A stretch of DNA of 64,000 nt from Polaribacter sp. BAL334. GTDB taxonomy: Bacteria > Bacteroidota > Bacteroidia > Flavobacteriales > Flavobacteriaceae. This document shows positions 1 through 64,000 of the stretch, one piece after another (positions within the stretch are counted from its first letter, which is position 1; every line of letters starts with the position of its first letter). The position numbers and the translations under genes are program-made. Below the pieces are notes generated by a model, which saw only the letters and a program-made list of their open reading frames with translations, was not told the DNA's origin and did no database searches. The DNA lies in assembly GCF_015767435.1 (NCBI RefSeq), contig NZ_JADWOV010000230.1, positions 62,001 to 126,000 of the forward strand, in the 5' to 3' direction.

Positions 1-1220
1 TCTAAAACATAGGAAGCGAAAATCCCTAAAAAAATTCCAATAATTCCTCCTCCAACACTTACCAAAACAGATTCAGTTAAAAATTGCAAAATAACATCTT
101 CTTGTGTAGCTCCAATGGCTCTTATAATTCCAATTTCTTTAGTTCGCTCTAAAACAGAAGCTAGCATGATATTCATAATACCAATTCCACCAATCAACAA
201 TGAAATTCCTGCAATGATACTTAAAACTATGTTGAAAATTTGTTTGGTTTTTTGTTGTTGTTTTAACAATTGAATGGGAATAGAAATTTCAAAATCAATC
301 ATATCATTGTGTCTTCTTTTGAGCATTCTGCTTAAAATCTCAGCTGTTGAACTTAGTTCAGATGAATTCTGAACCTGAACAACCATTTTATCTATTTGAT
401 GATAATTTCCTCTTGGAATTCTTTTTTTTGGACCTTGTTGATTTCCAATAATAACTATTCCTTCACTAAAATCGATTGGTTTATCATTAATGATTTTTCG
501 GTCTTTGTAGCGAACTAAAAAAGTTTTTATGGGGATATAAATATCTTGATTCATATCTCTAATCCCCAAGTTTTCTTGTGCATTATCAGAAATAAATTTT
601 TCTTCGATTACACCAATAACCTGAAGCCACACATCTTTTACTTTGATTTGTTTTCCGATGGCACTTTCGCCAGTAAATATCTTTTTCTCAATTTTTTTAC
701 CAATAATACAAACAGGTAATGCATTTATCAACTGTGGATTAGAAAAATTTTTACCACTTTCTATTTGGATGTTCATTGTTGAAAAATAAGAAGCATCCAC
801 TCCAATTAATTTTACAGAATTTTGACGACCATTATTGATAACATAGGTATCTAAAATAATTTCAGGGCTGATAGCTTTTATAGAAGGAATATTTTTTTCA
901 ATACTTTGAACATCTAACAAATCTAATCCTTTCGAAAATCGTTTTGATTCATTAGCACCATCATCAGTTTCTTCATCACTTTTGTTATCCTCCTCATCAG
1001 GAATTGGTGTAATTACAATATTATTGACACCAATTAATTCTAGTTGAGCTAGAATTTCTTTTTCTGCACCTTTTCCGATTGCAAGCATTGTAATTACAGC
1101 AGCAACTCCAAAAATAATTCCAAGAGAAGTTAAAAGTGTTCTAATTTTATTGGCTAAAATGACACGAATTGCTTCACTAAAGTTAGATTTTAGTTTTTCA
1201 ATATAAAATTTATCAAACAT
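1..1220 (-). CDS. MacB-like ABC transporter permease (partial, C-terminus outside window)
   Basis: The frame reads leftwards from an ATG at 1220 and is still open at base 1. A first membrane helix at about residues 25-50 (LANKIRTLLTSLGIIFGVAA) is followed by a long extracytoplasmic MacB-type core domain. A further hydrophobic segment near residue 350 leads into the FtsX-like motif IGIMNIMLASVLERTKEIGI, typical of MacB/FtsX permeases with an ERTKEIGIxRAxGA coupling motif. It starts 5 bp after the stop of the adaptor gene at 1226-2473, so the two are co-transcribed. Family knowledge says such pairs need a LolD/MacB-type ATPase, which is not visible here and may lie to the left. An acidic stretch around residues 80-100, rich in D and E, is an unusual insert in the periplasmic domain. 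The exported substrate is unknown. Confidence 0.9.
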   Translation of the reverse strand, partial: MFDKFYIEKLKSNFSEAIRVILANKIRTLLTSLGIIFGVAAVITMLAIGKGAEKEILAQLELIGVNNIVITPIPDEEDNKSDEETDDGANESKRFSKGLDLLDVQSIEKNIPSIKAISPEIILDTYVINNGRQNSVKLIGVDASYFSTMNIQIESGKNFSNPQLINALPVCIIGKKIEKKIFTGESAIGKQIKVKDVWLQVIGVIEEKFISDNAQENLGIRDMNQDIYIPIKTFLVRYKDRKIINDKPIDFSEGIVIIGNQQGPKKRIPRGNYHQIDKMVVQVQNSSELSSTAEILSRMLKRRHNDMIDFEISIPIQLLKQQQKTKQIFNIVLSIIAGISLLIGGIGIMNIMLASVLERTKEIGIIRAIGATQEDVILQFLTESVLVSVGGGIIGIFLGIFASYVL

Positions 1221-1225
1221 AAAAT

Positions 1226-2473
1226 CTATTTTAAAACGGCTATTTGTGAAGTTTCATATCCTTTTGGTTTGTTGAGATAAACTACATCATTTGCTGATAA
1301 TCCTTCAACTATTATCACAGAATCGTTATTAGAAGCACCGATTTTCACCTGTTTTTTCTCGATTGAAAATCCTGATTTTTTATAAACGTAAGTAATTGAA
1401 TCTTTTGAGAAAATTGCTTCTAGAGGAACGCTTAAAACATTTTTTTTATCGAAAGTTAAAATTCTGTTTGAAGTTGTCATTCCTGGACGAATATTGTCAT
1501 TACTGCCATTTAATTTCACAGTTACTTGAAATACTTTGATATCTGAACCACGTTTTGTTTCACCAACATTGGCAACATCAGTTACAATTCCTTCCATTTC
1601 AACATCAGGAAACGCATCAAATCCAACTTTTACAGGCAATCCTTTTTTTATTTTTCGGATATCAACTTCATTTGCATAGGTTTTAGACTCCATTTTTGTT
1701 AAATCGGGTAAACTTGCAATGGATGGATCCCAAGGGCTGATTGATGAGCCTACATTTTTTTTGCTTCCGTCCCAATTTCTATCATAAGTTATCATTCCAT
1801 TTGAGTCAGAATAAATCGTAAAAGATTCTAATAATTTTAATAAATCATCCAATTCTTTTTTGATTTTAGAAACTTCTGTTCCAACTTCAATCATTTTAGC
1901 ATTTGCTTGACTTTTTTTAATGCTATAATTTTCTTTTTTCTCGTTCAAATCTCTTTCAAGTTTATCGAGATTTATTTCTAATTTTTTGATGACTGCAGGT
2001 GGTTCATAAATAGATTGTTTCAATTCAAGTCTGGTTTCTTCCATATTGAAAACCAAATCTTTAATTGCATTTCGTTCTTGTTTTAAAGTAAGAGTTGTGT
2101 CTAATTTTTGCTGCGTAAATTTTGATTGAGCAGCATCTAAATTTAATCTGGCATCAATTATTTGTTCATTTACTCCAGTAGGATCTAGTCTTCCAATATA
2201 ATCTCCAACTTTTACAATGGTGCCTTCTGGAACTAAATCTTGAATTTTGATATCTCTTAATTTGAATTTTTGAAGATTGTCAGGGCCATTTATTTTTTTT
2301 AAGCTTGTAGAAAGGGCTTCACCTGAGGTTACAACTTCACTCACAAAATCTCCATAAGTTACTTTTGTAGTGATATAAGTTTCTTCTTCAGAAGAGGGTG
2401 AAAAATAACTATAAATAATGAATATTAAAACTAATGAAATAATTGCAATTATCCATTTTTTTTTCTTTTTCAT
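1226..2473 (-). CDS. HlyD/MacA-family periplasmic adaptor subunit
   Basis: This 415-residue protein has an N-terminal lysine cluster and one membrane anchor (about residues 6-24). A split lipoyl/barrel-sandwich region follows (EGTIVKVGDYIGRLDP near residue 85). Next comes a coiled-coil hairpin of about 100 residues rich in K, E and L (about 105-215), then beta-barrel and membrane-proximal domains (LPVKVGFDAFPDVEMEG; IRPGMTTSNRI). This is the standard plan of MacA/HlyD adaptors, which link an inner-membrane ABC permease to an outer-membrane channel. The permease follows immediately downstream. No outer-membrane TolC-like gene is seen in the window, so the export route is inferred from the family only. 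Confidence 0.9.
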   Translation of the reverse strand: MKKKKKWIIAIISLVLIFIIYSYFSPSSEEETYITTKVTYGDFVSEVVTSGEALSTSLKKINGPDNLQKFKLRDIKIQDLVPEGTIVKVGDYIGRLDPTGVNEQIIDARLNLDAAQSKFTQQKLDTTLTLKQERNAIKDLVFNMEETRLELKQSIYEPPAVIKKLEINLDKLERDLNEKKENYSIKKSQANAKMIEVGTEVSKIKKELDDLLKLLESFTIYSDSNGMITYDRNWDGSKKNVGSSISPWDPSIASLPDLTKMESKTYANEVDIRKIKKGLPVKVGFDAFPDVEMEGIVTDVANVGETKRGSDIKVFQVTVKLNGSNDNIRPGMTTSNRILTFDKKNVLSVPLEAIFSKDSITYVYKKSGFSIEKKQVKIGASNNDSVIIVEGLSANDVVYLNKPKGYETSQIAVLK

Positions 2474-2502
2474 AGGATTTATTTTTTTATAAATCCAAAT
2501 CT

Positions 2503-2538
2503 AACAAAAATGAATGCTATCAAGCACTCATTTTTGTT
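2503..2538 (-). terminator. Hairpin downstream of icd
   Basis: A 16-bp stem with one G-T wobble (2503-2518 with 2523-2538) and a 4-nt loop lies just after the icd stop. The minus-strand T-run after the stem is weak. A second AT-only hairpin follows at about 2475-2496, next to the start of the adaptor gene. It probably separates icd from the efflux operon, as terminator or attenuator. Confidence 0.45.
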
Positions 2539-2559
2539 AATGTTTTAAAAAAAAAGTTT

Positions 2560-4794
<2,235 letters not shown>

Positions 4795-4952
4795 CTACTT
4801 AAAATTAAAAATGATTGTATTTGCTAATGATTTTAGTGGTGCAAATTTAACGATTTACAATGACATTATTATTGTTATAAACCTTCAATTTTAGTTAAAA
4901 TGGTGAGAATAATTTAAAAAAAACAACTTTTTTAAATATGTTTAAAATATAA

Positions 4953-5197
4953 AAGCCATATCATTACTAATAATGATATGGCTTCTTGAAATAGTCTTTT
5001 ACACTGCTTTGTATTGCTACTTTGCAAATAAGAGTGAACCTCTTATATTTCTTTTTTCAAAGAAATTATAGTTTACTATTTCTGATTTGAAACATCATTT
5101 TTAGTTTTCTTTTTCCAAAGAGAATTTTTTCTGATGTTTCAGTTTGTTGTTTTTCTTACTTACAATAATTATAATTCGATAATTACACAATAAACTG
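4953..5197 (+). ncRNA. Candidate structured RNA: five consecutive stem-loops
   Basis: Five helices follow each other. Helix 1 is a perfect 14-bp stem with a 4-nt loop (4953-4966/4971-4984). Helix 2 has 7 bp (5028-5034/5040-5046). Helix 3 is a compound stem (5055-5066 and 5070-5072 with 5075-5083 and 5087-5092). Helix 4 has 9 bp (5089-5097/5132-5140) enclosing an inner stem (5107-5114/5117-5124). Helix 5 has 11 bp (5140-5150/5187-5197) enclosing a 7-bp stem (5166-5172/5179-5185). Two pairs, 5111-5120 and 5146-5191, are G-U only if the plus strand is transcribed and would be A-C mismatches in the other RNA. Helices 3 and 4 share bases 5089-5092 and would be alternatives. No promoter of the local consensus was found, and no known RNA family is recognised. 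Confidence 0.35.
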
Positions 5198-5430
5198 ACT
5201 TTTAATCGCTTGTCTTTTAAAACAAACTTTCATTGCACTAAAATTAATTCTATAATCTTGAAATATTCCAAACAACTATATAAAGAACGTTACTTTATAA
5301 TTTACGAGTACTTGAGCTTGTTCAAAAGAAAAACCAAAATTACTTTGTAAATGATGATGTAAAAGTAGCGCTGATTTTAAGTTTTGCAAATTTTTTAAGC
5401 AATTAAAAATCAACAAGATATCAACCATAG

Positions 5431-5450
5431 TTATGAACATTTGTTCATAA
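5431..5450. repeat. Perfect 20-bp palindrome
   Basis: Two 9-bp arms (TTATGAACA and its complement) flank TT. It abuts the rplS terminator, beginning where the T-run of that terminator ends on the minus strand. It may be a second terminator stem or a protein-binding site; nothing in the sequence decides this. Confidence 0.6.
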
Positions 5451-5481
5451 AAAAAGCGCTGTAAAAATTACAGCGCTTTTT
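5449..5481 (-). terminator. Rho-independent terminator of rplS
   Basis: A 14-bp stem (5451-5464 with 5468-5481) with a GCGCTGTAA core and 3-nt loop is followed on the minus strand by a run of seven T. It lies about 20 bp after the rplS stop. Confidence 0.9.
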
Positions 5482-5502
5482 AAGTTTTTATTGGAAGAAA
5501 AA

Positions 5503-5853
5503 TTATCTTCTTTTTTCAGTAATTCTAGCTTTTTTACCAGTAAGATCTCTGAAGTAAAAAATACGAGCTCTACGAACTTTACCTTTTTTGTTTACTTCAA
5601 TTTTTTGAATTGATGGTAAGTTTACTGGGAAAATTCTTTCAACTCCAACAGTTCCTGACATTTTTCTGATGGTAAAAGTTTCAGAAGCTCCAGTTCCTCT
5701 TTTTTGGATAACTACACCTCTAAAAAACTGAGTACGAGTTTTAGCTCCCTCTTTAATTTCGTAATACACAGTAATTGTATCACCAGCTGCAAAATCAGCA
5801 AATTCTTTTTTTGTTACAAATTCGTCTTGAACAAATTTTATTAAAGATTCCAT
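5503..5853 (-). CDS. rplS: 50S ribosomal protein L19
   Basis: This 116-residue protein of the large ribosomal subunit lies near the 30S-50S interface. Family motifs visible are FAAGDTITVYYEIKEG, RTQFFRGVVIQKRG, FTIRKMSGTVGVERIFPVN and the basic C-terminal part KVRRARIFYFRDLTGKKARI. The length is normal. In many bacteria rplS directly follows trmD; here trmD is almost 4 kb away (9741-10421), with a plus-strand gene pair and a glycosyltransferase in between, so rplS is its own transcription unit. A TAAATTTG box on the minus strand at 5921-5928 is the probable -7 element. Confidence 0.98.
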   Translation of the reverse strand: MESLIKFVQDEFVTKKEFADFAAGDTITVYYEIKEGAKTRTQFFRGVVIQKRGTGASETFTIRKMSGTVGVERIFPVNLPSIQKIEVNKKGKVRRARIFYFRDLTGKKARITEKRR

Positions 5854-6100
5854 ATCTTAAATTTTTATGATTTTCTAAAACAACATTCACGATTTTCGTC
5901 AGAGGTTAAATTAGCGAGTGCAAATTTATATTTTTTTTTTGAATTATAATTATCAACACAATTAATTTTATATATCAATTTTTCTTAAAAGTAATTTATT
6001 TTTTGAATTTAAAAGTTTGATAAATAAATAATCATGATTTATTAATTTTAAGTTAAGATTAGAGCTAAATTGTATCAATAGATTTGCAAAAAATTATAAT

Positions 6101-6787
6101 ATGCTTGTATCAGTCATTACACAAAACAACAACAAAAATCTTTTATTTGATCGATTTTTGTTAAAAATAGAAGGTTTATCCAGAAAAATAAGGAAAGAAA
6201 CAGGTATTATTTTTTTGATATTTATTTTAATTTCAGTACTTTTTGTTTCCTTGTATAACAAACATGAATTACACTTAATTTTAAATAAGTTTCACACGCC
6301 TTTTTTTGATATTTTCTTTAAATATATTACCTTTTTAGGAGATGGAGTCATGTTTGGTTTTGTGGCAATCTTTTTTTTATTCTTCAAAAAAAGGGTAGCT
6401 TATGCAATCATGGTTAGTGGAATTTTAACATTATTGGTTGTTCATCTTTTTAAAAAAGTGTTTTTTCTTGGAATATTAAGACCTGCAGGTTTTTTTGGTG
6501 AAGAAAATATGCATCTGGTTGAAGGTGTTAAAATGGCATATACAAATTCATTTCCTTCAGGGCATACAGCCACTGCATTTGCAATTTTTACCATTGTTTG
6601 TTTTTATTTTTCTAAAAGTAAATCACAATATTTTTGGATTACTTTATCTATTCTTATTGGAATATCTAGGGTTTATTTATCACAACATTATTGGATAGAT
6701 ATTTTTGTTGGGTCAATTTTAGGAATCTTTATTGGATTCTTGAGCATGAGTTTTTTTTATAAAATTAAAAAGATCCATAAGTGCTGA
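6101..6787 (+). CDS. PAP2-family membrane phosphatase
   Basis: This 228-residue protein has about six hydrophobic segments and the three phosphatase signatures of the type 2 phosphatidic acid phosphatase superfamily. They are K119..R127-P128, PSGH at 152-155, and S189-R190 with H196 and D200 (SRVYLSQHYWID). Members dephosphorylate undecaprenyl diphosphate, phosphatidate or lipid A at the outer face of the inner membrane; the substrate cannot be chosen here. It overlaps the next gene by 7 bp, a membrane glycosyltransferase of the type that uses polyprenyl-phosphate sugars. Together this suggests recycling of the lipid carrier or modification of lipid A. A TAGATTTG -7 box is at 6079-6086. Confidence 0.9.
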   Translation: MLVSVITQNNNKNLLFDRFLLKIEGLSRKIRKETGIIFLIFILISVLFVSLYNKHELHLILNKFHTPFFDIFFKYITFLGDGVMFGFVAIFFLFFKKRVAYAIMVSGILTLLVVHLFKKVFFLGILRPAGFFGEENMHLVEGVKMAYTNSFPSGHTATAFAIFTIVCFYFSKSKSQYFWITLSILIGISRVYLSQHYWIDIFVGSILGIFIGFLSMSFFYKIKKIHKC

Positions 6788-8280
6788 TTTCTTACAGAAA
6801 AGTTACAATTTTATTTATTGTTGTAAGTACATGTATTAGGTTATTATTAGCTAATTTTTTAGAATTAGGAAATGATGAAGTTTATTATTGGTTATATGCA
6901 AAATATCCTGCGTTAAGTCACTTTGACCATCCACCAATGGTTGGTTTTTTTATTCAATTTTTTACTGGGAATCTCTTTTTAGACAGTACCTTTTTTATTA
7001 GACTTGCTGCAATATTACCTGCAAGTTTAAGCATGTATTTTATTTATTTAATAGGTACCTATTATAAAAATTCAGCTACAGGTTTTTTAAGTGTTATCCT
7101 TTATAATTTAAACTTTTATGGATTTATAATTTCAGGAACTTTTATTTTACCTGATTCCCCTATGGTTCTTTTTTGGTTGATAAGTTTTTTCCTTTTTTTA
7201 CAATCTTTACCAAAAAATCCTGACGAAATTGAAAATAAAATCAAATTATTTTTTGCCTTCTTTTTTTTAGGATGTGCCATTTATTCAAAATATCAAGCGG
7301 TTTATTTACTTTTTGCAGTAGTGCTTTTTGTTATCTTTTTTAATTCAAAATGGGTAAAAAACAGCACTTTTTATCTCGGGTTTATATTTCCAATAATGGC
7401 TATTTTTTTAATTTTTTACTGGAATTATTCTAATGATTTCATCAGTTTTAAATTTCATAACGATAGGGTTTCCATCTTTAGCTTGAATTTTAATAAAGAT
7501 TCTTTTTTTAGAGAAATTTTGGGTCAAATAGTTTACACAAATCCATATGTCTTTTTTATAATTATAGTTGCTTTATTAAAAATTAGAGAGAGAAAATTTG
7601 AATTTGATTCTAAAAATAATGCCTTCTTTATATTAGCTTCAATTCCTCTGATTTTAACAACAATATACTTATCATTATCTAAAAACACATTACCTCATTG
7701 GTCAGGAATTTCATATATCACTTTAATTCCTTTAGGTGCTGCACACCTTGTGAATAAAAAAAACATAGAAAAAAAATTATTGATTTTTTTCGCTTTTTTA
7801 AGCATTATTTTTGTTGTTGGATTATTAGTTATTAATTTGGGTTTATTCATTCCTAAGAATACTTCTTTAAAGATTGAAGATCAAGGACGAAAAGATGTTT
7901 TGATGGATTTATATGGTTGGAAACAAGCTTCAGAAAAGGTAAATAATATTTTGGAAAAGGAAAATTTAACACATTTGCCAATCGTTTCTAAAGGATGGTT
8001 TCCAACTTCTCATATTGATTATTACATTGCAAAACCCAATAAAATGACCGTTTTTGCCCATGGTAATTTGCAAGAAATTCACAAATATTATTGGATTCAT
8101 AAATCCAGATTTGATAAAGATTTCAAAGAAGCTCTTTACATTACAGATAGTAGAAATTTTGCGAATCCAAAAGAAATTTTAACTGATTTTGGTAATCAAA
8201 AAGCAATAGATACCATTCCAATAATTAGAGGAAAAGATACTGTGAAATTTGTGTTTTTATATCTGATTAAAAAGGATTAG
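6781..8280 (+). CDS. ArnT/GT39-like membrane glycosyltransferase
   Basis: This 499-residue protein has around ten to twelve membrane helices. Its first extracytoplasmic loop carries the family signature NDEVYYW followed by LSHFDHPPMVGFFIQ. Enzymes of this fold (GT39/GT83) transfer a sugar from a polyprenyl phosphate to lipid A or protein on the periplasmic side. The start is a GTG inside the 3' end of the PAP2 gene, a 7-bp overlap that suggests coupled translation; no ATG precedes the conserved loop. Its 3' end overlaps by 14 bp the convergent gene at 8267-9748, which is a paralogue with the matching motif [15 protein letters not shown]. Donor and acceptor are unknown. Confidence 0.85.
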   Translation: MLISYRKVTILFIVVSTCIRLLLANFLELGNDEVYYWLYAKYPALSHFDHPPMVGFFIQFFTGNLFLDSTFFIRLAAILPASLSMYFIYLIGTYYKNSATGFLSVILYNLNFYGFIISGTFILPDSPMVLFWLISFFLFLQSLPKNPDEIENKIKLFFAFFFLGCAIYSKYQAVYLLFAVVLFVIFFNSKWVKNSTFYLGFIFPIMAIFLIFYWNYSNDFISFKFHNDRVSIFSLNFNKDSFFREILGQIVYTNPYVFFIIIVALLKIRERKFEFDSKNNAFFILASIPLILTTIYLSLSKNTLPHWSGISYITLIPLGAAHLVNKKNIEKKLLIFFAFLSIIFVVGLLVINLGLFIPKNTSLKIEDQGRKDVLMDLYGWKQASEKVNNILEKENLTHLPIVSKGWFPTSHIDYYIAKPNKMTVFAHGNLQEIHKYYWIHKSRFDKDFKEALYITDSRNFANPKEILTDFGNQKAIDTIPIIRGKDTVKFVFLYLIKKD

Positions 8281-9748
8281 CATTGTAGTTTTCGCAATAA
8301 AAAACCCAAAATTTCCGAACTTCTTTTCCGTTAATTGAAATGATAATAGGTTCTATTTCAGTTACTTTTTTGAAATATTTTTTTAATTCAGGGTGAATTT
8401 CTTCCTTCTTTTTTTTGTCAATAAATCGTTTGTCTGAATCAATAAATAAGGCGTTTTTTGAATCTAGATTTGATAAATCATCTCCCAAATAATCAAAATG
8501 CAATGCAGGCAACCCAATAATATTTTGAGCATATACTTTTTGATTCATGTAAAAATTCAAACAGGCACTTGTTTTATAAAAGTCATCAGAAAAAACGAAT
8601 GTATTGGGAAATTTTTTCTGCAAATTTGCTGTTTCAAGCGCTAATTTTTTCCAACCAATCCAAGTATCATCACTTTTTATTGGAAATACGTAAAAAAGTA
8701 TTTGAACCATCACTAATAAATGAAATATTACTGAAAATACAATTTGAGTTTTTACTAATTTTTTGCTGATAAACATGCCAGCTAAAATAATTCCAGAGAT
8801 GTATGATGGCATCAACCAGTTGAGTTTTACCCAATAAATGGGTGTAATTGAGAAAAATCCCACAAAAGTTGGAATGAAAAATGCTAATAGAAATAAGGTT
8901 TTTGCCTGTGGAATTTTAAATTTTGTCAGTGCTTTTTTGAAGTATTTGAAGGTGAAAGTAATCATCACTAAAAATAAAACCGGTAATAACAACAATAATT
9001 GATGTGCAATAGCTCCTAAAAAATTGGTGGGTGAAATTTCAAATTCGGAAATTGAACTCGTTCTTTCCGAAGATTGAAATGCAAAAGAAGCGAAGTCATG
9101 TTGATAATTCCACCAGAAAACTGGAAACATCACCAAAATCGAAATTAAAATTGAAAACCAAAGCCAAGGAGAAAGTAATAGTTTTCGGTATTTGTTTGAA
9201 AAAATCAAAAAAGCAATCAATCCTAATTGCAGTAAAACGGCTGTGTATTTACTGTTGAAAGCCAATCCCATGGCTATTCCTGCAAAAATCCAATACCATT
9301 TTTTTTCTTCAAAAATGGCTTTGTATACACAAATCAAACTCAATGTCCAAAAAAGTAAAAGAGGCACATCAGGAGTTGAATTGAATGATAAAATCGAAAT
9401 AAATAGGGTGGAAGTGATTAAGATGAGTGCTCTTTCTGTTTTTCTTTTAGATAAAAAATAAGAGGCTAATTTGTAAAAGGCGAGAATTGTAAATGTTGTA
9501 ATTGTAAAATCAGTGAATTTGATGACAAAAACCGATTTCCCAAAAATTTCAGAAAACAATCTTAGCAAATACCCAATCATTCCAGGATGATCAAAATAGG
9601 AAAGTGATAAGTTTTGACCGTATAAAAAATAGTAGGCATCTTGAGGCATTAATCCCATAAAAGGGAGTGTCAAAAAACGAAAGATTTGAAATCCTATAAC
9701 CCAACAAATCAAGGTGTTATTTTGAATAAAAGATTTCAAATTATGCAT
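8267..9748 (-). CDS. ArnT/GT39-like membrane glycosyltransferase, paralogue of the neighbour
   Basis: This 493-residue polytopic protein has the first-loop signature [10 protein letters not shown] and [15 protein letters not shown]. It differs from its convergent neighbour in replacing D-E by Q-D before the tyrosines. Hydrophobic helices fill most of the first 350 residues and a soluble C-terminal domain follows. The start ATG at 9748 lies inside the end of trmD (8-bp overlap), so it is translated from the trmD transcript. The pairing of two related enzymes tail to tail suggests duplication with inversion, or acquisition of two members of a lipid-linked sugar pathway. The substrate is not predictable. 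Confidence 0.85.
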
Positions 9749-10421
9749 CTTTCAGTAAATCTGGTCGTATTGATTTTGTTCTTTCAAACGCTTTTTCCAT
9801 TCTCCAATCTTCAATTTTCGGAAAATTTCCTGATAATAATATTTCAGGAACTTTCATTCCTTCAAATTCTGCAGGATGTGTATAAATGGGAGGTGATAAT
9901 AAATTGTCTTGAAAAGAATCTGTCAAAGCAGATTGTTCATCGCCAATGGCACCTGGAATCAAACGAACAATGGCATCAACCAAAACAGCTGAAGCCAATT
10001 CTCCACCTGTAATTACATAATCGCCAATAGAAATTTCTTTAGTGATGTATTTATCTCTAATTCGTTGATCTACACCTTTATAATGCCCCACTAAAATCAG
10101 TAAATTTTCTTTCAAAGAAAGTGAATTTGCAATGGATTGATTCAATATGGGTGCATCAGGAGTCATGTAAATAAGTTCATCATAATTTCTTTCTGATTGT
10201 AATTTTTTGATGCAATTCACAATGGGTTCCAACATTAAAACCATTCCTGCACCACCTCCAAATTGAGTATCATCAATTTGTTTGTATTTGCCTAAACCAT
10301 ATTCACGCAAATCATGAATCACAATATCAGCAATGCCACTTTGTTGCGCTCTTTTAATGATAGAATGATTAAAAGGGCTTTCAAGAAGATGAGGAACTGC
10401 TGAGATGATATCTATACGCAT
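9741..10421 (-). CDS. trmD: tRNA (guanine-N1)-methyltransferase
   Basis: TrmD methylates G37 of tRNAs reading CNN codons, next to the anticodon, using S-adenosylmethionine, and prevents frameshifting. This 226-residue protein shows the trefoil-knot SPOUT motifs [35 protein letters not shown] and [19 protein letters not shown]. It then has [14 protein letters not shown] and [13 protein letters not shown], where the conserved Asp and Glu/His of the active site sit. It is flanked upstream by the thioesterase gene (10-bp gap) and overlaps the downstream glycosyltransferase by 8 bp. The usual partners rpsP, rimM and rplS are not adjacent. Confidence 0.98.
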
Positions 10422-10431
10422 TGGTTAAAAT

Positions 10432-10980
10432 TTAATTTTCTATTTCAATTTTTGAGTTACTTTCTTTGAAAAGCGGCAAATAATCATCAACTTTAAAAGT
10501 ATTTCTATCAAAACGAGAAGTTCTATTTTTTGCTTCTTCTTGTCTTACAATACTCCTTGCAAATCGTCTAATTTCTGCTTTTGATGTTAAAATCAATCCT
10601 GGAACTGGAGTGCTTTTTCCTTCTGAATCTTTGGCAACCATTGTAAAATAAGAAGAATTACAATGTTTGGTTTCACCAGTTCTGATGTTTTCAGAATCTA
10701 CTCGCAAACCAATCACCATCGAAGTTCGGCCAGTATAATTTACTGAAGCTTTTAAAGTAACCAATTCTCCCACTTCAATAGGGTTTACAAAATCAACTTT
10801 ATTGACAGATGCTGTTACGCAATACTGGCCAGAATGTTTTGAAGCGCATGCAAAAGCGATTTGATCCATCAAATTTAAAATGTGACCTCCATGGATTTTA
10901 CCACTAAAATTGGAATGAGAAGGTAACATCAATTGAGTTATAAGCACTTGTGAATCTTTCACATATTTAAAATCACTCAT
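10432..10980 (-). CDS. Acyl-CoA thioesterase (YciA-type hotdog fold)
   Basis: This 182-residue hotdog protein has the signature FSGKIHGGHILNLMDQIAFACAS, in which the aspartate after NLM is the catalytic acid of YciA/ACOT-type thioesterases. VNPIEVGELVTLKASV and the GRTSMVIGLRV beta strand follow. It hydrolyses acyl-CoA to free acid and CoA; chain preference is not visible. A basic, non-conserved tail of about 40 residues follows the hotdog domain. The start overlaps by 8 bp the upstream gene at 10973-11356, so both belong to one operon with trmD. Confidence 0.9.
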   Translation of the reverse strand: MSDFKYVKDSQVLITQLMLPSHSNFSGKIHGGHILNLMDQIAFACASKHSGQYCVTASVNKVDFVNPIEVGELVTLKASVNYTGRTSMVIGLRVDSENIRTGETKHCNSSYFTMVAKDSEGKSTPVPGLILTSKAEIRRFARSIVRQEEAKNRTSRFDRNTFKVDDYLPLFKESNSKIEIEN

Positions 10981-11356
10981 TTTTGATGGTTTTTGTTCTA
11001 AAATGTGGTGAATCTTCTTGAGTTACTTTTGTGATGAAATATTTAGTATCTCCCAACCAAAACAAGGTTTTGTAGCGTTCAATATAATCCACTTTCACAT
11101 AATGTCCTTGAAAATTTTTGAGGTCTTCAATCACTTGTTTGTTTTTCTTTTCAACTGAAAATGAAAAAATTTGAGCCCCAGAAATCCCTTGACTGATTTC
11201 ACCTTCCCAAGTTTTTACTAAAACACCTTTTTTACTGATTTTAATCAATTCGCCAGAACGAACTCCTTCACTAAAAGTGGCAAAATAAATAAAGCTAAAG
11301 TATATAACCGCAATTAAAACAACTGCCGAAATGAATATAGTTAGAAATTTTTTCAT
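10973..11356 (-). CDS. Conserved small membrane-anchored protein, unknown function
   Basis: This 127-residue protein has a hydrophobic anchor at residues 4-27. A compact beta-rich domain with the phrase FSEGVRSGELIKISKKG and a C-terminal GHYVKVDYIERYK follows. I recognise it as a family common in Flavobacteriaceae that databases sometimes call 6-phosphogluconate dehydrogenase. It has none of that enzyme's domains, so the name should not be used. First gene of a minus-strand operon with the thioesterase and trmD. Confidence 0.75.
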   Translation of the reverse strand: MKKFLTIFISAVVLIAVIYFSFIYFATFSEGVRSGELIKISKKGVLVKTWEGEISQGISGAQIFSFSVEKKNKQVIEDLKNFQGHYVKVDYIERYKTLFWLGDTKYFITKVTQEDSPHFRTKTIKNE

Positions 11357-11418
11357 GAGTCAAAAATACAATTAAGTTTTATTTTATTGATTTTTTTTGA
11401 TTCAAATACGTGTTTGGA

Positions 11419-12315
11419 TTATAATTTATTTTTCCTTGTGTGTAAAATAAATGTTGCATTGAAACCAAAATGTAAATTTCCATCTTTGAAATTAAAATTA
11501 TTGGTTGTCCTTGTTATAAAAGTATCTTCTGCAAAATTTCTAGCATTTGTCAAATGAAATTGTAACATCAAATCACTAACTTCCCAATTGATTCCAATCA
11601 TAAAAGCATTGTAGGTTTCTATTGATTTTAAAGGGTTTGCAACATAGAAATATTCAGAAACAACAGCAGTATGTTCATTGATTTTATGCCTTCCTCCAAA
11701 TGCAATTGCAAATTGATTTTTTGATTCATTCAAAAAACGATTAGATTGAGAATGTAAAAATGTTGGACTTACTTGTAGAGACAGATTTTGATTTATTTTT
11801 CTTGCAATTAAAAGCTGACTTACAAAAGCATATCCATCAGAAGTTGTTGGTTGATAAATAGTTGGACTTGTTATTTTTTTGTGAGAAATTGTTTGCAAAA
11901 GCGTGAGGCTTATAAAACCTGTTTTTGAGTTTTGTTGCTGTTTTAGCAGTTTGTATTTTAGATATCCATCACTTATTTTGTCATAATTGGTGTACCCAGC
12001 ACCAAAAGTGAAATCATCAGTAATAGAGTATTCTAAGCCATAGCGAGTGCTTACTACATCTGCCAAAAAACGCTGTCCTTTAAAATCGGGAATGTCCCAA
12101 TATCTGTTGTATAGAGAAATTTGCAAAGCGCCTTTTTTACGAGTTTCAATAGAATGCCCAAGACCTAATCTAGTTGTTTTGAAAGTTGCAATTTCTTCTA
12201 TTTTTTCATCTGAAAGTTCAGCATCTAGTTTTTTTAGCAAATCTTGAGCTTGCAATTTGAAATTTGCAAAAAAACAAAAACATATAATGAAAATGATGAG
12301 ACGATTATTCTTCAT
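11419..12315 (-). CDS. DUF5777-type beta-barrel protein (left copy)
   Basis: This 298-residue protein has a cleavable signal peptide (about residues 1-23, ending LQAQ) and a repeated alternation of polar and hydrophobic strands typical of an outer-membrane beta barrel. N-terminal landmarks are FKTTRLGLGHSIETRKKGAL and FTFGAGYTNYDKISDGYLKY. The second copy at 15999-16868 shares this layout (FKGTRILNGHSVKNRKDKEL; LGIGRSSYEKTYDSFIKY). It is the last gene of the left cassette: it overlaps the YceI gene by 11 bp, which itself overlaps the OB-fold gene by 8 bp. No enzymatic motif is visible; the role is unknown, perhaps a pore or docking protein for the periplasmic partners. Confidence 0.8.
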   Translation of the reverse strand: MKNNRLIIFIICFCFFANFKLQAQDLLKKLDAELSDEKIEEIATFKTTRLGLGHSIETRKKGALQISLYNRYWDIPDFKGQRFLADVVSTRYGLEYSITDDFTFGAGYTNYDKISDGYLKYKLLKQQQNSKTGFISLTLLQTISHKKITSPTIYQPTTSDGYAFVSQLLIARKINQNLSLQVSPTFLHSQSNRFLNESKNQFAIAFGGRHKINEHTAVVSEYFYVANPLKSIETYNAFMIGINWEVSDLMLQFHLTNARNFAEDTFITRTTNNFNFKDGNLHFGFNATFILHTRKNKL

Positions 12316-12853
12316 AAGGTTGGAATTGAAATCTAAATTTTACTGAAATTGTTTTGGCAATATTACTCGCTAAAATTGGTGGAATTTTAATTTGAAAATC
12401 ACTTACAGCAACAATAAATTCCCCAGTCATAGAGTAAGAATCTTTACTTTTTTCAATGTTAGTTTTAATATCAATTTGTTTTGAAATTCCATGAATTGTT
12501 AATTTTCCACGAATAATTTTAGTTTGTAATTGGTTATTATTTTTTTCGAAATCGAGTATTTTTCCTTCAAAAGTGGCTTTTGGGTACAAATCAGATTCTA
12601 TATAACTTTCATTAAAATGTTCATACATCAAATCTTTTTTAAACACAAAAGCTCTCATTAACATGTTTACCGCAATTTCGTTTGTTTCTGTGTCAAAAAT
12701 GCTTAAAACTTGATTGTTATTTGCTTCAATATTTTCTACTGAAGTGTATGAGAAAAATGATATTTGTCCTTGTCTGGCAATAAATTGTTTTGAATTTTTT
12801 TGCGGACTTGATAAGGTAAATATCAATAAAAAGAAGGGTATTATTTTATTCAT
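12305..12853 (-). CDS. YceI-family periplasmic protein (left copy)
   Basis: This 182-residue protein has a hydrophobic export signal (about residues 1-17) and a YceI-like lipocalin-type barrel. Landmarks are GQISFFSYTSVENIEANNNQ, YPKATFEGKI, GKLTIHGISKQI and the closing strand KTISVKFRFQF. Characterised YceI relatives bind polyisoprenoids such as quinone-type lipids in the barrel; that activity here is inference. It is the middle gene of the left cassette, with overlaps on both sides. The right copy (15448-15996) has the same length and matching motifs. Confidence 0.88.
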   Translation of the reverse strand: MNKIIPFFLLIFTLSSPQKNSKQFIARQGQISFFSYTSVENIEANNNQVLSIFDTETNEIAVNMLMRAFVFKKDLMYEHFNESYIESDLYPKATFEGKILDFEKNNNQLQTKIIRGKLTIHGISKQIDIKTNIEKSKDSYSMTGEFIVAVSDFQIKIPPILASNIAKTISVKFRFQFQPYEE

Positions 12854-13283
12854 TGGCGGAAAAATCTATAAAGCAATCTAGTAAAATGACATCTTTCAAA
12901 AAACCTTTACAAATACCTTTCACAGTTATTTTTTGATTTATGGATAGTTTTTTAATTTTTTCTTTTTGATTCGGATTCATATCGCAAATTACACCAAAAG
13001 TTTTATTATTGCTTGTCAAAATAACAGTAATTCTTTGGTTTATGAATGAAATTTCTTTAATTTTTCCTGTAACTTCAATGATTTTCCCTTCATATAATGC
13101 ATTTGACTTTTTTTCATCCAATGTAAATGAATTTACTAATTCATCAGAATTCAGCGTTGCAATTGCTGTTTGATTTGCTATACTTTTTTCTGAATTTTTA
13201 AAAATAGTAAATTTCACTACAAATCCTACAAAAAGGAAAAGTAGCAATAAGAAAACTGTTAATTTGTTTATTTTTAGTTTCAT
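12846..13283 (-). CDS. Membrane-anchored OB-fold (tRNA_anti-like) protein (left copy)
   Basis: This 145-residue protein has an N-terminal anchor (about residues 8-27) and an OB-fold of the tRNA_anti-like type (GKIIEVTGKIKEISF; ITVKGICKGFLKDVILLDC). The anchor predicts an extracytoplasmic OB domain, so binding of nucleic acid is unlikely. Three cysteines at residues 100, 125 and 137 are all conserved in the right-hand copy at exactly the same residue numbers, which suggests metal, haem or disulfide chemistry. It is the first gene of the left cassette, divergent from the LytTR regulator with 128 bp between the two start codons. Confidence 0.75.
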   Translation of the reverse strand: MKLKINKLTVFLLLLFLFVGFVVKFTIFKNSEKSIANQTAIATLNSDELVNSFTLDEKKSNALYEGKIIEVTGKIKEISFINQRITVILTSNNKTFGVICDMNPNQKEKIKKLSINQKITVKGICKGFLKDVILLDCFIDFSANE

Positions 13284-13411
13284 TTGACATCAAATAAAGC
13301 TAAAAGTATTCAATTAAAGAAAAAAATATTGTTAAGGAGGAAAAAATAATCCTAAATAGCCCTAATTTTACCGCAAAATAATGGCAGATAATTTCAAACC
13401 AAACTTCTAAA

Positions 13412-14497
13412 ATGAAAAAAGATAGATTGTATTTTTTGACATTTATTGCAATAACAATTGTTTTTCTGTTTGTGGCAATTATTGCCTCTCAATACTTTAT
13501 TAAATTAAGTGCCAATCAATTGATTGAAGCGCAAGTAGAATCTAGTAAAAGAGAAGCTAATGAAATTGCAAAAATGCTTGATTTTCAATTAGAATCGGAA
13601 ATAAGTAAAGAAAAAATTATAGAAAATTTACAGCAAATTATAGATAAAACAGATAATAATTCTTGGTTTATTAGTGTATTTGATTGGGGAGGAAAAGAAG
13701 TTTGTAATCCAGATAAAACGAAGGTTGGTCAGCTTGTAAATTCAGATCAATCCTTATTATTATCACTCAATGAAAAAAACAATTCTGATAATTTATATGA
13801 TTTATTGACGCATGCAAATATCAATGCAACTTCAGAAATTATTTACATTGTTCCATTGAAAAAAACGGATTTAATTGTTGCAGCAAATGTTCAAATTAAA
13901 AGCATCAACAATCAATTAAAAGCACTAAAAATCAATTTTCACTTGATTTTTTTAATTATGGGTTTGACAGTTATTGTTCTGTCTTTCTTTTTAGTTAGAA
14001 TAATTGGAAGTGCTTATGAAAAGGAATTGGAACAACAAAATTCGAGTTTAACTACTGAAGTGGTGAATCTTTCAAAATTGAATTCAGATTTATTTTCATA
14101 CAAAGAAAAAGTTGCGATAAGTGACATAAAAAATACTTCTGATGATTCTCAAGACAAAGAAAAAAAGCGACTCTTGACATATATCAGAAATGAATTAGTT
14201 CCTATTTTGATTGATGATATTGCGTATGTATATACTGAAAATTCCATCACTTTTGTAGTCAGTTTTGATGGAAATAAATCCATTTCTAATGCAAGTTTGG
14301 ATGAAGTTTTCACGCAGCTTAATCCTTCATTGTTTTTTAGAGCCAACAGACAGTTTATCATCAGTATTTCTGCAATTGATAAAATTCTAAAATATGGAAA
14401 TAGCCAATTGAAAATTGTGTTGCACACAAAAACTACTGAAGATATTATCATCAGTAAAAACAAAGCTGCTGAGTTTAAACAATGGTTAAATATGTAA
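13412..14497 (+). CDS. Membrane-bound Cache-like sensor / LytTR DNA-binding regulator
   Basis: The 361-residue protein has two membrane helices (about residues 8-30 and 173-196). Between them is an extracytoplasmic sensor of about 140 residues whose segment WFISVFDWGGKEVCNPDKTK (84-104) resembles small Cache ligand-binding domains. After the second helix come a short coiled coil (200-230) and a LytTR DNA-binding domain (252-359; FFRANRQFIISISAIDKI is the family signature). There is no receiver and no kinase domain, so signal and DNA binding are in one protein. It stands between two mirrored OB/YceI/DUF5777 cassettes and is the obvious candidate regulator for both. The ligand is unknown. Confidence 0.85.
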   Translation: MKKDRLYFLTFIAITIVFLFVAIIASQYFIKLSANQLIEAQVESSKREANEIAKMLDFQLESEISKEKIIENLQQIIDKTDNNSWFISVFDWGGKEVCNPDKTKVGQLVNSDQSLLLSLNEKNNSDNLYDLLTHANINATSEIIYIVPLKKTDLIVAANVQIKSINNQLKALKINFHLIFLIMGLTVIVLSFFLVRIIGSAYEKELEQQNSSLTTEVVNLSKLNSDLFSYKEKVAISDIKNTSDDSQDKEKKRLLTYIRNELVPILIDDIAYVYTENSITFVVSFDGNKSISNASLDEVFTQLNPSLFFRANRQFIISISAIDKILKYGNSQLKIVLHTKTTEDIIISKNKAAEFKQWLNM

Positions 14498-14536
14498 TTT
14501 GAAACAAATTATTTCAACTTGCTAAAATTACTTTTA

Positions 14537-14583
14537 ACAGTTTATTTTCCCTTTCACAATCTTTTCTTTCCCTTTCAGTTTAG
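14537..14583 (+). promoter_or_regulatory. Candidate LytTR operator upstream of the right cassette
   Basis: Two perfect copies of TTTCCCTTTCA start at 14546 and 14567, a period of exactly 21 bp. Copies of CAGTTTA at 14538 and 14576 flank them, each part of a 9-mer fitting the published LytTR half-site consensus WMMGTTNRK (14537-14545 and 14575-14583). LytTR regulators such as AgrA bind direct repeats about 21-22 bp apart. The consensus is loose and the genome AT-rich, so this remains a proposal. Confidence 0.4.
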
Positions 14584-14646
14584 TTAAATTGTATATTAAA
14601 TATAATACTTGCATTTTTGTATTAAAATCCAAAACAAACCTCAACC

Positions 14647-15003
14647 ATGAAAAATGTATTTCAATCACTAAAAATTTTTCTTTTGATTTTTTTAATTGTA
14701 TCAACTCATAGTTCCTGTTTAAACAATGTAGAAGAGGTAATTGAAGAAAATCCAATAGAAGATTTTTGCAAAACAAGAAGCTTTTCTCTGCATGTAAAAA
14801 CAATCATTGATAACAATTGTATTCAATGTCATGGACAAGGAGGCAATTCACCAAATTTGACAACTTACAATGGAGTAAGCAGTAATGCAAACTCAATAAA
14901 ATCAGAAGTGGTAAGCAGAAGAATGCCACAAGGAAGTTCATTAACAAATGAAGAAATCCAAGCGATTAGTTGTTGGGTTGATGAAGGAGCTTTAAATAAT
15001 TAA
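14647..15003 (+). CDS. Small c-type cytochrome lipoprotein
   Basis: This 118-residue protein has a lipoprotein-type signal (hydrophobic 9-20, Cys24 after HSS). It has a single haem c motif C58-I-Q-C61-H62 and a likely axial methionine M93 in RRMPQG. The C-terminal Trp/Glu-Gly ending (ISCWVDEGALNN) resembles small Bacteroidota cytochrome domains fused to or near surface enzymes. It should face the periplasm or cell surface and carry electrons. First gene of the right cassette, 4 bp before the OB-fold gene; the left cassette has no such gene. Confidence 0.82.
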   Translation: MKNVFQSLKIFLLIFLIVSTHSSCLNNVEEVIEENPIEDFCKTRSFSLHVKTIIDNNCIQCHGQGGNSPNLTTYNGVSSNANSIKSEVVSRRMPQGSSLTNEEIQAISCWVDEGALNN

Positions 15004-15007
15004 GAAA

Positions 15008-15436
15008 ATGAAACTACTATCAAAAAAAGGAATTCTATTCATTTTCCTAATTATAGCAATAATTGGAGGAGTTATTGGCTTCAAAATGGCGAACAAATCA
15101 CATCTTGATATTTCTTCTTCAGCACCCAAAATTACCATTCAAGCAACACAACTTATTGATGAATTTTTAATAAATGAAACTACTGCAAATGCCAATTATC
15201 TTGATAAATTAATTGCAGTCAATGGAACTATTTCATCCATAAAAACAGAGGATGAGAATGGCATAATTTCACTAAAAACAGCCGATGATTTTGGAAGCGT
15301 ATTGTGTCATTTATCCAAAGAAGCAACTCAAATTTTACCACAAATAAAAATCGGACAAAACATTCAGATAAAAGGAATTTGCACAGGATTCTTAATGGAT
15401 GTAATACTTGTTAGATGTGAAATAATCAATCAATAA
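15008..15436 (+). CDS. Membrane-anchored OB-fold (tRNA_anti-like) protein (right copy)
   Basis: This 142-residue protein has one N-terminal helix (about residues 8-26) and an OB-fold with the conserved end IKGICTGFLMDVILVRCEI. It is the counterpart of the protein at 12846-13283. Cys100, Cys125 and Cys137 fall at identical positions in both although much of the rest has diverged, which points to selection on the cysteines. It is flanked closely by the cytochrome gene (4-bp gap) and the YceI gene (11-bp gap). Function unknown. Confidence 0.76.
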   Translation: MKLLSKKGILFIFLIIAIIGGVIGFKMANKSHLDISSSAPKITIQATQLIDEFLINETTANANYLDKLIAVNGTISSIKTEDENGIISLKTADDFGSVLCHLSKEATQILPQIKIGQNIQIKGICTGFLMDVILVRCEIINQ

Positions 15437-15447
15437 AGCAACCAATT

Positions 15448-15996
15448 ATGAACTATTTTTTATCAACACTCTTTTTATTTTTCTGTTTGCAATTGGTTCA
15501 ATCGCAAGAACGATATCTTACAAAAAATGGAACAATTACTTTTTTTTCAAAAGCGCCAATAGAAAATATTGAGGCAAAAAACCAACAAGTTTTAAGCATT
15601 ATTGATACAAATAATGGATCAATGGCAATTTCAATTTTGATGAAATCTTTTTTGTTCGAAAAAGCGTTAATGCAAGAACATTTTAATGAAAATTATGTTG
15701 AATCGGACAAATTTCCGAAGGCAACTTTTAAAGGAACTATTTTAAATTTTTCAAACATTTCTAGTTCTCCATCAAAATTTCAAGTGAAAGGAACCATCAC
15801 AATTCACGGAGAATCAAAGGAGATAACAATTGAAGGTTTGTTTTCAAAAACAGCATCAGAAATTACTGCTATTGGCGATTTTACAATAAATCTTGACGAT
15901 TTTAAAGTGAAAATTCCTGCAGTAGTTGCCAAAAACATTGCCAAAAACATCAAAATAAGCTTTGACTTCAACCATCAACCATTTCAAAAACAATAA
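15448..15996 (+). CDS. YceI-family periplasmic protein (right copy)
   Basis: This 182-residue exported protein has a signal peptide of about 19 residues ending in QSQ. Landmarks shared with the left copy are FFSKAPIENIEAKNQQVLSI, FNENYVESDKFPKATFKG, ITIHGESKEI and IPAVVAKNIAKNIKISFDF. The equal length and block-by-block similarity mark the two as paralogues. A lipid- or quinone-binding barrel is expected from the family. The DUF5777 gene starts 2 bp after its stop. Confidence 0.88.
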   Translation: MNYFLSTLFLFFCLQLVQSQERYLTKNGTITFFSKAPIENIEAKNQQVLSIIDTNNGSMAISILMKSFLFEKALMQEHFNENYVESDKFPKATFKGTILNFSNISSSPSKFQVKGTITIHGESKEITIEGLFSKTASEITAIGDFTINLDDFKVKIPAVVAKNIAKNIKISFDFNHQPFQKQ

Positions 15997-15998
15997 AT

Positions 15999-16868
15999 AT
16001 GAAATCATTTGTATTCATTTTACTCACTTTTTTTTCAATAACATTTAGTTATTCTCAGGAAGATTTATTAGATATTTTAGAAGAGGAAACTACAAAGAAA
16101 GTGCCTTCTGAAATTGAAAATTCCATTTTTAAAGGGACACGAATTTTAAACGGGCATTCTGTTAAAAACAGAAAAGACAAAGAATTAGAATTTATTATTT
16201 CGCACAGATTTGGTAGAATAAATTTAGGATTTGATGAATTGTTTGGCTTAGATCAATCAAACATTCGTTTTGCTTTTGAATATGGATTGAATGACAATAT
16301 CACCCTTGGAATTGGAAGAAGCAGTTACGAAAAAACGTATGATTCCTTTATAAAATATTCATTATTTCATCAAAAATCAGGCGAAAATTCATTTCCCTTA
16401 GCCATTTCATTATTTGGTAGTGTTGCCGTAAAAACTTTAAAGGATTATCCTCCAACAGATAAAAGATCTTTTGCAGAAAGTCTTTCTTATGTGGGGCAAG
16501 TTTTAATTGCCAGAAAAATAAATTCAGGGTTATCATTACAATTAACACCTACCTATATTCACAGAAATACAGTGAAAATCGCAGAAGATCCTCATGATAT
16601 TTTTGCCTTGGGTTTTGGTAGTAGAGTAAAATTATCAAATAGAGTTTCTTTCAATTCTGAATATTTCCATTCTTTTAATGAATCTGTTTCTATCAATGCA
16701 AGAAATTCATTGGCAATAGGATTTGATATTGAAACTGGAGGACATGTATTTCAATTGATATTGTCAAATTCCATTACTATGATTGAAAAAAGTTTTATAG
16801 CTGAAACGACTGGAAACTTTTTTGGAGGAGATATTCACTTTGGATTTAATATTTCGAGAACTTTTTAA
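15999..16868 (+). CDS. DUF5777-type beta-barrel protein (right copy)
   Basis: This 289-residue protein has a signal peptide (about residues 1-19, SITFSYSQ) and a beta-strand-rich body ending in an aromatic residue (ISRTF), typical of outer-membrane barrels. It is paralogous to 11419-12315 (shared pattern RILNGHSVKNR / RLGLGHSIETR; VGQVLIARKINSGLSLQLTP / VSQLLIARKINQNLSLQVSP). It follows the YceI gene by 2 bp. No catalytic motif is seen. Confidence 0.8.
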   Translation: MKSFVFILLTFFSITFSYSQEDLLDILEEETTKKVPSEIENSIFKGTRILNGHSVKNRKDKELEFIISHRFGRINLGFDELFGLDQSNIRFAFEYGLNDNITLGIGRSSYEKTYDSFIKYSLFHQKSGENSFPLAISLFGSVAVKTLKDYPPTDKRSFAESLSYVGQVLIARKINSGLSLQLTPTYIHRNTVKIAEDPHDIFALGFGSRVKLSNRVSFNSEYFHSFNESVSINARNSLAIGFDIETGGHVFQLILSNSITMIEKSFIAETTGNFFGGDIHFGFNISRTF

Positions 16869-16939
16869 TAACAATTTCAACTGAATTTTTTCACTTTTAA
16901 AATAGGATTCTTCGGCTTTACATAGAAATAATTGTCAGG

Positions 16940-16959
16940 AAAGTTAATTTTAAGTTGAT
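16940..16959 (+). promoter_or_regulatory. Tandem LytTR-like half-sites upstream of the CxxCH T9SS gene
   Basis: AAAGTTAAT (16940-16948) and TAAGTTGAT (16951-16959) both fit WMMGTTNRK and lie 11 bp apart, 58 bp before the start codon at 17017. The expected chance frequency of the 9-mer is roughly one per kilobase per strand, so the pair is suggestive only. Confidence 0.25.
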
Positions 16960-17016
16960 TTGTAATCATTTAAAATAAAAGTATTATCATCAAACAAACC
17001 AATAAAAACTAAAACC

Positions 17017-17802
17017 ATGAAAAAAAATTACATCTTTAAATCTATTTTATTATTAATTCCGATTTCTGCAATTTTCCTACTTTCTTTCTCTTCAGGAAAT
17101 GGAAGTGCGCTTTCTGGTTCTCCAGGTGATGGAGGAAATAATTGTACACAATGTCATTCAGGAACTGCAAATAATAGTAATATTACAATTACTACAAACA
17201 TTCCAGTTACGGGATATCATTTCAATACAGAATATGATATTACGATCACAAATTCTGGTGGAGGAACTAGAAATGGTTTTCAAGTAACTGCAGAAAAAGA
17301 CAATAATAATTCAAAAGTGGGAACATTTCGTTCTGTAAATTCGGCCACTCAAACTGCTGATAATAATAAAAGAATCATCCATACAAGTTCAGGAAATGGA
17401 CAAAACTCTTGGTCTTTTAAATGGACTTCACCTTCTTCAGAACAAGGAAAAATTACATTTTATGGGGCTTCAGTTTCAGGAAATGGTAATTTTTCTAATT
17501 CAGGAGATCAAGTTTTTTTAGGAAAATCGAATTCAGTACCTTCCTTAAGTGTTGATGCGTTATCTAAATTGGAATTTGAAATGTTTCCAAATCCATCATC
17601 TAACAATTTATTTATTCGTTTTTCAGATAATGAAGAAAATGCAATGGTAACATTTTATGATTATTCAGGAAAAAAAGTTTACAATCAAGAAGTAACAAGA
17701 AGTAATACTAAAATAAATGTATCTAACTTATCTTCAGGTGTTTATTTTGTAAAAGTTATTTCTGATGGAAAAACAGGTTTGAAAAAATTCATCAAACAAT
17801 AA
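17017..17802 (+). CDS. Exported CxxCH protein with choice-of-anchor V domain and T9SS sorting tail
   Basis: This 261-residue protein has a signal peptide (about 1-27), then a Gly-rich GSPGDGGNNCTQCHSG with a haem c or metal motif C43-T-Q-C46-H47. A reelin-like beta-sandwich domain (about 50-175) and a C-terminal T9SS type A sorting domain (about 184-261: FEMFPNPSSNNLFIRF, YDYSGKKVYNQEV, LSSGVYFVKV, ending KFIKQ) follow. It should reach the cell surface through the type IX system. It lies 148 bp after the right cassette in the same direction, and its CxxCH motif pairs with the cytochrome at the head of that cassette. Terminator follows at 17828. Confidence 0.85.
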   Translation: MKKNYIFKSILLLIPISAIFLLSFSSGNGSALSGSPGDGGNNCTQCHSGTANNSNITITTNIPVTGYHFNTEYDITITNSGGGTRNGFQVTAEKDNNNSKVGTFRSVNSATQTADNNKRIIHTSSGNGQNSWSFKWTSPSSEQGKITFYGASVSGNGNFSNSGDQVFLGKSNSVPSLSVDALSKLEFEMFPNPSSNNLFIRFSDNEENAMVTFYDYSGKKVYNQEVTRSNTKINVSNLSSGVYFVKVISDGKTGLKKFIKQ

Positions 17803-17827
17803 TGAAAAAGTAAAGTCACTTATTTTA

Positions 17828-17860
17828 AACCGATTGTAATTTAAACAATCGGTTTTTTTT
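17828..17860 (+). terminator. Rho-independent terminator
   Basis: A 10-bp stem (17828-17837 with 17845-17854, AACCGATTGT and complement), a 7-nt loop and a run of eight T. It closes the right arm of the LytTR locus. Confidence 0.92.
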
Positions 17861-17906
17861 GTTGTTGATTTAAAGTAAATTTGTAAAGTATCTAAAGAAT
17901 GCTGCC

Positions 17907-19082
17907 ATGAACTATATTTTATTTGATAGCGATGTTCGAAACTCGTTATTACCTTTTACATTTACAAAACCTGTTGCTGATTTAAGAATTGGTATTTTAA
18001 CAATTCGTGAAAAATGGGAACATTATTTAGGTTTTACAACATCGACAATCACTGAGGATTATTTGGAGGAAAAATATCCAATGATTGAATTGGAAGAAAA
18101 CATTTTAATCAACGCTTCTTTTTGCCCAACAAAAAAATTGGTAAAAAAAATAAAAAATCTTTCAAAAAATGAAGCCATTTTTAAAGGAGATGATGTAATT
18201 GCATTTTACACTTCAGATTCTCAAGAAGAAGTTGATTTTGATTCGTATCATCAAATTGAATTTGAGGATGAATTACTTCGTGTAAAAAATACGTGGGATA
18301 TTTTTTCGCTAAATGACAAAGCAATTCAGCAAGATTTTGAACTGTTGACAAAAGAGAGAACATCACAACCAATTCCCAAAACGGTTCAAGTAATCAATCC
18401 TGAAAAAATCTTTATTGAAGATGGCGCAAAAATCACATTTGCCTTTTTAAACGCATCTTCAGGGCCAATTTATATTGGAAAAGATGCAGAAATTATGGAA
18501 GGTTGTGTTGTAAGAGGTCCTTTAGCAATGTGCGAACATTCAGCTTTAAAAATGGGCGCAAAAATTTATGGTGCAACTACATTAGGGCCACATTGCAAAG
18601 TAGGAGGAGAGGTTAATAACTCCGTTTTAATGGGATATTCTAACAAAGGTCATGATGGTTTTTTAGGAAATTCTGTTTTGGGTGAATGGTGTAATTTGGG
18701 TGCTGACACCAATAATTCTAACTTAAAAAACAATTATGCAGAAGTAAAATTATGGGATTATAACACTGGAAGATTTGCAAAAACTGGCTTACAATTTTGT
18801 GGGTTGATGATGGGTGATCATTCTAAATGCGGTATCAATACTATGTTTAATACAGGAACTGTGGTTGGTGTGAGTGCCAATATTTTTGGAAGTGGATTTC
18901 CAAGAAACTTTGTTCCTTCTTTTAGTTGGGGAGGAGCTTCAGGTTTTACAGAATATAAAACTGACAAAGTTTTTGAAGTGGCAAAAGTGGTGATGAGTCG
19001 CAGAAATATGGAGTTTGATGAGCAAGATGAACGAATTTTAGAACACATTTTTGAAATCACAAAACAATATCGAAATTTTTAA
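17907..19082 (+). CDS. GlmU-like sugar-phosphate nucleotidyltransferase family protein
   Basis: This 391-residue protein has an N-terminal region (about 1-160) related to nucleotidyltransferases (FDSDVRNSLLPFTFTKPVAD). A left-handed parallel beta-helix of hexapeptide repeats follows (about 165-340; IYIGKDAEIMEGCVVRGP, GEWCNLGADTNNSN). Annotators call the family GlmU-like or glucose-1-phosphate thymidylyltransferase. The canonical nucleotide-binding start of GlmU (LAAGxGTRM) is not present, so the transferase activity is uncertain. A TAAATTTG box at 17876-17883 is a likely -7 element. It is convergent with the next gene over a shared terminator. Confidence 0.8.
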   Translation: MNYILFDSDVRNSLLPFTFTKPVADLRIGILTIREKWEHYLGFTTSTITEDYLEEKYPMIELEENILINASFCPTKKLVKKIKNLSKNEAIFKGDDVIAFYTSDSQEEVDFDSYHQIEFEDELLRVKNTWDIFSLNDKAIQQDFELLTKERTSQPIPKTVQVINPEKIFIEDGAKITFAFLNASSGPIYIGKDAEIMEGCVVRGPLAMCEHSALKMGAKIYGATTLGPHCKVGGEVNNSVLMGYSNKGHDGFLGNSVLGEWCNLGADTNNSNLKNNYAEVKLWDYNTGRFAKTGLQFCGLMMGDHSKCGINTMFNTGTVVGVSANIFGSGFPRNFVPSFSWGGASGFTEYKTDKVFEVAKVVMSRRNMEFDEQDERILEHIFEITKQYRNF

Positions 19083-19100
19083 TGTAAAATTTATATCATA

Positions 19101-19136
19101 AAAAAAGCCCTTAAATTCATTTTTAAGGGCTTTTTT
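19101..19136. terminator. Bidirectional terminator
   Basis: AAAAAAGCCCTTAAA pairs with its complement over a 5-nt loop (19101-19115 with 19122-19136), giving T-runs on both strands. It lies between the convergent genes ending at 19082 and 19154. Confidence 0.93.
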
Positions 19137-19153
19137 ACAAGTATTTATTTCTA

Positions 19154-19885
19154 CTAATTTTGATGAATTATTTTTCCAGAACCTACAGATTTTACATCTT
19201 TTTCAGCAGGATTTCCACTGTAGTAGATATTTCCTGAACCTACAACTTTAGCTTTTATTTTTTTAGTTACGGTAGTTTTAATGTTTCCAGAACCCGCAAT
19301 TGTAGCATTTGTTACTTCAGCATTTAAATCAAAAGCATTCACATTTCCAGAGCCAGCAACAGAACATTCAAACTCATTTGTTTTTCCAGACAATTCAATA
19401 TTTCCTGAACCACCAATATTTACGCTCATTGAACTTGTTTCAATTGTTAATTTGATATTTCCAGAACCTCCTAATGAAGCTGAAAAATCGGCTGTTTTGA
19501 TGACATTTTCATTAGTAATACTACCTGAACCACCTAAAGAAACTTTGCTAATTTTTGTAAAAGGAACAGTAATTGTCATTTTTTTTGTAGTACTAATATT
19601 AGCATTTCTTTTATATTTGATTTGTAGATTCCCATTTTTTACTTCTATTTCAATATATGGAATGATGTTTTCTTCACCCTCAATTTTGATGCTTCCTTCT
19701 TTGCCTTTTACCAAAACCACATCAAATGATCCTCCAGCACTAATTTCATCATATTCAGAAGTTGTTCTTGTTTCGGTAATGATATTTCCATTTCCTTTCA
19801 CTTTTTCTCCATTTCCCCAGTTTTGAGAGTTTATTGCAAATGAGGATAGAAAAAGGACGATTGATAATTTTAAATTTTTATTCAT
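19154..19885 (-). CDS. Head GIN domain (DUF2807) exported protein
   Basis: This 243-residue protein has a signal peptide (about 1-20). It contains a series of short repeats around GSGN or GGSGNI (positions about 115-240), spaced about 18-20 residues, which predict a right-handed beta helix, the DUF2807 fold. Such proteins are thought to sit at the envelope surface; no enzyme activity is known to me. It is the last gene of the minus-strand operon that begins with the ECF sigma factor at 22041. Confidence 0.88.
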   Translation of the reverse strand: MNKNLKLSIVLFLSSFAINSQNWGNGEKVKGNGNIITETRTTSEYDEISAGGSFDVVLVKGKEGSIKIEGEENIIPYIEIEVKNGNLQIKYKRNANISTTKKMTITVPFTKISKVSLGGSGSITNENVIKTADFSASLGGSGNIKLTIETSSMSVNIGGSGNIELSGKTNEFECSVAGSGNVNAFDLNAEVTNATIAGSGNIKTTVTKKIKAKVVGSGNIYYSGNPAEKDVKSVGSGKIIHQN

Positions 19886-19911
19886 AATTTTTAGTTGTTT
19901 GATTACTATTT

Positions 19912-20991
19912 TTAATTTTCATTGATTGACACACTTCCATATTGAGATTTTACAACCAATTTTGAATTTGAATTTCCTTTTCCAAATTTCCCTTCGTAAT
20001 ATTTTTTGGTTGATTTTTCAATTTTTGTTTGGAATGCAATTTTATCATTATTTTCTTTAAAACCTGTATATTCTAAATCTAGAATAATGTTAAAATTTGC
20101 TTCAGGCGAAACTGCTATTTTTATGGTTGTAAATTCTCCATTTATGAGTACAGACTCAAAATCTTTTTTTAAATCTTTCACAAAAATTGAGCCATAATCT
20201 GTTTCAATTTGTAGTTTTTTACTGATAGAACCAAAACGCAATCCAGTATAATCAGAACTTCCAACTATCATTTCTGCATCTTCAATTTTTAAAGAACCAT
20301 AACCAGCATTGAAATTAATTTCTTTTACTTTATTGATTTCCAATGTGGTGTAATCAGAATTTGATTTTATTTTTTCTGAATTTTCTATCGATAATTTTGA
20401 ATAATCCAAATTTAAAATCCCATTTTTTACATAAGAAATACTTGATGATGAGCAATAATCCAAATTGATGGTATTACTTTCTCCCCACAATTCGCCCAAA
20501 ATAATTTTACCATATTCGCATTTTATATTTGCATTTCCTGACAAAGCGTCCAAGAAAATACTTCCATATTCGTTTTTTACATCAATAGAATTGGTTTTTG
20601 GCATTTTCACAAAGTAATCAATTTTATAATTTAAATTGTCACTTTTTTTCCACCAATTCCAGTTTTTCTCACCACTTTCTAAAATTGTTTTTGCAATAAC
20701 CATATCAGCACTTGCTTTAAATTCAACTTGAATATTTTCAATTCTATCTTCAACTCTTCCTAAATCATTGCCTTTAACTGTAATTACAACTTCAATAACC
20801 ACTTTATTTTCGTTCCAAGAAGTTATGGTTACGTTTCCGTATTTATTGAGTAACTGTAGATTTGCATTTTTAGAAACAGTAAATTCTCTGTTGATTTTTT
20901 TAATTTTTTCGTGTTTTACATCATCAATTGTTGCAAAAAGTATTGATGGAATTAGCAGTAATAAAAGAGTAATTTTATACATAAATTTCAT
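19912..20991 (-). CDS. Exported beta-helix protein (DUF4097-like)
   Basis: This 359-residue protein has a signal peptide (about 1-19) and many repeated strands of the type YGSI/YGKI/DYTTL (for example KNEYGSIFLDALSGNANIKC), consistent with a DUF4097-type beta solenoid. It is related in architecture to the DUF2807 protein 26 bp downstream. The start overlaps the anti-sigma-like gene by 17 bp, so translation is probably coupled. Likely an envelope protein under control of the ECF sigma factor; function unknown. Confidence 0.75.
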   Translation of the reverse strand: MKFMYKITLLLLLIPSILFATIDDVKHEKIKKINREFTVSKNANLQLLNKYGNVTITSWNENKVVIEVVITVKGNDLGRVEDRIENIQVEFKASADMVIAKTILESGEKNWNWWKKSDNLNYKIDYFVKMPKTNSIDVKNEYGSIFLDALSGNANIKCEYGKIILGELWGESNTINLDYCSSSSISYVKNGILNLDYSKLSIENSEKIKSNSDYTTLEINKVKEINFNAGYGSLKIEDAEMIVGSSDYTGLRFGSISKKLQIETDYGSIFVKDLKKDFESVLINGEFTTIKIAVSPEANFNIILDLEYTGFKENNDKIAFQTKIEKSTKKYYEGKFGKGNSNSKLVVKSQYGSVSINEN

Positions 20992-21490
20992 TTTTAAATT
21001 TTTTAATTTGATTTATTTTTTTCAACATATTTTCTAAAATTTCCAATCGTAATTGGTAGTTTTCAATCATAAAATTGATGATTTTTTGTTGGTTTCCTTC
21101 TTTGTTTAATTCTTTTAACAACTGTTGATATTCTTTTTCTAAACCTTCTAATTGCATCAAGGTTTGTTTGATAATTAGTTCATTTTCAGGAGTTTTGTTT
21201 TTTTCTAATAGGTTGGTTTTTTGATGAATTGTGGAAACAAAATACCCTTGAACTTCTTCCATTTTTGGTGAAATATCAGCCAAATCAATAGTAGATTTTT
21301 GTTGCATTTTTCCAAGTCCAAAACCAATCATTACTAATATTGATGCTGCTACTGAAAGCCATTTCCAAGAAATTGCATCCTTTTTTTTTGAGGATTTTAG
21401 CTTGCTTTCAAATCGCTCAAAATGGCCACTTTCAGGTTCTTGAAAATCAAAATCAGTTTCAGAAAAATAGTTTTCAAAATTGTTTTTCAT
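20975..21490 (-). CDS. Probable anti-sigma factor
   Basis: This 171-residue protein has a soluble N-terminal part of about 40 residues (FDFQEPESGHFERFESKL), one membrane helix (about residues 43-60, WLSVAASILVMIGFGLG) and a helical, glutamate-rich extracytoplasmic half. Its position 5 bp after the ECF sigma gene and its one-helix topology are those of anti-sigma factors. The zinc-binding HxxxCxxC of the ZAS class is absent, so the identification rests on context and topology. Confidence 0.65.
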   Translation of the reverse strand: MKNNFENYFSETDFDFQEPESGHFERFESKLKSSKKKDAISWKWLSVAASILVMIGFGLGKMQQKSTIDLADISPKMEEVQGYFVSTIHQKTNLLEKNKTPENELIIKQTLMQLEGLEKEYQQLLKELNKEGNQQKIINFMIENYQLRLEILENMLKKINQIKKFKNEIYV

Positions 21491-21495
21491 AATAG

Positions 21496-22041
21496 TTATA
21501 TCATATCAGCGAGTAATACTTGCTTTAGTTTGTTTTTTGCTCTCAAAATGGTAGTTCTTACATTTTCATTCGTATAATTCAAAATTTGTTGAATCTCTTC
21601 ATAATCAAATCCTTCAATCAAGTATAACGTAAGAATTATTCTATAATTTTCCTTCAAGCTCTGTATTGTATTTAAAATTATTTTAGGGTCTAATTTGTTG
21701 GTTTCAAAGGACTCTTCTTCAATTTCATCATTAGGAATAATTTCCATTTTTGCCATTTCATACCGATTATTTTTTCTCAATTGATTGATGCTTTTATTCA
21801 CTACGATTCTTTTCAACCAAGCTCCAAAAGTAACTTCACCTTTGTATGAATCCATTTTTGTAAAAGCTGTTAAAAAAGCCTCTTGCATGATATCTTCAGC
21901 TTCAAAACTATCTTTCAAAATTCGAATTGCAGTATTATACATTGCCTTATAATAGGCTTTGTACAGTTGCAATTGAGCATTTTTATCCGACTTTTTACAG
22001 TGCTCAATCAAATGGATGATATGTGGTTGGTTAGCTTCCAA
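21496..22041 (-). CDS. ECF RNA polymerase sigma factor
   Basis: This 181-residue sigma-70 family protein of the ECF group has region 2 (SFEAEDIMQEAFLTAFTKMD; FGAWLKRIVVNKSINQLRK) and region 4 with its helix-turn-helix (IEGFDYEEIQQILNYTNENV, RTTILRAKNKLKQVL). It directs RNA polymerase to stress- or envelope-specific promoters and is normally held by the anti-sigma encoded next to it. The divergent gap to lon holds two near-identical repeats (22070-22137) that might be its own target. Signal unknown. Confidence 0.93.
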   Translation of the reverse strand: MEANQPHIIHLIEHCKKSDKNAQLQLYKAYYKAMYNTAIRILKDSFEAEDIMQEAFLTAFTKMDSYKGEVTFGAWLKRIVVNKSINQLRKNNRYEMAKMEIIPNDEIEEESFETNKLDPKIILNTIQSLKENYRIILTLYLIEGFDYEEIQQILNYTNENVRTTILRAKNKLKQVLLADMI

Positions 22042-22069
22042 TAAAACGTTTCTAATTTAAAGACCTAGT

Positions 22070-22137
22070 ATTTTAAAACTTGTGACACTTTTTTAAAATT
22101 AAATGTAATAATTTTAAAACTTTTGTGACTTTATTTG
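22070..22137. promoter_or_regulatory. Imperfect direct repeats between sigma factor and lon
   Basis: ATTTTAAAACTTGTGACACT (22070-22089) and ATTTTAAAACTTTTGTGACT (22111-22130) share a tract and the core GTGAC, which is a base pattern often found in ECF -35 elements. They are 41 bp apart. No -10 partner can be assigned with certainty. Confidence 0.35.
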
Positions 22138-22259
22138 GCATAACAATTGAACTTATTCATAAAAATAATTGTATTATCTTGTTTAATATGTTGATAATGA
22201 TTATTTTAGATATAAATGAAAGATGTTGGTTGATTTTCAAATAATAAATCAATGTCAGA

Positions 22260-24731
22260 ATGACAGAAAAAAAACAAATGAGCAAAACAAAAATTATAAA
22301 ATTAGACAGTTTGTCGTTTCAAAACATCATGAACGAAGATTCTGAATTAATTCCGTTAATGACACCTGAGGATGAAGAGATTATAAATAACGAAAGTATT
22401 CCTGAAATTTTACCCATTCTTCCATTAAGAAATACAGTGCTATTTCCAGGAGTTGTAATTCCAATTACTGCTGGAAGAGACAAATCCATTCAGTTGATAA
22501 AAGACGCCAATAAAGGCAATAAAATTATTGGAGTTGTAGCACAACGTAATGAAGATGTTGAAGAACCAACGTTGAAAGACATTCATACAACTGGAGTTGT
22601 TGCCCAAATTTTACGTGTTTTGAAAATGCCTGATGGAAATACAACCATCATTATTCAAGGAAAAAAACGTTTTGAAATTGAACAAATTATTGAGGAAAAA
22701 CCGTATTTAAAAGCGACTGTTAGAGAGGCAATTGAAGAGAGAACAATTGATGATGCAAAAGAATTTGAAGCAATTATTGATTCTATAAAAGAATTGGCAT
22801 TGGAGATTATCAAAGAAAATCCGATGTTGCCTTCTGAAGCTTCTTTTGCGATTAAAAATATTCATTCGAATTCATTTTTAGTCAATTTTATTGCCTCTAA
22901 TATGGATTTAAGTGTGATGCAAAAACAAGTAATTTTAGAAAAAGACAATCTAAAAGAGCGTGCATTATTGACACTTAAAAACCTGAATAAAGAGCTTCAA
23001 AAATTACAATTGAAAAATGATATTCAGTCAAAAACACGTGAAGATTTAGACCAACAACAACGTGAATATTATTTACATCAACAATTAAAAACCATTCAAG
23101 AAGAATTAGGAGGAGTTTCTTACGATCAAGAATTGGAGGAAATGCAGCATCAAGCAAAATCAAAAAAATGGTCTAAAGAAGTTGGGGAAACTTTTGGTAA
23201 AGAATTGAATCGATTAAAACGAATGAATTCGCAAGCAGCTGAATATGGTTTGCAAAGAAGTTATTTAGAATTATTGTTAGAGTTGCCTTGGGGAGAATTT
23301 TCTGAAGATAAATTTGATTTGAAAAAAGCGACCAGAATTTTGGATAGAGATCATTTTGGGTTGGAAAAAGTGAAAGAGAGAATAATTGAACATTTGGCTG
23401 TTTTAAAACTAAAAGGAGATATGAAATCGCCCATTTTGTGTTTGTATGGACCTCCAGGAGTTGGAAAAACATCTCTTGGAAAATCGGTTGCAGAATCTTT
23501 AGGACGAAAATATGTGCGCATGTCTTTAGGAGGTTTGCGCGATGAAGCAGAAATTCGTGGTCACAGAAAAACCTATATTGGAGCAATGCCTGGACGTTTG
23601 ATTCAAAATTTGAAAAAAGCAGGTACTTCAAATCCTGTTTTTGTGTTGGATGAAATTGATAAATTGGGACAAAGTCATCAAGGAGATCCATCTTCAGCCA
23701 TGTTAGAAGTGCTAGATCCTGAACAAAATACCGCTTTTTATGATAATTATTTGGAAGTTGGCTATGATTTATCCAAAGTTTTATTCATTGCAACTGCCAA
23801 TAATTTAAATCAAATTCCTTGGGCTTTGCGAGATAGAATGGAAATCATCAATGTTACAGGATATACACTTGAAGAAAAAGTTGAAATAGCAAAGAAACAT
23901 TTATTACCAAAACAACTCAAAGAACACGGTTTAACTGCGAAAGATTTAAAGTTAGGAAAACCACAGATTGAGCAAATTGTTGAAGGATATACACGCGAAT
24001 CTGGTGTTCGTAGTTTAGAAAAACACATTGCGAAAGTAGTTCGTTTTGCTGCAAAATCAGTGGCTTTAGAAGAAGCATATGACGTGGTTTTATCTTCTGA
24101 AAAAGTAGAAGAAATTTTAGGAGCACCAAGAAATAGAGATAAATATGAAACCAATGATGTTGCTGGTGTGGTTACAGGTTTAGCTTGGACAAGTGTAGGA
24201 GGGGATATTTTATTCATAGAATCTATATTATCCAAAGGAAAAGGAGTGCTTTCAATTACAGGAAATTTAGGAACTGTAATGAAAGAATCTGCTACTATTG
24301 CAATGCAATATATCAAATCGAACGCTGAGGAATTTGGCATCAATCAAGATATTATAGATAAATATAATGTTCATATTCACGTTCCAGAAGGAGCTACTCC
24401 AAAAGATGGTCCAAGTGCAGGAATTACCATGCTGACATCTTTAGTTTCGTCTTTTACGCAACGAAAAGTGAAAAATAAATTAGCCATGACTGGCGAAATT
24501 ACGTTGCGTGGAAAAGTATTGCCTGTTGGCGGAATCAAAGAAAAAATATTGGCTGCGAAAAGAGCAAATATCAAAGAAATAATTTTGTGTAAAGACAATG
24601 AAAAAGACATTCTTGAAATTAAAGAAAGTTATTTAAAAGGCTTAACCTTTCATTATGTTTCGGATATGAAACAAGTAATAGAACTTGCACTTACGAAACA
24701 AAAAGTAGCAAATGCTAAGAAATTAATATAA
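22260..24731 (+). CDS. lon: ATP-dependent Lon protease
   Basis: This 823-residue protein is a soluble hexameric AAA+ protease that degrades misfolded and regulatory proteins. An N-terminal LON substrate domain ([18 protein letters not shown], about 50-240) is followed by a coiled-coil region and an AAA+ module with Walker [10 protein letters not shown] at 397-405 and Walker [12 protein letters not shown]. The C-terminal peptidase has catalytic Ser719 ([11 protein letters not shown]) and Lys762 ([11 protein letters not shown]), 43 residues apart as in E. coli Lon. Met7 is an alternative start. Divergent from the ECF sigma operon; terminator at 24735. Confidence 0.98.
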
Positions 24732-24734
24732 ATT

Positions 24735-24765
24735 AAAAAAACCTCTGAAATTCAGAGGTTTTTTT
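24735..24765. terminator. Bidirectional terminator after lon
   Basis: CCTCTGAA and its complement around a single central base, flanked by seven A on the left and seven T on the right. It serves lon and the minus-strand genes coming from mazG. Confidence 0.9.
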
Positions 24766-24871
24766 ATGAGTTTATAAATTGTCTTTGGAATAAATCAACC
24801 ATTAATTTTACGTAAATTATTGTAATTATAATTACAAATATCAGCAAAAAAAGTTTCGTTCTTTTTTTCAT
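24764..24871 (-). CDS. Predicted 35-residue membrane miniprotein
   Basis: An ATG at 24871, 23 bp after the mazG stop, opens a 35-residue frame ending in TAA at the base of the lon/mazG terminator. The product starts MKKRTK, then has one strongly hydrophobic helix (about residues 7-25) and a short polar tail ending RQFINS. The positive-inside start and single helix look like a real small membrane protein. In AT-rich sequence a hydrophobic frame of this size could arise by chance. Confidence 0.4.
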   Translation of the reverse strand: MKKRTKLFLLIFVIIITIIYVKLMVDLFQRQFINS

Positions 24872-24894
24872 AAAAAGACTAAAATTGTAATTTT

Positions 24895-25674
24895 CTATCT
24901 AAAAAATTCTTTTGATTTTTCCCAAATCACATCCATTTCAGTCAAAGACATTTCAGCTAATTTTTTTCCTTCTTTTGAGGCAGTTTCCTCTAAAAACTGA
25001 AAACGATTGATGAATTTTTTATTCGTTTTTTCCAACGCATTTTCTGGATTTACGCCAATAAATCGTGCATAATTTATCATTGAAAATAACACATCACCAA
25101 ACTCTTTTTCGATATTTGCGTTGTTTCCATTTTTAATTTCTTCGTTTAATTCAGCCAATTCTTCTTGCACTTTTTCCCAAACTTGTTCAGGTTTTTCCCA
25201 GTCAAAACCAACTCCAGCTACTTTTTCTTGAATTCTGCTCGCTTTTACAACTGCAGGTAAACTTTTTGGAACGCCTTCTAACACTGATTTTTTACCTTCT
25301 TTCAGTTTTAATTGCTCCCAATTTCGTTTTACATCAGCTTCATTTTCAACAATTACATCACCGTAAATATGAGGATGTCTGTCAATCAATTTATCGGAAA
25401 TTGCGTTCGCAACATCAGCAATGTCAAAAGCATTTTTTTCACTTCCGATTTTTGCATAAAAAACGATGTGTAACAAAACATCTCCCAACTCTTTTTTGAT
25501 TTCCTGCAAATCATTCTCTAAAATAGCATCTGCCAATTCATAGGTTTCCTCAATTGTCAAATGACGCAAAGTTTCAAAAGTCTGTTTTTGATCCCAAGGA
25601 CATTTTTCGCGCAAATCGTCCATGATATCCAACAATCTATTGAATGCTTCTAATTGCCATTTTCTTGAATTCAT
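24895..25674 (-). CDS. mazG: Nucleoside triphosphate pyrophosphohydrolase
   Basis: MazG hydrolyses (d)NTPs to the monophosphate and pyrophosphate, cleaning the nucleotide pool. This 259-residue protein has two tandem MazG domains. The first has CPWDQKQTFETLRHLTIEE and ELADAILENDLQEIKKELGD, with the ExxE/ExxD metal ligands. The second has LNEEIKNGNNANIEKEFGD. The length equals that of the E. coli enzyme. A low-complexity filler tract precedes it. Confidence 0.96.
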   Translation of the reverse strand: MNSRKWQLEAFNRLLDIMDDLREKCPWDQKQTFETLRHLTIEETYELADAILENDLQEIKKELGDVLLHIVFYAKIGSEKNAFDIADVANAISDKLIDRHPHIYGDVIVENEADVKRNWEQLKLKEGKKSVLEGVPKSLPAVVKASRIQEKVAGVGFDWEKPEQVWEKVQEELAELNEEIKNGNNANIEKEFGDVLFSMINYARFIGVNPENALEKTNKKFINRFQFLEETASKEGKKLAEMSLTEMDVIWEKSKEFFR

Positions 25675-25761
25675 TTATAGAGTTTAAAAGTTTTAAAGAT
25701 TCAAAGTTCCAAAGATGCAAAGTTTCAACTAATAACTAAAAACCAACAACTAAAAACTAAC

Positions 25762-26172
25762 CTAGGCTTCCTGTTTTTTTTCTTCAATCGCTGAAAAATC
25801 CATTCCAGTATTTACTAAAATGTTAAACCATTGAATCACCTTTTTAATGTTGGAAACATACACTCTTTCAGCATCGTAATTTGGCATTGCATCAGCGAAA
25901 AAAGAAATTAAATTTTTATCATTTTCTTTGTGTGAAATCGCTTCTTTACCAGTTGTTTTTTCAGCAATTGCTTTGAAAACATTCAATAAAGGCATGTCTT
26001 CTTCATAGGTGTAAATAGCAATATTTTCCAATAAACTTACATTTTGAGTTGCATTGATTGCCACTCTTTTTTTGTCTAAAAGCGATTCTACAATGATGGC
26101 ACTTTTTGATTGAGAAATTACTTGAAATAATCCTGGTTTGCCAGTAACTGAAATAATTTTATTGAATTCCAT
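25762..26172 (-). CDS. DUF5606 protein
   Basis: This 136-residue cytosolic protein has an N-terminal small barrel (KIISVTGKPGLFQVISQSKS, then SLLDKKRVAINATQNVSLLE) and a helical C-terminus ending in QWFNILVNTGMDFSAIEEKK. I recognise the DUF5606 family, widespread in Bacteroidota and usually placed next to def and ruvX as here. Function unknown. Confidence 0.85.
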   Translation of the reverse strand: MEFNKIISVTGKPGLFQVISQSKSAIIVESLLDKKRVAINATQNVSLLENIAIYTYEEDMPLLNVFKAIAEKTTGKEAISHKENDKNLISFFADAMPNYDAERVYVSNIKKVIQWFNILVNTGMDFSAIEEKKQEA

Positions 26173-26213
26173 GTAGGTGTATGTTGTTTTAATTTTTTTA
26201 AATTAAGTGAATT

Positions 26214-26789
26214 TTAATTAGGAAAACGCATTCTATAATCTGCTTTTATTTTTCCTTTTGAAATATTTTCTAATTTTCTTTTTAGTAATCTTTTTTTAAG
26301 GGAAGAAATTTTATCAGTAAACAAGATTCCTTCAATATGATCATATTCATGTTGAAAAATTCGAGCTGCTAATCCAGTTAAAATTTCAGTATGTTTTTCA
26401 AAATTTTCATCTTGATATTCAATCGTAATTGTTGGATGACGCCACACATCTTCGCGAACATCAGGAATGCTCAAACATCCTTCATTAAAAGCCCATTCTT
26501 CACCTTCTTCTTTTAAAATTTGTGGATTGACAAAAACACGATTGAAGTTTTTTAACAGTTCATTTTCTTCATTGTTCAAGTCCTCATCATCTGCAAAAGG
26601 CGATGCATCAATCACAAACAAACGAATTGCTTTTCCTATTTGAGGAGCTGCCAATCCAACACCAGAAGCATTGTACATGGTTTCTTTCATATTGGCAATC
26701 AATGTGTTTAAATCAGGATAATCTTTGGAAATTTCAACGCTTTTTTTTCTTAAAACAGGATCTCCGTAAGCAACTATGGGTAAAATCAT
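26214..26789 (-). CDS. def: Peptide deformylase
   Basis: This metallo-hydrolase removes the formyl group from the initiator methionine. The three PDF motifs are present: GVGLAAPQIG, EGCLSIP (metal-ligand Cys) and the HEXXH helix QHEYDHIEG. I place the start at the ATG at 26789 (MILPIVAYGDPVLRK), where the family normally begins. The frame extends upstream to 26810 with MPRKKRK, which looks like non-coding A-rich leader. About 191 residues, of normal size. In a minus-strand cluster ruvX-def-DUF5606-mazG. Confidence 0.96.
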   Translation of the reverse strand: MILPIVAYGDPVLRKKSVEISKDYPDLNTLIANMKETMYNASGVGLAAPQIGKAIRLFVIDASPFADDEDLNNEENELLKNFNRVFVNPQILKEEGEEWAFNEGCLSIPDVREDVWRHPTITIEYQDENFEKHTEILTGLAARIFQHEYDHIEGILFTDKISSLKKRLLKRKLENISKGKIKADYRMRFPN

Positions 26790-26851
26790 TTTTCTTTTTT
26801 TACGCGGCAAAAATACAATTAGAATTTTGAAATACCAATTTTAAACGCTTT

Positions 26852-27262
26852 TTAGGAACTATATAAATAAGATTGTAAAATAATGGTCGCACTAATTTCA
26901 TCAACCAAAGCTTTGTTGCTTCGTTGTTTTTTCTTTAAACCTCCTGCAATCATCGTTTGAACTGCCATTTTTGATGTAAAGCGTTCGTCAACTCTTTTGA
27001 TAGGAATTGAAGGAATTTCTTTAGATAATTTTTCCAAAAAAGGGATAATGAGAGCTTCACTTTCGCTATCAGTATTGTTCATTTGTTTGGGTTTTCCAAC
27101 AATAAAAATAGCTACTTTTTCTTTGGCACAATAATTTTTTAAAAAAGGAATTAATTCTTCCGTTTTTACGGTAGTCAAACCAGATGCAATAATTTGCAAT
27201 TCATCAGTAACAGCAATTCCTGTGCGTACTTTCCCAAAATCGATGGCTAAAATGCGTCCCAA
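26852..27262 (-). CDS. ruvX: Holliday junction resolvase RuvX / pre-16S rRNA nuclease YqgF
   Basis: This 136-residue protein has an RNase H-like fold with the conserved first strand ILAIDFGKVRTGIAVTD (first catalytic Asp), FIVGKPKQMNN, and the DERFTSKMA motif; the last acidic residue is in ALVDEISA. The family matures the 5' end of 16S rRNA and has been described as a Holliday junction resolvase. 62 bp upstream of def in the same direction. Confidence 0.95.
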   Translation of the reverse strand: MGRILAIDFGKVRTGIAVTDELQIIASGLTTVKTEELIPFLKNYCAKEKVAIFIVGKPKQMNNTDSESEALIIPFLEKLSKEIPSIPIKRVDERFTSKMAVQTMIAGGLKKKQRSNKALVDEISATIILQSYLYSS

Positions 27263-27380
27263 ATTTTTTTATTTTTTGCAAAAATACGAAATTAAACAAG
27301 CCTTTTGAATCTGTTTAAAAAGTGTATCTTCGCTTTTCATTTTTAAGAATCAATTTATATTTGCAAAAATATTTAAAACA

Positions 27381-28196
27381 ATGAACGAAATTAGAGAAAT
27401 TATTGAGGCTGCTTGGGAAAATAGAGAATTATTGAAAGACGAAAAAACGATTAAAACCATCAGACAAGTCGTTGATTTATTGGACAAAGGCGAACTCAGA
27501 GTTGCTGAGCCAATTCATGAAGGATGGCAAGTGAATGAATGGGTAAAAAAAGCAGTGGTTTTGTATTTTCCGATTCAAAAAATGGAAACTTTAGAAGCGG
27601 GTATTTTTGAATATCATGATAAAATTCCTCTAAAAAGAAATTTTGCTGAAAGAGGTATCAGAGTTGTTCCAAATGCAGTTGCAAGACATGGAGCTTTTAT
27701 TGCAGCTGGCACAATATTAATGCCAAGTTACGTTAATATAGGAGCTTATGTTGATGAAGGAACCATGGTTGATACTTGGGCTACAGTGGGTTCTTGTGCT
27801 CAAATTGGTAAAAATGTGCATTTGTCTGGTGGAGTTGGAATTGGTGGTGTTTTAGAACCTTTGCAAGCTGCTCCAGTGATTATTGAAGATGGTGCTTTTA
27901 TCGGTTCAAGATGTATTGTGGTTGAGGGAGTAAGAGTTGGAAAAGAAGCTGTTTTGGGCGCTAATGTTGTGTTGACCATGAGTACAAAAATTATTGATGT
28001 TACTGGTGATGAGCCCATTGAAATGAAAGGAGTTGTTCCTGCAAGATCTGTGGTGATTCCAGGAAGTTATACTAAAAAATTTGCAGCAGGAGAATATCAA
28101 GTTCCTTGTGCATTAATTATCGGAAAAAGAAAAGAAAGTACCAATCAAAAGACCTCATTAAACGACGCTTTACGCGAATATGATGTGGCTGTTTAA
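27381..28196 (+). CDS. dapD: 2,3,4,5-tetrahydropyridine-2,6-dicarboxylate N-succinyltransferase
   Basis: DapD catalyses the succinyl-CoA-dependent step of the lysine/diaminopimelate pathway, which feeds peptidoglycan. This 271-residue protein has a helical N-terminal domain (EIREIIEAAWENRELLKDEK), a hexapeptide-repeat left-handed beta helix (about 100-215, GAYVDEGTMVDTWATVGSCA) and the family C-terminus (PARSVVIPGSYTKKF). A TATATTTG -7 box lies at 27356-27363. The glycosyltransferase gene follows 9 bp later. Confidence 0.97.
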   Translation: MNEIREIIEAAWENRELLKDEKTIKTIRQVVDLLDKGELRVAEPIHEGWQVNEWVKKAVVLYFPIQKMETLEAGIFEYHDKIPLKRNFAERGIRVVPNAVARHGAFIAAGTILMPSYVNIGAYVDEGTMVDTWATVGSCAQIGKNVHLSGGVGIGGVLEPLQAAPVIIEDGAFIGSRCIVVEGVRVGKEAVLGANVVLTMSTKIIDVTGDEPIEMKGVVPARSVVIPGSYTKKFAAGEYQVPCALIIGKRKESTNQKTSLNDALREYDVAV

Positions 28197-28205
28197 TACC
28201 TAATA

Positions 28206-28964
28206 ATGACTAAAATAACTGCAATTATTCCAACGCTCAATGAAGAAATTCATATTGCGGAGGCTATAAAATCTGTCAGTTTTGCTGATGAAATCATTGT
28301 AATAGATTCACTTAGTTCAGATAAAACGCTGGAAATTGCAGCACAATTTGATGTAAAAATCATCAAACGAACGTTTGATGATTTTTCTTCTCAAAAAAAC
28401 TTTGCGATTGAACAAGCTCTTCATTCTTGGATTTATATTTTAGATGCTGATGAACGTGTAACACCAGAGGTTGAAAAAGAAATTTTGGAAGCAGTAAAAA
28501 ATCCACAAGATTTTGTTGGTTTTTATGTGAGAAGAAGTTTTTATTTCTGTGGTAAAAAAATCAATTATGGTGGATGTCAAAGAGATAAAGTGGTTCGTTT
28601 GTTTTTAAAAGAATTTTGTAGGTACAATGGCAGTCCAGTACATGAAACTATTGAAACGAAAGGTAAATTAGGCTTTTTTAAAAATAAAATTGAACATTAT
28701 TCATATAAATCGTATGACCACTATATCTCTAAAATGAATCATTATGGTGCTTTAAGAGGGAAAGAATTTTTTGAAAAAGGCAAGAAAGTCAATTTATATC
28801 ATTTTTTGATAAAACCTCCTGCAAGATTTGTGATACATTATTTTATAAGATTGGGTTTTTTAGACGGATTTCCAGGATATATTTTCGCTAAAACGCAAGC
28901 TTACGGAGTTTATACCAAATATTTAAAACTTTGGTTATTGAAAAAAGGGATTAAAGAAAATTAA
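28206..28964 (+). CDS. Family 2 glycosyltransferase (WaaE/LPS-core type)
   Basis: This 252-residue protein has the GT-A nucleotide-sugar fold: ITAIIPTLNEEIHIAEAI, DEIIVIDSLSSDKT and the metal-binding DADERV. Close relatives (WaaE/KdtX) add glucose to the inner core of LPS. No membrane helix except a possible amphipathic C-terminal end. It runs from dapD and overlaps by 4 bp the end of the convergent GT25 gene. Acceptor unknown. Confidence 0.88.
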   Translation: MTKITAIIPTLNEEIHIAEAIKSVSFADEIIVIDSLSSDKTLEIAAQFDVKIIKRTFDDFSSQKNFAIEQALHSWIYILDADERVTPEVEKEILEAVKNPQDFVGFYVRRSFYFCGKKINYGGCQRDKVVRLFLKEFCRYNGSPVHETIETKGKLGFFKNKIEHYSYKSYDHYISKMNHYGALRGKEFFEKGKKVNLYHFLIKPPARFVIHYFIRLGFLDGFPGYIFAKTQAYGVYTKYLKLWLLKKGIKEN

Positions 28965-29707
28965 GCCTTTTTATAAAATATATAATTCCTAATAAATCTT
29001 TGTAATTTATAAGTAAATAACGCTAAAATTTGCCAAAAAGGACGAATTATTTCTCTGAAAATCTTCTTTAGTTTTGGTAAATTCTTTTGCTGAATAGTTG
29101 TTCCTCCTATATTTTTATCGTTACTAGAAACATAATTTTTATTTGTGGTAAAAATTCTTATTTTGTGTTTGAAAATATCTTGTTTAATAACATCAATTGG
29201 AGAGTAAAAAACATTTATATTTTCAGAAAGTTTTTTAGCAGCTTCTTTACCAATGATTTGACCTGTAGTTTGCAAAGCTGGAATTGTAAATTTAGTTAGA
29301 TACGTATTTTTTTCTAATGTAAAAAAACCTTTCCTTCCTGAAATATCTATAAAATCATCAGAACTAACAGCGTCTAACAATATTTCCAAATCTTTAAAAA
29401 AATCATTCGAAATTAAAGCATCATCCTCTAAAACTATAGAAAAATCCTCTTCTTGATTCGAAATAATTTTCCACAACTCAAAATAGGTTTTTGTCAATCC
29501 AATTTCTCCATCATTAAGATAAGGAAAATGGGTAAGAATTTGATGTTGTTTTTTTGCTTTTTTTAAAAATTCATAAGGCAATTCTTTGCCATAAATAGCT
29601 GGCATTCTTGTAATTGGAATATTCAGTTTTTGAAACTGATTTTCCATAAAAGTCTTACGTTCAATACTTTTATCTAAGTTTATGTAATATACTTTGTAAG
29701 TTTTCAT
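28961..29707 (-). CDS. Family 25 glycosyltransferase (LPS biosynthesis)
   Basis: A GT25 protein of about 248 residues, as in Lob/LgtB-type LPS glycosyltransferases. The start has YKVYYINLDKSIERKTFM, followed by DGEIGLTKTYFELWKI and the acidic motif VLEDDALIS. I choose the ATG at 29707 since it forms ATGA with the stop of the upstream fucosyltransferase gene (4-bp overlap); an ATG at 29719 would add four residues. Translational coupling implies that the two act on the same glycan. Confidence 0.88.
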   Translation of the reverse strand: MKTYKVYYINLDKSIERKTFMENQFQKLNIPITRMPAIYGKELPYEFLKKAKKQHQILTHFPYLNDGEIGLTKTYFELWKIISNQEEDFSIVLEDDALISNDFFKDLEILLDAVSSDDFIDISGRKGFFTLEKNTYLTKFTIPALQTTGQIIGKEAAKKLSENINVFYSPIDVIKQDIFKHKIRIFTTNKNYVSSNDKNIGGTTIQQKNLPKLKKIFREIIRPFWQILALFTYKLQRFIRNYIFYKKA

Positions 29708-30507
29708 AGTTTGATCCAATTGTCACAAGCAACTTCATTTTCTTTGTTCACAAACCATTGTTTTGGCGCAATTACAATTTTATTTTTATGTTGATTTAAC
29801 CAAGCTGCCCACCAAGAAAAGCTGCTATTTGCAGTAATATTATGTTTGCACAAACTCATTAAATGTAGGTCTTCATGCGGAATTACCTCATGCTCGACAT
29901 ACACTGAATTTTTAATTTTTAGATTTTTTTTTACCCAATTTATATCATCAGAAAACACAAAAAAATGAACTTCACCACATTTTTCACGCATCAATTTGAT
30001 GGCTTCTTTGTAATAATTGAGGTCGCAAACTCCGTGAACTTTATTTGCTTTTTCATCCAAAATATAATCACCTCTTCTGATGTGAATAGCACAGGTGTTT
30101 TTTTTGATGGTAATTTCTTCTAAATACTGAATTGTAGAACTCGCTAGTTGTTTTTTTACAACCAATTGTTTTAGTAAAATGGGTCTAATATCTTCAAAAT
30201 ATTTTTCAGTTTGAAAATATCCTTTTATGTATTTGTATCTGAAAGGAGTTAAAAAATCCTCTTGAAAAAGTAAGGTTTTTTCCTTTTTAGGGAAATTAAA
30301 AAAATATTTTGTAAACAAATTTTCTGTTGAAGAACTCGTTTCTAAATCAATTTTAAATTGATCCAAATGATACCCTCCATGAAGTTTGTAGTTTTTAAAA
30401 GCTGAAACATCAATTTTTACATGGTATCCTTTTTCTGCCAGAGATTTAGCATAGGCATATTGAAATAGTTGATTTCCCAAACCACCAAGAATTCTTACAA
30501 TAATCAT
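29704..30507 (-). CDS. Family 11 glycosyltransferase, alpha-1,2-fucosyltransferase type
   Basis: This 267-residue protein has the GT11 motifs: N-terminal ILGGLGNQLFQYAYAKSLA, the GDP-fucose binding IHIRRGDYI in the middle, and SSFSWWAAWLN near the end. It transfers fucose from GDP-fucose to a terminal galactose of surface polysaccharide; exact linkage is inferred from the family. First gene of a two-gene operon with the GT25. Confidence 0.9.
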   Translation of the reverse strand: MIIVRILGGLGNQLFQYAYAKSLAEKGYHVKIDVSAFKNYKLHGGYHLDQFKIDLETSSSTENLFTKYFFNFPKKEKTLLFQEDFLTPFRYKYIKGYFQTEKYFEDIRPILLKQLVVKKQLASSTIQYLEEITIKKNTCAIHIRRGDYILDEKANKVHGVCDLNYYKEAIKLMREKCGEVHFFVFSDDINWVKKNLKIKNSVYVEHEVIPHEDLHLMSLCKHNITANSSFSWWAAWLNQHKNKIVIAPKQWFVNKENEVACDNWIKL

Positions 30508-30621
30508 TCTTTATTCATAAATTGCATTTCGACAAAAGTACAAATGTAAATACAATTTTCTCTATCAAATTGATGCTTAAAAGAACTTAAAACAATAAAT
30601 TTGCGCTTTCTTTTTAAAAAT

Positions 30622-32034
30622 ATGACACACAAAGAGGCTATTTCTCAAGAAATTTTTAGCATTATTTCACAAGCATCTAAAAAACTAGATATCAAAAGTT
30701 ATGTTATTGGAGGTTTTGTACGTGATTATTTTTTGAAAAGAGATACTGCAAAAGATATTGATATTGTAACTGTTGGTAGTGGAATAGATCTCGCAAATCA
30801 AGTTTCTAAATTATTGCCAAACAAGCCTAAAGTTCAAGTTTTTAAAACGTATGGAACAGCCATGTTGCGTTTTCAAGACATTGAAATTGAGTTTGTTGGC
30901 GCTAGAAAAGAATCGTATGTTGAAGAAAGTAGAAACCCTGAAGTTTCAGAGGGAACTTTAGAAGATGACCAAAACAGACGCGATTTTACGATTAATGCGC
31001 TTGCATTGAGTTTAAATGAAGAAGATTTTGGCGAATTAGTAGATCCTTTTGAAGGAATGAAAGATTTGCATAATCAAGTGATTAAAACACCATTAAATCC
31101 TGACATTACGTATTCTGATGATCCTTTACGAATGATGCGTGCCATTCGTTTTGCTACACAATTGGGATTTGAAATTGAAGAAAATTCATTGGCTGCAATT
31201 ACCAAAAATGCTGAACGTTTAGAAATCATTACTCGTGAGCGAATTGTGGATGAATTGCATAAAATTTTAGCATCAAAAAAACCATCCATCGGATTTTTAT
31301 TACTAGAAAAAACCAATTTATTGCCTCAGATTTTGCCTGAATTGATTGCCTTAAAAGGAGTAGAAGAGGTTGAAGGTCAAAAACATAAAGATAATTTTTA
31401 CCATACTTTAGAGGTTGTTGATAATATTGCTCAAAATACGGAAGATGTTTGGTTGCGATGGTCAGCTTTGTTGCACGATATTGGAAAAGCACCCACTAAA
31501 AAGTTTAGTAAAAAAGTAGGTTGGACGTTTCATGGGCACGAATTTGTGGGTTCAAAAATGGTGTATAAATTATTTACTCGCTTAAAAATGCCTTTGAATA
31601 CTAAAATGAAATTTGTTCAAAAAATGGTGTTATTAAGCTCAAGACCCATTGTTTTAGCTTCGGAAGTTACTGATTCTGCTGTAAGACGTTTGATTTTTGA
31701 TGCTGGAGAAGATATTCATTCCTTGATGACTTTATGTGAAGCTGATATTACCACCAAAAATCCTTCAAAATTTAAAAAATACCATCAAAATTTCGAATTG
31801 GTAAGAACCAAAATTAAAGAAGTAGAAGAGCGTGATCATGTTCGTAATTTTCAACCGCCAATTTCTGGGGAAGAGATCATGAACGCTTTTAATTTGCAAC
31901 CTTGTAAAGAAATTGGTATTATCAAAGAAGCTATCAAAGAAGCCATTTTAGAAGGAGAAATTCCTAATGAACATGAAGCTTCATATCAATTTATGATTCA
32001 AAAAGGGAAATCTTTAGGATTAAAAAAACACTGA
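30622..32034 (+). CDS. cca: CCA tRNA nucleotidyltransferase with HD domain
   Basis: Adds or repairs the 3' CCA of tRNAs, needed here since the tRNA-Gly in this window does not encode CCA. About 470 residues: nucleotidyltransferase head GGFVRDYFLKRD with catalytic DIDIVTVG, RRDFTINALAL, the template region DPLRMMRAIRFATQLGFE, and a C-terminal HD phosphohydrolase domain (LLHDIGKAPTK). I start at the ATG at 30622. An in-frame TTG at 30601 lies inside a TAAATTTG -7 box (30596-30603) and is not a start. The next gene begins right after the TGA. Confidence 0.95.
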   Translation: MTHKEAISQEIFSIISQASKKLDIKSYVIGGFVRDYFLKRDTAKDIDIVTVGSGIDLANQVSKLLPNKPKVQVFKTYGTAMLRFQDIEIEFVGARKESYVEESRNPEVSEGTLEDDQNRRDFTINALALSLNEEDFGELVDPFEGMKDLHNQVIKTPLNPDITYSDDPLRMMRAIRFATQLGFEIEENSLAAITKNAERLEIITRERIVDELHKILASKKPSIGFLLLEKTNLLPQILPELIALKGVEEVEGQKHKDNFYHTLEVVDNIAQNTEDVWLRWSALLHDIGKAPTKKFSKKVGWTFHGHEFVGSKMVYKLFTRLKMPLNTKMKFVQKMVLLSSRPIVLASEVTDSAVRRLIFDAGEDIHSLMTLCEADITTKNPSKFKKYHQNFELVRTKIKEVEERDHVRNFQPPISGEEIMNAFNLQPCKEIGIIKEAIKEAILEGEIPNEHEASYQFMIQKGKSLGLKKH

Positions 32035-32436
32035 ATGAACTCACATCTTGAAACTTGGCACGAGATTATTTTTAATCAAAATAAGGCAAAATTATCAGCC
32101 ATATTAGCGGAAGAAGTGATTTTTTACTCGCCAATTGTGCACACACCACAAAAAGGAAAACAACTTACTTTGATGTATTTATCTGCGGCATTTGAAATTT
32201 TGTTTAATGATTCTTTTCAATATGTAAGAGAAGTAGCTAATGATTCAGAAACTATCTTAGAATTCGAAGTTGAAGTTGATGGAATTTTAATCAATGGAAT
32301 TGACATGATCTCTTGGAATGATGAAGGAAAAATAGTGAGTTTTAAAGTGATGCTAAGACCTTTGAAAGCCATGAATTTAATTCATCAAAAAATGGGTGAA
32401 TTATTACTAAAATATCAAGATAAAAATAACAATTGA
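32035..32436 (+). CDS. NTF2-like (SnoaL-type) small protein
   Basis: This 133-residue protein has the cone-shaped NTF2-like fold: helical start (WHEIIFNQNKAKLSAILAEE), VIFYSPIVHTPQKG, and beta strands ending in SFKVMLRPLKAM. Members are small-molecule isomerases, hydrolases or binding proteins. The start codon immediately follows the cca stop (TGAATG), so the two are translated together. Function unknown. Confidence 0.8.
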   Translation: MNSHLETWHEIIFNQNKAKLSAILAEEVIFYSPIVHTPQKGKQLTLMYLSAAFEILFNDSFQYVREVANDSETILEFEVEVDGILINGIDMISWNDEGKIVSFKVMLRPLKAMNLIHQKMGELLLKYQDKNNN

Positions 32437-32443
32437 AAAAGTT

Positions 32444-34273
32444 TTAGCTTAAACTTTGCATTGTAACTAACTTAAAATATTCGCCTTTTTTGGCCAATAA
32501 TTCCTCATGCTTTCCTTGTTCTACGATTTTACCTTTTTTCATCACTACAATTAAATCAGCTTTTTGAATCGTAGATAGTCTATGTGCAATCACTAAAGAG
32601 GTTCTATTTTGCATCATTTTTTCGAGCGCTTGTTGCACTAATTGTTCAGATTCTGTGTCTAAAGCAGAAGTTGCTTCGTCCAAAATCATGATGGGTGGAT
32701 TCTTCAAAACGGCTCTTGCAATGGACAAACGTTGTTTTTGGCCTCCAGAAAGTGTATTGCCACTATCACCAATATTCGTATCAAATTTTTGAGGTAAATT
32801 TTCAATAAATTCCAGCGCATTTGCAATTTTTGAGGCTTCTAAAATGGCTTCTTCAGAAGCTTCTTGCGCACCTAATTTGATGTTGTTTGCAATTGTGTCA
32901 TTAAACAAAATAGATTCTTGCGATACAATTCCCATTAATCCACGTAACGATTTGACAGTCATTTGTTTAATATCAATACCATCTATCAAAACAGTTCCTT
33001 TGTCAACATCATAAAAACGGGTAATCAAGTTGGCTAATGTCGATTTTCCACTTCCTGATTGTCCAACCAAAGCAACAGTTTGACCTTTTTTGATGGTCAA
33101 AGAAAAATCTTGCAAAACGTATTCTTTCTTGTATTTAAAAGAAATATTTTGAAAAGATATTTCGTCAGTAAAATCAACTTTATGAATGGCATTTGGCAAA
33201 TCTTTAATACTGTTTTCAGTGTGTAAAATTTGCATAATTCGTTCAGCAGAAGCTTCTCCTTTTTGTATGCTATAATAGGAAGTTGTGATGAGTTTTATCG
33301 GATTTAAAACGGTGTAAAATAATACGATATATCCAAAAAATTCTTCTGATTGCAATGAACTTGTTTTCGATAAAACTTCAGAACCTCCAACCCAAAGAAT
33401 TGCAATAATTGTTGCAGATCCCAAAAATTCACTCATGGGCGAGGCCAATGTTTGTCTATGAAAAACGCTGGTCATCAAGTTTTTAAAATGTTGTGTAGAC
33501 GTATTGAATTTTTTTTCAATCACATTTTCAGCATTAAAACCTTTGATGATTCGTAAACCTGTCAACGTTTCTTCAATAAATGACAAAAAAGTACCTGTTT
33601 CTTGTTGCGCTTTTGCCGAATTTGCTTTCAATTTTTTACTGATTGATGAAATGATAAATCCTGAAACTGGTAAAAGTATAAAGACAAATAACGTCAATTT
33701 TACACTCATAAAAAACATAATTACAATCGCAATTACTACTGTAAGTGGTTCTCTTACAATGGTTTCAATAGAAGTTAGAATAGAAGATTCTACTTCTTGA
33801 ACATCAGCAGTCATTCTTGCAATGATGTCTCCTTTTCTTTTTTCTGTAAAATAAGAAATAGGTAATTCTATGATTTTATGATACAATTTATCACGCAAAT
33901 CTTTGACAATTCCTGTTCTTAAAAAAGTAATGGAATAGGAAGCTAAATATCGAAAAAGATTCTTGAAAAAGAATAATGAAAGTGTCAATAAACAAATAAA
34001 AAGCAATGTTTTTAGTTCGCCTTCATTCGCTATTTTTTGAGCTATAAAATGATAAAAACTATCTTTTAAATAGTCACCAATGGTTGTAATTCCCTCATAA
34101 ACAGGAATTTTAGTAACTTTTTCATTTTTTTCAAAAAGGATACTTAAAACTGGGATAAAAGCCAACACAGAAAGTACGTTGAAAATCGCATAAAAAACGT
34201 TGAAAACAATGTTTAATAATGTAAACTTTCGATACTTTTTCTCGTATTTTAGAATATCCTTAAAGTGCTTCAT
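32444..34273 (-). CDS. ABC transporter, fused permease and ATPase (MsbA-like)
   Basis: This 609-residue half-transporter has six membrane helices in the first 330 residues and a nucleotide-binding domain with Walker A GQSGSGKST, signature LSGGQKQRLS and Walker B IMILDEATSALD, then the H-loop IAHRLSTI. It resembles MsbA lipid A/core flippases; drug export is an alternative. The start overlaps by one base the stop of the phosphohexomutase gene upstream. Confidence 0.9.
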   Translation of the reverse strand: MKHFKDILKYEKKYRKFTLLNIVFNVFYAIFNVLSVLAFIPVLSILFEKNEKVTKIPVYEGITTIGDYLKDSFYHFIAQKIANEGELKTLLFICLLTLSLFFFKNLFRYLASYSITFLRTGIVKDLRDKLYHKIIELPISYFTEKRKGDIIARMTADVQEVESSILTSIETIVREPLTVVIAIVIMFFMSVKLTLFVFILLPVSGFIISSISKKLKANSAKAQQETGTFLSFIEETLTGLRIIKGFNAENVIEKKFNTSTQHFKNLMTSVFHRQTLASPMSEFLGSATIIAILWVGGSEVLSKTSSLQSEEFFGYIVLFYTVLNPIKLITTSYYSIQKGEASAERIMQILHTENSIKDLPNAIHKVDFTDEISFQNISFKYKKEYVLQDFSLTIKKGQTVALVGQSGSGKSTLANLITRFYDVDKGTVLIDGIDIKQMTVKSLRGLMGIVSQESILFNDTIANNIKLGAQEASEEAILEASKIANALEFIENLPQKFDTNIGDSGNTLSGGQKQRLSIARAVLKNPPIMILDEATSALDTESEQLVQQALEKMMQNRTSLVIAHRLSTIQKADLIVVMKKGKIVEQGKHEELLAKKGEYFKLVTMQSLS

Positions 34274-35988
34274 TAAATAAGATTCATCTCTTTAATGATT
34301 CGTTGAATTTTTGCATCCAAAGCTGCTTCCACAGTTTTTGCATTTTCTTTTGAATCTAAAGGAGCATTTACACTGAAATAAAACTTGATTTTTGGCTCAG
34401 TCCCACTTGGTCTTGCTGCAATTCTTGTCCCATTTTCAGTTTGATAAATCAATACATTTGAAGTTGGCAAATCAATTTTTGTCTCTTTTCCTGTTCTGAT
34501 ATCTTTCAAAATAGCTTTGTCATAATCTGCCAAAGTTGCCACCTTTTCACCATCAATCATTGATAAAGGATTGTTTCGCATATCACTCAACATTTTCTGA
34601 ATTTCTGCAGCACCTTCCATTCCTTTTTTAGTTAATGAAATCAAGTGTTCTTTATAGAAATTATTCTCTACATAAATGTTCAATAATTCATCATAAAATG
34701 AACTTCCATGTTGTTTTGCATACGCAGCCACTTCACAAGCTAACAATGTTGCAGTTACAGCATCTTTGTCGCGAACAAAATCGCCCACCATATATCCAAA
34801 ACTTTCTTCTCCACCACCAATAAATTGCATTTCAGGAAAATCAACTACCATTTTTGCAATCCATTTGAAACCTGTCAAACCGACTTTGGTTTCAATACCA
34901 AATTTTGCAGCAACTTCGTTTACCAATTCTGTAGAAACAATTGTAGAACCCACAAATTGTTTTCCATTGATTCTGCCTTCCTCTTTCCATTTTTTTAATA
35001 AGAAATTGGTCATCACAACCATGGTTTGATTTCCATTCATCAATTTCATATTTCCTTCAGCATCACGTACTGCAACACCTAATCTATCACAATCAGGGTC
35101 TGTTCCAATAACGATATCAGCACCAATTTTATTCGCCAAATCTGTTGCCATTTTCAACGCTTCAGGTTCTTCAGGATTTGGAGATTTTACAGTTGGAAAA
35201 TCACCATTTGGAATTCGTTGTTCTTCCACAATATGAACATCAGTATAACCTGCTTTTTTCAATGCATCAGGAACAGAAACGATAGAAGTTCCATGAATAG
35301 AAGTGAAGACAATTTTTAAATCTTTTCTATTGATTTTATCAGACAAACTTGCATTTTTTACGGATTCTTCAATAAAAACATCATCCACATTTTTACCAAT
35401 CATTTCAATCAAATTCTCATTTGCTTTGAAATTAATTTCAGAAAAATCAATGGCATATACTTCATCAATAATTCCTGAATCATGGGGAGGAACAATTTGT
35501 CCACCATCAGCCCAATACACTTTATATCCATTGTATTCTGGTGGATTGTGAGAGGCTGTCAATACTATTCCTGCATCACAATTCAAGTGACGAACTGTGA
35601 AAGATAAAACTGGAGTTGGACGTAAATCTTCAAACAAAAAAACTTTGATATTGTTTGCTGATAAAACATCTGCTACAATTTTTGCGAATTTTTTACTATT
35701 ATGTCTGCAATCGTAAGCAATTGCTACTTTTATTTCTGATTTTTTTACATTTTTGTTGAGGTAATTTGATAAGCCTTGAGTAGCTCTTCCTAAAGTATAT
35801 TTGTTAATTCTATTGGTTCCTGCACCCATAGTTCCACGCATTCCACCAGTTCCAAATTCCAAATCTTTGTAAAAACGATCAGCTAAATCAGTAGGGTTAT
35901 TGTTCAAAATTTGTTGAACCTCAGCTTGTGTTTCAGCATCAAAAGTTTGCGTTAACCAAGCCATTGCTTTTTGTTGTATTGCGTCCAT
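34273..35988 (-). CDS. Phosphoglucomutase/phosphomannomutase (long form)
   Basis: This 571-residue protein of the alpha-D-phosphohexomutase family has the catalytic phosphoserine loop TASHNPPEYNGYKVYW, metal-binding GTDPDCDRLGVAV, sugar-binding GGEESFGYM and the phosphate-binding RPSGTEPKIKFYFS. The length and the start GTGGMRGTMG fit the PGM/PMM group common in Bacteroidota. It interconverts glucose- or mannose-1- and 6-phosphate, feeding surface-sugar synthesis. The short relative glmM is at 55079. Confidence 0.95.
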   Translation of the reverse strand: MDAIQQKAMAWLTQTFDAETQAEVQQILNNNPTDLADRFYKDLEFGTGGMRGTMGAGTNRINKYTLGRATQGLSNYLNKNVKKSEIKVAIAYDCRHNSKKFAKIVADVLSANNIKVFLFEDLRPTPVLSFTVRHLNCDAGIVLTASHNPPEYNGYKVYWADGGQIVPPHDSGIIDEVYAIDFSEINFKANENLIEMIGKNVDDVFIEESVKNASLSDKINRKDLKIVFTSIHGTSIVSVPDALKKAGYTDVHIVEEQRIPNGDFPTVKSPNPEEPEALKMATDLANKIGADIVIGTDPDCDRLGVAVRDAEGNMKLMNGNQTMVVMTNFLLKKWKEEGRINGKQFVGSTIVSTELVNEVAAKFGIETKVGLTGFKWIAKMVVDFPEMQFIGGGEESFGYMVGDFVRDKDAVTATLLACEVAAYAKQHGSSFYDELLNIYVENNFYKEHLISLTKKGMEGAAEIQKMLSDMRNNPLSMIDGEKVATLADYDKAILKDIRTGKETKIDLPTSNVLIYQTENGTRIAARPSGTEPKIKFYFSVNAPLDSKENAKTVEAALDAKIQRIIKEMNLI

Positions 35989-36015
35989 TAGATAATTTTT
36001 TTACAAAGATAAAAT

Positions 36016-36972
36016 TTAGTAATTAAGTTGCTCTTTTATTTTATAATGTTTTTCGTCATTTTTTGATTTGATGATCAGTTCACCAATAAAGCCAGCTAAA
36101 AATAGTAAAGTCCCTAAAATCATGGAAGTTAACGCGATATAAAACCAAGGATTGTCAGTTACTAAAATCGTTTTAATACCATTATATAATTTGTAAAGTT
36201 TGGAAATTCCGATATAAATCGCTGCTGAAAATCCAAAAATAAAGACGATTGTACCCCAAAGTCCAAAAAAATGCATGGGTCTTTTTCCAAATTTTGACAA
36301 GAAAGAAATCGTGATTAAATCCAAATAACCATTGATAAATCTACTCATTCCAAATTTGGTAACTCCGTATTTTCGAGCTTGATGCTGTACTATTTTTTCA
36401 TCAATTTTTGTAAATCCTTCGTTTTTTGCTAAAATCGGGATGTATCTGTGCATTTCACCACTCACTTTTATGGCTTTTACAACGTCTTTTTTGTACGCTT
36501 TTAAACCGCAATTAAAATCGTGCAATTGCAATCCTGATGTTTTTCGAGCAATGGAATTGAATAGTTTTGAAGGAATGTTTTTTGTAAAAACATTGTCATA
36601 ACGTTTCTTTTTCCAACCTGAAATCAAATCAAAATCGCCATTGATAATCAAGTTGTACAACTCAGGAATTTCCTCAGGATTGTCTTGTAAATCAGCATCC
36701 ATGGTAATAATTACATTTCCTTGCGCTTTTTCAAAACCAGCATCTAACGCTTGAGATTTTCCATAATTTTTTTGAAAACGAATGCCTTTTACGGCGTTGT
36801 TTTTTTGTGATAATTGTTTAATAATTTTCCAAGAATTGTCTGTACTTCCATCATCAATAAAAATGATTTCATATAAATAACGATTGGATTGCATGACATT
36901 TGCAATCCAATCGTGTAATTCTAGTAAAGATTCTTCTTCGTTGAGAAGTGGAATGACCACTGAAATATCCAT
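36016..36972 (-). CDS. GT2 glycosyltransferase of DPM1/GtrB type
   Basis: This 318-residue protein has a cytosolic GT-A domain (VVIPLLNEEESLLEL, IIFIDDGSTDNSW, MDADLQDNPEEI) and two C-terminal membrane helices (about 230-255 and 275-305). This is the build of polyprenyl-phosphate glucosyl or mannosyl transferases that make the lipid-linked sugar used by ArnT/GT39 enzymes. Two such enzymes are in this window (6781-9748), so a functional link is possible but not shown. Confidence 0.9.
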   Translation of the reverse strand: MDISVVIPLLNEEESLLELHDWIANVMQSNRYLYEIIFIDDGSTDNSWKIIKQLSQKNNAVKGIRFQKNYGKSQALDAGFEKAQGNVIITMDADLQDNPEEIPELYNLIINGDFDLISGWKKKRYDNVFTKNIPSKLFNSIARKTSGLQLHDFNCGLKAYKKDVVKAIKVSGEMHRYIPILAKNEGFTKIDEKIVQHQARKYGVTKFGMSRFINGYLDLITISFLSKFGKRPMHFFGLWGTIVFIFGFSAAIYIGISKLYKLYNGIKTILVTDNPWFYIALTSMILGTLLFLAGFIGELIIKSKNDEKHYKIKEQLNY

Positions 36973-37051
36973 TTCTAAATGTGGTTTTCGGGTTTAAAGT
37001 TTAAATTTCAAAGTTATAAAAAACCTTGAACTTTGAATTCTGAATTTTGAA

Positions 37052-37573
37052 CTAATACGTTTCTTCTTCAGATTTTTTCATAATTGCAGCAGCAATTGCT
37101 GAAATTACAAAACCAATAAAAGCAGAAAACGCTAAAATAACTGCTGAAACAATTACTGGTGATTGGAATTTTTCTGACATAGAAGTAGCTGCATTAATTT
37201 GTTCTTCAGTCATTCCTGAATCTAACCATTTTTGTTGCTGAAATTCCATGGCTTGTTGTTGGAAATCTGGGTCAATTACGTATGTAAAAAGTAATGTGTA
37301 AATTACAGTTATTACTGCACTTACCATAACAATACCAAGACCAATTTTAACACCTTGTCCCCAAGACATAAAACCTCTGTTGCTTGATTTATAATATTTT
37401 AAACCCATAACAACGAAGGCGATTGTTGCAATAAAACCTACAACAGAACCAACCCATTGCAATTCCAAGGATTTACCCATTGCATATAAAACTAGCGCTA
37501 CAACTACACCTACTAATCCTAGATATATACCGTTATTTACAATTATACTTTTACTGTTTACTTGATTTTCCAT
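37052..37573 (-). CDS. DUF4199 membrane protein
   Basis: This 173-residue protein has four membrane helices (about 12-30, 37-58, 75-98, 140-165) with FMSWGQGVKIGLGIVMVSAV between, the signature of DUF4199. These are found beside DPM1-like glycosyltransferases in Bacteroidota, as here with the GT2 gene 79 bp downstream. Function unknown. Confidence 0.85.
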   Translation of the reverse strand: MENQVNSKSIIVNNGIYLGLVGVVVALVLYAMGKSLELQWVGSVVGFIATIAFVVMGLKYYKSSNRGFMSWGQGVKIGLGIVMVSAVITVIYTLLFTYVIDPDFQQQAMEFQQQKWLDSGMTEEQINAATSMSEKFQSPVIVSAVILAFSAFIGFVISAIAAAIMKKSEEETY

Positions 37574-37712
37574 TGTTTAAAAATTTAGTTAGTGATACAA
37601 ATATATTGATTTTCAAGTTAGTGATAATTGAGTTTTTGATATTAATCCTCAATTTAATCTAGTTAGTAAACTTTTTAATAAAAATGTTACAGAAAATTTA
37701 GGTTTTTTTTAA

Positions 37713-37742
37713 TTGGTAAAATAAAAATAGATTGTAAATTTG
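37713..37742 (+). promoter_or_regulatory. Promoter of the SRP RNA gene
   Basis: TTG at 37713-37715, a spacer of 19, TAAATTTG at 37735-37742. It matches the Bacteroidota housekeeping consensus and would start transcription near 37747. Confidence 0.9.
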
Positions 37743-37746
37743 CAGC

Positions 37747-37840
37747 GGCAAGTCCTACACAACTAGCTCCCTTTGAATCCTCCAGGGTGGGAACACAGCA
37801 AAGGTATTAGGTTGTAGCAGTGTGATGTAGATAGCTTGCC
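37747..37840 (+). ncRNA. ffs: Signal recognition particle RNA (small bacterial type)
   Basis: An RNA of about 94 nt with a closing stem GGCAAG/CTTGCC (37747-37752 with 37835-37840). The apex has a GGAA tetraloop closed by GTG/CAC and followed by the AGCA asymmetric loop (GTGGGAACACAGCA at about 37787-37800), which is where Ffh binds. A T-rich run follows at 37842. A consensus promoter lies directly in front. Its partner FtsY is encoded at 48947; ffh is not in the window. Confidence 0.93.
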
Positions 37841-37854
37841 ATTTTTTCTTTTCC

Positions 37855-37890
37855 TATCCTAAATCCTTTCCAAAGGAAAGGACTTTTAAG
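37855..37890. repeat. Intergenic hairpin repeat
   Basis: ATCCTAAATCCTTTCC, an AAA loop and GGAAAGGACTTTT. The stem is 8 bp (37864-37871 with 37875-37882). It resembles the arms of the element at 44896-45067 (ATCCTAACCTTCCC, AAAGGGAAGGA), so both probably belong to one dispersed repeat family. Confidence 0.55.
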
Positions 37891-37934
37891 TGTCGAATTT
37901 ATAAATAATCCTTATTTAATTTTTTTTTCGATTT

Positions 37935-38807
37935 TTGTATACTCATAACTCAAAATTCAAAACTTTGAACCATCAACCACAAACCCAAAACCAAACAACA
38001 TCAACAAAAAAAGTTGTTTTAATTACTGGTGCTTCCTCTGGCATTGGAAAATCGATGGCTGTTTTTTTATCAGAAAAAGGATTTAACGTTTATGGGACAA
38101 GTAGAAATCCTCAAAAAACGGAAGTTTTACCTTTTACAATGATTGCTTTGGATGTGTTAAAAAAGGATACTATTCAAATTGCAATTGAACAAATTATTCA
38201 ACAAGAAGGCAAAATTGATGTATTGATAAACAATGCAGGGATGGGAATTACAGGGCCAATTGAAGATACTCCAACAGATGAAATGAGACGCGTTTTTGAT
38301 ACCAATTTTTTTGGTGCTATTGATGTGATGAAAGCAGTTTTGCCAACAATGCGTGCTCAAAAATCAGGGTTGATTATCAATATTACCTCCATTGCTGGCT
38401 ATATGGGTTTGCCTTTTAGAGGGGTGTATTCTGCTACAAAAGGTGCTTTGGAATTGATTTCAGAAGCCACAAACATGGAAGTTCATCAATTTGGGATTAA
38501 AGTTGTGACTATTGCTCCTGGAGATTTTGCAACGAATATTGCAGCTGGAAGATATCATACCCCAGTTTTTGAAAATTCTGAGTATAAAAAATCGTATCAG
38601 CAAAACTTAAATTTGATGAATTCACACGTTGATAGTGGCATGAATCCGTTAGCAATGGCTGAGCAAGTGTATAAAATTATCAACAATCCAACCCCAAAAA
38701 TTCATTATAAAGTGGGGAAATTTATGGAGAAATTTTCAATTGTCTTAAAACGAATTTTGCCTGATAAAGTTTATCAAAAATTGTTGATGAATCATTATAA
38801 ATTGTAA
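37935..38807 (+). CDS. Short-chain dehydrogenase/reductase, start uncertain
   Basis: An SDR oxidoreductase with the cofactor loop TGASSGIGKSMAVFLSEKG, DVLINNAGMG, and the catalytic Ser and YSATKGALE (Tyr-x3-Lys). The conserved domain begins KKVVLITG at about 38011. No ATG precedes it in frame; the only upstream starts are TTG at 37935 and TTG at about 37965, both in a low-complexity tract that reads like the intergenic filler found elsewhere. The true N-terminus is therefore open. The C-terminal 270 residues are intact. Substrate unknown. Confidence 0.85.
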   Translation: MYTHNSKFKTLNHQPQTQNQTTSTKKVVLITGASSGIGKSMAVFLSEKGFNVYGTSRNPQKTEVLPFTMIALDVLKKDTIQIAIEQIIQQEGKIDVLINNAGMGITGPIEDTPTDEMRRVFDTNFFGAIDVMKAVLPTMRAQKSGLIINITSIAGYMGLPFRGVYSATKGALELISEATNMEVHQFGIKVVTIAPGDFATNIAAGRYHTPVFENSEYKKSYQQNLNLMNSHVDSGMNPLAMAEQVYKIINNPTPKIHYKVGKFMEKFSIVLKRILPDKVYQKLLMNHYKL

Positions 38808-38808
38808 A

Positions 38809-39837
38809 TCAATTTACAAAAACAGCTTCATTTGGAATTGTGTTTAGGAATGTTTCTACAATTTCTACTTTACAAGAAGCAGTATCTAATTGAAATTGAA
38901 TCCATCCAAAATAGGTTTTTCCGTCAATAATTAAACTAATTACAAAATAATCTTTTAAATTATTTGATAGTATTTCCTGGTATGTCAAAGTATTACTTAA
39001 AAAATAATTGTATTTTTCGTAAGGGGTTTTAAATTCATAAAAAACATCCAATTCATTTTTTACGCCATCAAAATATTGTTTGGTGTTTTCTGAACTAAAA
39101 GGTGGTTCAAAAATTACGATATAAGGACTATTGCTTCTAATTGGCGATAAAATTTGATTTGTTATCACATTTGTGGATACTAATTTAATCTTGAAAAATG
39201 AGAAATTTGGTTTGTTTCCAGTGTCTTTTATTTCTTCGAAAGTCAAACTAAAATCCGAACTATTATCTTTATTTACATCAATATTTATAGGCAATTTACT
39301 TCCATAACAATCTGAAAAAAATAGTTTTTTTAAAGGTTCATTCTCGATAGTTTTTGGAGTTAATTTCACCCAAAATTTTCTTGTATACGTTTTCTTGTCA
39401 TGAGAATCTATATAGGTTATATTTCCTTGAAGAAGGTTGTCAATTTCCCAACTTTTTATTGAAAAATCAATAATTTTAGATTCAGTAATAGCAGAAATAT
39501 CTACTTGTTTTCCGTTGTAAAATTCATAAGCTCTTTCTATTTTTAAGCAAGTTCCAATCTTAGAAAAAACAGTTGTAAATGTTTCAGTTTCTCCATCAGA
39601 ACCAACATTTTTTGTGAAGTAAATTTCTACTGAATTTGAATCGTAAAATCCTTTCCAAATTATTGGATTTGAGGTGTTTGAAATTGCTATAGAATCATTT
39701 TCTGAAATTTGTAAACTACTGTCATTGCATTTGATTGAAGTATCAATTTCTTCAAGAATATTCTTGTTCGCACATGAAAAAAGTATTCCAAAGGATATGA
39801 TTAAAAAAAGTGTTCTAAAAAATAGGAAATGTTTCAT
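38809..39837 (-). CDS. Hypothetical lipoprotein
   Basis: This 342-residue protein has a lipoprotein signal (hydrophobic 8-20, FGILFSC with Cys22), predicting an outer-membrane or surface lipoprotein. The body is polar, with beta-strand-rich segments such as GKTYFGWIQFQLDTASCKVE near the end. I recognise no domain. Convergent with the SDR gene, one base after its stop. An AT-rich promoter gap with the fsa gene lies upstream. Confidence 0.6.
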   Translation of the reverse strand: MKHFLFFRTLFLIISFGILFSCANKNILEEIDTSIKCNDSSLQISENDSIAISNTSNPIIWKGFYDSNSVEIYFTKNVGSDGETETFTTVFSKIGTCLKIERAYEFYNGKQVDISAITESKIIDFSIKSWEIDNLLQGNITYIDSHDKKTYTRKFWVKLTPKTIENEPLKKLFFSDCYGSKLPINIDVNKDNSSDFSLTFEEIKDTGNKPNFSFFKIKLVSTNVITNQILSPIRSNSPYIVIFEPPFSSENTKQYFDGVKNELDVFYEFKTPYEKYNYFLSNTLTYQEILSNNLKDYFVISLIIDGKTYFGWIQFQLDTASCKVEIVETFLNTIPNEAVFVN

Positions 39838-39929
39838 AAATTATTTTACAAAAATATGTTTTTCCAATTTACATTCCTCCGTAAAATTGTAACTTTGCAA
39901 AACATTTACAAACAACTCAATTTAATAAG

Positions 39930-40583
39930 ATGAAATTTTTTATAGATACTGCAAATTTAGCGCAAATCAAAGAAGCTCAGGCTTTAGGAATTTTGGATGG
40001 TGTAACCACAAATCCATCTTTAATGGCAAAAGAAGGAATTACGGGTGAAACAAATATTATCAATCATTACAAAGCAATTTGCGAATTGGTGGATGGTGAC
40101 GTTTCTGCGGAAGTTATTGCAACAGATTTTGATGGAATGGTGAAAGAAGGGGAGGTTTTAGCTGCTTTACATCCACAAATTGTGGTAAAATTACCGATGA
40201 TAAAAGATGGTATCAAAGCATGTAAATATTTTTCATCAAAAGGAATTAAAACGAATGTAACGTTGGTTTTTTCTGCTGGGCAAGCGTTGTTGGCTGCCAA
40301 AGCAGGCGCAACGTATGTTTCTCCTTTTATTGGACGTTTGGATGATATTTCAACAGATGGTTTGAATTTAATTGCCGAAATCAGAACAATTTATGATAAC
40401 TACGGATTTGAAACTGAAATTTTAGCAGCTTCTGTTCGTCACACAATGCACATTATTGATTGTGCAAAAATTGGTGCTGACGTAATGACGGGTCCTTTGA
40501 GTGCCATTGAAGGATTGTTGAAACATCCTTTAACTGATATTGGATTAGCGCAATTTTTAAAAGATTATCAAAAAGGGAATTAA
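39930..40583 (+). CDS. Small transaldolase / fructose-6-phosphate aldolase
   Basis: This 217-residue TalC/FSA-type protein forms a Schiff base in the non-oxidative pentose-phosphate pathway or cleaves fructose 6-phosphate. The N-terminus [30 protein letters not shown], and IVVKLPM with the Schiff-base Lys87 are visible, then [28 protein letters not shown] at 39890-39897 is a probable -7 box. Confidence 0.95.
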
Positions 40584-40685
40584 AAAAAGTTATTAGTTGT
40601 TGGTTATTAGTTATCAGTTAAATTTCTGATAAATAATGATTTATAGCTTGTAAACTTTTTAAATCTTTATAAGAGATTTAAGAAA

Positions 40686-42344
40686 ATGTATCCTAAAAAA
40701 GAGCTTGCTCAATTAGTTATTTCTGGGTGTTATCAATTTGGTATTGAGACTGTTGTGATTTCTCCAGGGTCTAGAAATGCGCCTTTAACAATTGGTTTTG
40801 TAAATCATCCAAAAATTAAAACTCTCAGCGTTGTTGATGAACGCTGTGCCGCTTTTTTTGCACTCGGAATTGCACAACAAACTCAAAGACCAGTAGCAAT
40901 TTTATGCACTTCTGGATCTGCATTATTGAATTATTATCCAGCAATTGCAGAAGCTTTTTATAGCAATATTCCACTAATTGTACTTTCCACTGATAGACCA
41001 AAACATTTGATTGATATTGGTGATGGACAAACGATTCGTCAAGAAAATGTGTTTGAAAATCATGTGCTTTTTTCAGCAAATTTGGTTGAAAGTGTTCATT
41101 TTAAAACCAAAAATGCTCAATTATTTGGAGAAGCGTTGCAATTGGCCATTACACAAAAAGGACCTGTGCATGTAAATATTCCGTTTGATGAGCCACTTTA
41201 TGAGGTTGTTGATGAGTTAAAAACATTTCATTTTCCTCATATTTCTATGAGTTCTTTGGACAATAGTCATATTGATTATGAGTTTTTATCGAAAACTTGG
41301 AATGCTGCTTCAAAGAAAATGATTGTGGTAGGTGTCAATTATCCTGATGAACAGTTACATCATTTGATGGATGTGTATGCAGAAGATGAAAGTGTGCTTA
41401 TTTTAACAGAAACTACGTCCAATTTGCATCACGAAAAAGCTGTAAATTCAATTGACCAACTGATTTTTTCATTGAATAATGAGGAGTTTGAGGATTTGCG
41501 ACCAGAAATTCTGATCACTTTTGGAGGAATGATTGTTTCCAAAAAAATAAAATCATTTTTACGAAAATATGCTCCCAATCATCATTGGAATATTGATGAG
41601 AAAAAGGCAACCAATACTTTTTTCTGTTTGTCAGAGTTTATTCAAATCAATCCAACCAATTTTTTTGCACATTTCAATAATCTTGTTGTTCATAAAACAG
41701 CTGATTATCAATCAAAATGGCTGAAAATTAGAGATGAAAAAAGGATAAAACATGCTGAATATTTAGCAACTTTAAATCATTCTGATTTTAAGGTTTTTGA
41801 GCAAGTTTTGGCAAGTATTCCTGAAAATTCACAATTGCAAATTAGCAATAGTGCCATTATTAGATATGCGCAATTATTTACGATTTCAAAAACGCTGAAT
41901 GTTTTTTGCAACAGAGGAACAAGTGGCATTGATGGTAGTACAAGTACTGCAATTGGAGCTGCTTTTGCGAGTGAAAAGCAAACCGTTTTTATCACAGGTG
42001 ATTTGAGTTTTTTTTACGATAGCAATGCTTTATGGAACAAAAATATTCCATCAAACTTTAGAATTATCATCATTAATAATTCAGGAGGAGGAATTTTTAA
42101 AATCATTCCAGGTCCAAAAAGTACGAATGTGTTGGATTATTTTGAAACTCCTCATTGCTTGACAGCAGTACATTTGGCAAAAATGTTTGAATTCGAATAT
42201 TTGAATGCTTTTTCTACAGAAACTGTTCAAGAATCCTTAAGGTTGTTTTATAATTCCTCAGAAAAACCAAAAATTTTGGAAATTTTCACCCCAAGTAATG
42301 AAAACAGTGATATTTTAAATCAATATTTTAAATTTATACAATAA
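40686..42344 (+). CDS. menD: 2-succinyl-5-enolpyruvyl-6-hydroxy-3-cyclohexene-1-carboxylate synthase
   Basis: MenD is a thiamine-diphosphate enzyme that joins 2-oxoglutarate and isochorismate in menaquinone synthesis. This 552-residue protein shows ISPGSRNAPLTIGFV, the catalytic-glutamate region VVDERCAAFFALG, and the ThDP motif GDLSFFYDSNAL...NNSGGGIF. FNRGTSGIDGSTSTAIGAA (with Cys for Phe at the second residue here) is in the C-terminal half. Overlaps the S1 gene by TAATG. menB follows 1.7 kb downstream. Confidence 0.96.
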   Translation: MYPKKELAQLVISGCYQFGIETVVISPGSRNAPLTIGFVNHPKIKTLSVVDERCAAFFALGIAQQTQRPVAILCTSGSALLNYYPAIAEAFYSNIPLIVLSTDRPKHLIDIGDGQTIRQENVFENHVLFSANLVESVHFKTKNAQLFGEALQLAITQKGPVHVNIPFDEPLYEVVDELKTFHFPHISMSSLDNSHIDYEFLSKTWNAASKKMIVVGVNYPDEQLHHLMDVYAEDESVLILTETTSNLHHEKAVNSIDQLIFSLNNEEFEDLRPEILITFGGMIVSKKIKSFLRKYAPNHHWNIDEKKATNTFFCLSEFIQINPTNFFAHFNNLVVHKTADYQSKWLKIRDEKRIKHAEYLATLNHSDFKVFEQVLASIPENSQLQISNSAIIRYAQLFTISKTLNVFCNRGTSGIDGSTSTAIGAAFASEKQTVFITGDLSFFYDSNALWNKNIPSNFRIIIINNSGGGIFKIIPGPKSTNVLDYFETPHCLTAVHLAKMFEFEYLNAFSTETVQESLRLFYNSSEKPKILEIFTPSNENSDILNQYFKFIQ

Positions 42345-42760
42345 TGGATTTGCAAATAGGAGATCAAGTACAATTGGTAATTGAAACAGAAACTGCTTTA
42401 GGTTTCATAGTTTTGATTGATGAAGAATTTGAAGGATTGTTATTTAGAAGTGAAATTTTCACAGAAATTGAAGAAGGAATGGAAGTGACAGGGTACATCA
42501 AAAATATTCGTGAAGATGGAAAAATTGATGTTTCATTAAGACCTCAAGGTTTCAGAAATGTCATTGATTTGGATGTTGAAAAAATCCTTACAAAACTGAA
42601 AAATAGCAAAGAAGGTTTTTTATTATTGACGGATAAAAGTTCTCCAGAATCCATCAAGTTTCATCTAAATATGAGTAAAAAAGCATTTAAAAAAGCCATT
42701 GGAAATTTGTACAAACAAAAATTGATTCTTTTAAAAGACGACAGAATTGAGTTGATATAG
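42344..42760 (+). CDS. Short CvfB-like S1 / winged-helix protein
   Basis: A 138-residue protein with one S1-like OB domain (about 1-75, GYIKNIREDGKIDVSLRP) and a winged-helix end (NMSKKAFKKAIGNLYKQK). It looks like the last S1 domain plus winged helix of CvfB, which is normally about 280 residues, so the two N-terminal S1 domains are missing. The start overlaps the menD stop by one base. Probably RNA-binding; role unknown. Confidence 0.78.
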   Translation: MDLQIGDQVQLVIETETALGFIVLIDEEFEGLLFRSEIFTEIEEGMEVTGYIKNIREDGKIDVSLRPQGFRNVIDLDVEKILTKLKNSKEGFLLLTDKSSPESIKFHLNMSKKAFKKAIGNLYKQKLILLKDDRIELI

Positions 42761-42828
42761 AAGTTTAAGGGTTTAAGAGTTTCTGACTTTGCCAACTTTG
42801 AATATTGAATCTTAAATTTTGAACATTT

Positions 42829-43986
42829 TTAATTCCCCCCAAGTCGTAAAATATTCTCATAAAAAGCATCTGCATTTGGGTCTGCAGGATCCATTTTTCC
42901 ATAACCTATTTTATAATGCGTAATTGCTTTTTTGAACATTTTTCCAGTTTCGTAATATTTTCCAATATAATAATCGCCCAAATGTGAACTTGGATAGATT
43001 TTTAAAATCATTTTACCAAAATCTAACAAACGATCTCCATTTTCTTTTTCAATAATGATTTTTTCGATGGCATAAATATCTCTTTCTCTGATTCCCAAAC
43101 TGCTTCCAAACAAAAATTCAATCTCTAAATATTTATTTTCCAAATAAGCAATCGCATCTAAAGGAGATAATTCTTTGATACTTTTATTGAATTCTTCTTC
43201 GGAAATTGCAGCATAAATTTCAAAAATATTACTGAACGCTCTCGGAATTGCCTCACCAATTGCAGCAATCGCATTTGAAGTTGTAATTGCATCAGAAATC
43301 ACCTTAAAATTCTTAATTTCTAGTGATGATAATCCTTTTTGAACCTGTTCAATTTGCGCTTGTTTAGCACTTGAAAGGGTATTAGAAGTATTCAAATAAT
43401 AATAAAAAACAGAGTCTTCCTTTGCGATTTTCGCCCAATTAAACGATTGCAATTGAGTTCCAATAAAATCAGAAAAACTAGTATTGATGCATATATATGC
43501 GTTGAAAATCGGATTTTCTTCTTGTAAAAAATGAGTAATTAAATTGGCTGAATATCCATGACCCACCAATGTAATAAAAGGCGAAGTTCTATAGGTACTT
43601 TCCATATAAAACAGCACTTCATCTCTTATGAATTCATAAAAATTTGTTGCAGTTGTTGTTAATTTTCCAGTATTTCTATCAAAAGAAACATCCGTATTTT
43701 TAGATTTTTCCATTGAAATTCCAACAATAATTTGTCTAGGAGCTTTGTCATTTTTTGAGAATAAAACTGAATTTCCAACATAAATATCAAACATTGATTC
43801 TTCATCCAAAACAATCGCTAATGGAAAATTTTTGATACTATCTTTTTCATAACCTTCTGGAATGTATATTCGCAAATTTCGAGTTGTTTCTAAAAAAGTA
43901 GATTCCAGTTGTTTTTCAATGATTTTTTGAGAAAATCCAACAAAACTGAAAAAAATAAATATTAATGAAAGTGATTTCTGATACAT
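42829..43986 (-). CDS. Esterase-fold (IroE/D-like) protein with altered nucleophile site
   Basis: This 385-residue exported protein has a signal peptide (about 1-19). An alpha/beta-hydrolase domain of the putative-esterase family (TRNLRIYIPEGYEKDSI, PRQIIVGISM) fills about 25-255. A C-terminal helical TPR-like stretch (GKYYETGKMFKKAITHY) follows. The expected GHSxGG nucleophile elbow reads VGHGYSANL here, so the usual serine is glycine; a nearby serine two positions later could substitute or the protein may not be an enzyme. Its start abuts the menB promoter. Confidence 0.75.
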   Translation of the reverse strand: MYQKSLSLIFIFFSFVGFSQKIIEKQLESTFLETTRNLRIYIPEGYEKDSIKNFPLAIVLDEESMFDIYVGNSVLFSKNDKAPRQIIVGISMEKSKNTDVSFDRNTGKLTTTATNFYEFIRDEVLFYMESTYRTSPFITLVGHGYSANLITHFLQEENPIFNAYICINTSFSDFIGTQLQSFNWAKIAKEDSVFYYYLNTSNTLSSAKQAQIEQVQKGLSSLEIKNFKVISDAITTSNAIAAIGEAIPRAFSNIFEIYAAISEEEFNKSIKELSPLDAIAYLENKYLEIEFLFGSSLGIRERDIYAIEKIIIEKENGDRLLDFGKMILKIYPSSHLGDYYIGKYYETGKMFKKAITHYKIGYGKMDPADPNADAFYENILRLGGN

Positions 43987-44007
43987 GAATAAGAATGTTT
44001 ATTTTTG
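43978..44007 (+). promoter_or_regulatory. menB promoter
   Basis: CTG at 43978-43980, 19-nt spacer, TATTTTTG at 44000-44007. The -33 differs from TTG in one base. It lies before the chosen menB start at 44055, which also shows that the upstream ATG at 43995 is inside the promoter. Confidence 0.7.
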
Positions 44008-44054
44008 CAAGCAATGATTTTTTGTTATCTAAACAACGCACAAAATACAAAATT

Positions 44055-44894
44055 ATGATACAACCTGAATGGAAAACTGCAAAAGAATACGAAGATATTA
44101 CGTATAAAAAATGCAATGGTGTTGCTAGAATTGCATTTAACAGACCTGATGTTAGGAACGCTTTTCGCCCAAAAACAACCAAAGAATTGTATGATGCATT
44201 TTATGATGCAGGTGAAGATACCTCAATTGGGGTCGTTTTATTATCTGCTGAAGGTCCAAGTTCTAAAGATGGTGTGTATTCATTTTGTTCAGGTGGTGAC
44301 CAAAAAGCAAGAGGTCATCAAGGTTATGTTGGCGAAGATGGTTATCACAGATTGAATATTTTAGAAGTTCAAAGATTGATTCGTTTCATGCCAAAAGCAG
44401 TTATAGCAGTTGTTCCAGGATGGGCAGTTGGAGGTGGACACAGTTTGCATGTGGTTTGCGATTTAACATTGGCATCCAAAGAACATGCTATTTTTAAACA
44501 AACAGATGCTGATGTCACTTCTTTTGATGGAGGTTATGGTTCAGCCTATTTAGCAAAAATGGTGGGTCAAAAAAGAGCGCGTGAAATTTTCTTTTTAGGA
44601 AGAAATTATTCTGCTCAAGAAGCTTTTGACATGGGAATGGTAAACGCAGTAATTCCTCATGATGAATTGGAAAATACGGCTTATGAATGGGCGCAAGAAA
44701 TTTTAGCAAAAAGTCCAACATCTATAAAAATGCTCAAATTTGCAATGAATTTGACAGATGATGGCATGGTTGGTCAGCAAGTTTTTGCGGGCGAAGCAAC
44801 ACGTTTAGCATACATGACAGATGAAGCAAAAGAAGGAAGAGATGCTTTTTTGGAAAAAAGAAAACCAAACTTTCCAAAAAAGTGGATACCATAA
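44055..44894 (+). CDS. menB: 1,4-dihydroxy-2-naphthoyl-CoA synthase
   Basis: MenB closes the naphthoquinone ring of menaquinone from o-succinylbenzoyl-CoA. The crotonase fold is clear: RPDVRNAFRPKTTKELYDA, the oxyanion region FCSGGDQKARG, VPGWAVGGGHSLHVVCDLT and FDGGYGSAYLAKMVGQKRAR. About 279 residues with the start at 44055 (MIQPEWKTAKEYEDITYKK). A frame starting at 43995 would add 20 residues overlapping the promoter. A repeat element follows. Confidence 0.96.
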   Translation: MIQPEWKTAKEYEDITYKKCNGVARIAFNRPDVRNAFRPKTTKELYDAFYDAGEDTSIGVVLLSAEGPSSKDGVYSFCSGGDQKARGHQGYVGEDGYHRLNILEVQRLIRFMPKAVIAVVPGWAVGGGHSLHVVCDLTLASKEHAIFKQTDADVTSFDGGYGSAYLAKMVGQKRAREIFFLGRNYSAQEAFDMGMVNAVIPHDELENTAYEWAQEILAKSPTSIKMLKFAMNLTDDGMVGQQVFAGEATRLAYMTDEAKEGRDAFLEKRKPNFPKKWIP

Positions 44895-44895
44895 T

Positions 44896-45067
44896 GCCCA
44901 TCCTAACCTTCCCAAAGGGAAGGAATTGTAGCATGGATAAAATCAAAAGTATGTATAAAAATTGAGGTTGATTTTTAAATTCAATCAAGATAGAATAAAG
45001 TGTAATAACTGAAAACTATAAATTACCCAGTTTGTAGTTCCTTCCCTTTCGGAAGGTTAGGATGGGC
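44896..45067. repeat. Element with 34-36 bp terminal inverted repeats
   Basis: Left arm 44896-44931 begins GCCCATCCTAACC. Right arm 45034-45067 is its near-perfect inverted copy. Each arm folds alone as CCTTCC/GGAAGG around AAA. The middle is about 100 bp without a frame. The right arm ends 5 bp before the purU ATG. The structure fits a miniature inverted-repeat element, or a long terminator for menB. Confidence 0.6.
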
Positions 45068-45072
45068 TTTTT

Positions 45073-45942
45073 ATGAAATCACAAATCGTTACTTTTTTAA
45101 TTCAGTGTCCAGATCAAAAAGGATTGGTGGCAAAAATCACTAGTTTCTTTTTCGAAAAAGGCTTCAATATTTTGAGTTGTCAGCAATATGTAAATTCGAT
45201 TGAAAACACCTATTTCATGAGAATTCGTTTGAATGCAGAGGGTACTATTTTGTCAAAAAAAGAATTAGAAACTAATTTTTTAGAATTGGCAACTCCATTG
45301 AAATTCAAATGGTCAGTTCATTATGGAGACAAAAAACAGCAAGTTGCCATTTTGGTTTCTCATACAAGCCATAATTTGTATGATTTATTAGAACGATACA
45401 AAGAAGGAAATTTGAATTGTACCGTGAAAATGATTATCAGTAATCATGAAAAGTTGAGGCCTGTTGCGGAAATGTTTCAAGTCCCTTTTTACTATTTGCC
45501 TGTGGATAAAAATGACAAATTGTTGCAAGAAACTCAGCTCATTCAATTGCTTAATAAACATCAGATTGATTTAATTATCTTGGCAAGGTATATGCAAATA
45601 TTGTCTGCGGATTTTATCAATACATATCCTGAAAAAATCATCAATATTCATCATTCTTTTTTACCCGCATTTCAGGGTGCAAATCCGTATTTGCGAGCTT
45701 ATGAAAGAGGCGTAAAGTTGATTGGAGCAACAGCGCATTATGCCACAGAAGATTTGGATGAAGGTCCAATTATTGAGCAAGATGTAAAACCTGTTACGCA
45801 CGAAAGTACGCCAACAACCTTGAAAAAAATTGGAGCAGATATCGAAAAATTGGTGTTGGCAAGAGCTGTAAATAACCATTTGAATCATCAAATAATTGTA
45901 TCAGGAAATAGAGCGATTGTTTTTCCTGAAACAGGAGAATAA
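45073..45942 (+). CDS. purU: Formyltetrahydrofolate deformylase
   Basis: PurU hydrolyses 10-formyl-THF to formate and THF, balancing one-carbon pools with purine synthesis. This 289-residue protein has an N-terminal ACT regulatory domain (QCPDQKGLVAKITSFFFEK) and a formyltransferase domain with the catalytic Asn/His/Asp set (ARYMQIL, IINIHHSFLPAFQGANPY, ATEDLDEGPIIEQ). The ATG sits 5 bp after an inverted-repeat element. Confidence 0.96.
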   Translation: MKSQIVTFLIQCPDQKGLVAKITSFFFEKGFNILSCQQYVNSIENTYFMRIRLNAEGTILSKKELETNFLELATPLKFKWSVHYGDKKQQVAILVSHTSHNLYDLLERYKEGNLNCTVKMIISNHEKLRPVAEMFQVPFYYLPVDKNDKLLQETQLIQLLNKHQIDLIILARYMQILSADFINTYPEKIINIHHSFLPAFQGANPYLRAYERGVKLIGATAHYATEDLDEGPIIEQDVKPVTHESTPTTLKKIGADIEKLVLARAVNNHLNHQIIVSGNRAIVFPETGE

Positions 45943-45987
45943 AGAAGTTTTTGGTTTTTAGTGTTTAGTTTTTAGTTTATAAAGTTC

Positions 45988-46596
45988 ATGAAGATAATCT
46001 GTATTGGGCGCAATTACGCAAAACATATTGAAGAATTAGCGAATGAAAAACCAACAAGTCCCGTTGTTTTTTTAAAGCCAGATTCTGCAATCTTACCAAA
46101 AAACAATCCATTTTTTATTCCGCCATTTTCCAATGATGTTCACTATGAAGTAGAGATTTTAGTAAAAATCAATAAAGTAGGTAAATTTATTGATGCAAAA
46201 TTCGCTCATAAATATTATGACGAAATAGGTTTAGGAATTGATTTTACAGCAAGAGACGTTCAGGATGAATGCAAAGCAAAAGGCCTGCCTTGGGAAAAAG
46301 CAAAAGCATTTGACGGTAGCGCAATAATTGGAGAATTTTATCCAAAAGAACAATTTGATTTAGAAAAAATAACATTCCAATTATATAAAAATAACGAACT
46401 AGTTCAAGATGGAAATTCAAACGCAATGTTGTGGAAAATAGATGAATTGATAGCCTATGTTTCTCAATATTTTACCTTGAAAAAAGGAGATATTATTTTT
46501 ACTGGAACTCCAGAAGGTGTTGGAAAAGTTTCTGAAAATGATGTTTTGAAAGGTGTTTTGGAAGGAAGAGAAGCTTTTCAAATAAAGGTAAAATAG
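45988..46596 (+). CDS. Fumarylacetoacetate hydrolase family protein
   Basis: This 202-residue protein has the FAH fold: CIGRNYAKHIEELANE, VVFLKPDSAI, VHYEVEILVKI (metal ligand Glu pair) and FTGTPEGVGKV. The size equals small YcgM/FAHD1-type enzymes, which act as oxaloacetate decarboxylase or acylpyruvase; the substrate cannot be chosen. Flanked on both sides by low-complexity filler. Confidence 0.92.
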   Translation: MKIICIGRNYAKHIEELANEKPTSPVVFLKPDSAILPKNNPFFIPPFSNDVHYEVEILVKINKVGKFIDAKFAHKYYDEIGLGIDFTARDVQDECKAKGLPWEKAKAFDGSAIIGEFYPKEQFDLEKITFQLYKNNELVQDGNSNAMLWKIDELIAYVSQYFTLKKGDIIFTGTPEGVGKVSENDVLKGVLEGREAFQIKVK

Positions 46597-46702
46597 TTAA
46601 TGTAGCAATGTTACAATGTAACCATAAAGCAATACAATAGCTTAGCAATAACTTATTGAACTTGAAACCCTTAGATAAGAAACCCTTAAATTTTTTAAAA
46701 AG

Positions 46703-47944
46703 ATGAAAGCAGAAATCATAACAATTGGCGATGAAATTCTCATAGGTCAAATAGTAGATACCAATTCGCAATTTATAAGTCAAGAATTGAATAAGGTAGG
46801 TGTTTCTGTTTATCAAATTACGTCAATCCAGGATGATCAGCAACACATTTTAAATGCGTTAAAAGAAGCGCAAGAAAGAGTTGATATTGTTATTATTACA
46901 GGAGGTTTAGGCCCAACAAAAGACGATATTACAAAAAAAACAATTGCTCAATTTTTTAACAACACTGAGTTTATTGAATACCCAGAAGTCATTGAGCATA
47001 TCCAAAAATTGTTTGCTAAAATCAATCATCCTTTTAAAGAAATTCAACGTTATCAAGCGCAATTGCCCTCAAAAGCAACTTTGTTAATGAATCATTTTGG
47101 AACAGCTCCTGGAATGTGGTTTTTTGAAAAAAATACCGTTTTTATTTCCTTACCTGGTGTGCCTTATGAAATGAAAGGATTAATGATCACAGAAGTGTTG
47201 CCAAGAATTCAAAAGCAATTCAAATTGTCTTTTATTCTGCATAAAACCATCATGACCTATGGTCAAGGAGAAAGCACGATTGCTGAAATTATTGAAGATT
47301 TTGAAAACAATTTGCCATCACATATCAAGCTTGCTTATCTACCATCTTTTGGAAGAGTTCGTTTGAGATTGTCTGCAAAAGGCGAAAATAAAGAACAACT
47401 TGAAAATGAGCTTACAACTAAAATCGAAGAAATTTATCAATTAATTCCTGATATCATTACAGGTTTGGATGATGAAAGTTCTTTAGAAAAAACCATTGGA
47501 GATTTATTAATCAAAAATGGAAAAACCATTTGCACTGCTGAAAGTTTGACAGGAGGAAAAATTGCAGCGACTTTAGTATCTATTGCAGGTTCATCTGCTT
47601 ATTATAAAGGGAGTTTTGTAACCTATTCAGCTGAAACCAAAATAAATTTATTAGGAGTTTTGCCAGAAACTATTCAGAAAAATACAGTGGTTAGCAAAGA
47701 AGTTGCTTTAGAAATGGCAACAAATGCCAGAGAAAAATTCAAAACAAACTATGCAATCGCAGTTACTGGAAATGCAGGACCAACAATCGATCATAATGAT
47801 AAGAGTGTTGGTTTGGTTTTTATTGCCCTAGTTTCGGATGAAAAAGAGATTGTAGAGGAATTTAATTTCGGAGAACCAAGAGAAAAAGTCATCAATAGAA
47901 CAGTCAGTAAATCCCTAGAAATTTTAAGAAAAGAATTATTTTAA
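46703..47944 (+). CDS. cinA: CinA-family protein, nicotinamide-nucleotide amidase
   Basis: This 413-residue two-domain protein has an N-terminal MoaB/MogA-type domain (IITIGDEILIGQIVDTNSQ, ITGGLGPTKDDIT) and a C-terminal PncC-type deamidase (AESLTGGKIAATLVSIAGSS, FVTYSAETKINLLGV). It recycles NMN to NaMN, and the gene is linked to competence in some bacteria. Start preceded by a filler tract. rpmB and its promoter follow. Confidence 0.94.
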   Translation: MKAEIITIGDEILIGQIVDTNSQFISQELNKVGVSVYQITSIQDDQQHILNALKEAQERVDIVIITGGLGPTKDDITKKTIAQFFNNTEFIEYPEVIEHIQKLFAKINHPFKEIQRYQAQLPSKATLLMNHFGTAPGMWFFEKNTVFISLPGVPYEMKGLMITEVLPRIQKQFKLSFILHKTIMTYGQGESTIAEIIEDFENNLPSHIKLAYLPSFGRVRLRLSAKGENKEQLENELTTKIEEIYQLIPDIITGLDDESSLEKTIGDLLIKNGKTICTAESLTGGKIAATLVSIAGSSAYYKGSFVTYSAETKINLLGVLPETIQKNTVVSKEVALEMATNAREKFKTNYAIAVTGNAGPTIDHNDKSVGLVFIALVSDEKEIVEEFNFGEPREKVINRTVSKSLEILRKELF

Positions 47945-47961
47945 AATTTTGTAAAATTATT

Positions 47962-47992
47962 TTGTTCAGAATTAGATTTATATGTAAATTTG
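47962..47992 (+). promoter_or_regulatory. Promoter of the rpmB-rpmG operon
   Basis: TTG at 47962-47964 (within TTTG), 20-nt spacer and TAAATTTG at 47985-47992. Start of rpmB is 40 bp further. Confidence 0.92.
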
Positions 47993-48031
47993 CACCTCGT
48001 TTAGAGATAATACTTAAAAACTGTCAAGAAG

Positions 48032-48271
48032 ATGTCTAGAGTTTGTGAATTAACAGGGAAAAAAGCAATGGTTGGGAACAATGTTTCTCACGCTATGAAT
48101 AGAACAAAAAGAAAGTTTGACGCTAATTTAATGACGAAGCGTTTTTACATTCCAGAAGAAGATAAATGGATTACGTTGAAAATATCTGCTTCTGCTTTGA
48201 AAAACATCAACAAGAAAGGAATTTCTGCAGTTATTAAGGACGCTAGAGCAAACGGATTTTTAACAAAATAA
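48032..48271 (+). CDS. rpmB: 50S ribosomal protein L28
   Basis: 79 residues, with SRVCELTGKKAMVGNNVSHA and the C-terminal SALKNINKKGISAVIKDAR. No zinc-binding CxxC pair beyond the single Cys at position 5, as in the C-minus form. First gene of the ribosomal operon with rpmG and DUF4295. Confidence 0.97.
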   Translation: MSRVCELTGKKAMVGNNVSHAMNRTKRKFDANLMTKRFYIPEEDKWITLKISASALKNINKKGISAVIKDARANGFLTK

Positions 48272-48371
48272 ATATTAGCAGCAGTTTTTAGTTTACAGTT
48301 ACAGTTTATAGTTGCAAAACCTTTAAACTTTTAAACCTTTAAACTTTTAAACTTTTTAAACTCGAATAGAG

Positions 48372-48554
48372 ATGGCAAAAAAAGGAAACAGAGTTCAAGT
48401 TATTTTAGAATGTACAGAGCACAAAACTTCTGGACAACCAGGTACTTCTAGATACGTTACAACCAAAAACAAAAAGAACACTCCAGATAGAATGGAAATT
48501 AAAAAATTCAATCCTATCTTGAAAAAAGTGACTGTTCACAAAGAAATTAAATAA
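48372..48554 (+). CDS. rpmG: 50S ribosomal protein L33
   Basis: 60 residues, [20 protein letters not shown] then [20 protein letters not shown] and [10 protein letters not shown]. It lacks the CxxC pairs of the zinc form. A low-complexity tract separates it from rpmB. Confidence 0.97.
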
Positions 48555-48605
48555 TTAATTCGTCTAGAACTCAGCATAGAGCACATAGATTAAAAAAGAC
48601 ACAAA

Positions 48606-48758
48606 ATGGCAAAAAAAACAGTTGCATCGTTACAAACAGCATCCAAAAGATTAAGCAAAGCAATCAAAATGGTAAAATCTCCAAAATCAGGAGCATATAC
48701 TTTTGTTGAAGCGGTTATGGATCCTGCTGATGTAGATAAGTTTTTATCTAAAAAATAA
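48606..48758 (+). CDS. DUF4295 small protein
   Basis: A 50-residue basic protein: MAKKTVASLQTASKRLSK, KMVKSPKSGAYTFVEAVM, ending FLSKK. DUF4295 proteins are found after rpmG in Bacteroidota and are probable ribosome-associated or ribosome-like small proteins. The frame ends with TAA at 48756-48758, and a terminator follows. Confidence 0.92.
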   Translation: MAKKTVASLQTASKRLSKAIKMVKSPKSGAYTFVEAVMDPADVDKFLSKK

Positions 48759-48780
48759 AAACATTCTTATAAAATTTATG

Positions 48781-48814
48781 AAGCTACTTTCTATTTCAGA
48801 AAGTAGCTTTTTTT
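48781..48814 (+). terminator. Terminator of the rpmB-rpmG-DUF4295 operon
   Basis: A 12-bp stem (48781-48792 with 48798-48809), 5-nt loop, then a run of seven T. Confidence 0.94.
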
Positions 48815-48946
48815 ATGGATTTTAATTGTGTATTTTTGAGGATTCATTGACGGTTTTTAAGTTTAAAAACCAATCAAATGAATCAAGTTTTTATTTAAAA
48901 ATAAATTACCGTTTTATAAAAGTTGTTATTCAGTATTTAAAATATC

Positions 48947-49900
48947 ATGAGTTTTTTTAAAAATATATTTTCAAAGGAAAAAAAGGAAACTTTAGACAAA
49001 GGTTTAGAGAAAACGAAAGAAAATTTTTTTGATAAATTATCGAAGGCAGTTGTTGGAAAATCAAAAGTTGATGACGAGGTTTTAGATAATTTAGAAGAGG
49101 TGTTGGTTGCTTCGGATGTTGGTGTTAATACGACATTAAAAATTATTGAACGAATTGAAGAGCGTGTTGCAAAGGATAAATATGTCAGCACTAACGAATT
49201 AAATAAAATTTTAAGAGAGGAAATTGCCAATCTTTTAGCTGAAACCAACACAGGCAATGATATTGATTTTACCATTCCTGAAAATAAAAAACCTTATGTA
49301 ATTATGGTTGTTGGTGTCAATGGTGTTGGAAAAACAACCACCATTGGAAAATTAGCAGCTCAATTTAAAAAACGAGGTTTTAAAGTCGTTTTAGGAGCTG
49401 CAGATACTTTTAGAGCGGCTGCAATTGACCAATTACAAATTTGGGCTGATAGAACAGGTGTGCCAATTGTGCGTCAAGAAATGGGTTCTGATCCTGCATC
49501 TGTAGCTTTTGATACGTTGAAATCTGCAGTTTCTCAAAATGCAGATGTTGTGATTATTGATACTGCAGGAAGATTGCATAACAAAGTGAATTTAATGAAT
49601 GAATTGACCAAAATAAAACGCGTCATGCAAAAAGTGGTTGGGGATGCTCCTCATGATGTGTTGTTGGTTTTGGATGGTTCTACAGGGCAAAATGCTTTTG
49701 AACAAGCAAAACAATTCACGAAAGCAACTGAAGTTAGTTGTTTGGCAGTCACAAAATTAGATGGAACTGCAAAAGGTGGAGTTGTGATTGGAATCTCAGA
49801 CCAATTTCAAATTCCGGTGAAATATATTGGAGTAGGAGAAGGGATTGATGATTTGCAAGTGTTCAATAAAATTGAATTTGTGGATTCTTTTTTTAAGTAA
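48947..49900 (+). CDS. ftsY: Signal recognition particle receptor FtsY
   Basis: FtsY is a 317-residue SRP GTPase receptor at the inner membrane that docks ribosome-SRP complexes. It has an N-terminal helical N-domain, then the G-domain with GVNGVGKTTTIGKLA, ADTFRAAAIDQLQ, DTAGRLHNK and TKLDGTAKGG. The acidic A-domain of E. coli FtsY is almost absent. TATTTTTG at 48831-48838 is a possible -7 box. Confidence 0.97.
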   Translation: MSFFKNIFSKEKKETLDKGLEKTKENFFDKLSKAVVGKSKVDDEVLDNLEEVLVASDVGVNTTLKIIERIEERVAKDKYVSTNELNKILREEIANLLAETNTGNDIDFTIPENKKPYVIMVVGVNGVGKTTTIGKLAAQFKKRGFKVVLGAADTFRAAAIDQLQIWADRTGVPIVRQEMGSDPASVAFDTLKSAVSQNADVVIIDTAGRLHNKVNLMNELTKIKRVMQKVVGDAPHDVLLVLDGSTGQNAFEQAKQFTKATEVSCLAVTKLDGTAKGGVVIGISDQFQIPVKYIGVGEGIDDLQVFNKIEFVDSFFK

Positions 49901-49904
49901 AAAT

Positions 49905-50990
49905 TCAATTTATTAATAGATTTATTTTTCCCCATAAATCTTCATCAAAAGTAGAAAGAGCAAAGTTACTGCTGCTTGCAGCATCTCCCATTCTGATAAT
50001 TACCAATTTTTTACTAGGAATTATATATATCTTCTGATCGTTTTTTCCAAGCGCAGCAAACATTTCAATAGGAGCATTTTTGATTAATGTACCTTGAAAT
50101 TCAAATTGACTTTGTGGTAAATGATAACTAGATTTTCCATTCAACCACCATAAATAACCATAGGATTTATTGATTTGTTGAGATGTATTTGTGGCTTCAT
50201 TTAAAAAGTTTTTTGAAACTATTTGCGTTTCATTCCATTTTCCTTCAGCTAAAATCATCAATCCAAAACGCGCCATACTTCGTGAATTACTCCAATAAAC
50301 ACTCAAATCTCCAGTATTTCTCCATAATCCTGTCATGCCAATTTTATCTCTCAATTTCAAATTAAAATAGGATGTAAAGGATTGATTTGTAGATTTTTCA
50401 ATAACATCTTGCAATTTTACATACACATTGTGATATGCCCATCTTTCTCCAGCATCAGCAATATATTTCAAGTTTGAAGGCGAAACATCATCTCCCAAAT
50501 TGTCATCCAAACCCGAATTCATCGAAAGTAAATTTTTAGAGGAAATTAAATTTTCTTTTAATAATGGCGCAGTAGTCCAACCATTTCCTAAATAATCTGA
50601 CACTTTGTTTGAAATGTCTAACAAATTTTCATCTTGAGCAATACCAACTACTGTTGAGGTGAGTGTTTTTCCTGCACTTGCCCAATACCAAACTGAATTG
50701 CTGTTATGATTATTGAAATATTTTTCGACGACAATTTTACCATTATAAAGGATTATAAAACTTTTGGTATTTTTCTCTTCAAGAAAAGTAAATAATGGGT
50801 TTAATTGAGTTTCATTCCAGCCCAATTTGGAGATACTTTCAGTTTCCCATGCATTTGAATTTATGGGTGGAAAATATATCTTGTTATTATTTTCATTGAT
50901 GATTTCCTCTTCAATAATTGTTTCTTTTGAACAAGAAAATACAATGAAAATTGAAATCAAAATAATGAAAATAGGATTCTTAGGCTTCAT
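49905..50990 (-). CDS. Lipoprotein serine hydrolase of the beta-lactamase / esterase family
   Basis: This 361-residue lipoprotein (Cys20 in IFIVFSCSKE) has a class C beta-lactamase-like fold with the catalytic motif S105-A-G-K108 and Y186-H-N188. Relatives are D-aminopeptidases, esterases and penicillin-binding-like hydrolases; true beta-lactamase activity is not expected from the sequence. Convergent with ftsY, 4 bp after its stop. Substrate unknown. Confidence 0.85.
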   Translation of the reverse strand: MKPKNPIFIILISIFIVFSCSKETIIEEEIINENNNKIYFPPINSNAWETESISKLGWNETQLNPLFTFLEEKNTKSFIILYNGKIVVEKYFNNHNSNSVWYWASAGKTLTSTVVGIAQDENLLDISNKVSDYLGNGWTTAPLLKENLISSKNLLSMNSGLDDNLGDDVSPSNLKYIADAGERWAYHNVYVKLQDVIEKSTNQSFTSYFNLKLRDKIGMTGLWRNTGDLSVYWSNSRSMARFGLMILAEGKWNETQIVSKNFLNEATNTSQQINKSYGYLWWLNGKSSYHLPQSQFEFQGTLIKNAPIEMFAALGKNDQKIYIIPSKKLVIIRMGDAASSSNFALSTFDEDLWGKINLLIN

Positions 50991-51043
50991 AAAAAAATCA
51001 AATTACCAATAAGACATTTATTTAAAAAAAAGGTTTAAAGTAG

Positions 51044-51051
51044 TATCTTTG
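51044..51051 (+). promoter_or_regulatory. -7 element of the amidase gene
   Basis: TATCTTTG, 19 bp before the chosen ATG at 51070. No -33 TTG at the expected distance. Confidence 0.55.
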
Positions 51052-51069
51052 AGAATAAAATCAAATGTA

Positions 51070-52716
51070 ATGAAAAAAGCTTTCCTGATTACTGTATCAT
51101 TTTTCTTGTTTCTTTCTTGTCAACAAAAAGAAAATCCTGTTTTTTTTAAAAAATATGATGAAACAATTGCTCTTAAAAAACAGCAAAATCATCAAAATGG
51201 AAGAATGAAATTCAAATTATTTCAGTCTAAATTTATAGATATGAATGAAGTTTTCAAACCATTTAATGATGACTTAGCCAAATTTTCTGAAGAAGATTAT
51301 CAAGCTTTAAAACCAATCATTTTAGAGCAGAATATTCCAACTATTCAAAAGAGTATCAAAGATGGAAATTTGACGTATGAAAAATTGACTTTGTTTTATT
51401 TATATAGAATCCGAAAATTCGAAAGCGACTCAACATTATCATTAAATAGTATCATTTCGTTGAATCCTGATGTGGTAAAACAAGCCAAAGAAAAAGATAA
51501 AAATGCAAAAAATATTCCCGATTTTTCAGTGTATGGAATGCCAATTTTGTTGAAAGATAATATCAATACCAATAATATGCCAACCACAGCTGGTGCAGTA
51601 GCTTTGAAAGATAATCAAACAAAAAATGATGCTTTTATAGTTGAAAAATTAAAGGAAAGTGGCGCATTGATTTTAGGAAAAGTCAATTTAAGTGAATGGG
51701 CTTATTTTTTCTGTTCAGGATGTCCTTTAGGATATTCAGCCATTGGAGGTCAAACGTTAAATCCTTATGGAAGAGGCGAATTTGAAACAGGAGGAAGTTC
51801 AGCAGGAAGTGGAGTTACAGTTGCTGCCAATTTTGCAGTTGCTGCAATTGGTACAGAAACCTCAGGATCAATTACTTCGCCATCAAGTATGAATTCGGTT
51901 GTAGGATTAAAACCAACAATAGGTATGTTAAGTAGAACTGGAATTGTACCAATTTCAAGTACGTTAGATACTCCTGGACCAATGACTAAAAATGTGATTG
52001 ATAATGCAATTTTGGCACAAGCAATGTTGGGAAAAGACAATGCAGATGAATCATCTTTTGAAGTTGAAAAAGATGATTTTAATGCTGATATAATTTCTAA
52101 AGGAAGTTTAAAAGGAAAAAGATTGGGTGTTTTACAATCACTTTTAACAGATACAATTTATGCAGCAACTATCGAAAAACTAAAAAATGCAGGCGCAGAA
52201 TTGGTTGAACTCAATCCTCAACAACCCTCTTTTAATGGATTTATTACGCTGTTAAATATTGATATGAAACACGATTTACCCAAATATTTAGCAAATAATG
52301 CTGATAAATCACTTTTTATTAAAAATGTAAAAAGTGTAGTTGAATTTAATAAAAAAGACAGTCTTTTAAGAGCTCCTTATGGACAACAATTATTTGAAGG
52401 AATTGTAAAAGACACCACCACTTTAGCTCAATTAGAGGTTGTAAAACAAAATCTAAAATTGGATGGAGAAAACTATTTAAAGGCATTAAAAGAGCAAAAT
52501 TTAGATGCTATTTTATCTATAAATAATTATCATTCTGGTATTGCAGCTGTCTCTTTTCATCCAACATTGACAGTTCCTATGGGGTATAAAAAATCCGGAG
52601 AACCAATTAGTTTGACATTTGTGGGACTTCCATTTTCAGAGAGTAATTTACTGAAAATTGGTTATGCTTTTGAGCAACTATCAAAAGCTAGAAAAATGCC
52701 TAAAAACTATCAATAA
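51070..52716 (+). CDS. Lipoprotein amidase (amidase-signature family)
   Basis: A protein of about 548 residues with a lipoprotein signal (LFLSCQQ, Cys17). The amidase-signature catalytic set is visible: Lys in GMPILLKDNINTNN, the Ser-rich loop GGSSAGSG with the nucleophile, and the bridging Ser in IGTETSGSITSP. It hydrolyses amide bonds of small molecules or peptides in the periplasm. Start chosen at 51070; an earlier in-frame TTG at 51049 overlaps the -7 box. Confidence 0.9.
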   Translation: MKKAFLITVSFFLFLSCQQKENPVFFKKYDETIALKKQQNHQNGRMKFKLFQSKFIDMNEVFKPFNDDLAKFSEEDYQALKPIILEQNIPTIQKSIKDGNLTYEKLTLFYLYRIRKFESDSTLSLNSIISLNPDVVKQAKEKDKNAKNIPDFSVYGMPILLKDNINTNNMPTTAGAVALKDNQTKNDAFIVEKLKESGALILGKVNLSEWAYFFCSGCPLGYSAIGGQTLNPYGRGEFETGGSSAGSGVTVAANFAVAAIGTETSGSITSPSSMNSVVGLKPTIGMLSRTGIVPISSTLDTPGPMTKNVIDNAILAQAMLGKDNADESSFEVEKDDFNADIISKGSLKGKRLGVLQSLLTDTIYAATIEKLKNAGAELVELNPQQPSFNGFITLLNIDMKHDLPKYLANNADKSLFIKNVKSVVEFNKKDSLLRAPYGQQLFEGIVKDTTTLAQLEVVKQNLKLDGENYLKALKEQNLDAILSINNYHSGIAAVSFHPTLTVPMGYKKSGEPISLTFVGLPFSESNLLKIGYAFEQLSKARKMPKNYQ

Positions 52717-52808
52717 GAAAATTTTAAATCAATCAAAATGACTTATTTTTGCAAACTTTTAAAAGTGAAAAATTAAGTTTCATAATCTAATAGCCAAAAG
52801 CTAATAAA

Positions 52809-54125
52809 ATGCGTACAAAAACCATCAAAAAAAATAAAATCAATGTGGTAACTTTAGGTTGCTCAAAAAACATTTACGATAGCGAAGTGTTAATGGGACA
52901 ATTAAAAGCTAATGGTAAAAATGTAGTTCACGAAGATGAAAACGATGATGGAAATATTGTAGTAATTAATACCTGCGGATTTATTGGTAAAGCCAAAGAA
53001 GAAAGTATTGATACTATTTTGCATTATGCACAAAGAAAAGAAGCTGGAGAAATTGATAAGGTTTTTGTAACAGGTTGTTTAAGCGAACGTTACAAGCCTG
53101 ATTTAGAGAAAGAAATTCCGAATGTAGATCAATATTTTGGCACTCATGATTTGCCAAACTTGCTAAAAGTTTTAGAAGCAGATTACAAACACGAATTGAT
53201 AGGTGAGCGTTTAACAACAACACCAAAACACTATGCATACTTAAAAATTGCGGAAGGTTGTGACAGACCTTGTTCGTTTTGCGCTATTCCTTTAATGCGT
53301 GGCAAACACAAATCAACACCCATTGAAGATATCATTAAAGAAGCTACAAAATTGGCTGAAAAAGGCATCAAAGAAATCATGTTGATTGCACAAGATTTAA
53401 CCTATTATGGCTTAGATATTTACAAAAAAAGAGCTTTGGCAGATTTATTAGAAGCACTTGTAAAAGTTGACGGAATTGAATGGATTCGTTTGCATTATGC
53501 TTTTCCAGCAGGTTTTCCAATGGATGTAATTGAAGTCATGAAACGCGAGCCAAAAGTGTGTAATTATTTGGATATTCCTTTGCAGCACATCAATTCTGAG
53601 ATTTTAAAATCGATGAAAAGAGGAACAACGCATGAAAAAACGACTGATTTAATCAAAAAATTCAGAGAGGCAATTCCTGAAATGGCAATCAGAACTACGC
53701 TGATTGTGGGTTATCCTGGCGAAACTGAAGAACAATTTGAGGAGCTGAAAGATTGGGTGGAAGAAATGCGTTTTGAACGTTTGGGCGTTTTTGAATATTC
53801 TCATGAAGAAAACACAGGTGCCTATGTTTTGGAAGACGATGTTCCTGCAGATGTAAAATTCAGACGAGTTAATGAAATCATGGAATTGCAATCTCAAATT
53901 TCCTGGGAACTGAATCAGGAAAAAATCGGAAAGACTTTTAGATGCTTGTTTGATAGAAAAGATGGCGAATTTTTTTATGGAAGAACAGAATTTGATTCAC
54001 CTGATGTTGATAACGACGTTTTGGTTGATGCAACTGAGCATTATATTAAAATTGGAGAGTTTATTGATGTAACTATTTATGATGCAGGAGATTATGATTT
54101 GTATGGAACTCCTGTAAAATCATAA
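52809..54125 (+). CDS. rimO: Ribosomal protein S12 methylthiotransferase
   Basis: RimO is a radical-SAM enzyme that adds a methylthio group to Asp88 of ribosomal protein S12. This 438-residue protein has an N-terminal UPF0004 domain with cluster cysteines (TLGCSKNIYDSEVLMGQL, INTCGFIG, TGCLSERYK), the radical-SAM motif CDRPCSFCAIP and a C-terminal TRAM domain. TATTTTTG at 52744-52751 is a -7-like box, without a TTG at the usual -33. Confidence 0.97.
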   Translation: MRTKTIKKNKINVVTLGCSKNIYDSEVLMGQLKANGKNVVHEDENDDGNIVVINTCGFIGKAKEESIDTILHYAQRKEAGEIDKVFVTGCLSERYKPDLEKEIPNVDQYFGTHDLPNLLKVLEADYKHELIGERLTTTPKHYAYLKIAEGCDRPCSFCAIPLMRGKHKSTPIEDIIKEATKLAEKGIKEIMLIAQDLTYYGLDIYKKRALADLLEALVKVDGIEWIRLHYAFPAGFPMDVIEVMKREPKVCNYLDIPLQHINSEILKSMKRGTTHEKTTDLIKKFREAIPEMAIRTTLIVGYPGETEEQFEELKDWVEEMRFERLGVFEYSHEENTGAYVLEDDVPADVKFRRVNEIMELQSQISWELNQEKIGKTFRCLFDRKDGEFFYGRTEFDSPDVDNDVLVDATEHYIKIGEFIDVTIYDAGDYDLYGTPVKS

Positions 54126-54136
54126 AAATCAATATT

Positions 54137-54943
54137 TTATTCTGTTTGATTGACCATATCAGGTGTTAAACCCAATTCATCATCAATTTTTTGGACTAAA
54201 TCTCTACCCATTTCTATAGTATCATCTATCATTTCTAGTTGTAATTTATAGATAAGAATTAAAGATTTTAAGGCATTTAAGAATTTCATTTTTGTATCAT
54301 CAATTTCTAATTTCTTTATTAAAATAATGTCAATTTCTGAATCAGTTTCAAACAACCCATCTTTATCTTCATACAATTCTTTATCAATCATTACAATTTG
54401 AGCTAAATCGTAAAAAACAGGATGTAATTCTCGGTAAAATACATTATCATTATTGTTTTTGACATCAATATAATTGTCTTCCGAATACAAATAATAGTCA
54501 ATAATATTGACACTTAATTCTTTATTTTTAATCAATGCTTGTTGTCCAGATGAAATCAATTCTTGATAGGTATTATTGATATTCGGGAAATTATCAGTCT
54601 CCATTAATAAATTTAATTTCTCATTTAAACTATCAATATTCTGAAAATTCTTAGTTTCTTTATAGCTTTTAAGGATTGATTCTGAAGTTTTTATACAATT
54701 TTCGTAATGTTCTTTCATGTATTTTAAAACATCCCTTTGATATTCAATATCCTCAACCATATTGATCAAATACCATTTTTCTTTTACTTTATTTACGTTT
54801 TCTATGCTCCAATTATTGAATTGTAGCGCCAATAAAATTCCCACAACCACCAAAAAAATTTCACCAATTGCATACATTACATATTTTTGAAAATTGTTTT
54901 GTGCTAGTAATTTTTGGCGAATTTTTCTATATACTTGAATCAT
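54137..54943 (-). CDS. DUF6090 membrane-anchored protein
   Basis: This 268-residue protein has a polar start (YRKIRQKLLAQNNFQKYVMY), one membrane helix (about 22-42, AIGEIFLVVVGILLALQFNN) and a helical soluble domain. The start pattern is that of DUF6090, often found as families of paralogues in flavobacteria. Convergent with rimO, divergent from glmM. Function unknown. Confidence 0.82.
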   Translation of the reverse strand: MIQVYRKIRQKLLAQNNFQKYVMYAIGEIFLVVVGILLALQFNNWSIENVNKVKEKWYLINMVEDIEYQRDVLKYMKEHYENCIKTSESILKSYKETKNFQNIDSLNEKLNLLMETDNFPNINNTYQELISSGQQALIKNKELSVNIIDYYLYSEDNYIDVKNNNDNVFYRELHPVFYDLAQIVMIDKELYEDKDGLFETDSEIDIILIKKLEIDDTKMKFLNALKSLILIYKLQLEMIDDTIEMGRDLVQKIDDELGLTPDMVNQTE

Positions 54944-55032
54944 AGACTTTTGTTTGATTTGTGAAAGGTATAAAAAAATGATTTAAAATGAATCTTCTCA
55001 ATATTTTAATTCCAACTTATTTTACAATAGAC

Positions 55033-55061
55033 TTGCTTTTTAAGGAAAAAAAGTATCTTTG
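55033..55061 (+). promoter_or_regulatory. glmM promoter
   Basis: TTG at 55033-55035, 18-nt spacer, TATCTTTG at 55054-55061, 18 bp before the ATG. Confidence 0.85.
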
Positions 55062-55078
55062 TTTCAAATTTTTTTATA

Positions 55079-56470
55079 ATGACTTTAATCAAATCAATCT
55101 CAGGAATTAGAGGTACAATTGGAGGAAAAACTTCAGATAATTTAACTCCAATTGATGCTGTAAAATTTGCAGCTGCATATGGTGCATTTCTAAAACTAAG
55201 AAATCCCCAAAAAGAAAATTTATTGGTTGTTATTGGAAGAGATGCTCGAATTTCTGGAAATATGATTAGCAGTTTGGTGGCAAATACTTTAGTTGGTTTG
55301 GGAATTCATGTGGTTGATTTGGGATTGTCAACAACTCCAACAGTTGAAGTTGCAGTTCCTCTTGAAAAAGCAGATGGAGGTATTATTTTGACAGCCTCTC
55401 ACAATCCAAAACAATGGAATGCTTTAAAACTATTAAACGAAAAAGGCGAGTTTTTAAATGCTGCTGATGGTGAAAAAATTCTAGAGTTGGCAGAAAATGA
55501 ATCTTTTGATTTTGCTGAAGTTGATGATTTAGGAACGTATACAATTGATAATTCATATTTACAAAAACATATCAAAGAAGTTTTAAACCTTGATTTGGTA
55601 GATGTTGAAGCTATAAAAAAGGCCAATTTTAAAGTGGTTGTTGATGCAGTAAATTCAACTGGAGGAATTTTTATTCCAGCGTTATTAAAAGAACTAAATG
55701 TGGAATGTGTTGAATTATATTGCACACCAAATGGACAATTTCCTCACAATCCTGAACCTTTAAAAGAGCATTTAACAGATATTTCTGAACTAGTTGTGAA
55801 AGAAAAAGCGGATTTGGGAATTGTAGTTGACCCTGATGTTGATAGGCTTGCTTTAATTTGTGAAGATGGTTCTATGTTTGGTGAAGAATACACATTGGTT
55901 GCCTGTGCTGATTATGTTTTAGGACGTTTAGGTGGAGGAAATACAGTTTCTAATTTATCATCTTCAAGAGCGTTAAGAGATGTTACAACTCAACATGGAG
56001 GAACATATACAGCAAGTGCTGTTGGAGAAGTGAATGTGGTTCAGAAAATGAAAGATACAAATACCGTTATTGGAGGTGAAGGAAATGGCGGAATTATTTA
56101 TCCTGCTTCTCATTATGGACGTGATTCTTTGGTAGGAGTTGCCTTGTTTTTATCGCATTTAGCGCACAAGAGAATGTCTTGCAAACAATTAAGAGATTCG
56201 TATCCAAGTTATTTTATGAGTAAAAATAAAATTGAACTAACACCTGAGATAGATGTTGATAAAATACTGGTTATCATGGCTTCAACATATAAAGATGAAG
56301 AAGTAAATACAATTGATGGTGTAAAAATTGACTTTGAAAATGAATGGATTCACTTAAGAAAATCAAACACAGAACCTATTATCAGAATCTACACAGAAGC
56401 GAAATCACAAAAAGCAGCTGATGATTTAGCAGTTCGTTTTATTGATGAAATCAGAGAAATTATCAAGTAA
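55079..56470 (+). CDS. glmM: Phosphoglucosamine mutase
   Basis: GlmM makes glucosamine-1-phosphate for UDP-GlcNAc, the precursor of peptidoglycan and lipid A. This 463-residue protein of the phosphohexomutase family has the start SISGIRGTIGG, phosphoserine loop TASHNPKQWNALKLL, metal loop DPDVDRLALI, GEGNGGIIYP and NTEPIIRIYTEA. The length and GEGNGG motif fit GlmM rather than PGM. It is 6 bp from the next gene. Confidence 0.93.
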   Translation: MTLIKSISGIRGTIGGKTSDNLTPIDAVKFAAAYGAFLKLRNPQKENLLVVIGRDARISGNMISSLVANTLVGLGIHVVDLGLSTTPTVEVAVPLEKADGGIILTASHNPKQWNALKLLNEKGEFLNAADGEKILELAENESFDFAEVDDLGTYTIDNSYLQKHIKEVLNLDLVDVEAIKKANFKVVVDAVNSTGGIFIPALLKELNVECVELYCTPNGQFPHNPEPLKEHLTDISELVVKEKADLGIVVDPDVDRLALICEDGSMFGEEYTLVACADYVLGRLGGGNTVSNLSSSRALRDVTTQHGGTYTASAVGEVNVVQKMKDTNTVIGGEGNGGIIYPASHYGRDSLVGVALFLSHLAHKRMSCKQLRDSYPSYFMSKNKIELTPEIDVDKILVIMASTYKDEEVNTIDGVKIDFENEWIHLRKSNTEPIIRIYTEAKSQKAADDLAVRFIDEIREIIK

Positions 56471-56476
56471 TTTTTT

Positions 56477-57940
56477 ATGAATTTAGAACAATTTTTTTCG
56501 CAATTTAGAGAGCATATTATTGGCATCAATCAAACTTTTGATTCTCCTTATGGAGTACAAAAAGTGGTATATGCTGATTGGACTGCGAGTGGTCGATTAT
56601 ACAGACCAATTGAAGAAAAAATTTGCAATGAATTGGGACCTTTTGTAGCAAATACTCATACCGAAACTTCTACAACTGGTGCAACAATGACACTTGCTTA
56701 TCATGAGGCAAGAAAAATTATAAAACGTCATGTGAATGCCAATGAAAATGATGTTTTGATTACTTCAGGTTCTGGAATGACTGGAGTTGTGAATAAATTT
56801 CAGCGTATTTTAGGCTTAAAAATCAATGAGAATTTAAAAAATTACACAACAATTCCTGATGATTTAAAACCCATCATTTTTATTTCACACATGGAACATC
56901 ATTCCAATCAAACTTCTTGGTTGGAGACAATTGCTGATGTTGAAGTGGTTCCTGCTGACGAAAACGGATTGGTTTCTGTAGAAAATTTTGAAAGTTGTAT
57001 CAAAAAACATCTCCATAGAGAAATTAAAATTGTCGCAATTACTTCCTGTTCTAATGTTACAGGAATCAAAACGCCATATCATAAAATCGCCAAACTCATT
57101 CATCAATACAATGGATTGTGTTTTGTGGATTTTGCTTGTTGTGCGCCTTATGTTGACATCAATATGCATCCTGAAAATGAGGAAGAATATTTGGATGCCA
57201 TTTTCTTTTCTCCGCATAAATTTTTAGGTGGTCCTGGAAGTGCAGGAGTGTTAGTTTTTAATAAAAAATTATATAAAAATATTGTACCTGATAATCCTGG
57301 TGGAGGTACAGTAAGTTACACAAATCCTTGGGGTCAACATGATTATTTTGATGATGTTGAAACTCGTGAAGATGGTGGAACTCCAGCTTTTTTGCAAACA
57401 ATTAAAATTGCATTTGCCATTCAATTAAAGGAAAAAATGGGCGTTTCAAATATTGAAAATCGAGAAAACGAAATCAATAAACGAATGTTTGAAACCCTTG
57501 AAAAACTGAAAGGAGTTCAAATTTTAGCTCCAAATCAGAAAAAAAGATTGAGTATTTTTTCATTTTATTTTGAAAAATATCACTTCAATTTGGTGGTAAA
57601 ATTATTGAATGATCGTTTTGGAATTCAGACTAGAGGAGGTTGTTCTTGCGCAGGAACGTATGGACATTTTTTATTAAATGTGGATCAAGAAACATCTACA
57701 AAAATCAAAAACCAAATTTTACAAGGTTGTAATACTGAAAAACCAGGTTGGGTTCGTTTGTCTTTGCATCCAACAATAACAAATCAAGAATTGGAATTTA
57801 TTTGTGATGCTTTGAAAGAACTTTCAGAGAAAATTGAAGTTTGGTCAAAAGACTATGTGTATGACATTTCTAAAAATGATTTTTCATACAAGGATAATCA
57901 ATCATTTGAAAAAGAGTTGGTTACCTATTGGTTTTCTTAG
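56477..57940 (+). CDS. PLP-dependent aminotransferase class V-fold enzyme
   Basis: This 487-residue protein resembles cysteine desulfurases and isopenicillin-N-epimerase-like enzymes: ADWTASGRLYRPIEEKI at the start, MEHHSNQTSWLE, and the PLP-binding lysine in FFSPHKFLGGPGSAGVLVF. A cysteine-containing RGGCSCAGTYGH is near the C-terminus. It is in an apparent operon with glmM (6-bp gap). Overlaps the convergent acyltransferase gene by 20 bp. The substrate is not known; no Fe-S cluster partners are adjacent. Confidence 0.88.
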   Translation: MNLEQFFSQFREHIIGINQTFDSPYGVQKVVYADWTASGRLYRPIEEKICNELGPFVANTHTETSTTGATMTLAYHEARKIIKRHVNANENDVLITSGSGMTGVVNKFQRILGLKINENLKNYTTIPDDLKPIIFISHMEHHSNQTSWLETIADVEVVPADENGLVSVENFESCIKKHLHREIKIVAITSCSNVTGIKTPYHKIAKLIHQYNGLCFVDFACCAPYVDINMHPENEEEYLDAIFFSPHKFLGGPGSAGVLVFNKKLYKNIVPDNPGGGTVSYTNPWGQHDYFDDVETREDGGTPAFLQTIKIAFAIQLKEKMGVSNIENRENEINKRMFETLEKLKGVQILAPNQKKRLSIFSFYFEKYHFNLVVKLLNDRFGIQTRGGCSCAGTYGHFLLNVDQETSTKIKNQILQGCNTEKPGWVRLSLHPTITNQELEFICDALKELSEKIEVWSKDYVYDISKNDFSYKDNQSFEKELVTYWFS

Positions 57941-58838
57941 AAGAGTAATTGTTTGTCCATTCTTCAAACCTGTCTTTATGTTTAAATCTGTTATGTGACC
58001 AAAGATAATTTTCAGGACTTTGTATGATGTTTTTTTCGGTAATATTGAGGTATTTTTCTGTCAATTCATAGTTTTCAAAACTTTTAGGGTTTTCAGTAAC
58101 TAATTCAAATTCAGTTTCATAATATCCTCTTTTGATTTTTTTTGTATGATGATTAATGACAACTAAATCAAACTTTTTTGATAACATTTCTAATCCTGTA
58201 TGAACAGGAACTTTCACACCGAAAAATTTAGTCCAATACAATGTTTTCTCAACCAAAGGCGATTGATCACTCAATAAAATATACAATCCCTGATGCTGTT
58301 TTTGGTAATTTAACATCATTATTTTTACAGTTTCAAAGGTTTTGATGCCAATAAATCCAAAACGCTCTCTTGATTTTTTCAACGCTTTTTCAAAATAAGG
58401 ATTTTTTAATTGATTGTAAGAGCCATAAATAGGAATTTTAGTAATCAAAGGTAAATTCACACACCATTCCCAATTAGCCAAATGCGCGCCAACCAAGGCA
58501 ATGCTTTTTTCTTCGTTAACAAATGAATTTAATAACTCAGGATTTTTGTATGCATAACGTTTAAAAATCTCCTTTTCTCCCATTGAAAATGCTTTGACAC
58601 TTTCCATTAGAATATCAGTAAAGTGTTTGAAAAATTCTTTGGATAATTGTTCTTTTTCTGTAAGGGTTTTCTCAGGAAATGCGTAAGAAATATTTTTCAT
58701 AACCACCTCTTTTCTATATCCAAAAACATGATAAATCAGGAAAAACAAAACGTCAGAAATCAGATATAATATTCTCATGGGCAATCTTGAAAAAAGCCAT
58801 GCAAATGGATAAACGATTCCGAAAAGTAGGAGTTGCAT
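57921..58838 (-). CDS. LpxL/HtrB-type lysophospholipid acyltransferase
   Basis: This 305-residue protein has an N-terminal membrane anchor (about 1-40) and the H-x4-E/D catalytic motif in GAHLANWEWCVN. Relatives add a secondary acyl chain to lipid A from acyl-ACP. Also visible: SDQSPLVEKTLYWTKFFG. Its position next to glmM fits an envelope function. It is divergent from the rhomboid gene. Confidence 0.9.
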   Translation of the reverse strand: MQLLLFGIVYPFAWLFSRLPMRILYLISDVLFFLIYHVFGYRKEVVMKNISYAFPEKTLTEKEQLSKEFFKHFTDILMESVKAFSMGEKEIFKRYAYKNPELLNSFVNEEKSIALVGAHLANWEWCVNLPLITKIPIYGSYNQLKNPYFEKALKKSRERFGFIGIKTFETVKIMMLNYQKQHQGLYILLSDQSPLVEKTLYWTKFFGVKVPVHTGLEMLSKKFDLVVINHHTKKIKRGYYETEFELVTENPKSFENYELTEKYLNITEKNIIQSPENYLWSHNRFKHKDRFEEWTNNYSSKKTNR

Positions 58839-58884
58839 ATTTTGAAATTATGATGCAAATATCTACATTTAATATGAAACTTTC

Positions 58885-58916
58885 TTGCTTAAAACTTTTC
58901 AATTTTCTTATGTTTG
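58885..58916 (+). promoter_or_regulatory. Promoter of the rhomboid gene, possibly leaderless
   Basis: TTG at 58885-58887, 21-nt spacer, TATGTTTG at 58909-58916. The ATG at 58921 begins 4 bp after the -7 box, so the transcript would start at or near the ATG. Confidence 0.75.
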
Positions 58917-58920
58917 TAGG

Positions 58921-59574
58921 ATGTTAGAAAATCCGAATTTAGTAGTTATCCTTATGATCATTGCGAATGTATTGTTTTCGATGAAAGGATTTGACAATTT
59001 TCATTTTTTTGAAAAATATAAATTTCAAATCAATAAGATTTCAAATGGTGAAAAAATAAGAATGATAAGTGCTGGTTTTTTGCATGCAGATTGGATGCAT
59101 TTAGGGTTCAATATGTATGCATTGTATCTTTTTGGCGGAATTGTTTCTTCAATGCTTGGCATTTTCAGTTTCTTAATGATTTACTTTGGAAGCTTACTTG
59201 CAGGCAATTTATATACCTATTTTTATCATAAAGATGAACCATATTACAGTGCAATAGGTGCATCTGGAGCTGTATCAGGAATTGTGTATGCTTCTATTTT
59301 ATTATTTCCGGATATGAAATTGTTATTGTTTTTTGCTATTCCAATGACAGGATATGTTTTTGGAATTGGTTACTTATTATATTCTATTTATGGGATGAAA
59401 AAACAGTTAGGAAATATTGGTCATGCAGCACATTTAGGAGGTACCATTGGAGGTTTTGCAATCACACTTTTGTTAGTTCCTTCACTTTTTTTAACAAATA
59501 CAATTTTTGTTGTTTTATTAGCAATACCAATAGTTTTTTTATTGCTTTTTGGAAGTAAATTGAAAAGTTTATAA
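58921..59574 (+). CDS. Rhomboid intramembrane serine protease
   Basis: A protein of about 217 residues with six hydrophobic helices. The catalytic pair is Ser115 in IGASGAVSG and His171 in GHAAHLGGTIGG, with H60xxxN64 (HLGFNM) forming the oxyanion side as in GlpG. It cleaves transmembrane substrates. Start chosen at 58921; an in-frame TTG at 58885 is the -33 element. Terminator follows. Confidence 0.94.
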   Translation: MLENPNLVVILMIIANVLFSMKGFDNFHFFEKYKFQINKISNGEKIRMISAGFLHADWMHLGFNMYALYLFGGIVSSMLGIFSFLMIYFGSLLAGNLYTYFYHKDEPYYSAIGASGAVSGIVYASILLFPDMKLLLFFAIPMTGYVFGIGYLLYSIYGMKKQLGNIGHAAHLGGTIGGFAITLLLVPSLFLTNTIFVVLLAIPIVFLLLFGSKLKSL

Positions 59575-59578
59575 TAAA

Positions 59579-59606
59579 AAAAACGTTGCAAATTTGCAAC
59601 GTTTTT
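59579..59606. terminator. Bidirectional terminator between rhomboid and tRNA-Gly
   Basis: The perfect palindrome AACGTTGCAAATTTGCAACG plus flanking A and T runs. It ends the rhomboid transcript on the plus strand and the tRNA transcript on the minus strand. Confidence 0.93.
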
Positions 59607-59607
59607 G

Positions 59608-59680
59608 AGCGAGAGACCGGGCTCGAACCGGCGACATTTAGCTTGGAAGGCTAAAGCTCTACCAACTGAGCTACTCTCGC
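59608..59680 (-). tRNA. tRNA-Gly (anticodon TCC)
   Basis: A 73-nt cloverleaf: acceptor GCGAGAG/CTCTCGC, D-arm AGCTCAGTTGGTAGAGC, anticodon stem with the loop CTTCCAA (anticodon TCC, reading GGA/GGG), TPsiC arm CCGGTTCGAGCCCGG, discriminator T. CCA is not encoded, consistent with the cca gene present. No tRNA neighbours. Confidence 0.98.
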
Positions 59681-59692
59681 AGTAAAGCACTG

Positions 59693-59722
59693 CAAATATA
59701 AACTCATTTTTTATTTCTGCAA
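59693..59722 (-). promoter_or_regulatory. Promoter of tRNA-Gly
   Basis: On the minus strand: TTG (59720-59722), 19-nt spacer, TATATTTG (59693-59700), 13 bp upstream of the tRNA. Confidence 0.92.
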
Positions 59723-59740
59723 TTTTTTCTTTCAAAAAAA

Positions 59741-60631
59741 TTACTGAATTGCTGCTTTTATCATTCTATCATTTCCGAAAATGTCTTTTCGCAATTCAAT
59801 GTTTTTAAATCCTTTATTGGATAACATCTCAACTGTTTGATTTCCTAAATATTGATTGATTTCAAAAAATAACAATCCATTTTCTGACAAATGTTGCATT
59901 GCTAAATCAGCTATTTTAGTATAAAAAATCAATGGATTTTCATCGGAAACAAACAATGCTTGATGTGGTTCGTTTTCTAAAACATTTTTTTGCATTTCAG
60001 CTTTCTCTAATTCCCGAACATAAGGAGGATTTGAAACAATTATATCAAAGTTTATTGGAGTTTTGTCCTTTGAAAGTAAATTCAAATTTGATGTTTTCAA
60101 GATATCCATTTCAAAAAAAGAAATATAAACTTTATGAAGTTCAGCATTTTTAAGGGCAACTTCCAACGCTTTTGCTGAAATGTCAATGGCAGAAATAGTA
60201 GCGAAATCTATATTTTTTGCAAGCGAAATAGGAATACAGCCTGTTCCTGTTCCAATATCCAAAATAGTTAATTTTGGGGTTTCTTTTTTTTCTAAAATTG
60301 TAATTTCATCTAAAATCCATGCAACCAATTCTTCAGTTTCGGGTCTTGGAATCAAAGTGTTTTTATTCACCAAAAAAGGCAAACCAAAAAATTCAGTTTT
60401 CCCTAAAATATATTGAATTGGTTCATGATTTTTTAATTTTTCTAAGGCGATATTTAATTGATTATGAGTAGTTTTATCAATCAAAAAATCAGGATTTAAA
60501 ACAACATCAATTCTTTTAAAATTTAAATATTCTTCTATTAGAAATGAAAAAAAAGTATCAATTTCTGTGGTTGGAAAATCGTTTTCTAAAGCTTGAAAAA
60601 AATCTTTTTTGTACTCTTTTATTGTAATCAA
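59741..60631 (-). CDS. prmC: Peptide chain release factor N5-glutamine methyltransferase
   Basis: PrmC methylates the GGQ glutamine of RF1/RF2. This 296-residue protein has an N-terminal helical domain and the SAM-binding domain with RPETEELVAWIL, DIGTGTGCIPISLA and the NPPY catalytic motif (IVSNPPYVRELEK), which binds the glutamine. Normal length. 7-bp gap from the acetyltransferase upstream. Confidence 0.96.
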   Translation of the reverse strand: MITIKEYKKDFFQALENDFPTTEIDTFFSFLIEEYLNFKRIDVVLNPDFLIDKTTHNQLNIALEKLKNHEPIQYILGKTEFFGLPFLVNKNTLIPRPETEELVAWILDEITILEKKETPKLTILDIGTGTGCIPISLAKNIDFATISAIDISAKALEVALKNAELHKVYISFFEMDILKTSNLNLLSKDKTPINFDIIVSNPPYVRELEKAEMQKNVLENEPHQALFVSDENPLIFYTKIADLAMQHLSENGLLFFEINQYLGNQTVEMLSNKGFKNIELRKDIFGNDRMIKAAIQ

Positions 60632-60638
60632 AATAAGG

Positions 60639-61130
60639 TTATAAATCTTTAATCATCCAAAAATCACAAGAATAATGGCAAGTGTTTCCCATAGGTTTCT
60701 CTAAATTTTGAAACCCATTTTTTTTGTACAATTTTACTGCATCTTTCATGTAGGGTAAGGTTTCTAAATAACAACTTTCAAAACCAAATTCTTTGGCTTT
60801 TTCAAGACAAATAGCAATCATTTTTGAACCCAAACCTTTTCCTCTTGCTTCTGGCAAAAAATACATTTTTTGCAATTCGCACACATTTCCATCAAAATTA
60901 TCCAGTTGCGCAATTCCTGCTCCACCAACTACTTTTTTACCAATTTCCAAAACAAAATAAATAGCTTTTTCTTTTTGATAGGTTTCAAAAAGTTGGTCTG
61001 TTGCTTTGTCTTCATAAGCTGTCCCAATTGTTGGAGCGCCCATTTCTACAATCACACTTCGAACAATTTTAGCTAATTCTGCATTGTCATTTTGTTGTAT
61101 TTCTCTTATAATAAAGTCTGTATTTGACAT
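60639..61130 (-). CDS. GNAT-family N-acetyltransferase
   Basis: This 163-residue GNAT-fold protein has the acetyl-CoA-binding motif LPEARGKGLGSKMIAICLEK (R/Q-x-x-G-x-G/A). The substrate is unknown. It is upstream of prmC in the same direction. Confidence 0.9.
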   Translation of the reverse strand: MSNTDFIIREIQQNDNAELAKIVRSVIVEMGAPTIGTAYEDKATDQLFETYQKEKAIYFVLEIGKKVVGGAGIAQLDNFDGNVCELQKMYFLPEARGKGLGSKMIAICLEKAKEFGFESCYLETLPYMKDAVKLYKKNGFQNLEKPMGNTCHYSCDFWMIKDL

Positions 61131-61139
61131 TTAATACTG

Positions 61140-61147
61140 TATTTTTG
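61140..61147 (+). promoter_or_regulatory. -7 box before the LEA-like lipoprotein
   Basis: TATTTTTG, 36 bp before the chosen ATG at 61184. No -33 TTG at the right spacing. Confidence 0.45.
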
Positions 61148-61183
61148 CGAGGGCAATTTACCTATTTTAATTTAAATTTTTTG

Positions 61184-61648
61184 ATGAAAAAAGCGCTCAT
61201 TTTAGTTGGTTTTTTAGTTGTCTTTTTTAGTTGTTCTGTCAAAAAAGCACCTGTTTTTTTAAAGGTTGACGACATTACATTTGTCAATATTGTCAAAGAT
61301 ACCATACATTTAGGTGCAAATGCTTATTTCAATAATCCAAATTATGTTGGAGGAAAAATGTATACTGACCAAATTAAAGTGATTATTAATGATGCAGCTA
61401 TTGCGCAGGTTTCGTCAGATGTTTTTAAAATTCCTTCTCGAAAAGATTTTACAATTCCTTTAAAAATTGCCATTCCATCAAAGCAAATTTTTGAAAATAC
61501 AAAAAACGGAATTTTAGGAGGATTGCTCAATGTATTGACAAATAAACCTGTAAAAGTGCAGTTGAAAGGAAATTTGAATTACGTGGTTTTGGGTTTCAAA
61601 AAAGAATTTATCATCGATACAACAGAAGAAATAATTATAAAATTTTAG
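61184..61648 (+). CDS. LEA-type 2 family lipoprotein
   Basis: A protein of about 154 residues with a lipoprotein signal (LVVFFSC). The body has alternating strands with FLKVDDITFVNIVKDTIHLG and LNYVVLGFKKEFIIDTTEEI, as in LEA type 2/WHy domains of bacterial envelope proteins. Start at 61184 (MKKALILVGF); an ATG at 61124 would add 20 residues that run over the -7 box. Its TAG stop is in the same frame as ribD. Confidence 0.75.
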   Translation: MKKALILVGFLVVFFSCSVKKAPVFLKVDDITFVNIVKDTIHLGANAYFNNPNYVGGKMYTDQIKVIINDAAIAQVSSDVFKIPSRKDFTIPLKIAIPSKQIFENTKNGILGGLLNVLTNKPVKVQLKGNLNYVVLGFKKEFIIDTTEEIIIKF

Positions 61649-61651
61649 TTT

Positions 61652-62695
61652 ATCAATCACGAATTTTACATAAAACGTTGCTTGCAAATTGCTAAAAATG
61701 CGATTGGAATTTCGCGCCCAAATCCTTCTGTAGGTGCAGTAATTGTGCATGAAAATAAAATTATAGGTGAAGGGTTTACATCTGTTTATGGTGAAAATCA
61801 TGCAGAAGTAAATGCAGTAAATTCAGTAAAAAATGTTGCTGTTTTGAAAGAATCAACCATTTATGTGACGCTTGAACCTTGCTCACATTTTGGAAAAACG
61901 CCTCCTTGTGCGGATTTGTTGGTAAAGCATCAGTTTAAAAAAGTAGTGATTGGTTGTGTTGATTCTAATAGTTTGGTTGCCGGAAAAGGAATAGAACGTT
62001 TAAAAAATGCTGGAATTGAAGTAATTGTAGGTGTTTTGGAGAAAGAATGTAGAGAACATCACAAGCGATTTTTCACGGTTCAAGAAAAAAAACGTCCTTA
62101 TATCATTTTAAAATGGGCGCAAACGAAAGATGGTTTTATGGCTCCAGAAACTAATATTGAGCAAAAACCCATTTGGATTTCTAATCAATATTCGCAGCAA
62201 TTGGTTCATAAATTTCGGGCGCAAGAACATGCAATTTTGGTTGGAACGAATACAGTTTTGTCTGACAATCCAAAATTAAATGTCAGAAATTGGTTTGGAG
62301 AAAATCCAATCAGAATTGTAATTGATAAAGAGTTGAAAATTCCAAAAAATCTCTTTGTTTACGACGAAACTGTCAAAACGATTTTTATCACAAATGATAT
62401 GAATTCCAACAAAAAATCATCAGAAAAACTGATTTTTGAAGGTATCAATTTTGATGAAAATGTGGCAAAACAAATTTGTGCTATTTTATATAAACATCAT
62501 ATTGAATCTGTAATTATTGAAGGAGGAACCAAAACAATCCAAACTTTTATTGATGAAAATTTGTGGGATGAAGCGTCTATTTTTACATCAGAAAAAGTTT
62601 TTAAAAATGGGGTAAAAGCACCAGTTTTTTCAGGAAAAATCGTTTCTGAAATGGATATAAAAAATGATATTTTGAAGATATATAGCAATGATTAA
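61652..62695 (+). CDS. ribD: Bifunctional riboflavin deaminase/reductase, no standard start codon
   Basis: RibD performs two riboflavin steps: deamination and then reduction of the pyrimidine sugar. The deaminase half shows the zinc ligands in HAEV and LEPCSHFGKTPPCADLL. The reductase half shows KWAQTKDGFMA and VEGGTKTI-like IIEGGTKTIQTF. Homologous N-termini read M-N-H-E-x-Y-M-x-R-C. Here the frame reads INHEFYIKRCLQIAKNAIG with ATC at 61652-61654 where ATG is expected, directly after the TAG of the previous gene. The only usable standard start is TTG at 61682, which would drop ten conserved residues. Confidence 0.9.
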   Translation: MNHEFYIKRCLQIAKNAIGISRPNPSVGAVIVHENKIIGEGFTSVYGENHAEVNAVNSVKNVAVLKESTIYVTLEPCSHFGKTPPCADLLVKHQFKKVVIGCVDSNSLVAGKGIERLKNAGIEVIVGVLEKECREHHKRFFTVQEKKRPYIILKWAQTKDGFMAPETNIEQKPIWISNQYSQQLVHKFRAQEHAILVGTNTVLSDNPKLNVRNWFGENPIRIVIDKELKIPKNLFVYDETVKTIFITNDMNSNKKSSEKLIFEGINFDENVAKQICAILYKHHIESVIIEGGTKTIQTFIDENLWDEASIFTSEKVFKNGVKAPVFSGKIVSEMDIKNDILKIYSND

Positions 62696-63299
62696 GAATA
62701 TAATTTTCGACTTTGGAGATATTTTTGTCAATTTAGATAAAGAAGCTACTTACAGAGAAATGGCTAAGTTAGGAGTTTCTAAAATCACACCTGAAATGAT
62801 AAAAGTGTATCAAGATTACGAAAAAGGTTTGATGGAAACAGCTGATTTTATTGACTATTTTTCATCAAGTTTTCCTATTTCTGAAGTAGATTTGGTATTT
62901 GCTTGGAATGCTGTTTTATTGGATTTTCCAGAAAATCGTTTGTTTTTTTTGAAAAAGTTAGCTGCTTCAGGAAAATACAGGTTATTTTTATTGAGCAATA
63001 CCAATGATTTGCATATTGAGTCTGTCAAAAATTCAGTTGGAATTTCATTTTTTACAGAATTTAAAAATTGTTTTGAGCAATTTTATCTTTCACATGAAAT
63101 CAATTTGAGGAAGCCAGATACTGAGATTTATGAATTTGTATTGAAATCCAACCTACTTTCACCTGATGAAACTTTGTTTGTAGATGATTTAAAAGAGAAT
63201 ACTGATTCAGCAAAATTATTAGGAATTCATGTTTGGAATTTGAATCCAGTAACAGAGAATGTCACAGAATTATTTAAAAAAAATAGCCATTTATTTTGA
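62688..63299 (+). CDS. HAD-superfamily hydrolase (YihX/epoxide-hydrolase-like)
   Basis: This 203-residue haloacid-dehalogenase-like phosphatase has motif I in IIFDFGDIFVNLD (nucleophile D8), motif II Ser in LFLLSNTND, Lys in RKPDTEIYEF and the acidic pair in LFVDDLKEN. The alpha-helical cap lies between I and II. Overlaps ribD by 8 bp, so it might be the phosphatase that removes the phosphate from the ribD product, which is an open step in many bacteria. That link is only inference. Confidence 0.88.
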   Translation: MIKNIIFDFGDIFVNLDKEATYREMAKLGVSKITPEMIKVYQDYEKGLMETADFIDYFSSSFPISEVDLVFAWNAVLLDFPENRLFFLKKLAASGKYRLFLLSNTNDLHIESVKNSVGISFFTEFKNCFEQFYLSHEINLRKPDTEIYEFVLKSNLLSPDETLFVDDLKENTDSAKLLGIHVWNLNPVTENVTELFKKNSHLF

Positions 63300-64000
63300 T
63301 TTATCTTCTATTAAGTATCCTATTTTCCTCAGGATTATTCGTGATTTTTAAGTTTTTCGGAATTTATAAAATTGATATTTTAAAAGCGATTGTGGTCAAT
63401 TATATAATTGCTTTTATTCTTGGTTTCCTGTTTTCAGAAAGTAAATTTTCTATTGCAGAAGTTCCCAATCAACCTTGGTTTTTGGGGTCAATTTTCTTAG
63501 GAATATTATTTGTTTCTATTTTTTTTGTGATGGCAATTACCTCTCAAAAAAATGGAGTTTCAGTAGCTTCAGTGGCAGGAAAAATGTCAGTTGTCATTCC
63601 TGTTTTTTTTGGAATATTTTTGTATAATGAATCCTTTTCGTTTTTGAAAATTATAGGAATAATCATTGCATTAATTGCAGTCTATTTGACATCATTTAAA
63701 GAAGAAAAATCAACTTTGCATAAAAGCACGATGCTTTTTCCGATTTTACTTTTTTTAGGTTCAGGAATCATAGATACAGTTCTAAAATATTTAGAACTAA
63801 ATTTTGTGCCACAAGAGGATGTGTCTATTTTTTCAGGAAGTTTGTTTGGAATTGCTGCTTTTTTTGGGTTTATAATTTTGTTGATTCAACACATAAAACA
63901 ACCTTCTTCTTTTGGTATCAAAAATTTAGTTGCCGGAATTTTATTAGGAATCCCTAATTATTTTTCAATCATTTTTTTGATAAAATCTCTACAAACAAAA
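63296..64000 (+). CDS. EamA/DMT-family transporter (partial, C-terminus outside window)
   Basis: The frame starts at TTG 63296 in TTGA, overlapping the HAD stop by 4 bp, and is open to the window end (235 codons). At least six hydrophobic helices are visible, with the EamA pattern SVAGKMSVVIPVFFGIFLYN and ESFSFLKIIGIIIALIAVYL (end of first five-helix repeat). Drug/metabolite exporter family; substrate unknown. Confidence 0.85.
   Translation, partial: MIYLLLSILFSSGLFVIFKFFGIYKIDILKAIVVNYIIAFILGFLFSESKFSIAEVPNQPWFLGSIFLGILFVSIFFVMAITSQKNGVSVASVAGKMSVVIPVFFGIFLYNESFSFLKIIGIIIALIAVYLTSFKEEKSTLHKSTMLFPILLFLGSGIIDTVLKYLELNFVPQEDVSIFSGSLFGIAAFFGFIILLIQHIKQPSSFGIKNLVAGILLGIPNYFSIIFLIKSLQTK

Follow-up and report, generated by a model that had tools for sequence, protein, structure and literature searches.

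Two paralogous OB-fold/YceI/DUF5777 gene arms around a LytTR regulator in Polaribacter sp. BAL334 are probably paired, regulated electron-transfer modules of the cell envelope

The stretch of Polaribacter sp. BAL334 DNA analysed in this study (64,000 nucleotides, hereafter the window) contains two mirrored arms of three genes in the same order, OB-fold, YceI and DUF5777, both directed by their open reading frame coordinates away from a central LytTR gene. Pfam and NCBIfam searches confirm the families of the locus, with PF12869, PF04264 and PF19089 matched twice each, together with PF04397, PF13442/PF00034 and Reeler plus Por_Secre_tail / choice_anch_V. On the minus strand the genes of the left arm overlap, OB and YceI by 8 bases and YceI and DUF5777 by 11 bases, while the right arm begins with a haem lipoprotein gene and is followed, behind DUF5777, by a gene for a T9SS-sorted Reeler protein with a CxxCH motif. 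Gene positions and family matches thus bear out the layout proposed in the initial annotation, namely two modules of the same order facing away from one membrane-bound LytTR regulator, overlaps on the left, and the haem lipoprotein and T9SS CxxCH protein flanking the right module. The features are as follows.

11419..12315, minus strand: left-arm DUF5777, predicted outer-membrane beta-barrel of the arm-B type (PF19089, E 8e-65; left-type group in trees)
12305..12853, minus strand: left-arm YceI, predicted lipocalin-like periplasmic protein (PF04264, E 1.1e-12; 42% identity to the right copy)
12846..13283, minus strand: left-arm OB-fold protein, predicted membrane-anchored, tRNA_anti-like (PF12869, E 2.7e-27)
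13313..13345, minus strand: operator-like repeat upstream of the left arm, weak and non-significant (score 7.0, p = 0.095; coordinates set by hand)
13412..14497, plus strand: LytTR one-component regulator, predicted TM, Cache-like periplasmic region, TM, coiled coil, LytTR (PF04397, E 2.9e-17)
14544..14577, plus strand: predicted operator, 13-bp half-sites as a direct repeat with a period of 21 bp (score 34.6)
14647..15003, plus strand: c-type cytochrome lipoprotein, one CxxCH, acidic stretch behind the lipobox Cys (PF13442, E 4.5e-06)
15008..15436, plus strand: right-arm OB-fold protein, predicted membrane-anchored (PF12869, E 7.4e-28)
15448..15996, plus strand: right-arm YceI (PF04264, E 2.1e-17; PDB match 5ixg)
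15999..16868, plus strand: right-arm DUF5777, predicted 12-stranded outer-membrane barrel (PF19089, E 6.3e-95; AlphaFold model)
16887..16920, plus strand: operator-like repeat upstream of the Reeler gene, weak (score 18.9)
17017..17802, plus strand: Reeler / choice-of-anchor V protein, T9SS-sorted, one CxxCH (NF041895, E 1.4e-32; TIGR04183, E 4.1e-16)

Both DUF5777 proteins of the window clear the Pfam gathering score of 23.1 bits (219 and 317.5 bits), and the AlphaFold model of the right-arm copy (pLDDT 86.9) has 12 strands. In fold it comes closest to KdgM (Z 18.1, rmsd 2.0 over 166) and FapF (Z 18.1, rmsd 3.3 over 209). DUF5777 shares the fold of the 12-stranded porins KdgM and NanC and of FapF, but differs from all three in operon partners and has only 5-14% identity to them; none of the three was matched by a DUF5777 profile search of PDB sequences. 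The barrel strands hold invariant charged residues. The YceI protein 5ixg (E 0.0078) is the single PDB sequence that right-arm YceI matches at E <= 0.01, and PDB sequence searches with the cytochrome, OB and DUF5777 returned nothing useful. Lipocalin structures of the YceI family are, according to one report, mostly bound to isoprenoid or ubiquinone-8 (PMC9113575). Among 117 OB proteins compared, three Cys columns are conserved in 107, 99 and 93, and a lipobox-like motif occurs in just 3. From their N-terminal hydrophobic stretch, the OB proteins look like proteins tethered to the membrane by an anchor and exposing a periplasmic domain, rather than products of cleaved export, so that the earlier prediction of all non-regulator products as exported would not hold for them.

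Our comparisons of the two arms agree with the earlier proposal that the three protein pairs are paralogues, with identities of 30% for OB (E 2e-17), 42% for YceI (5e-53) and 33% for DUF5777 (2e-49). In this genome, DUF5777 and PF12869 are each matched twice, always at this locus, and YceI has seven matches. Recent or local duplication is rejected by the DUF5777, OB and YceI trees, in which the left-arm genes group apart (OB support 88), and 24 entries from further genomes join the left-type DUF5777 group with a support of 100. These trees indicate that the left copies are an ancient paralogue set distinct from the right. That the left arm might be decaying was also considered and rejected, dN being lower than dS for all genes of both arms in 7 pairs, with dS near saturation in many. 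The left arm is without a cytochrome gene of its own.

Of 296 Bacteroidota genomes sampled, 115 have DUF5777. Of 80 related loci, 68 carry the three-gene block and 39 have LytTR within 5 kb as well, spanning 12 named genera; recurrence of this kind had been set beforehand as a test of the initial annotation and is thereby confirmed. The mirrored arrangement described earlier for the window is one of several, since the arms in other genomes may also stand in tandem or be reduced to a single arm. For the phylum sample, a subset of the DUF5777 matches found, 120 regions were collected and three (L136, L166 and L195) were removed as the ORF caller had missed the barrel, leaving 117. A one-electron carrier is present in 92 of these 117 units, as a c-type cytochrome in 80, a Rieske protein instead in 9 and a cupredoxin instead in 3, and the 12 Rieske and cupredoxin units pass the Pfam cut-off. 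No carrier was found in the other 25 under a strict same-strand definition. Three units combine a cytochrome with a 'cupredoxin' label, which T9SS tails can trigger and which was checked by Pfam only in L120. Only a minority of the units (28/117) carry an OB gene, and the phylum-wide core is carrier, YceI and DUF5777, with OB only sometimes. Among ORFs of at least 90 aa, 89 of the 549 within the units encode cytochromes, compared with 15 of the 1003 that lie outside, and other haem or Fe-S neighbours include EB_dh, NrfD, 4Fe-4S and P460. The initial annotation had suggested a redox or a lipid-binding role at the periplasm or surface; the redox option gains support from the replacement of the cytochrome by Rieske or cupredoxin proteins in relatives. 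The same carrier swap gives the DUF5777 family a functional hypothesis.

The central gene product has a C-terminal LytTR domain (PF04397, E 2.9e-17, residues 261-359) with fold matches to 3d6w (TM-score 0.91 by target length), ComE and AgrA, and no receiver domain, Response_reg not being matched at E <= 0.1. Its AlphaFold model (pLDDT 77.8, pTM 0.46) has a mixed domain surrounded by long helices; the TM segments and coiled coil were assigned by reading the sequence and model. With a sensor TM region and LytTR on one chain, it is a LytTR one-component membrane regulator. The LytTR part of the earlier Cache-LytTR assignment therefore stands, whereas the Cache part is represented by weak Foldseek matches (E from 0.008 to about 0.1) of the periplasmic region to ligand-binding domains of chemoreceptors, with no Pfam match for Cache at E <= 0.1. 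In a survey of 249 family genomes, DUF5777 was found in 36 of 37 LytTR-positive genomes, the exception being G475 (88% complete), versus 88 of 212 LytTR-negative ones. The arm-B type, defined by a gap in scores (at least 294.8 bits, the next value being 261.7), occurs in 27 of the 249, and in all 27 the LytTR gene is present too, within 7.7 kb; this survey, rather than the regions selected for LytTR, provides the unbiased count. Arm B is absent from 10 of the 37 LytTR-positive genomes, and the LytTR gene was found in none of four Polaribacter genomes checked, whose records are 1.7-2.9 Mb with completeness not given.

In LytTR loci, 38 of 73 cassette units have a 13-bp direct repeat with a period of 20-21 bp upstream, versus 2 of 153 units elsewhere, at 20 bits and outside the training set. 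The remaining 35 of the 73, which include the other-LytTR loci L067, L157 and L215, have no site at 20 bits, and L045 has a site scoring 20.5 though no LytTR lies in the locus. The weight matrix was trained on 26 regions, of which L115 has no site, its region having been taken from the wrong side of the regulator; 36 further regions were selected for LytTR presence, and 5 of them repeat training loci. The window right-arm repeat, 69 bases upstream of the cytochrome start codon, has the best score in the 64 kb, but the seed half-site was taken from the window, so that this site is not independent while the other promoters are. A period-21 pattern derived from that same repeat has no second mismatch-free match in the genome; a two-mismatch match lies, by eye, apparently within a coding region, and a looser search of this genome, limited to period 21, stays at chance level (13 matches versus 17 with the reversed pattern). 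Among the right-arm regions tested, 14 of 16 score above all 200 shuffles, and 11 of 15 left-arm promoters reach p <= 0.01. The left promoter of the window is not significant against 200 shuffles, and other weak left promoters are L003 (0.225, non-significant), L010 (0.04) and L014 (0.035). Upstream of the Reeler gene the repeat scores 18.9 in the window and 29.8, 29.9 and 23.3 before homologues in L005, L013 and L016, counting phmmer-confirmed Reeler genes only, because the labelling of loci marks T9SS tails as 'Reeler'. The Reeler/choice-of-anchor V gene is thus a possible regulon member. The common predicted operator would link the arms to the LytTR regulator, and it offers a direct experimental handle. 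A canonical LytTR operator consists, according to a report on CoxC, of direct 9-bp repeats 10-13 bp apart, and half-sites with a period of 20-21 bp fit this direct-repeat form, the window left arm being without a significant site (PMC11347149). CoxC is there a membrane-bound one-component LytTR repressor with a seven-TM MHYT sensor and three repeats. Our regulator resembles it in the membrane sensor fused to a C-terminal LytTR and in a direct-repeat operator with two-helical-turn spacing, but differs in having two predicted TM around a Cache-like region and two repeats.

Taken together, these findings suggest an electron-transfer system of the envelope that is so far uncharacterised, and we consider it fairly probable that the two arms are a regulated pair of such modules under LytTR control. 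The OB-fold protein of each arm would be anchored in the inner membrane and face the periplasm, YceI would ferry a lipophilic molecule of the isoprenoid or quinone type across the periplasm, and DUF5777 would form the 12-stranded outer-membrane barrel. The one-haem lipoprotein of the right arm and the secreted CxxCH protein may take or give electrons at the outer membrane or on the cell surface, and cytochrome, Rieske protein and cupredoxin are exchangeable between units. The Cache-like region of the LytTR protein would detect a small molecule in the periplasm, and the protein would bind the 20-21 bp direct repeat and so switch the arms. What the comparisons themselves establish is which genes are present, their conservation and paralogy, the exchange of redox partners, and the conserved promoter repeat with its tie to the regulator gene. 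If the reading is true, a one-component membrane sensor lets marine flavobacteria steer an envelope electron route, and the periplasmic transport of redox-active lipids may be a general role of YceI lipocalins. A 12-stranded barrel is too narrow to enclose a cytochrome, so that the electron-transfer reading leaves the route across the outer membrane unexplained. Observations that run against electron transfer are the cytochrome-free left arm, the p value of 0.095 for the left operator of the window, the 25 of 117 units without a carrier and the 35 of 73 units in LytTR loci without a site at 20 bits. We also speculate, and regard it as an unlikely possibility, that the left arm is a dedicated sensing copy for the LytTR regulator rather than a second effector, with YceI-DUF5777 (with OB) as a phylum-wide envelope electron shuttle taking haem, iron-sulphur or copper carriers. 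The duplicated redox module would then report the envelope redox state, or present a ligand, to the Cache-like domain, which would explain why arm B was found only with LytTR (27/27), nearby, and without a cytochrome in the unit.

The literature searches, in which matches were judged by listing or title, gave no description of the cassette, in keeping with the earlier impression of an uncharacterised system, and the term DUF5777 was not found in any of the 5.39 million open papers searched. In a study of Riemerella under iron limitation, a YceI gene stands in the table of regulated genes with a value of 1.16 and a cytochrome C gene decreases, and no link of either to the cassette was found there (PMC5429918). 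The closest known parallel is BcnA-LcoA of Burkholderia cenocepacia, a YceI lipocalin and a cytochrome b561 that detoxify lipid peroxidation (PMC9113575). As in that system, a YceI-family lipocalin gene (PF04264, both arms) lies beside a redox-partner gene in one operon with an envelope role. In contrast to it, the cassette partner is a c-type cytochrome (Rieske or cupredoxin in relatives), a 12-stranded barrel, a LytTR regulator and, in some of its relatives, an OB protein are added, and cytochrome b561 was not found among the ten locus proteins scanned by Pfam.

It is conceivable, although we think it rather unlikely, that the cassette is an envelope antioxidant in which YceI traps peroxidised lipid or quinone radicals and a carrier lipoprotein re-reduces them, as has been proposed for BcnA-LcoA in Burkholderia. 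Several of the cassette-bearing named genera are aerobic marine bacteria, which would suit such a role, but the cassette is also present in the Bacteroidales/Bacteroidia MAGs L058, L062 and L081, whose record names point to fen and lake sediment. The joining of YceI and a redox partner in one operon follows the logic of bcnA-lcoA (PMC9113575). Yet the 25 most frequent families in each set (185 neighbour proteins) do not include cytochrome b561, the regulators among them are sigma factors, FecR and Crp-type, and neither the barrel nor the secreted CxxCH protein is an obvious requirement for an antioxidant role.

Electron export at the surface, or reductive uptake, by which quinone-pool electrons would reach acceptors outside the cell, for example ferric iron complexes, is in our view unlikely. 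T9SS-sorted CxxCH and cupredoxin proteins are present, and the Reeler protein has a C-terminal sorting domain (PF18962, E 1.4e-16; TIGR04183, E 4.1e-16). A lipobox-like motif occurs in 162 of 204 proteins labelled cytochrome, and these 162 carry a mean of 2.93 D/E at positions +2 to +12 after the lipobox Cys, an acidic stretch that resembles surface-export signals. Sigma-like, FecR and TonB-receptor genes also lie upstream of the cassette in L144, where the FecR and receptor domains are confirmed, and in look-alike loci. Porin-cytochrome conduits of the MtrCAB type consist of multihaem cytochromes and a very large barrel. The cassette is like them in that its cytochrome gene adjoins an outer-membrane barrel gene, but the window cytochrome has a single CxxCH and the barrel, with 12 strands, is far smaller, which speaks against such a conduit.

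A nutrient porin, with DUF5777 importing a small acidic or lipidic substrate that YceI and OB receive, and with redox proteins incidental or acting on the substrate, appears still more doubtful. The best fold matches of DUF5777 are oligosaccharide porins (KdgM, NanC) and FapF, so that uptake would fit equally well, and the invariant charged residues in the barrel strands could serve it. However, carriers of three unrelated folds substitute for one another beside YceI-DUF5777, and neither glycoside hydrolase nor SusD is among the 25 commonest neighbour families of each set. A chance adjacency between the arms and an unrelated LytTR regulator could appeal to the presence of LytTR in only 36 of 124 DUF5777-bearing family genomes, but we reject this as scarcely credible in view of the 39 of 80 loci, the 36/37 versus 88/212 genomes, the LytTR gene within 7.7 kb in all 27 arm-B genomes and the operator contrast of 38/73 versus 2/153.

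Open reading frames together with Pfam and NCBIfam scans confirm that two arms, each made of an OB-fold (PF12869), a YceI (PF04264) and a DUF5777 (PF19089) gene, surround a LytTR regulator gene (PF04397), as the initial annotation had proposed. A mono-haem lipoprotein gene heads the right arm, and behind the arm lies a gene for a T9SS-tailed CxxCH protein, both as described there; the latter protein is of the Reeler/choice-of-anchor V type and carries one CxxCH. The arm pairs are indeed paralogous, with identities of 30% (OB), 42% (YceI) and 33% (DUF5777).

13283 to 11419, minus strand: left arm (arm B type), OB-fold, YceI and DUF5777 genes
13412-14497, plus strand: LytTR regulator gene
14544-14577, plus strand: predicted operator, a direct repeat
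14647-15003, plus strand: cytochrome lipoprotein gene
15008-16868, plus strand: right arm (arm A type), same three genes
17017-17802, plus strand: Reeler/T9SS gene

The genome holds two DUF5777 and two PF12869 matches, all at this locus, and seven YceI matches; the closest named loci are from Polaribacter. Adjoining the left arm is a gene for a 127-aa membrane protein (10973-11356, minus strand) with no Pfam match; its homologues occur close to the cassette in a few other loci. Beside the locus, a sigma-70-like gene precedes three others, of which two are auto-adhesin-like by eye (19154-22041, minus strand).

The cassette is real and conserved. Among the 80 genome loci closest to the right-arm DUF5777 barrel, the three genes are adjacent in 68, and the order is OB-YceI-DUF5777 in 73 units and reversed in 11. 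The block also keeps company with a LytTR gene across genera: 39 of these 80 loci have one as well within 5 kb, and these loci are spread over 12 named genera (Polaribacter, Aquimarina, Leptobacterium, Lutibacter, Maribacter, Arenibacter, Allomuricauda, Sinomicrobium, Tenacibaculum, Eudoraea, Gelidibacter and Urechidicola) as well as records without a genus. In a phylum-wide Bacteroidota sample, where 115 of 296 genomes carry the DUF5777 family, the block is less common (9 of the 120 regions that surround DUF5777 matches, two with LytTR) because OB is often absent; YceI occurs in 83, a cytochrome in 80 and OB in 28 of 117 units. The wider core across the phylum is carrier-YceI-DUF5777, the carrier being a c-type cytochrome, Rieske protein or cupredoxin. 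No description of the cassette was found in the literature searched, and as far as those searches reach it is uncharacterised.

The two arms are of different kinds. In trees of DUF5777, OB and YceI, the left-arm genes of the 17 two-arm loci form one group (support 88 for OB), separate from the right-arm genes, which fall with single-arm cassettes. The stem of the left DUF5777 group is long, at 1.88 changes per column, and the group includes one extra row, locus L209; in a larger tree it gains 24 rows from other genomes, 11 of them with a Lipoprotein_15-like gene heading arm B, a gene absent from that position in the window. Arm A there forms two lineages, cytochrome-OB-YceI-DUF5777, with or without Lipoprotein_15 in front, and cytochrome-YceI-OB-DUF5777. 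By score, 44 of 261 DUF5777 proteins in the fetched loci are of arm-B type, all in LytTR loci and none among the 156 of LytTR-less loci, many LytTR loci having been picked for that gene. An unbiased check covered 249 family genomes, with a LytTR orthologue in 37, DUF5777 in 124 and arm-B DUF5777, called by a clear score gap (294.8 vs 261.7 bits), in 27. All 27 arm-B genomes have LytTR (Fisher p 3e-28) and DUF5777 occurs in 36 of 37 LytTR genomes compared with 88 of 212 others (p 1e-11), although shared ancestry makes both p values overstate independence. One pair per genome, LytTR and arm-B DUF5777 lie 33 to 7737 bases apart. Because arm B is so strictly tied to LytTR, we infer that it may serve sensing. 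The mirrored layout recurs in Polaribacter, Aquimarina and loci L007, L018 and L246, but elsewhere the arms are in tandem or single. Genome G369 (contigs C43 and C48; L246, L247) carries both LytTR and the arm-B barrel in duplicate, with about 21 kb between the members of the second pair.

That LytTR and the arms form a regulatory unit is well supported. A repeat of TTTCCCTTTCA, with a 21-bp period, lies 69 bases before the start codon of the cytochrome gene. A canonical LytTR site is a pair of 9-bp direct repeats set 10-13 bp apart; the repeats of the membrane-bound regulator CoxC are spaced at two-helical-turn intervals (PMC11347149). From 26 LytTR-linked regions, none of them from Polaribacter or Aquimarina, a matrix was derived, and with it 16 right-arm and 15 left-arm regions were each scored against 200 shuffles. 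Fourteen of the 16 right-arm regions score above all shuffles, the exceptions being L209, where a right arm is absent, and L025, for which a truncated region was used (a site of 28.3 bits lies further on). In opposite orientation, 11 of 15 left-arm regions have p <= 0.01, but that of the window has no significant site (p 0.095, shuffles). Sites of at least 24 bits number 63 in 0.78 Mb of LytTR loci, overlapping registers counted, versus three in 2.26 Mb without LytTR, of which two are one L211 site and the third is the window's own site refetched (L232). Of 73 units from LytTR loci, training set left out, 38 have a site of at least 20 bits within 300 bp upstream, versus 2 of 153 units from loci without LytTR (L211 and L045). 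Since the LytTR gene of G088, the genome of L211, lies on another contig beside arm B (L209), the L211 site suggests control in trans. Of the Polaribacter loci, four carry just one right arm; LytTR was found in none of the genome records searched for them (0 of 4), and these loci have no operator site. Among Reeler genes, those in four LytTR loci are preceded by sites scoring 18.9 bits (window), 29.8, 29.9 and 23.3; that of L191, without LytTR, scores 3.2. Operator-like sites at L028:5691-5724 (minus strand, 34.1) and L209:10401-10434 (plus strand, 26.0) precede non-cassette genes (285 and 940 aa) that may also belong to the regulon.

In other lineages, ECF-type sigma factor genes precede the cassette (cluster of 20 loci, some of FecR type; sigma domains confirmed in L054), together with a following large protein (cluster of 17 loci), that of L054 having no Pfam match. 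Judged by gene lengths, eight loci (L142, L144-L147, L150, L153, L179) place the cassette behind sigma-like, FecR and TonB-receptor genes, with FecR and receptor domains confirmed in L144 alone. The module is thus placed under several kinds of envelope signalling.

A one-electron carrier occurs in 92 of 117 phylum-sample units and was not found in 25. Where the cytochrome is missing, a Rieske protein (9 units) or plastocyanin-like cupredoxin (3) is present, all 12 above the Pfam cut-off (L114 and L186 among them); among ORFs of at least 90 aa, such cytochromes account for 89 of 549 inside units versus 15 of 1003 outside. That one operon place is shared by proteins of three unrelated folds, carrying haem, Fe-S or copper, is our main argument for electron transfer; this apparent redox role is moderately supported. 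Other partners also occur: in L189 an ethylbenzene-dehydrogenase-type haem protein accompanied by 4Fe-4S and NrfD proteins, in L020 a Haem_bd-cytochrome P460 fusion and the Lipoprotein_15 repeat protein, and in L120 a T9SS cupredoxin. After the YceI-DUF5777 cassette of L116, a 392-aa membrane protein (7788-8966), presumably a PepSY-type reductase from the look of its sequence, is a possible hint at iron reduction.

The AlphaFold model of the right-arm DUF5777 (48 sequences; mean pLDDT 86.9; 12 strands) has among its best matches, in a second-look comparison, KdgM (Z 18.1, rmsd 2.0, 166 aligned), FapF (Z 18.1, 3.3, 209) and NanC (Z 17.7, 2.9, 186). The regulator model (pLDDT 77.8, pTM 0.46) has good matches among LytTR domains and weak ones among the ligand-binding (Cache-type) domains of chemoreceptors. 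Against PDB sequences, the cassette YceI gave one weak match, 5ixg. Most YceI lipocalin structures have isoprenoid or ubiquinone-8 bound, and in Burkholderia a YceI lipocalin and cytochrome b561 guard against lipid peroxidation (PMC9113575). If the cassette works in a similar way, a lipophilic redox molecule would travel on YceI, with the OB protein docking it at the inner membrane and the DUF5777 barrel receiving it, while electron exchange at the outer membrane would fall to the lipoprotein carrier. The role may be lipid protection, electron export or iron reduction.

Two further genes accompany the cassette. A small ankyrin-repeat gene (about 174 aa; assigned by Pfam in L126) lies in its operon in nine loci (L126, L137, L141, L149, L152, L154, L155, L156, L179), in several adjoining a T9SS protein that is DOMON-like by eye, and a cluster of 14 loci has a thioesterase-like gene after the cassette, among them L005:10959-11381, where it is 4HBT_2 (10 of 92 neighbour proteins scanned in one set).
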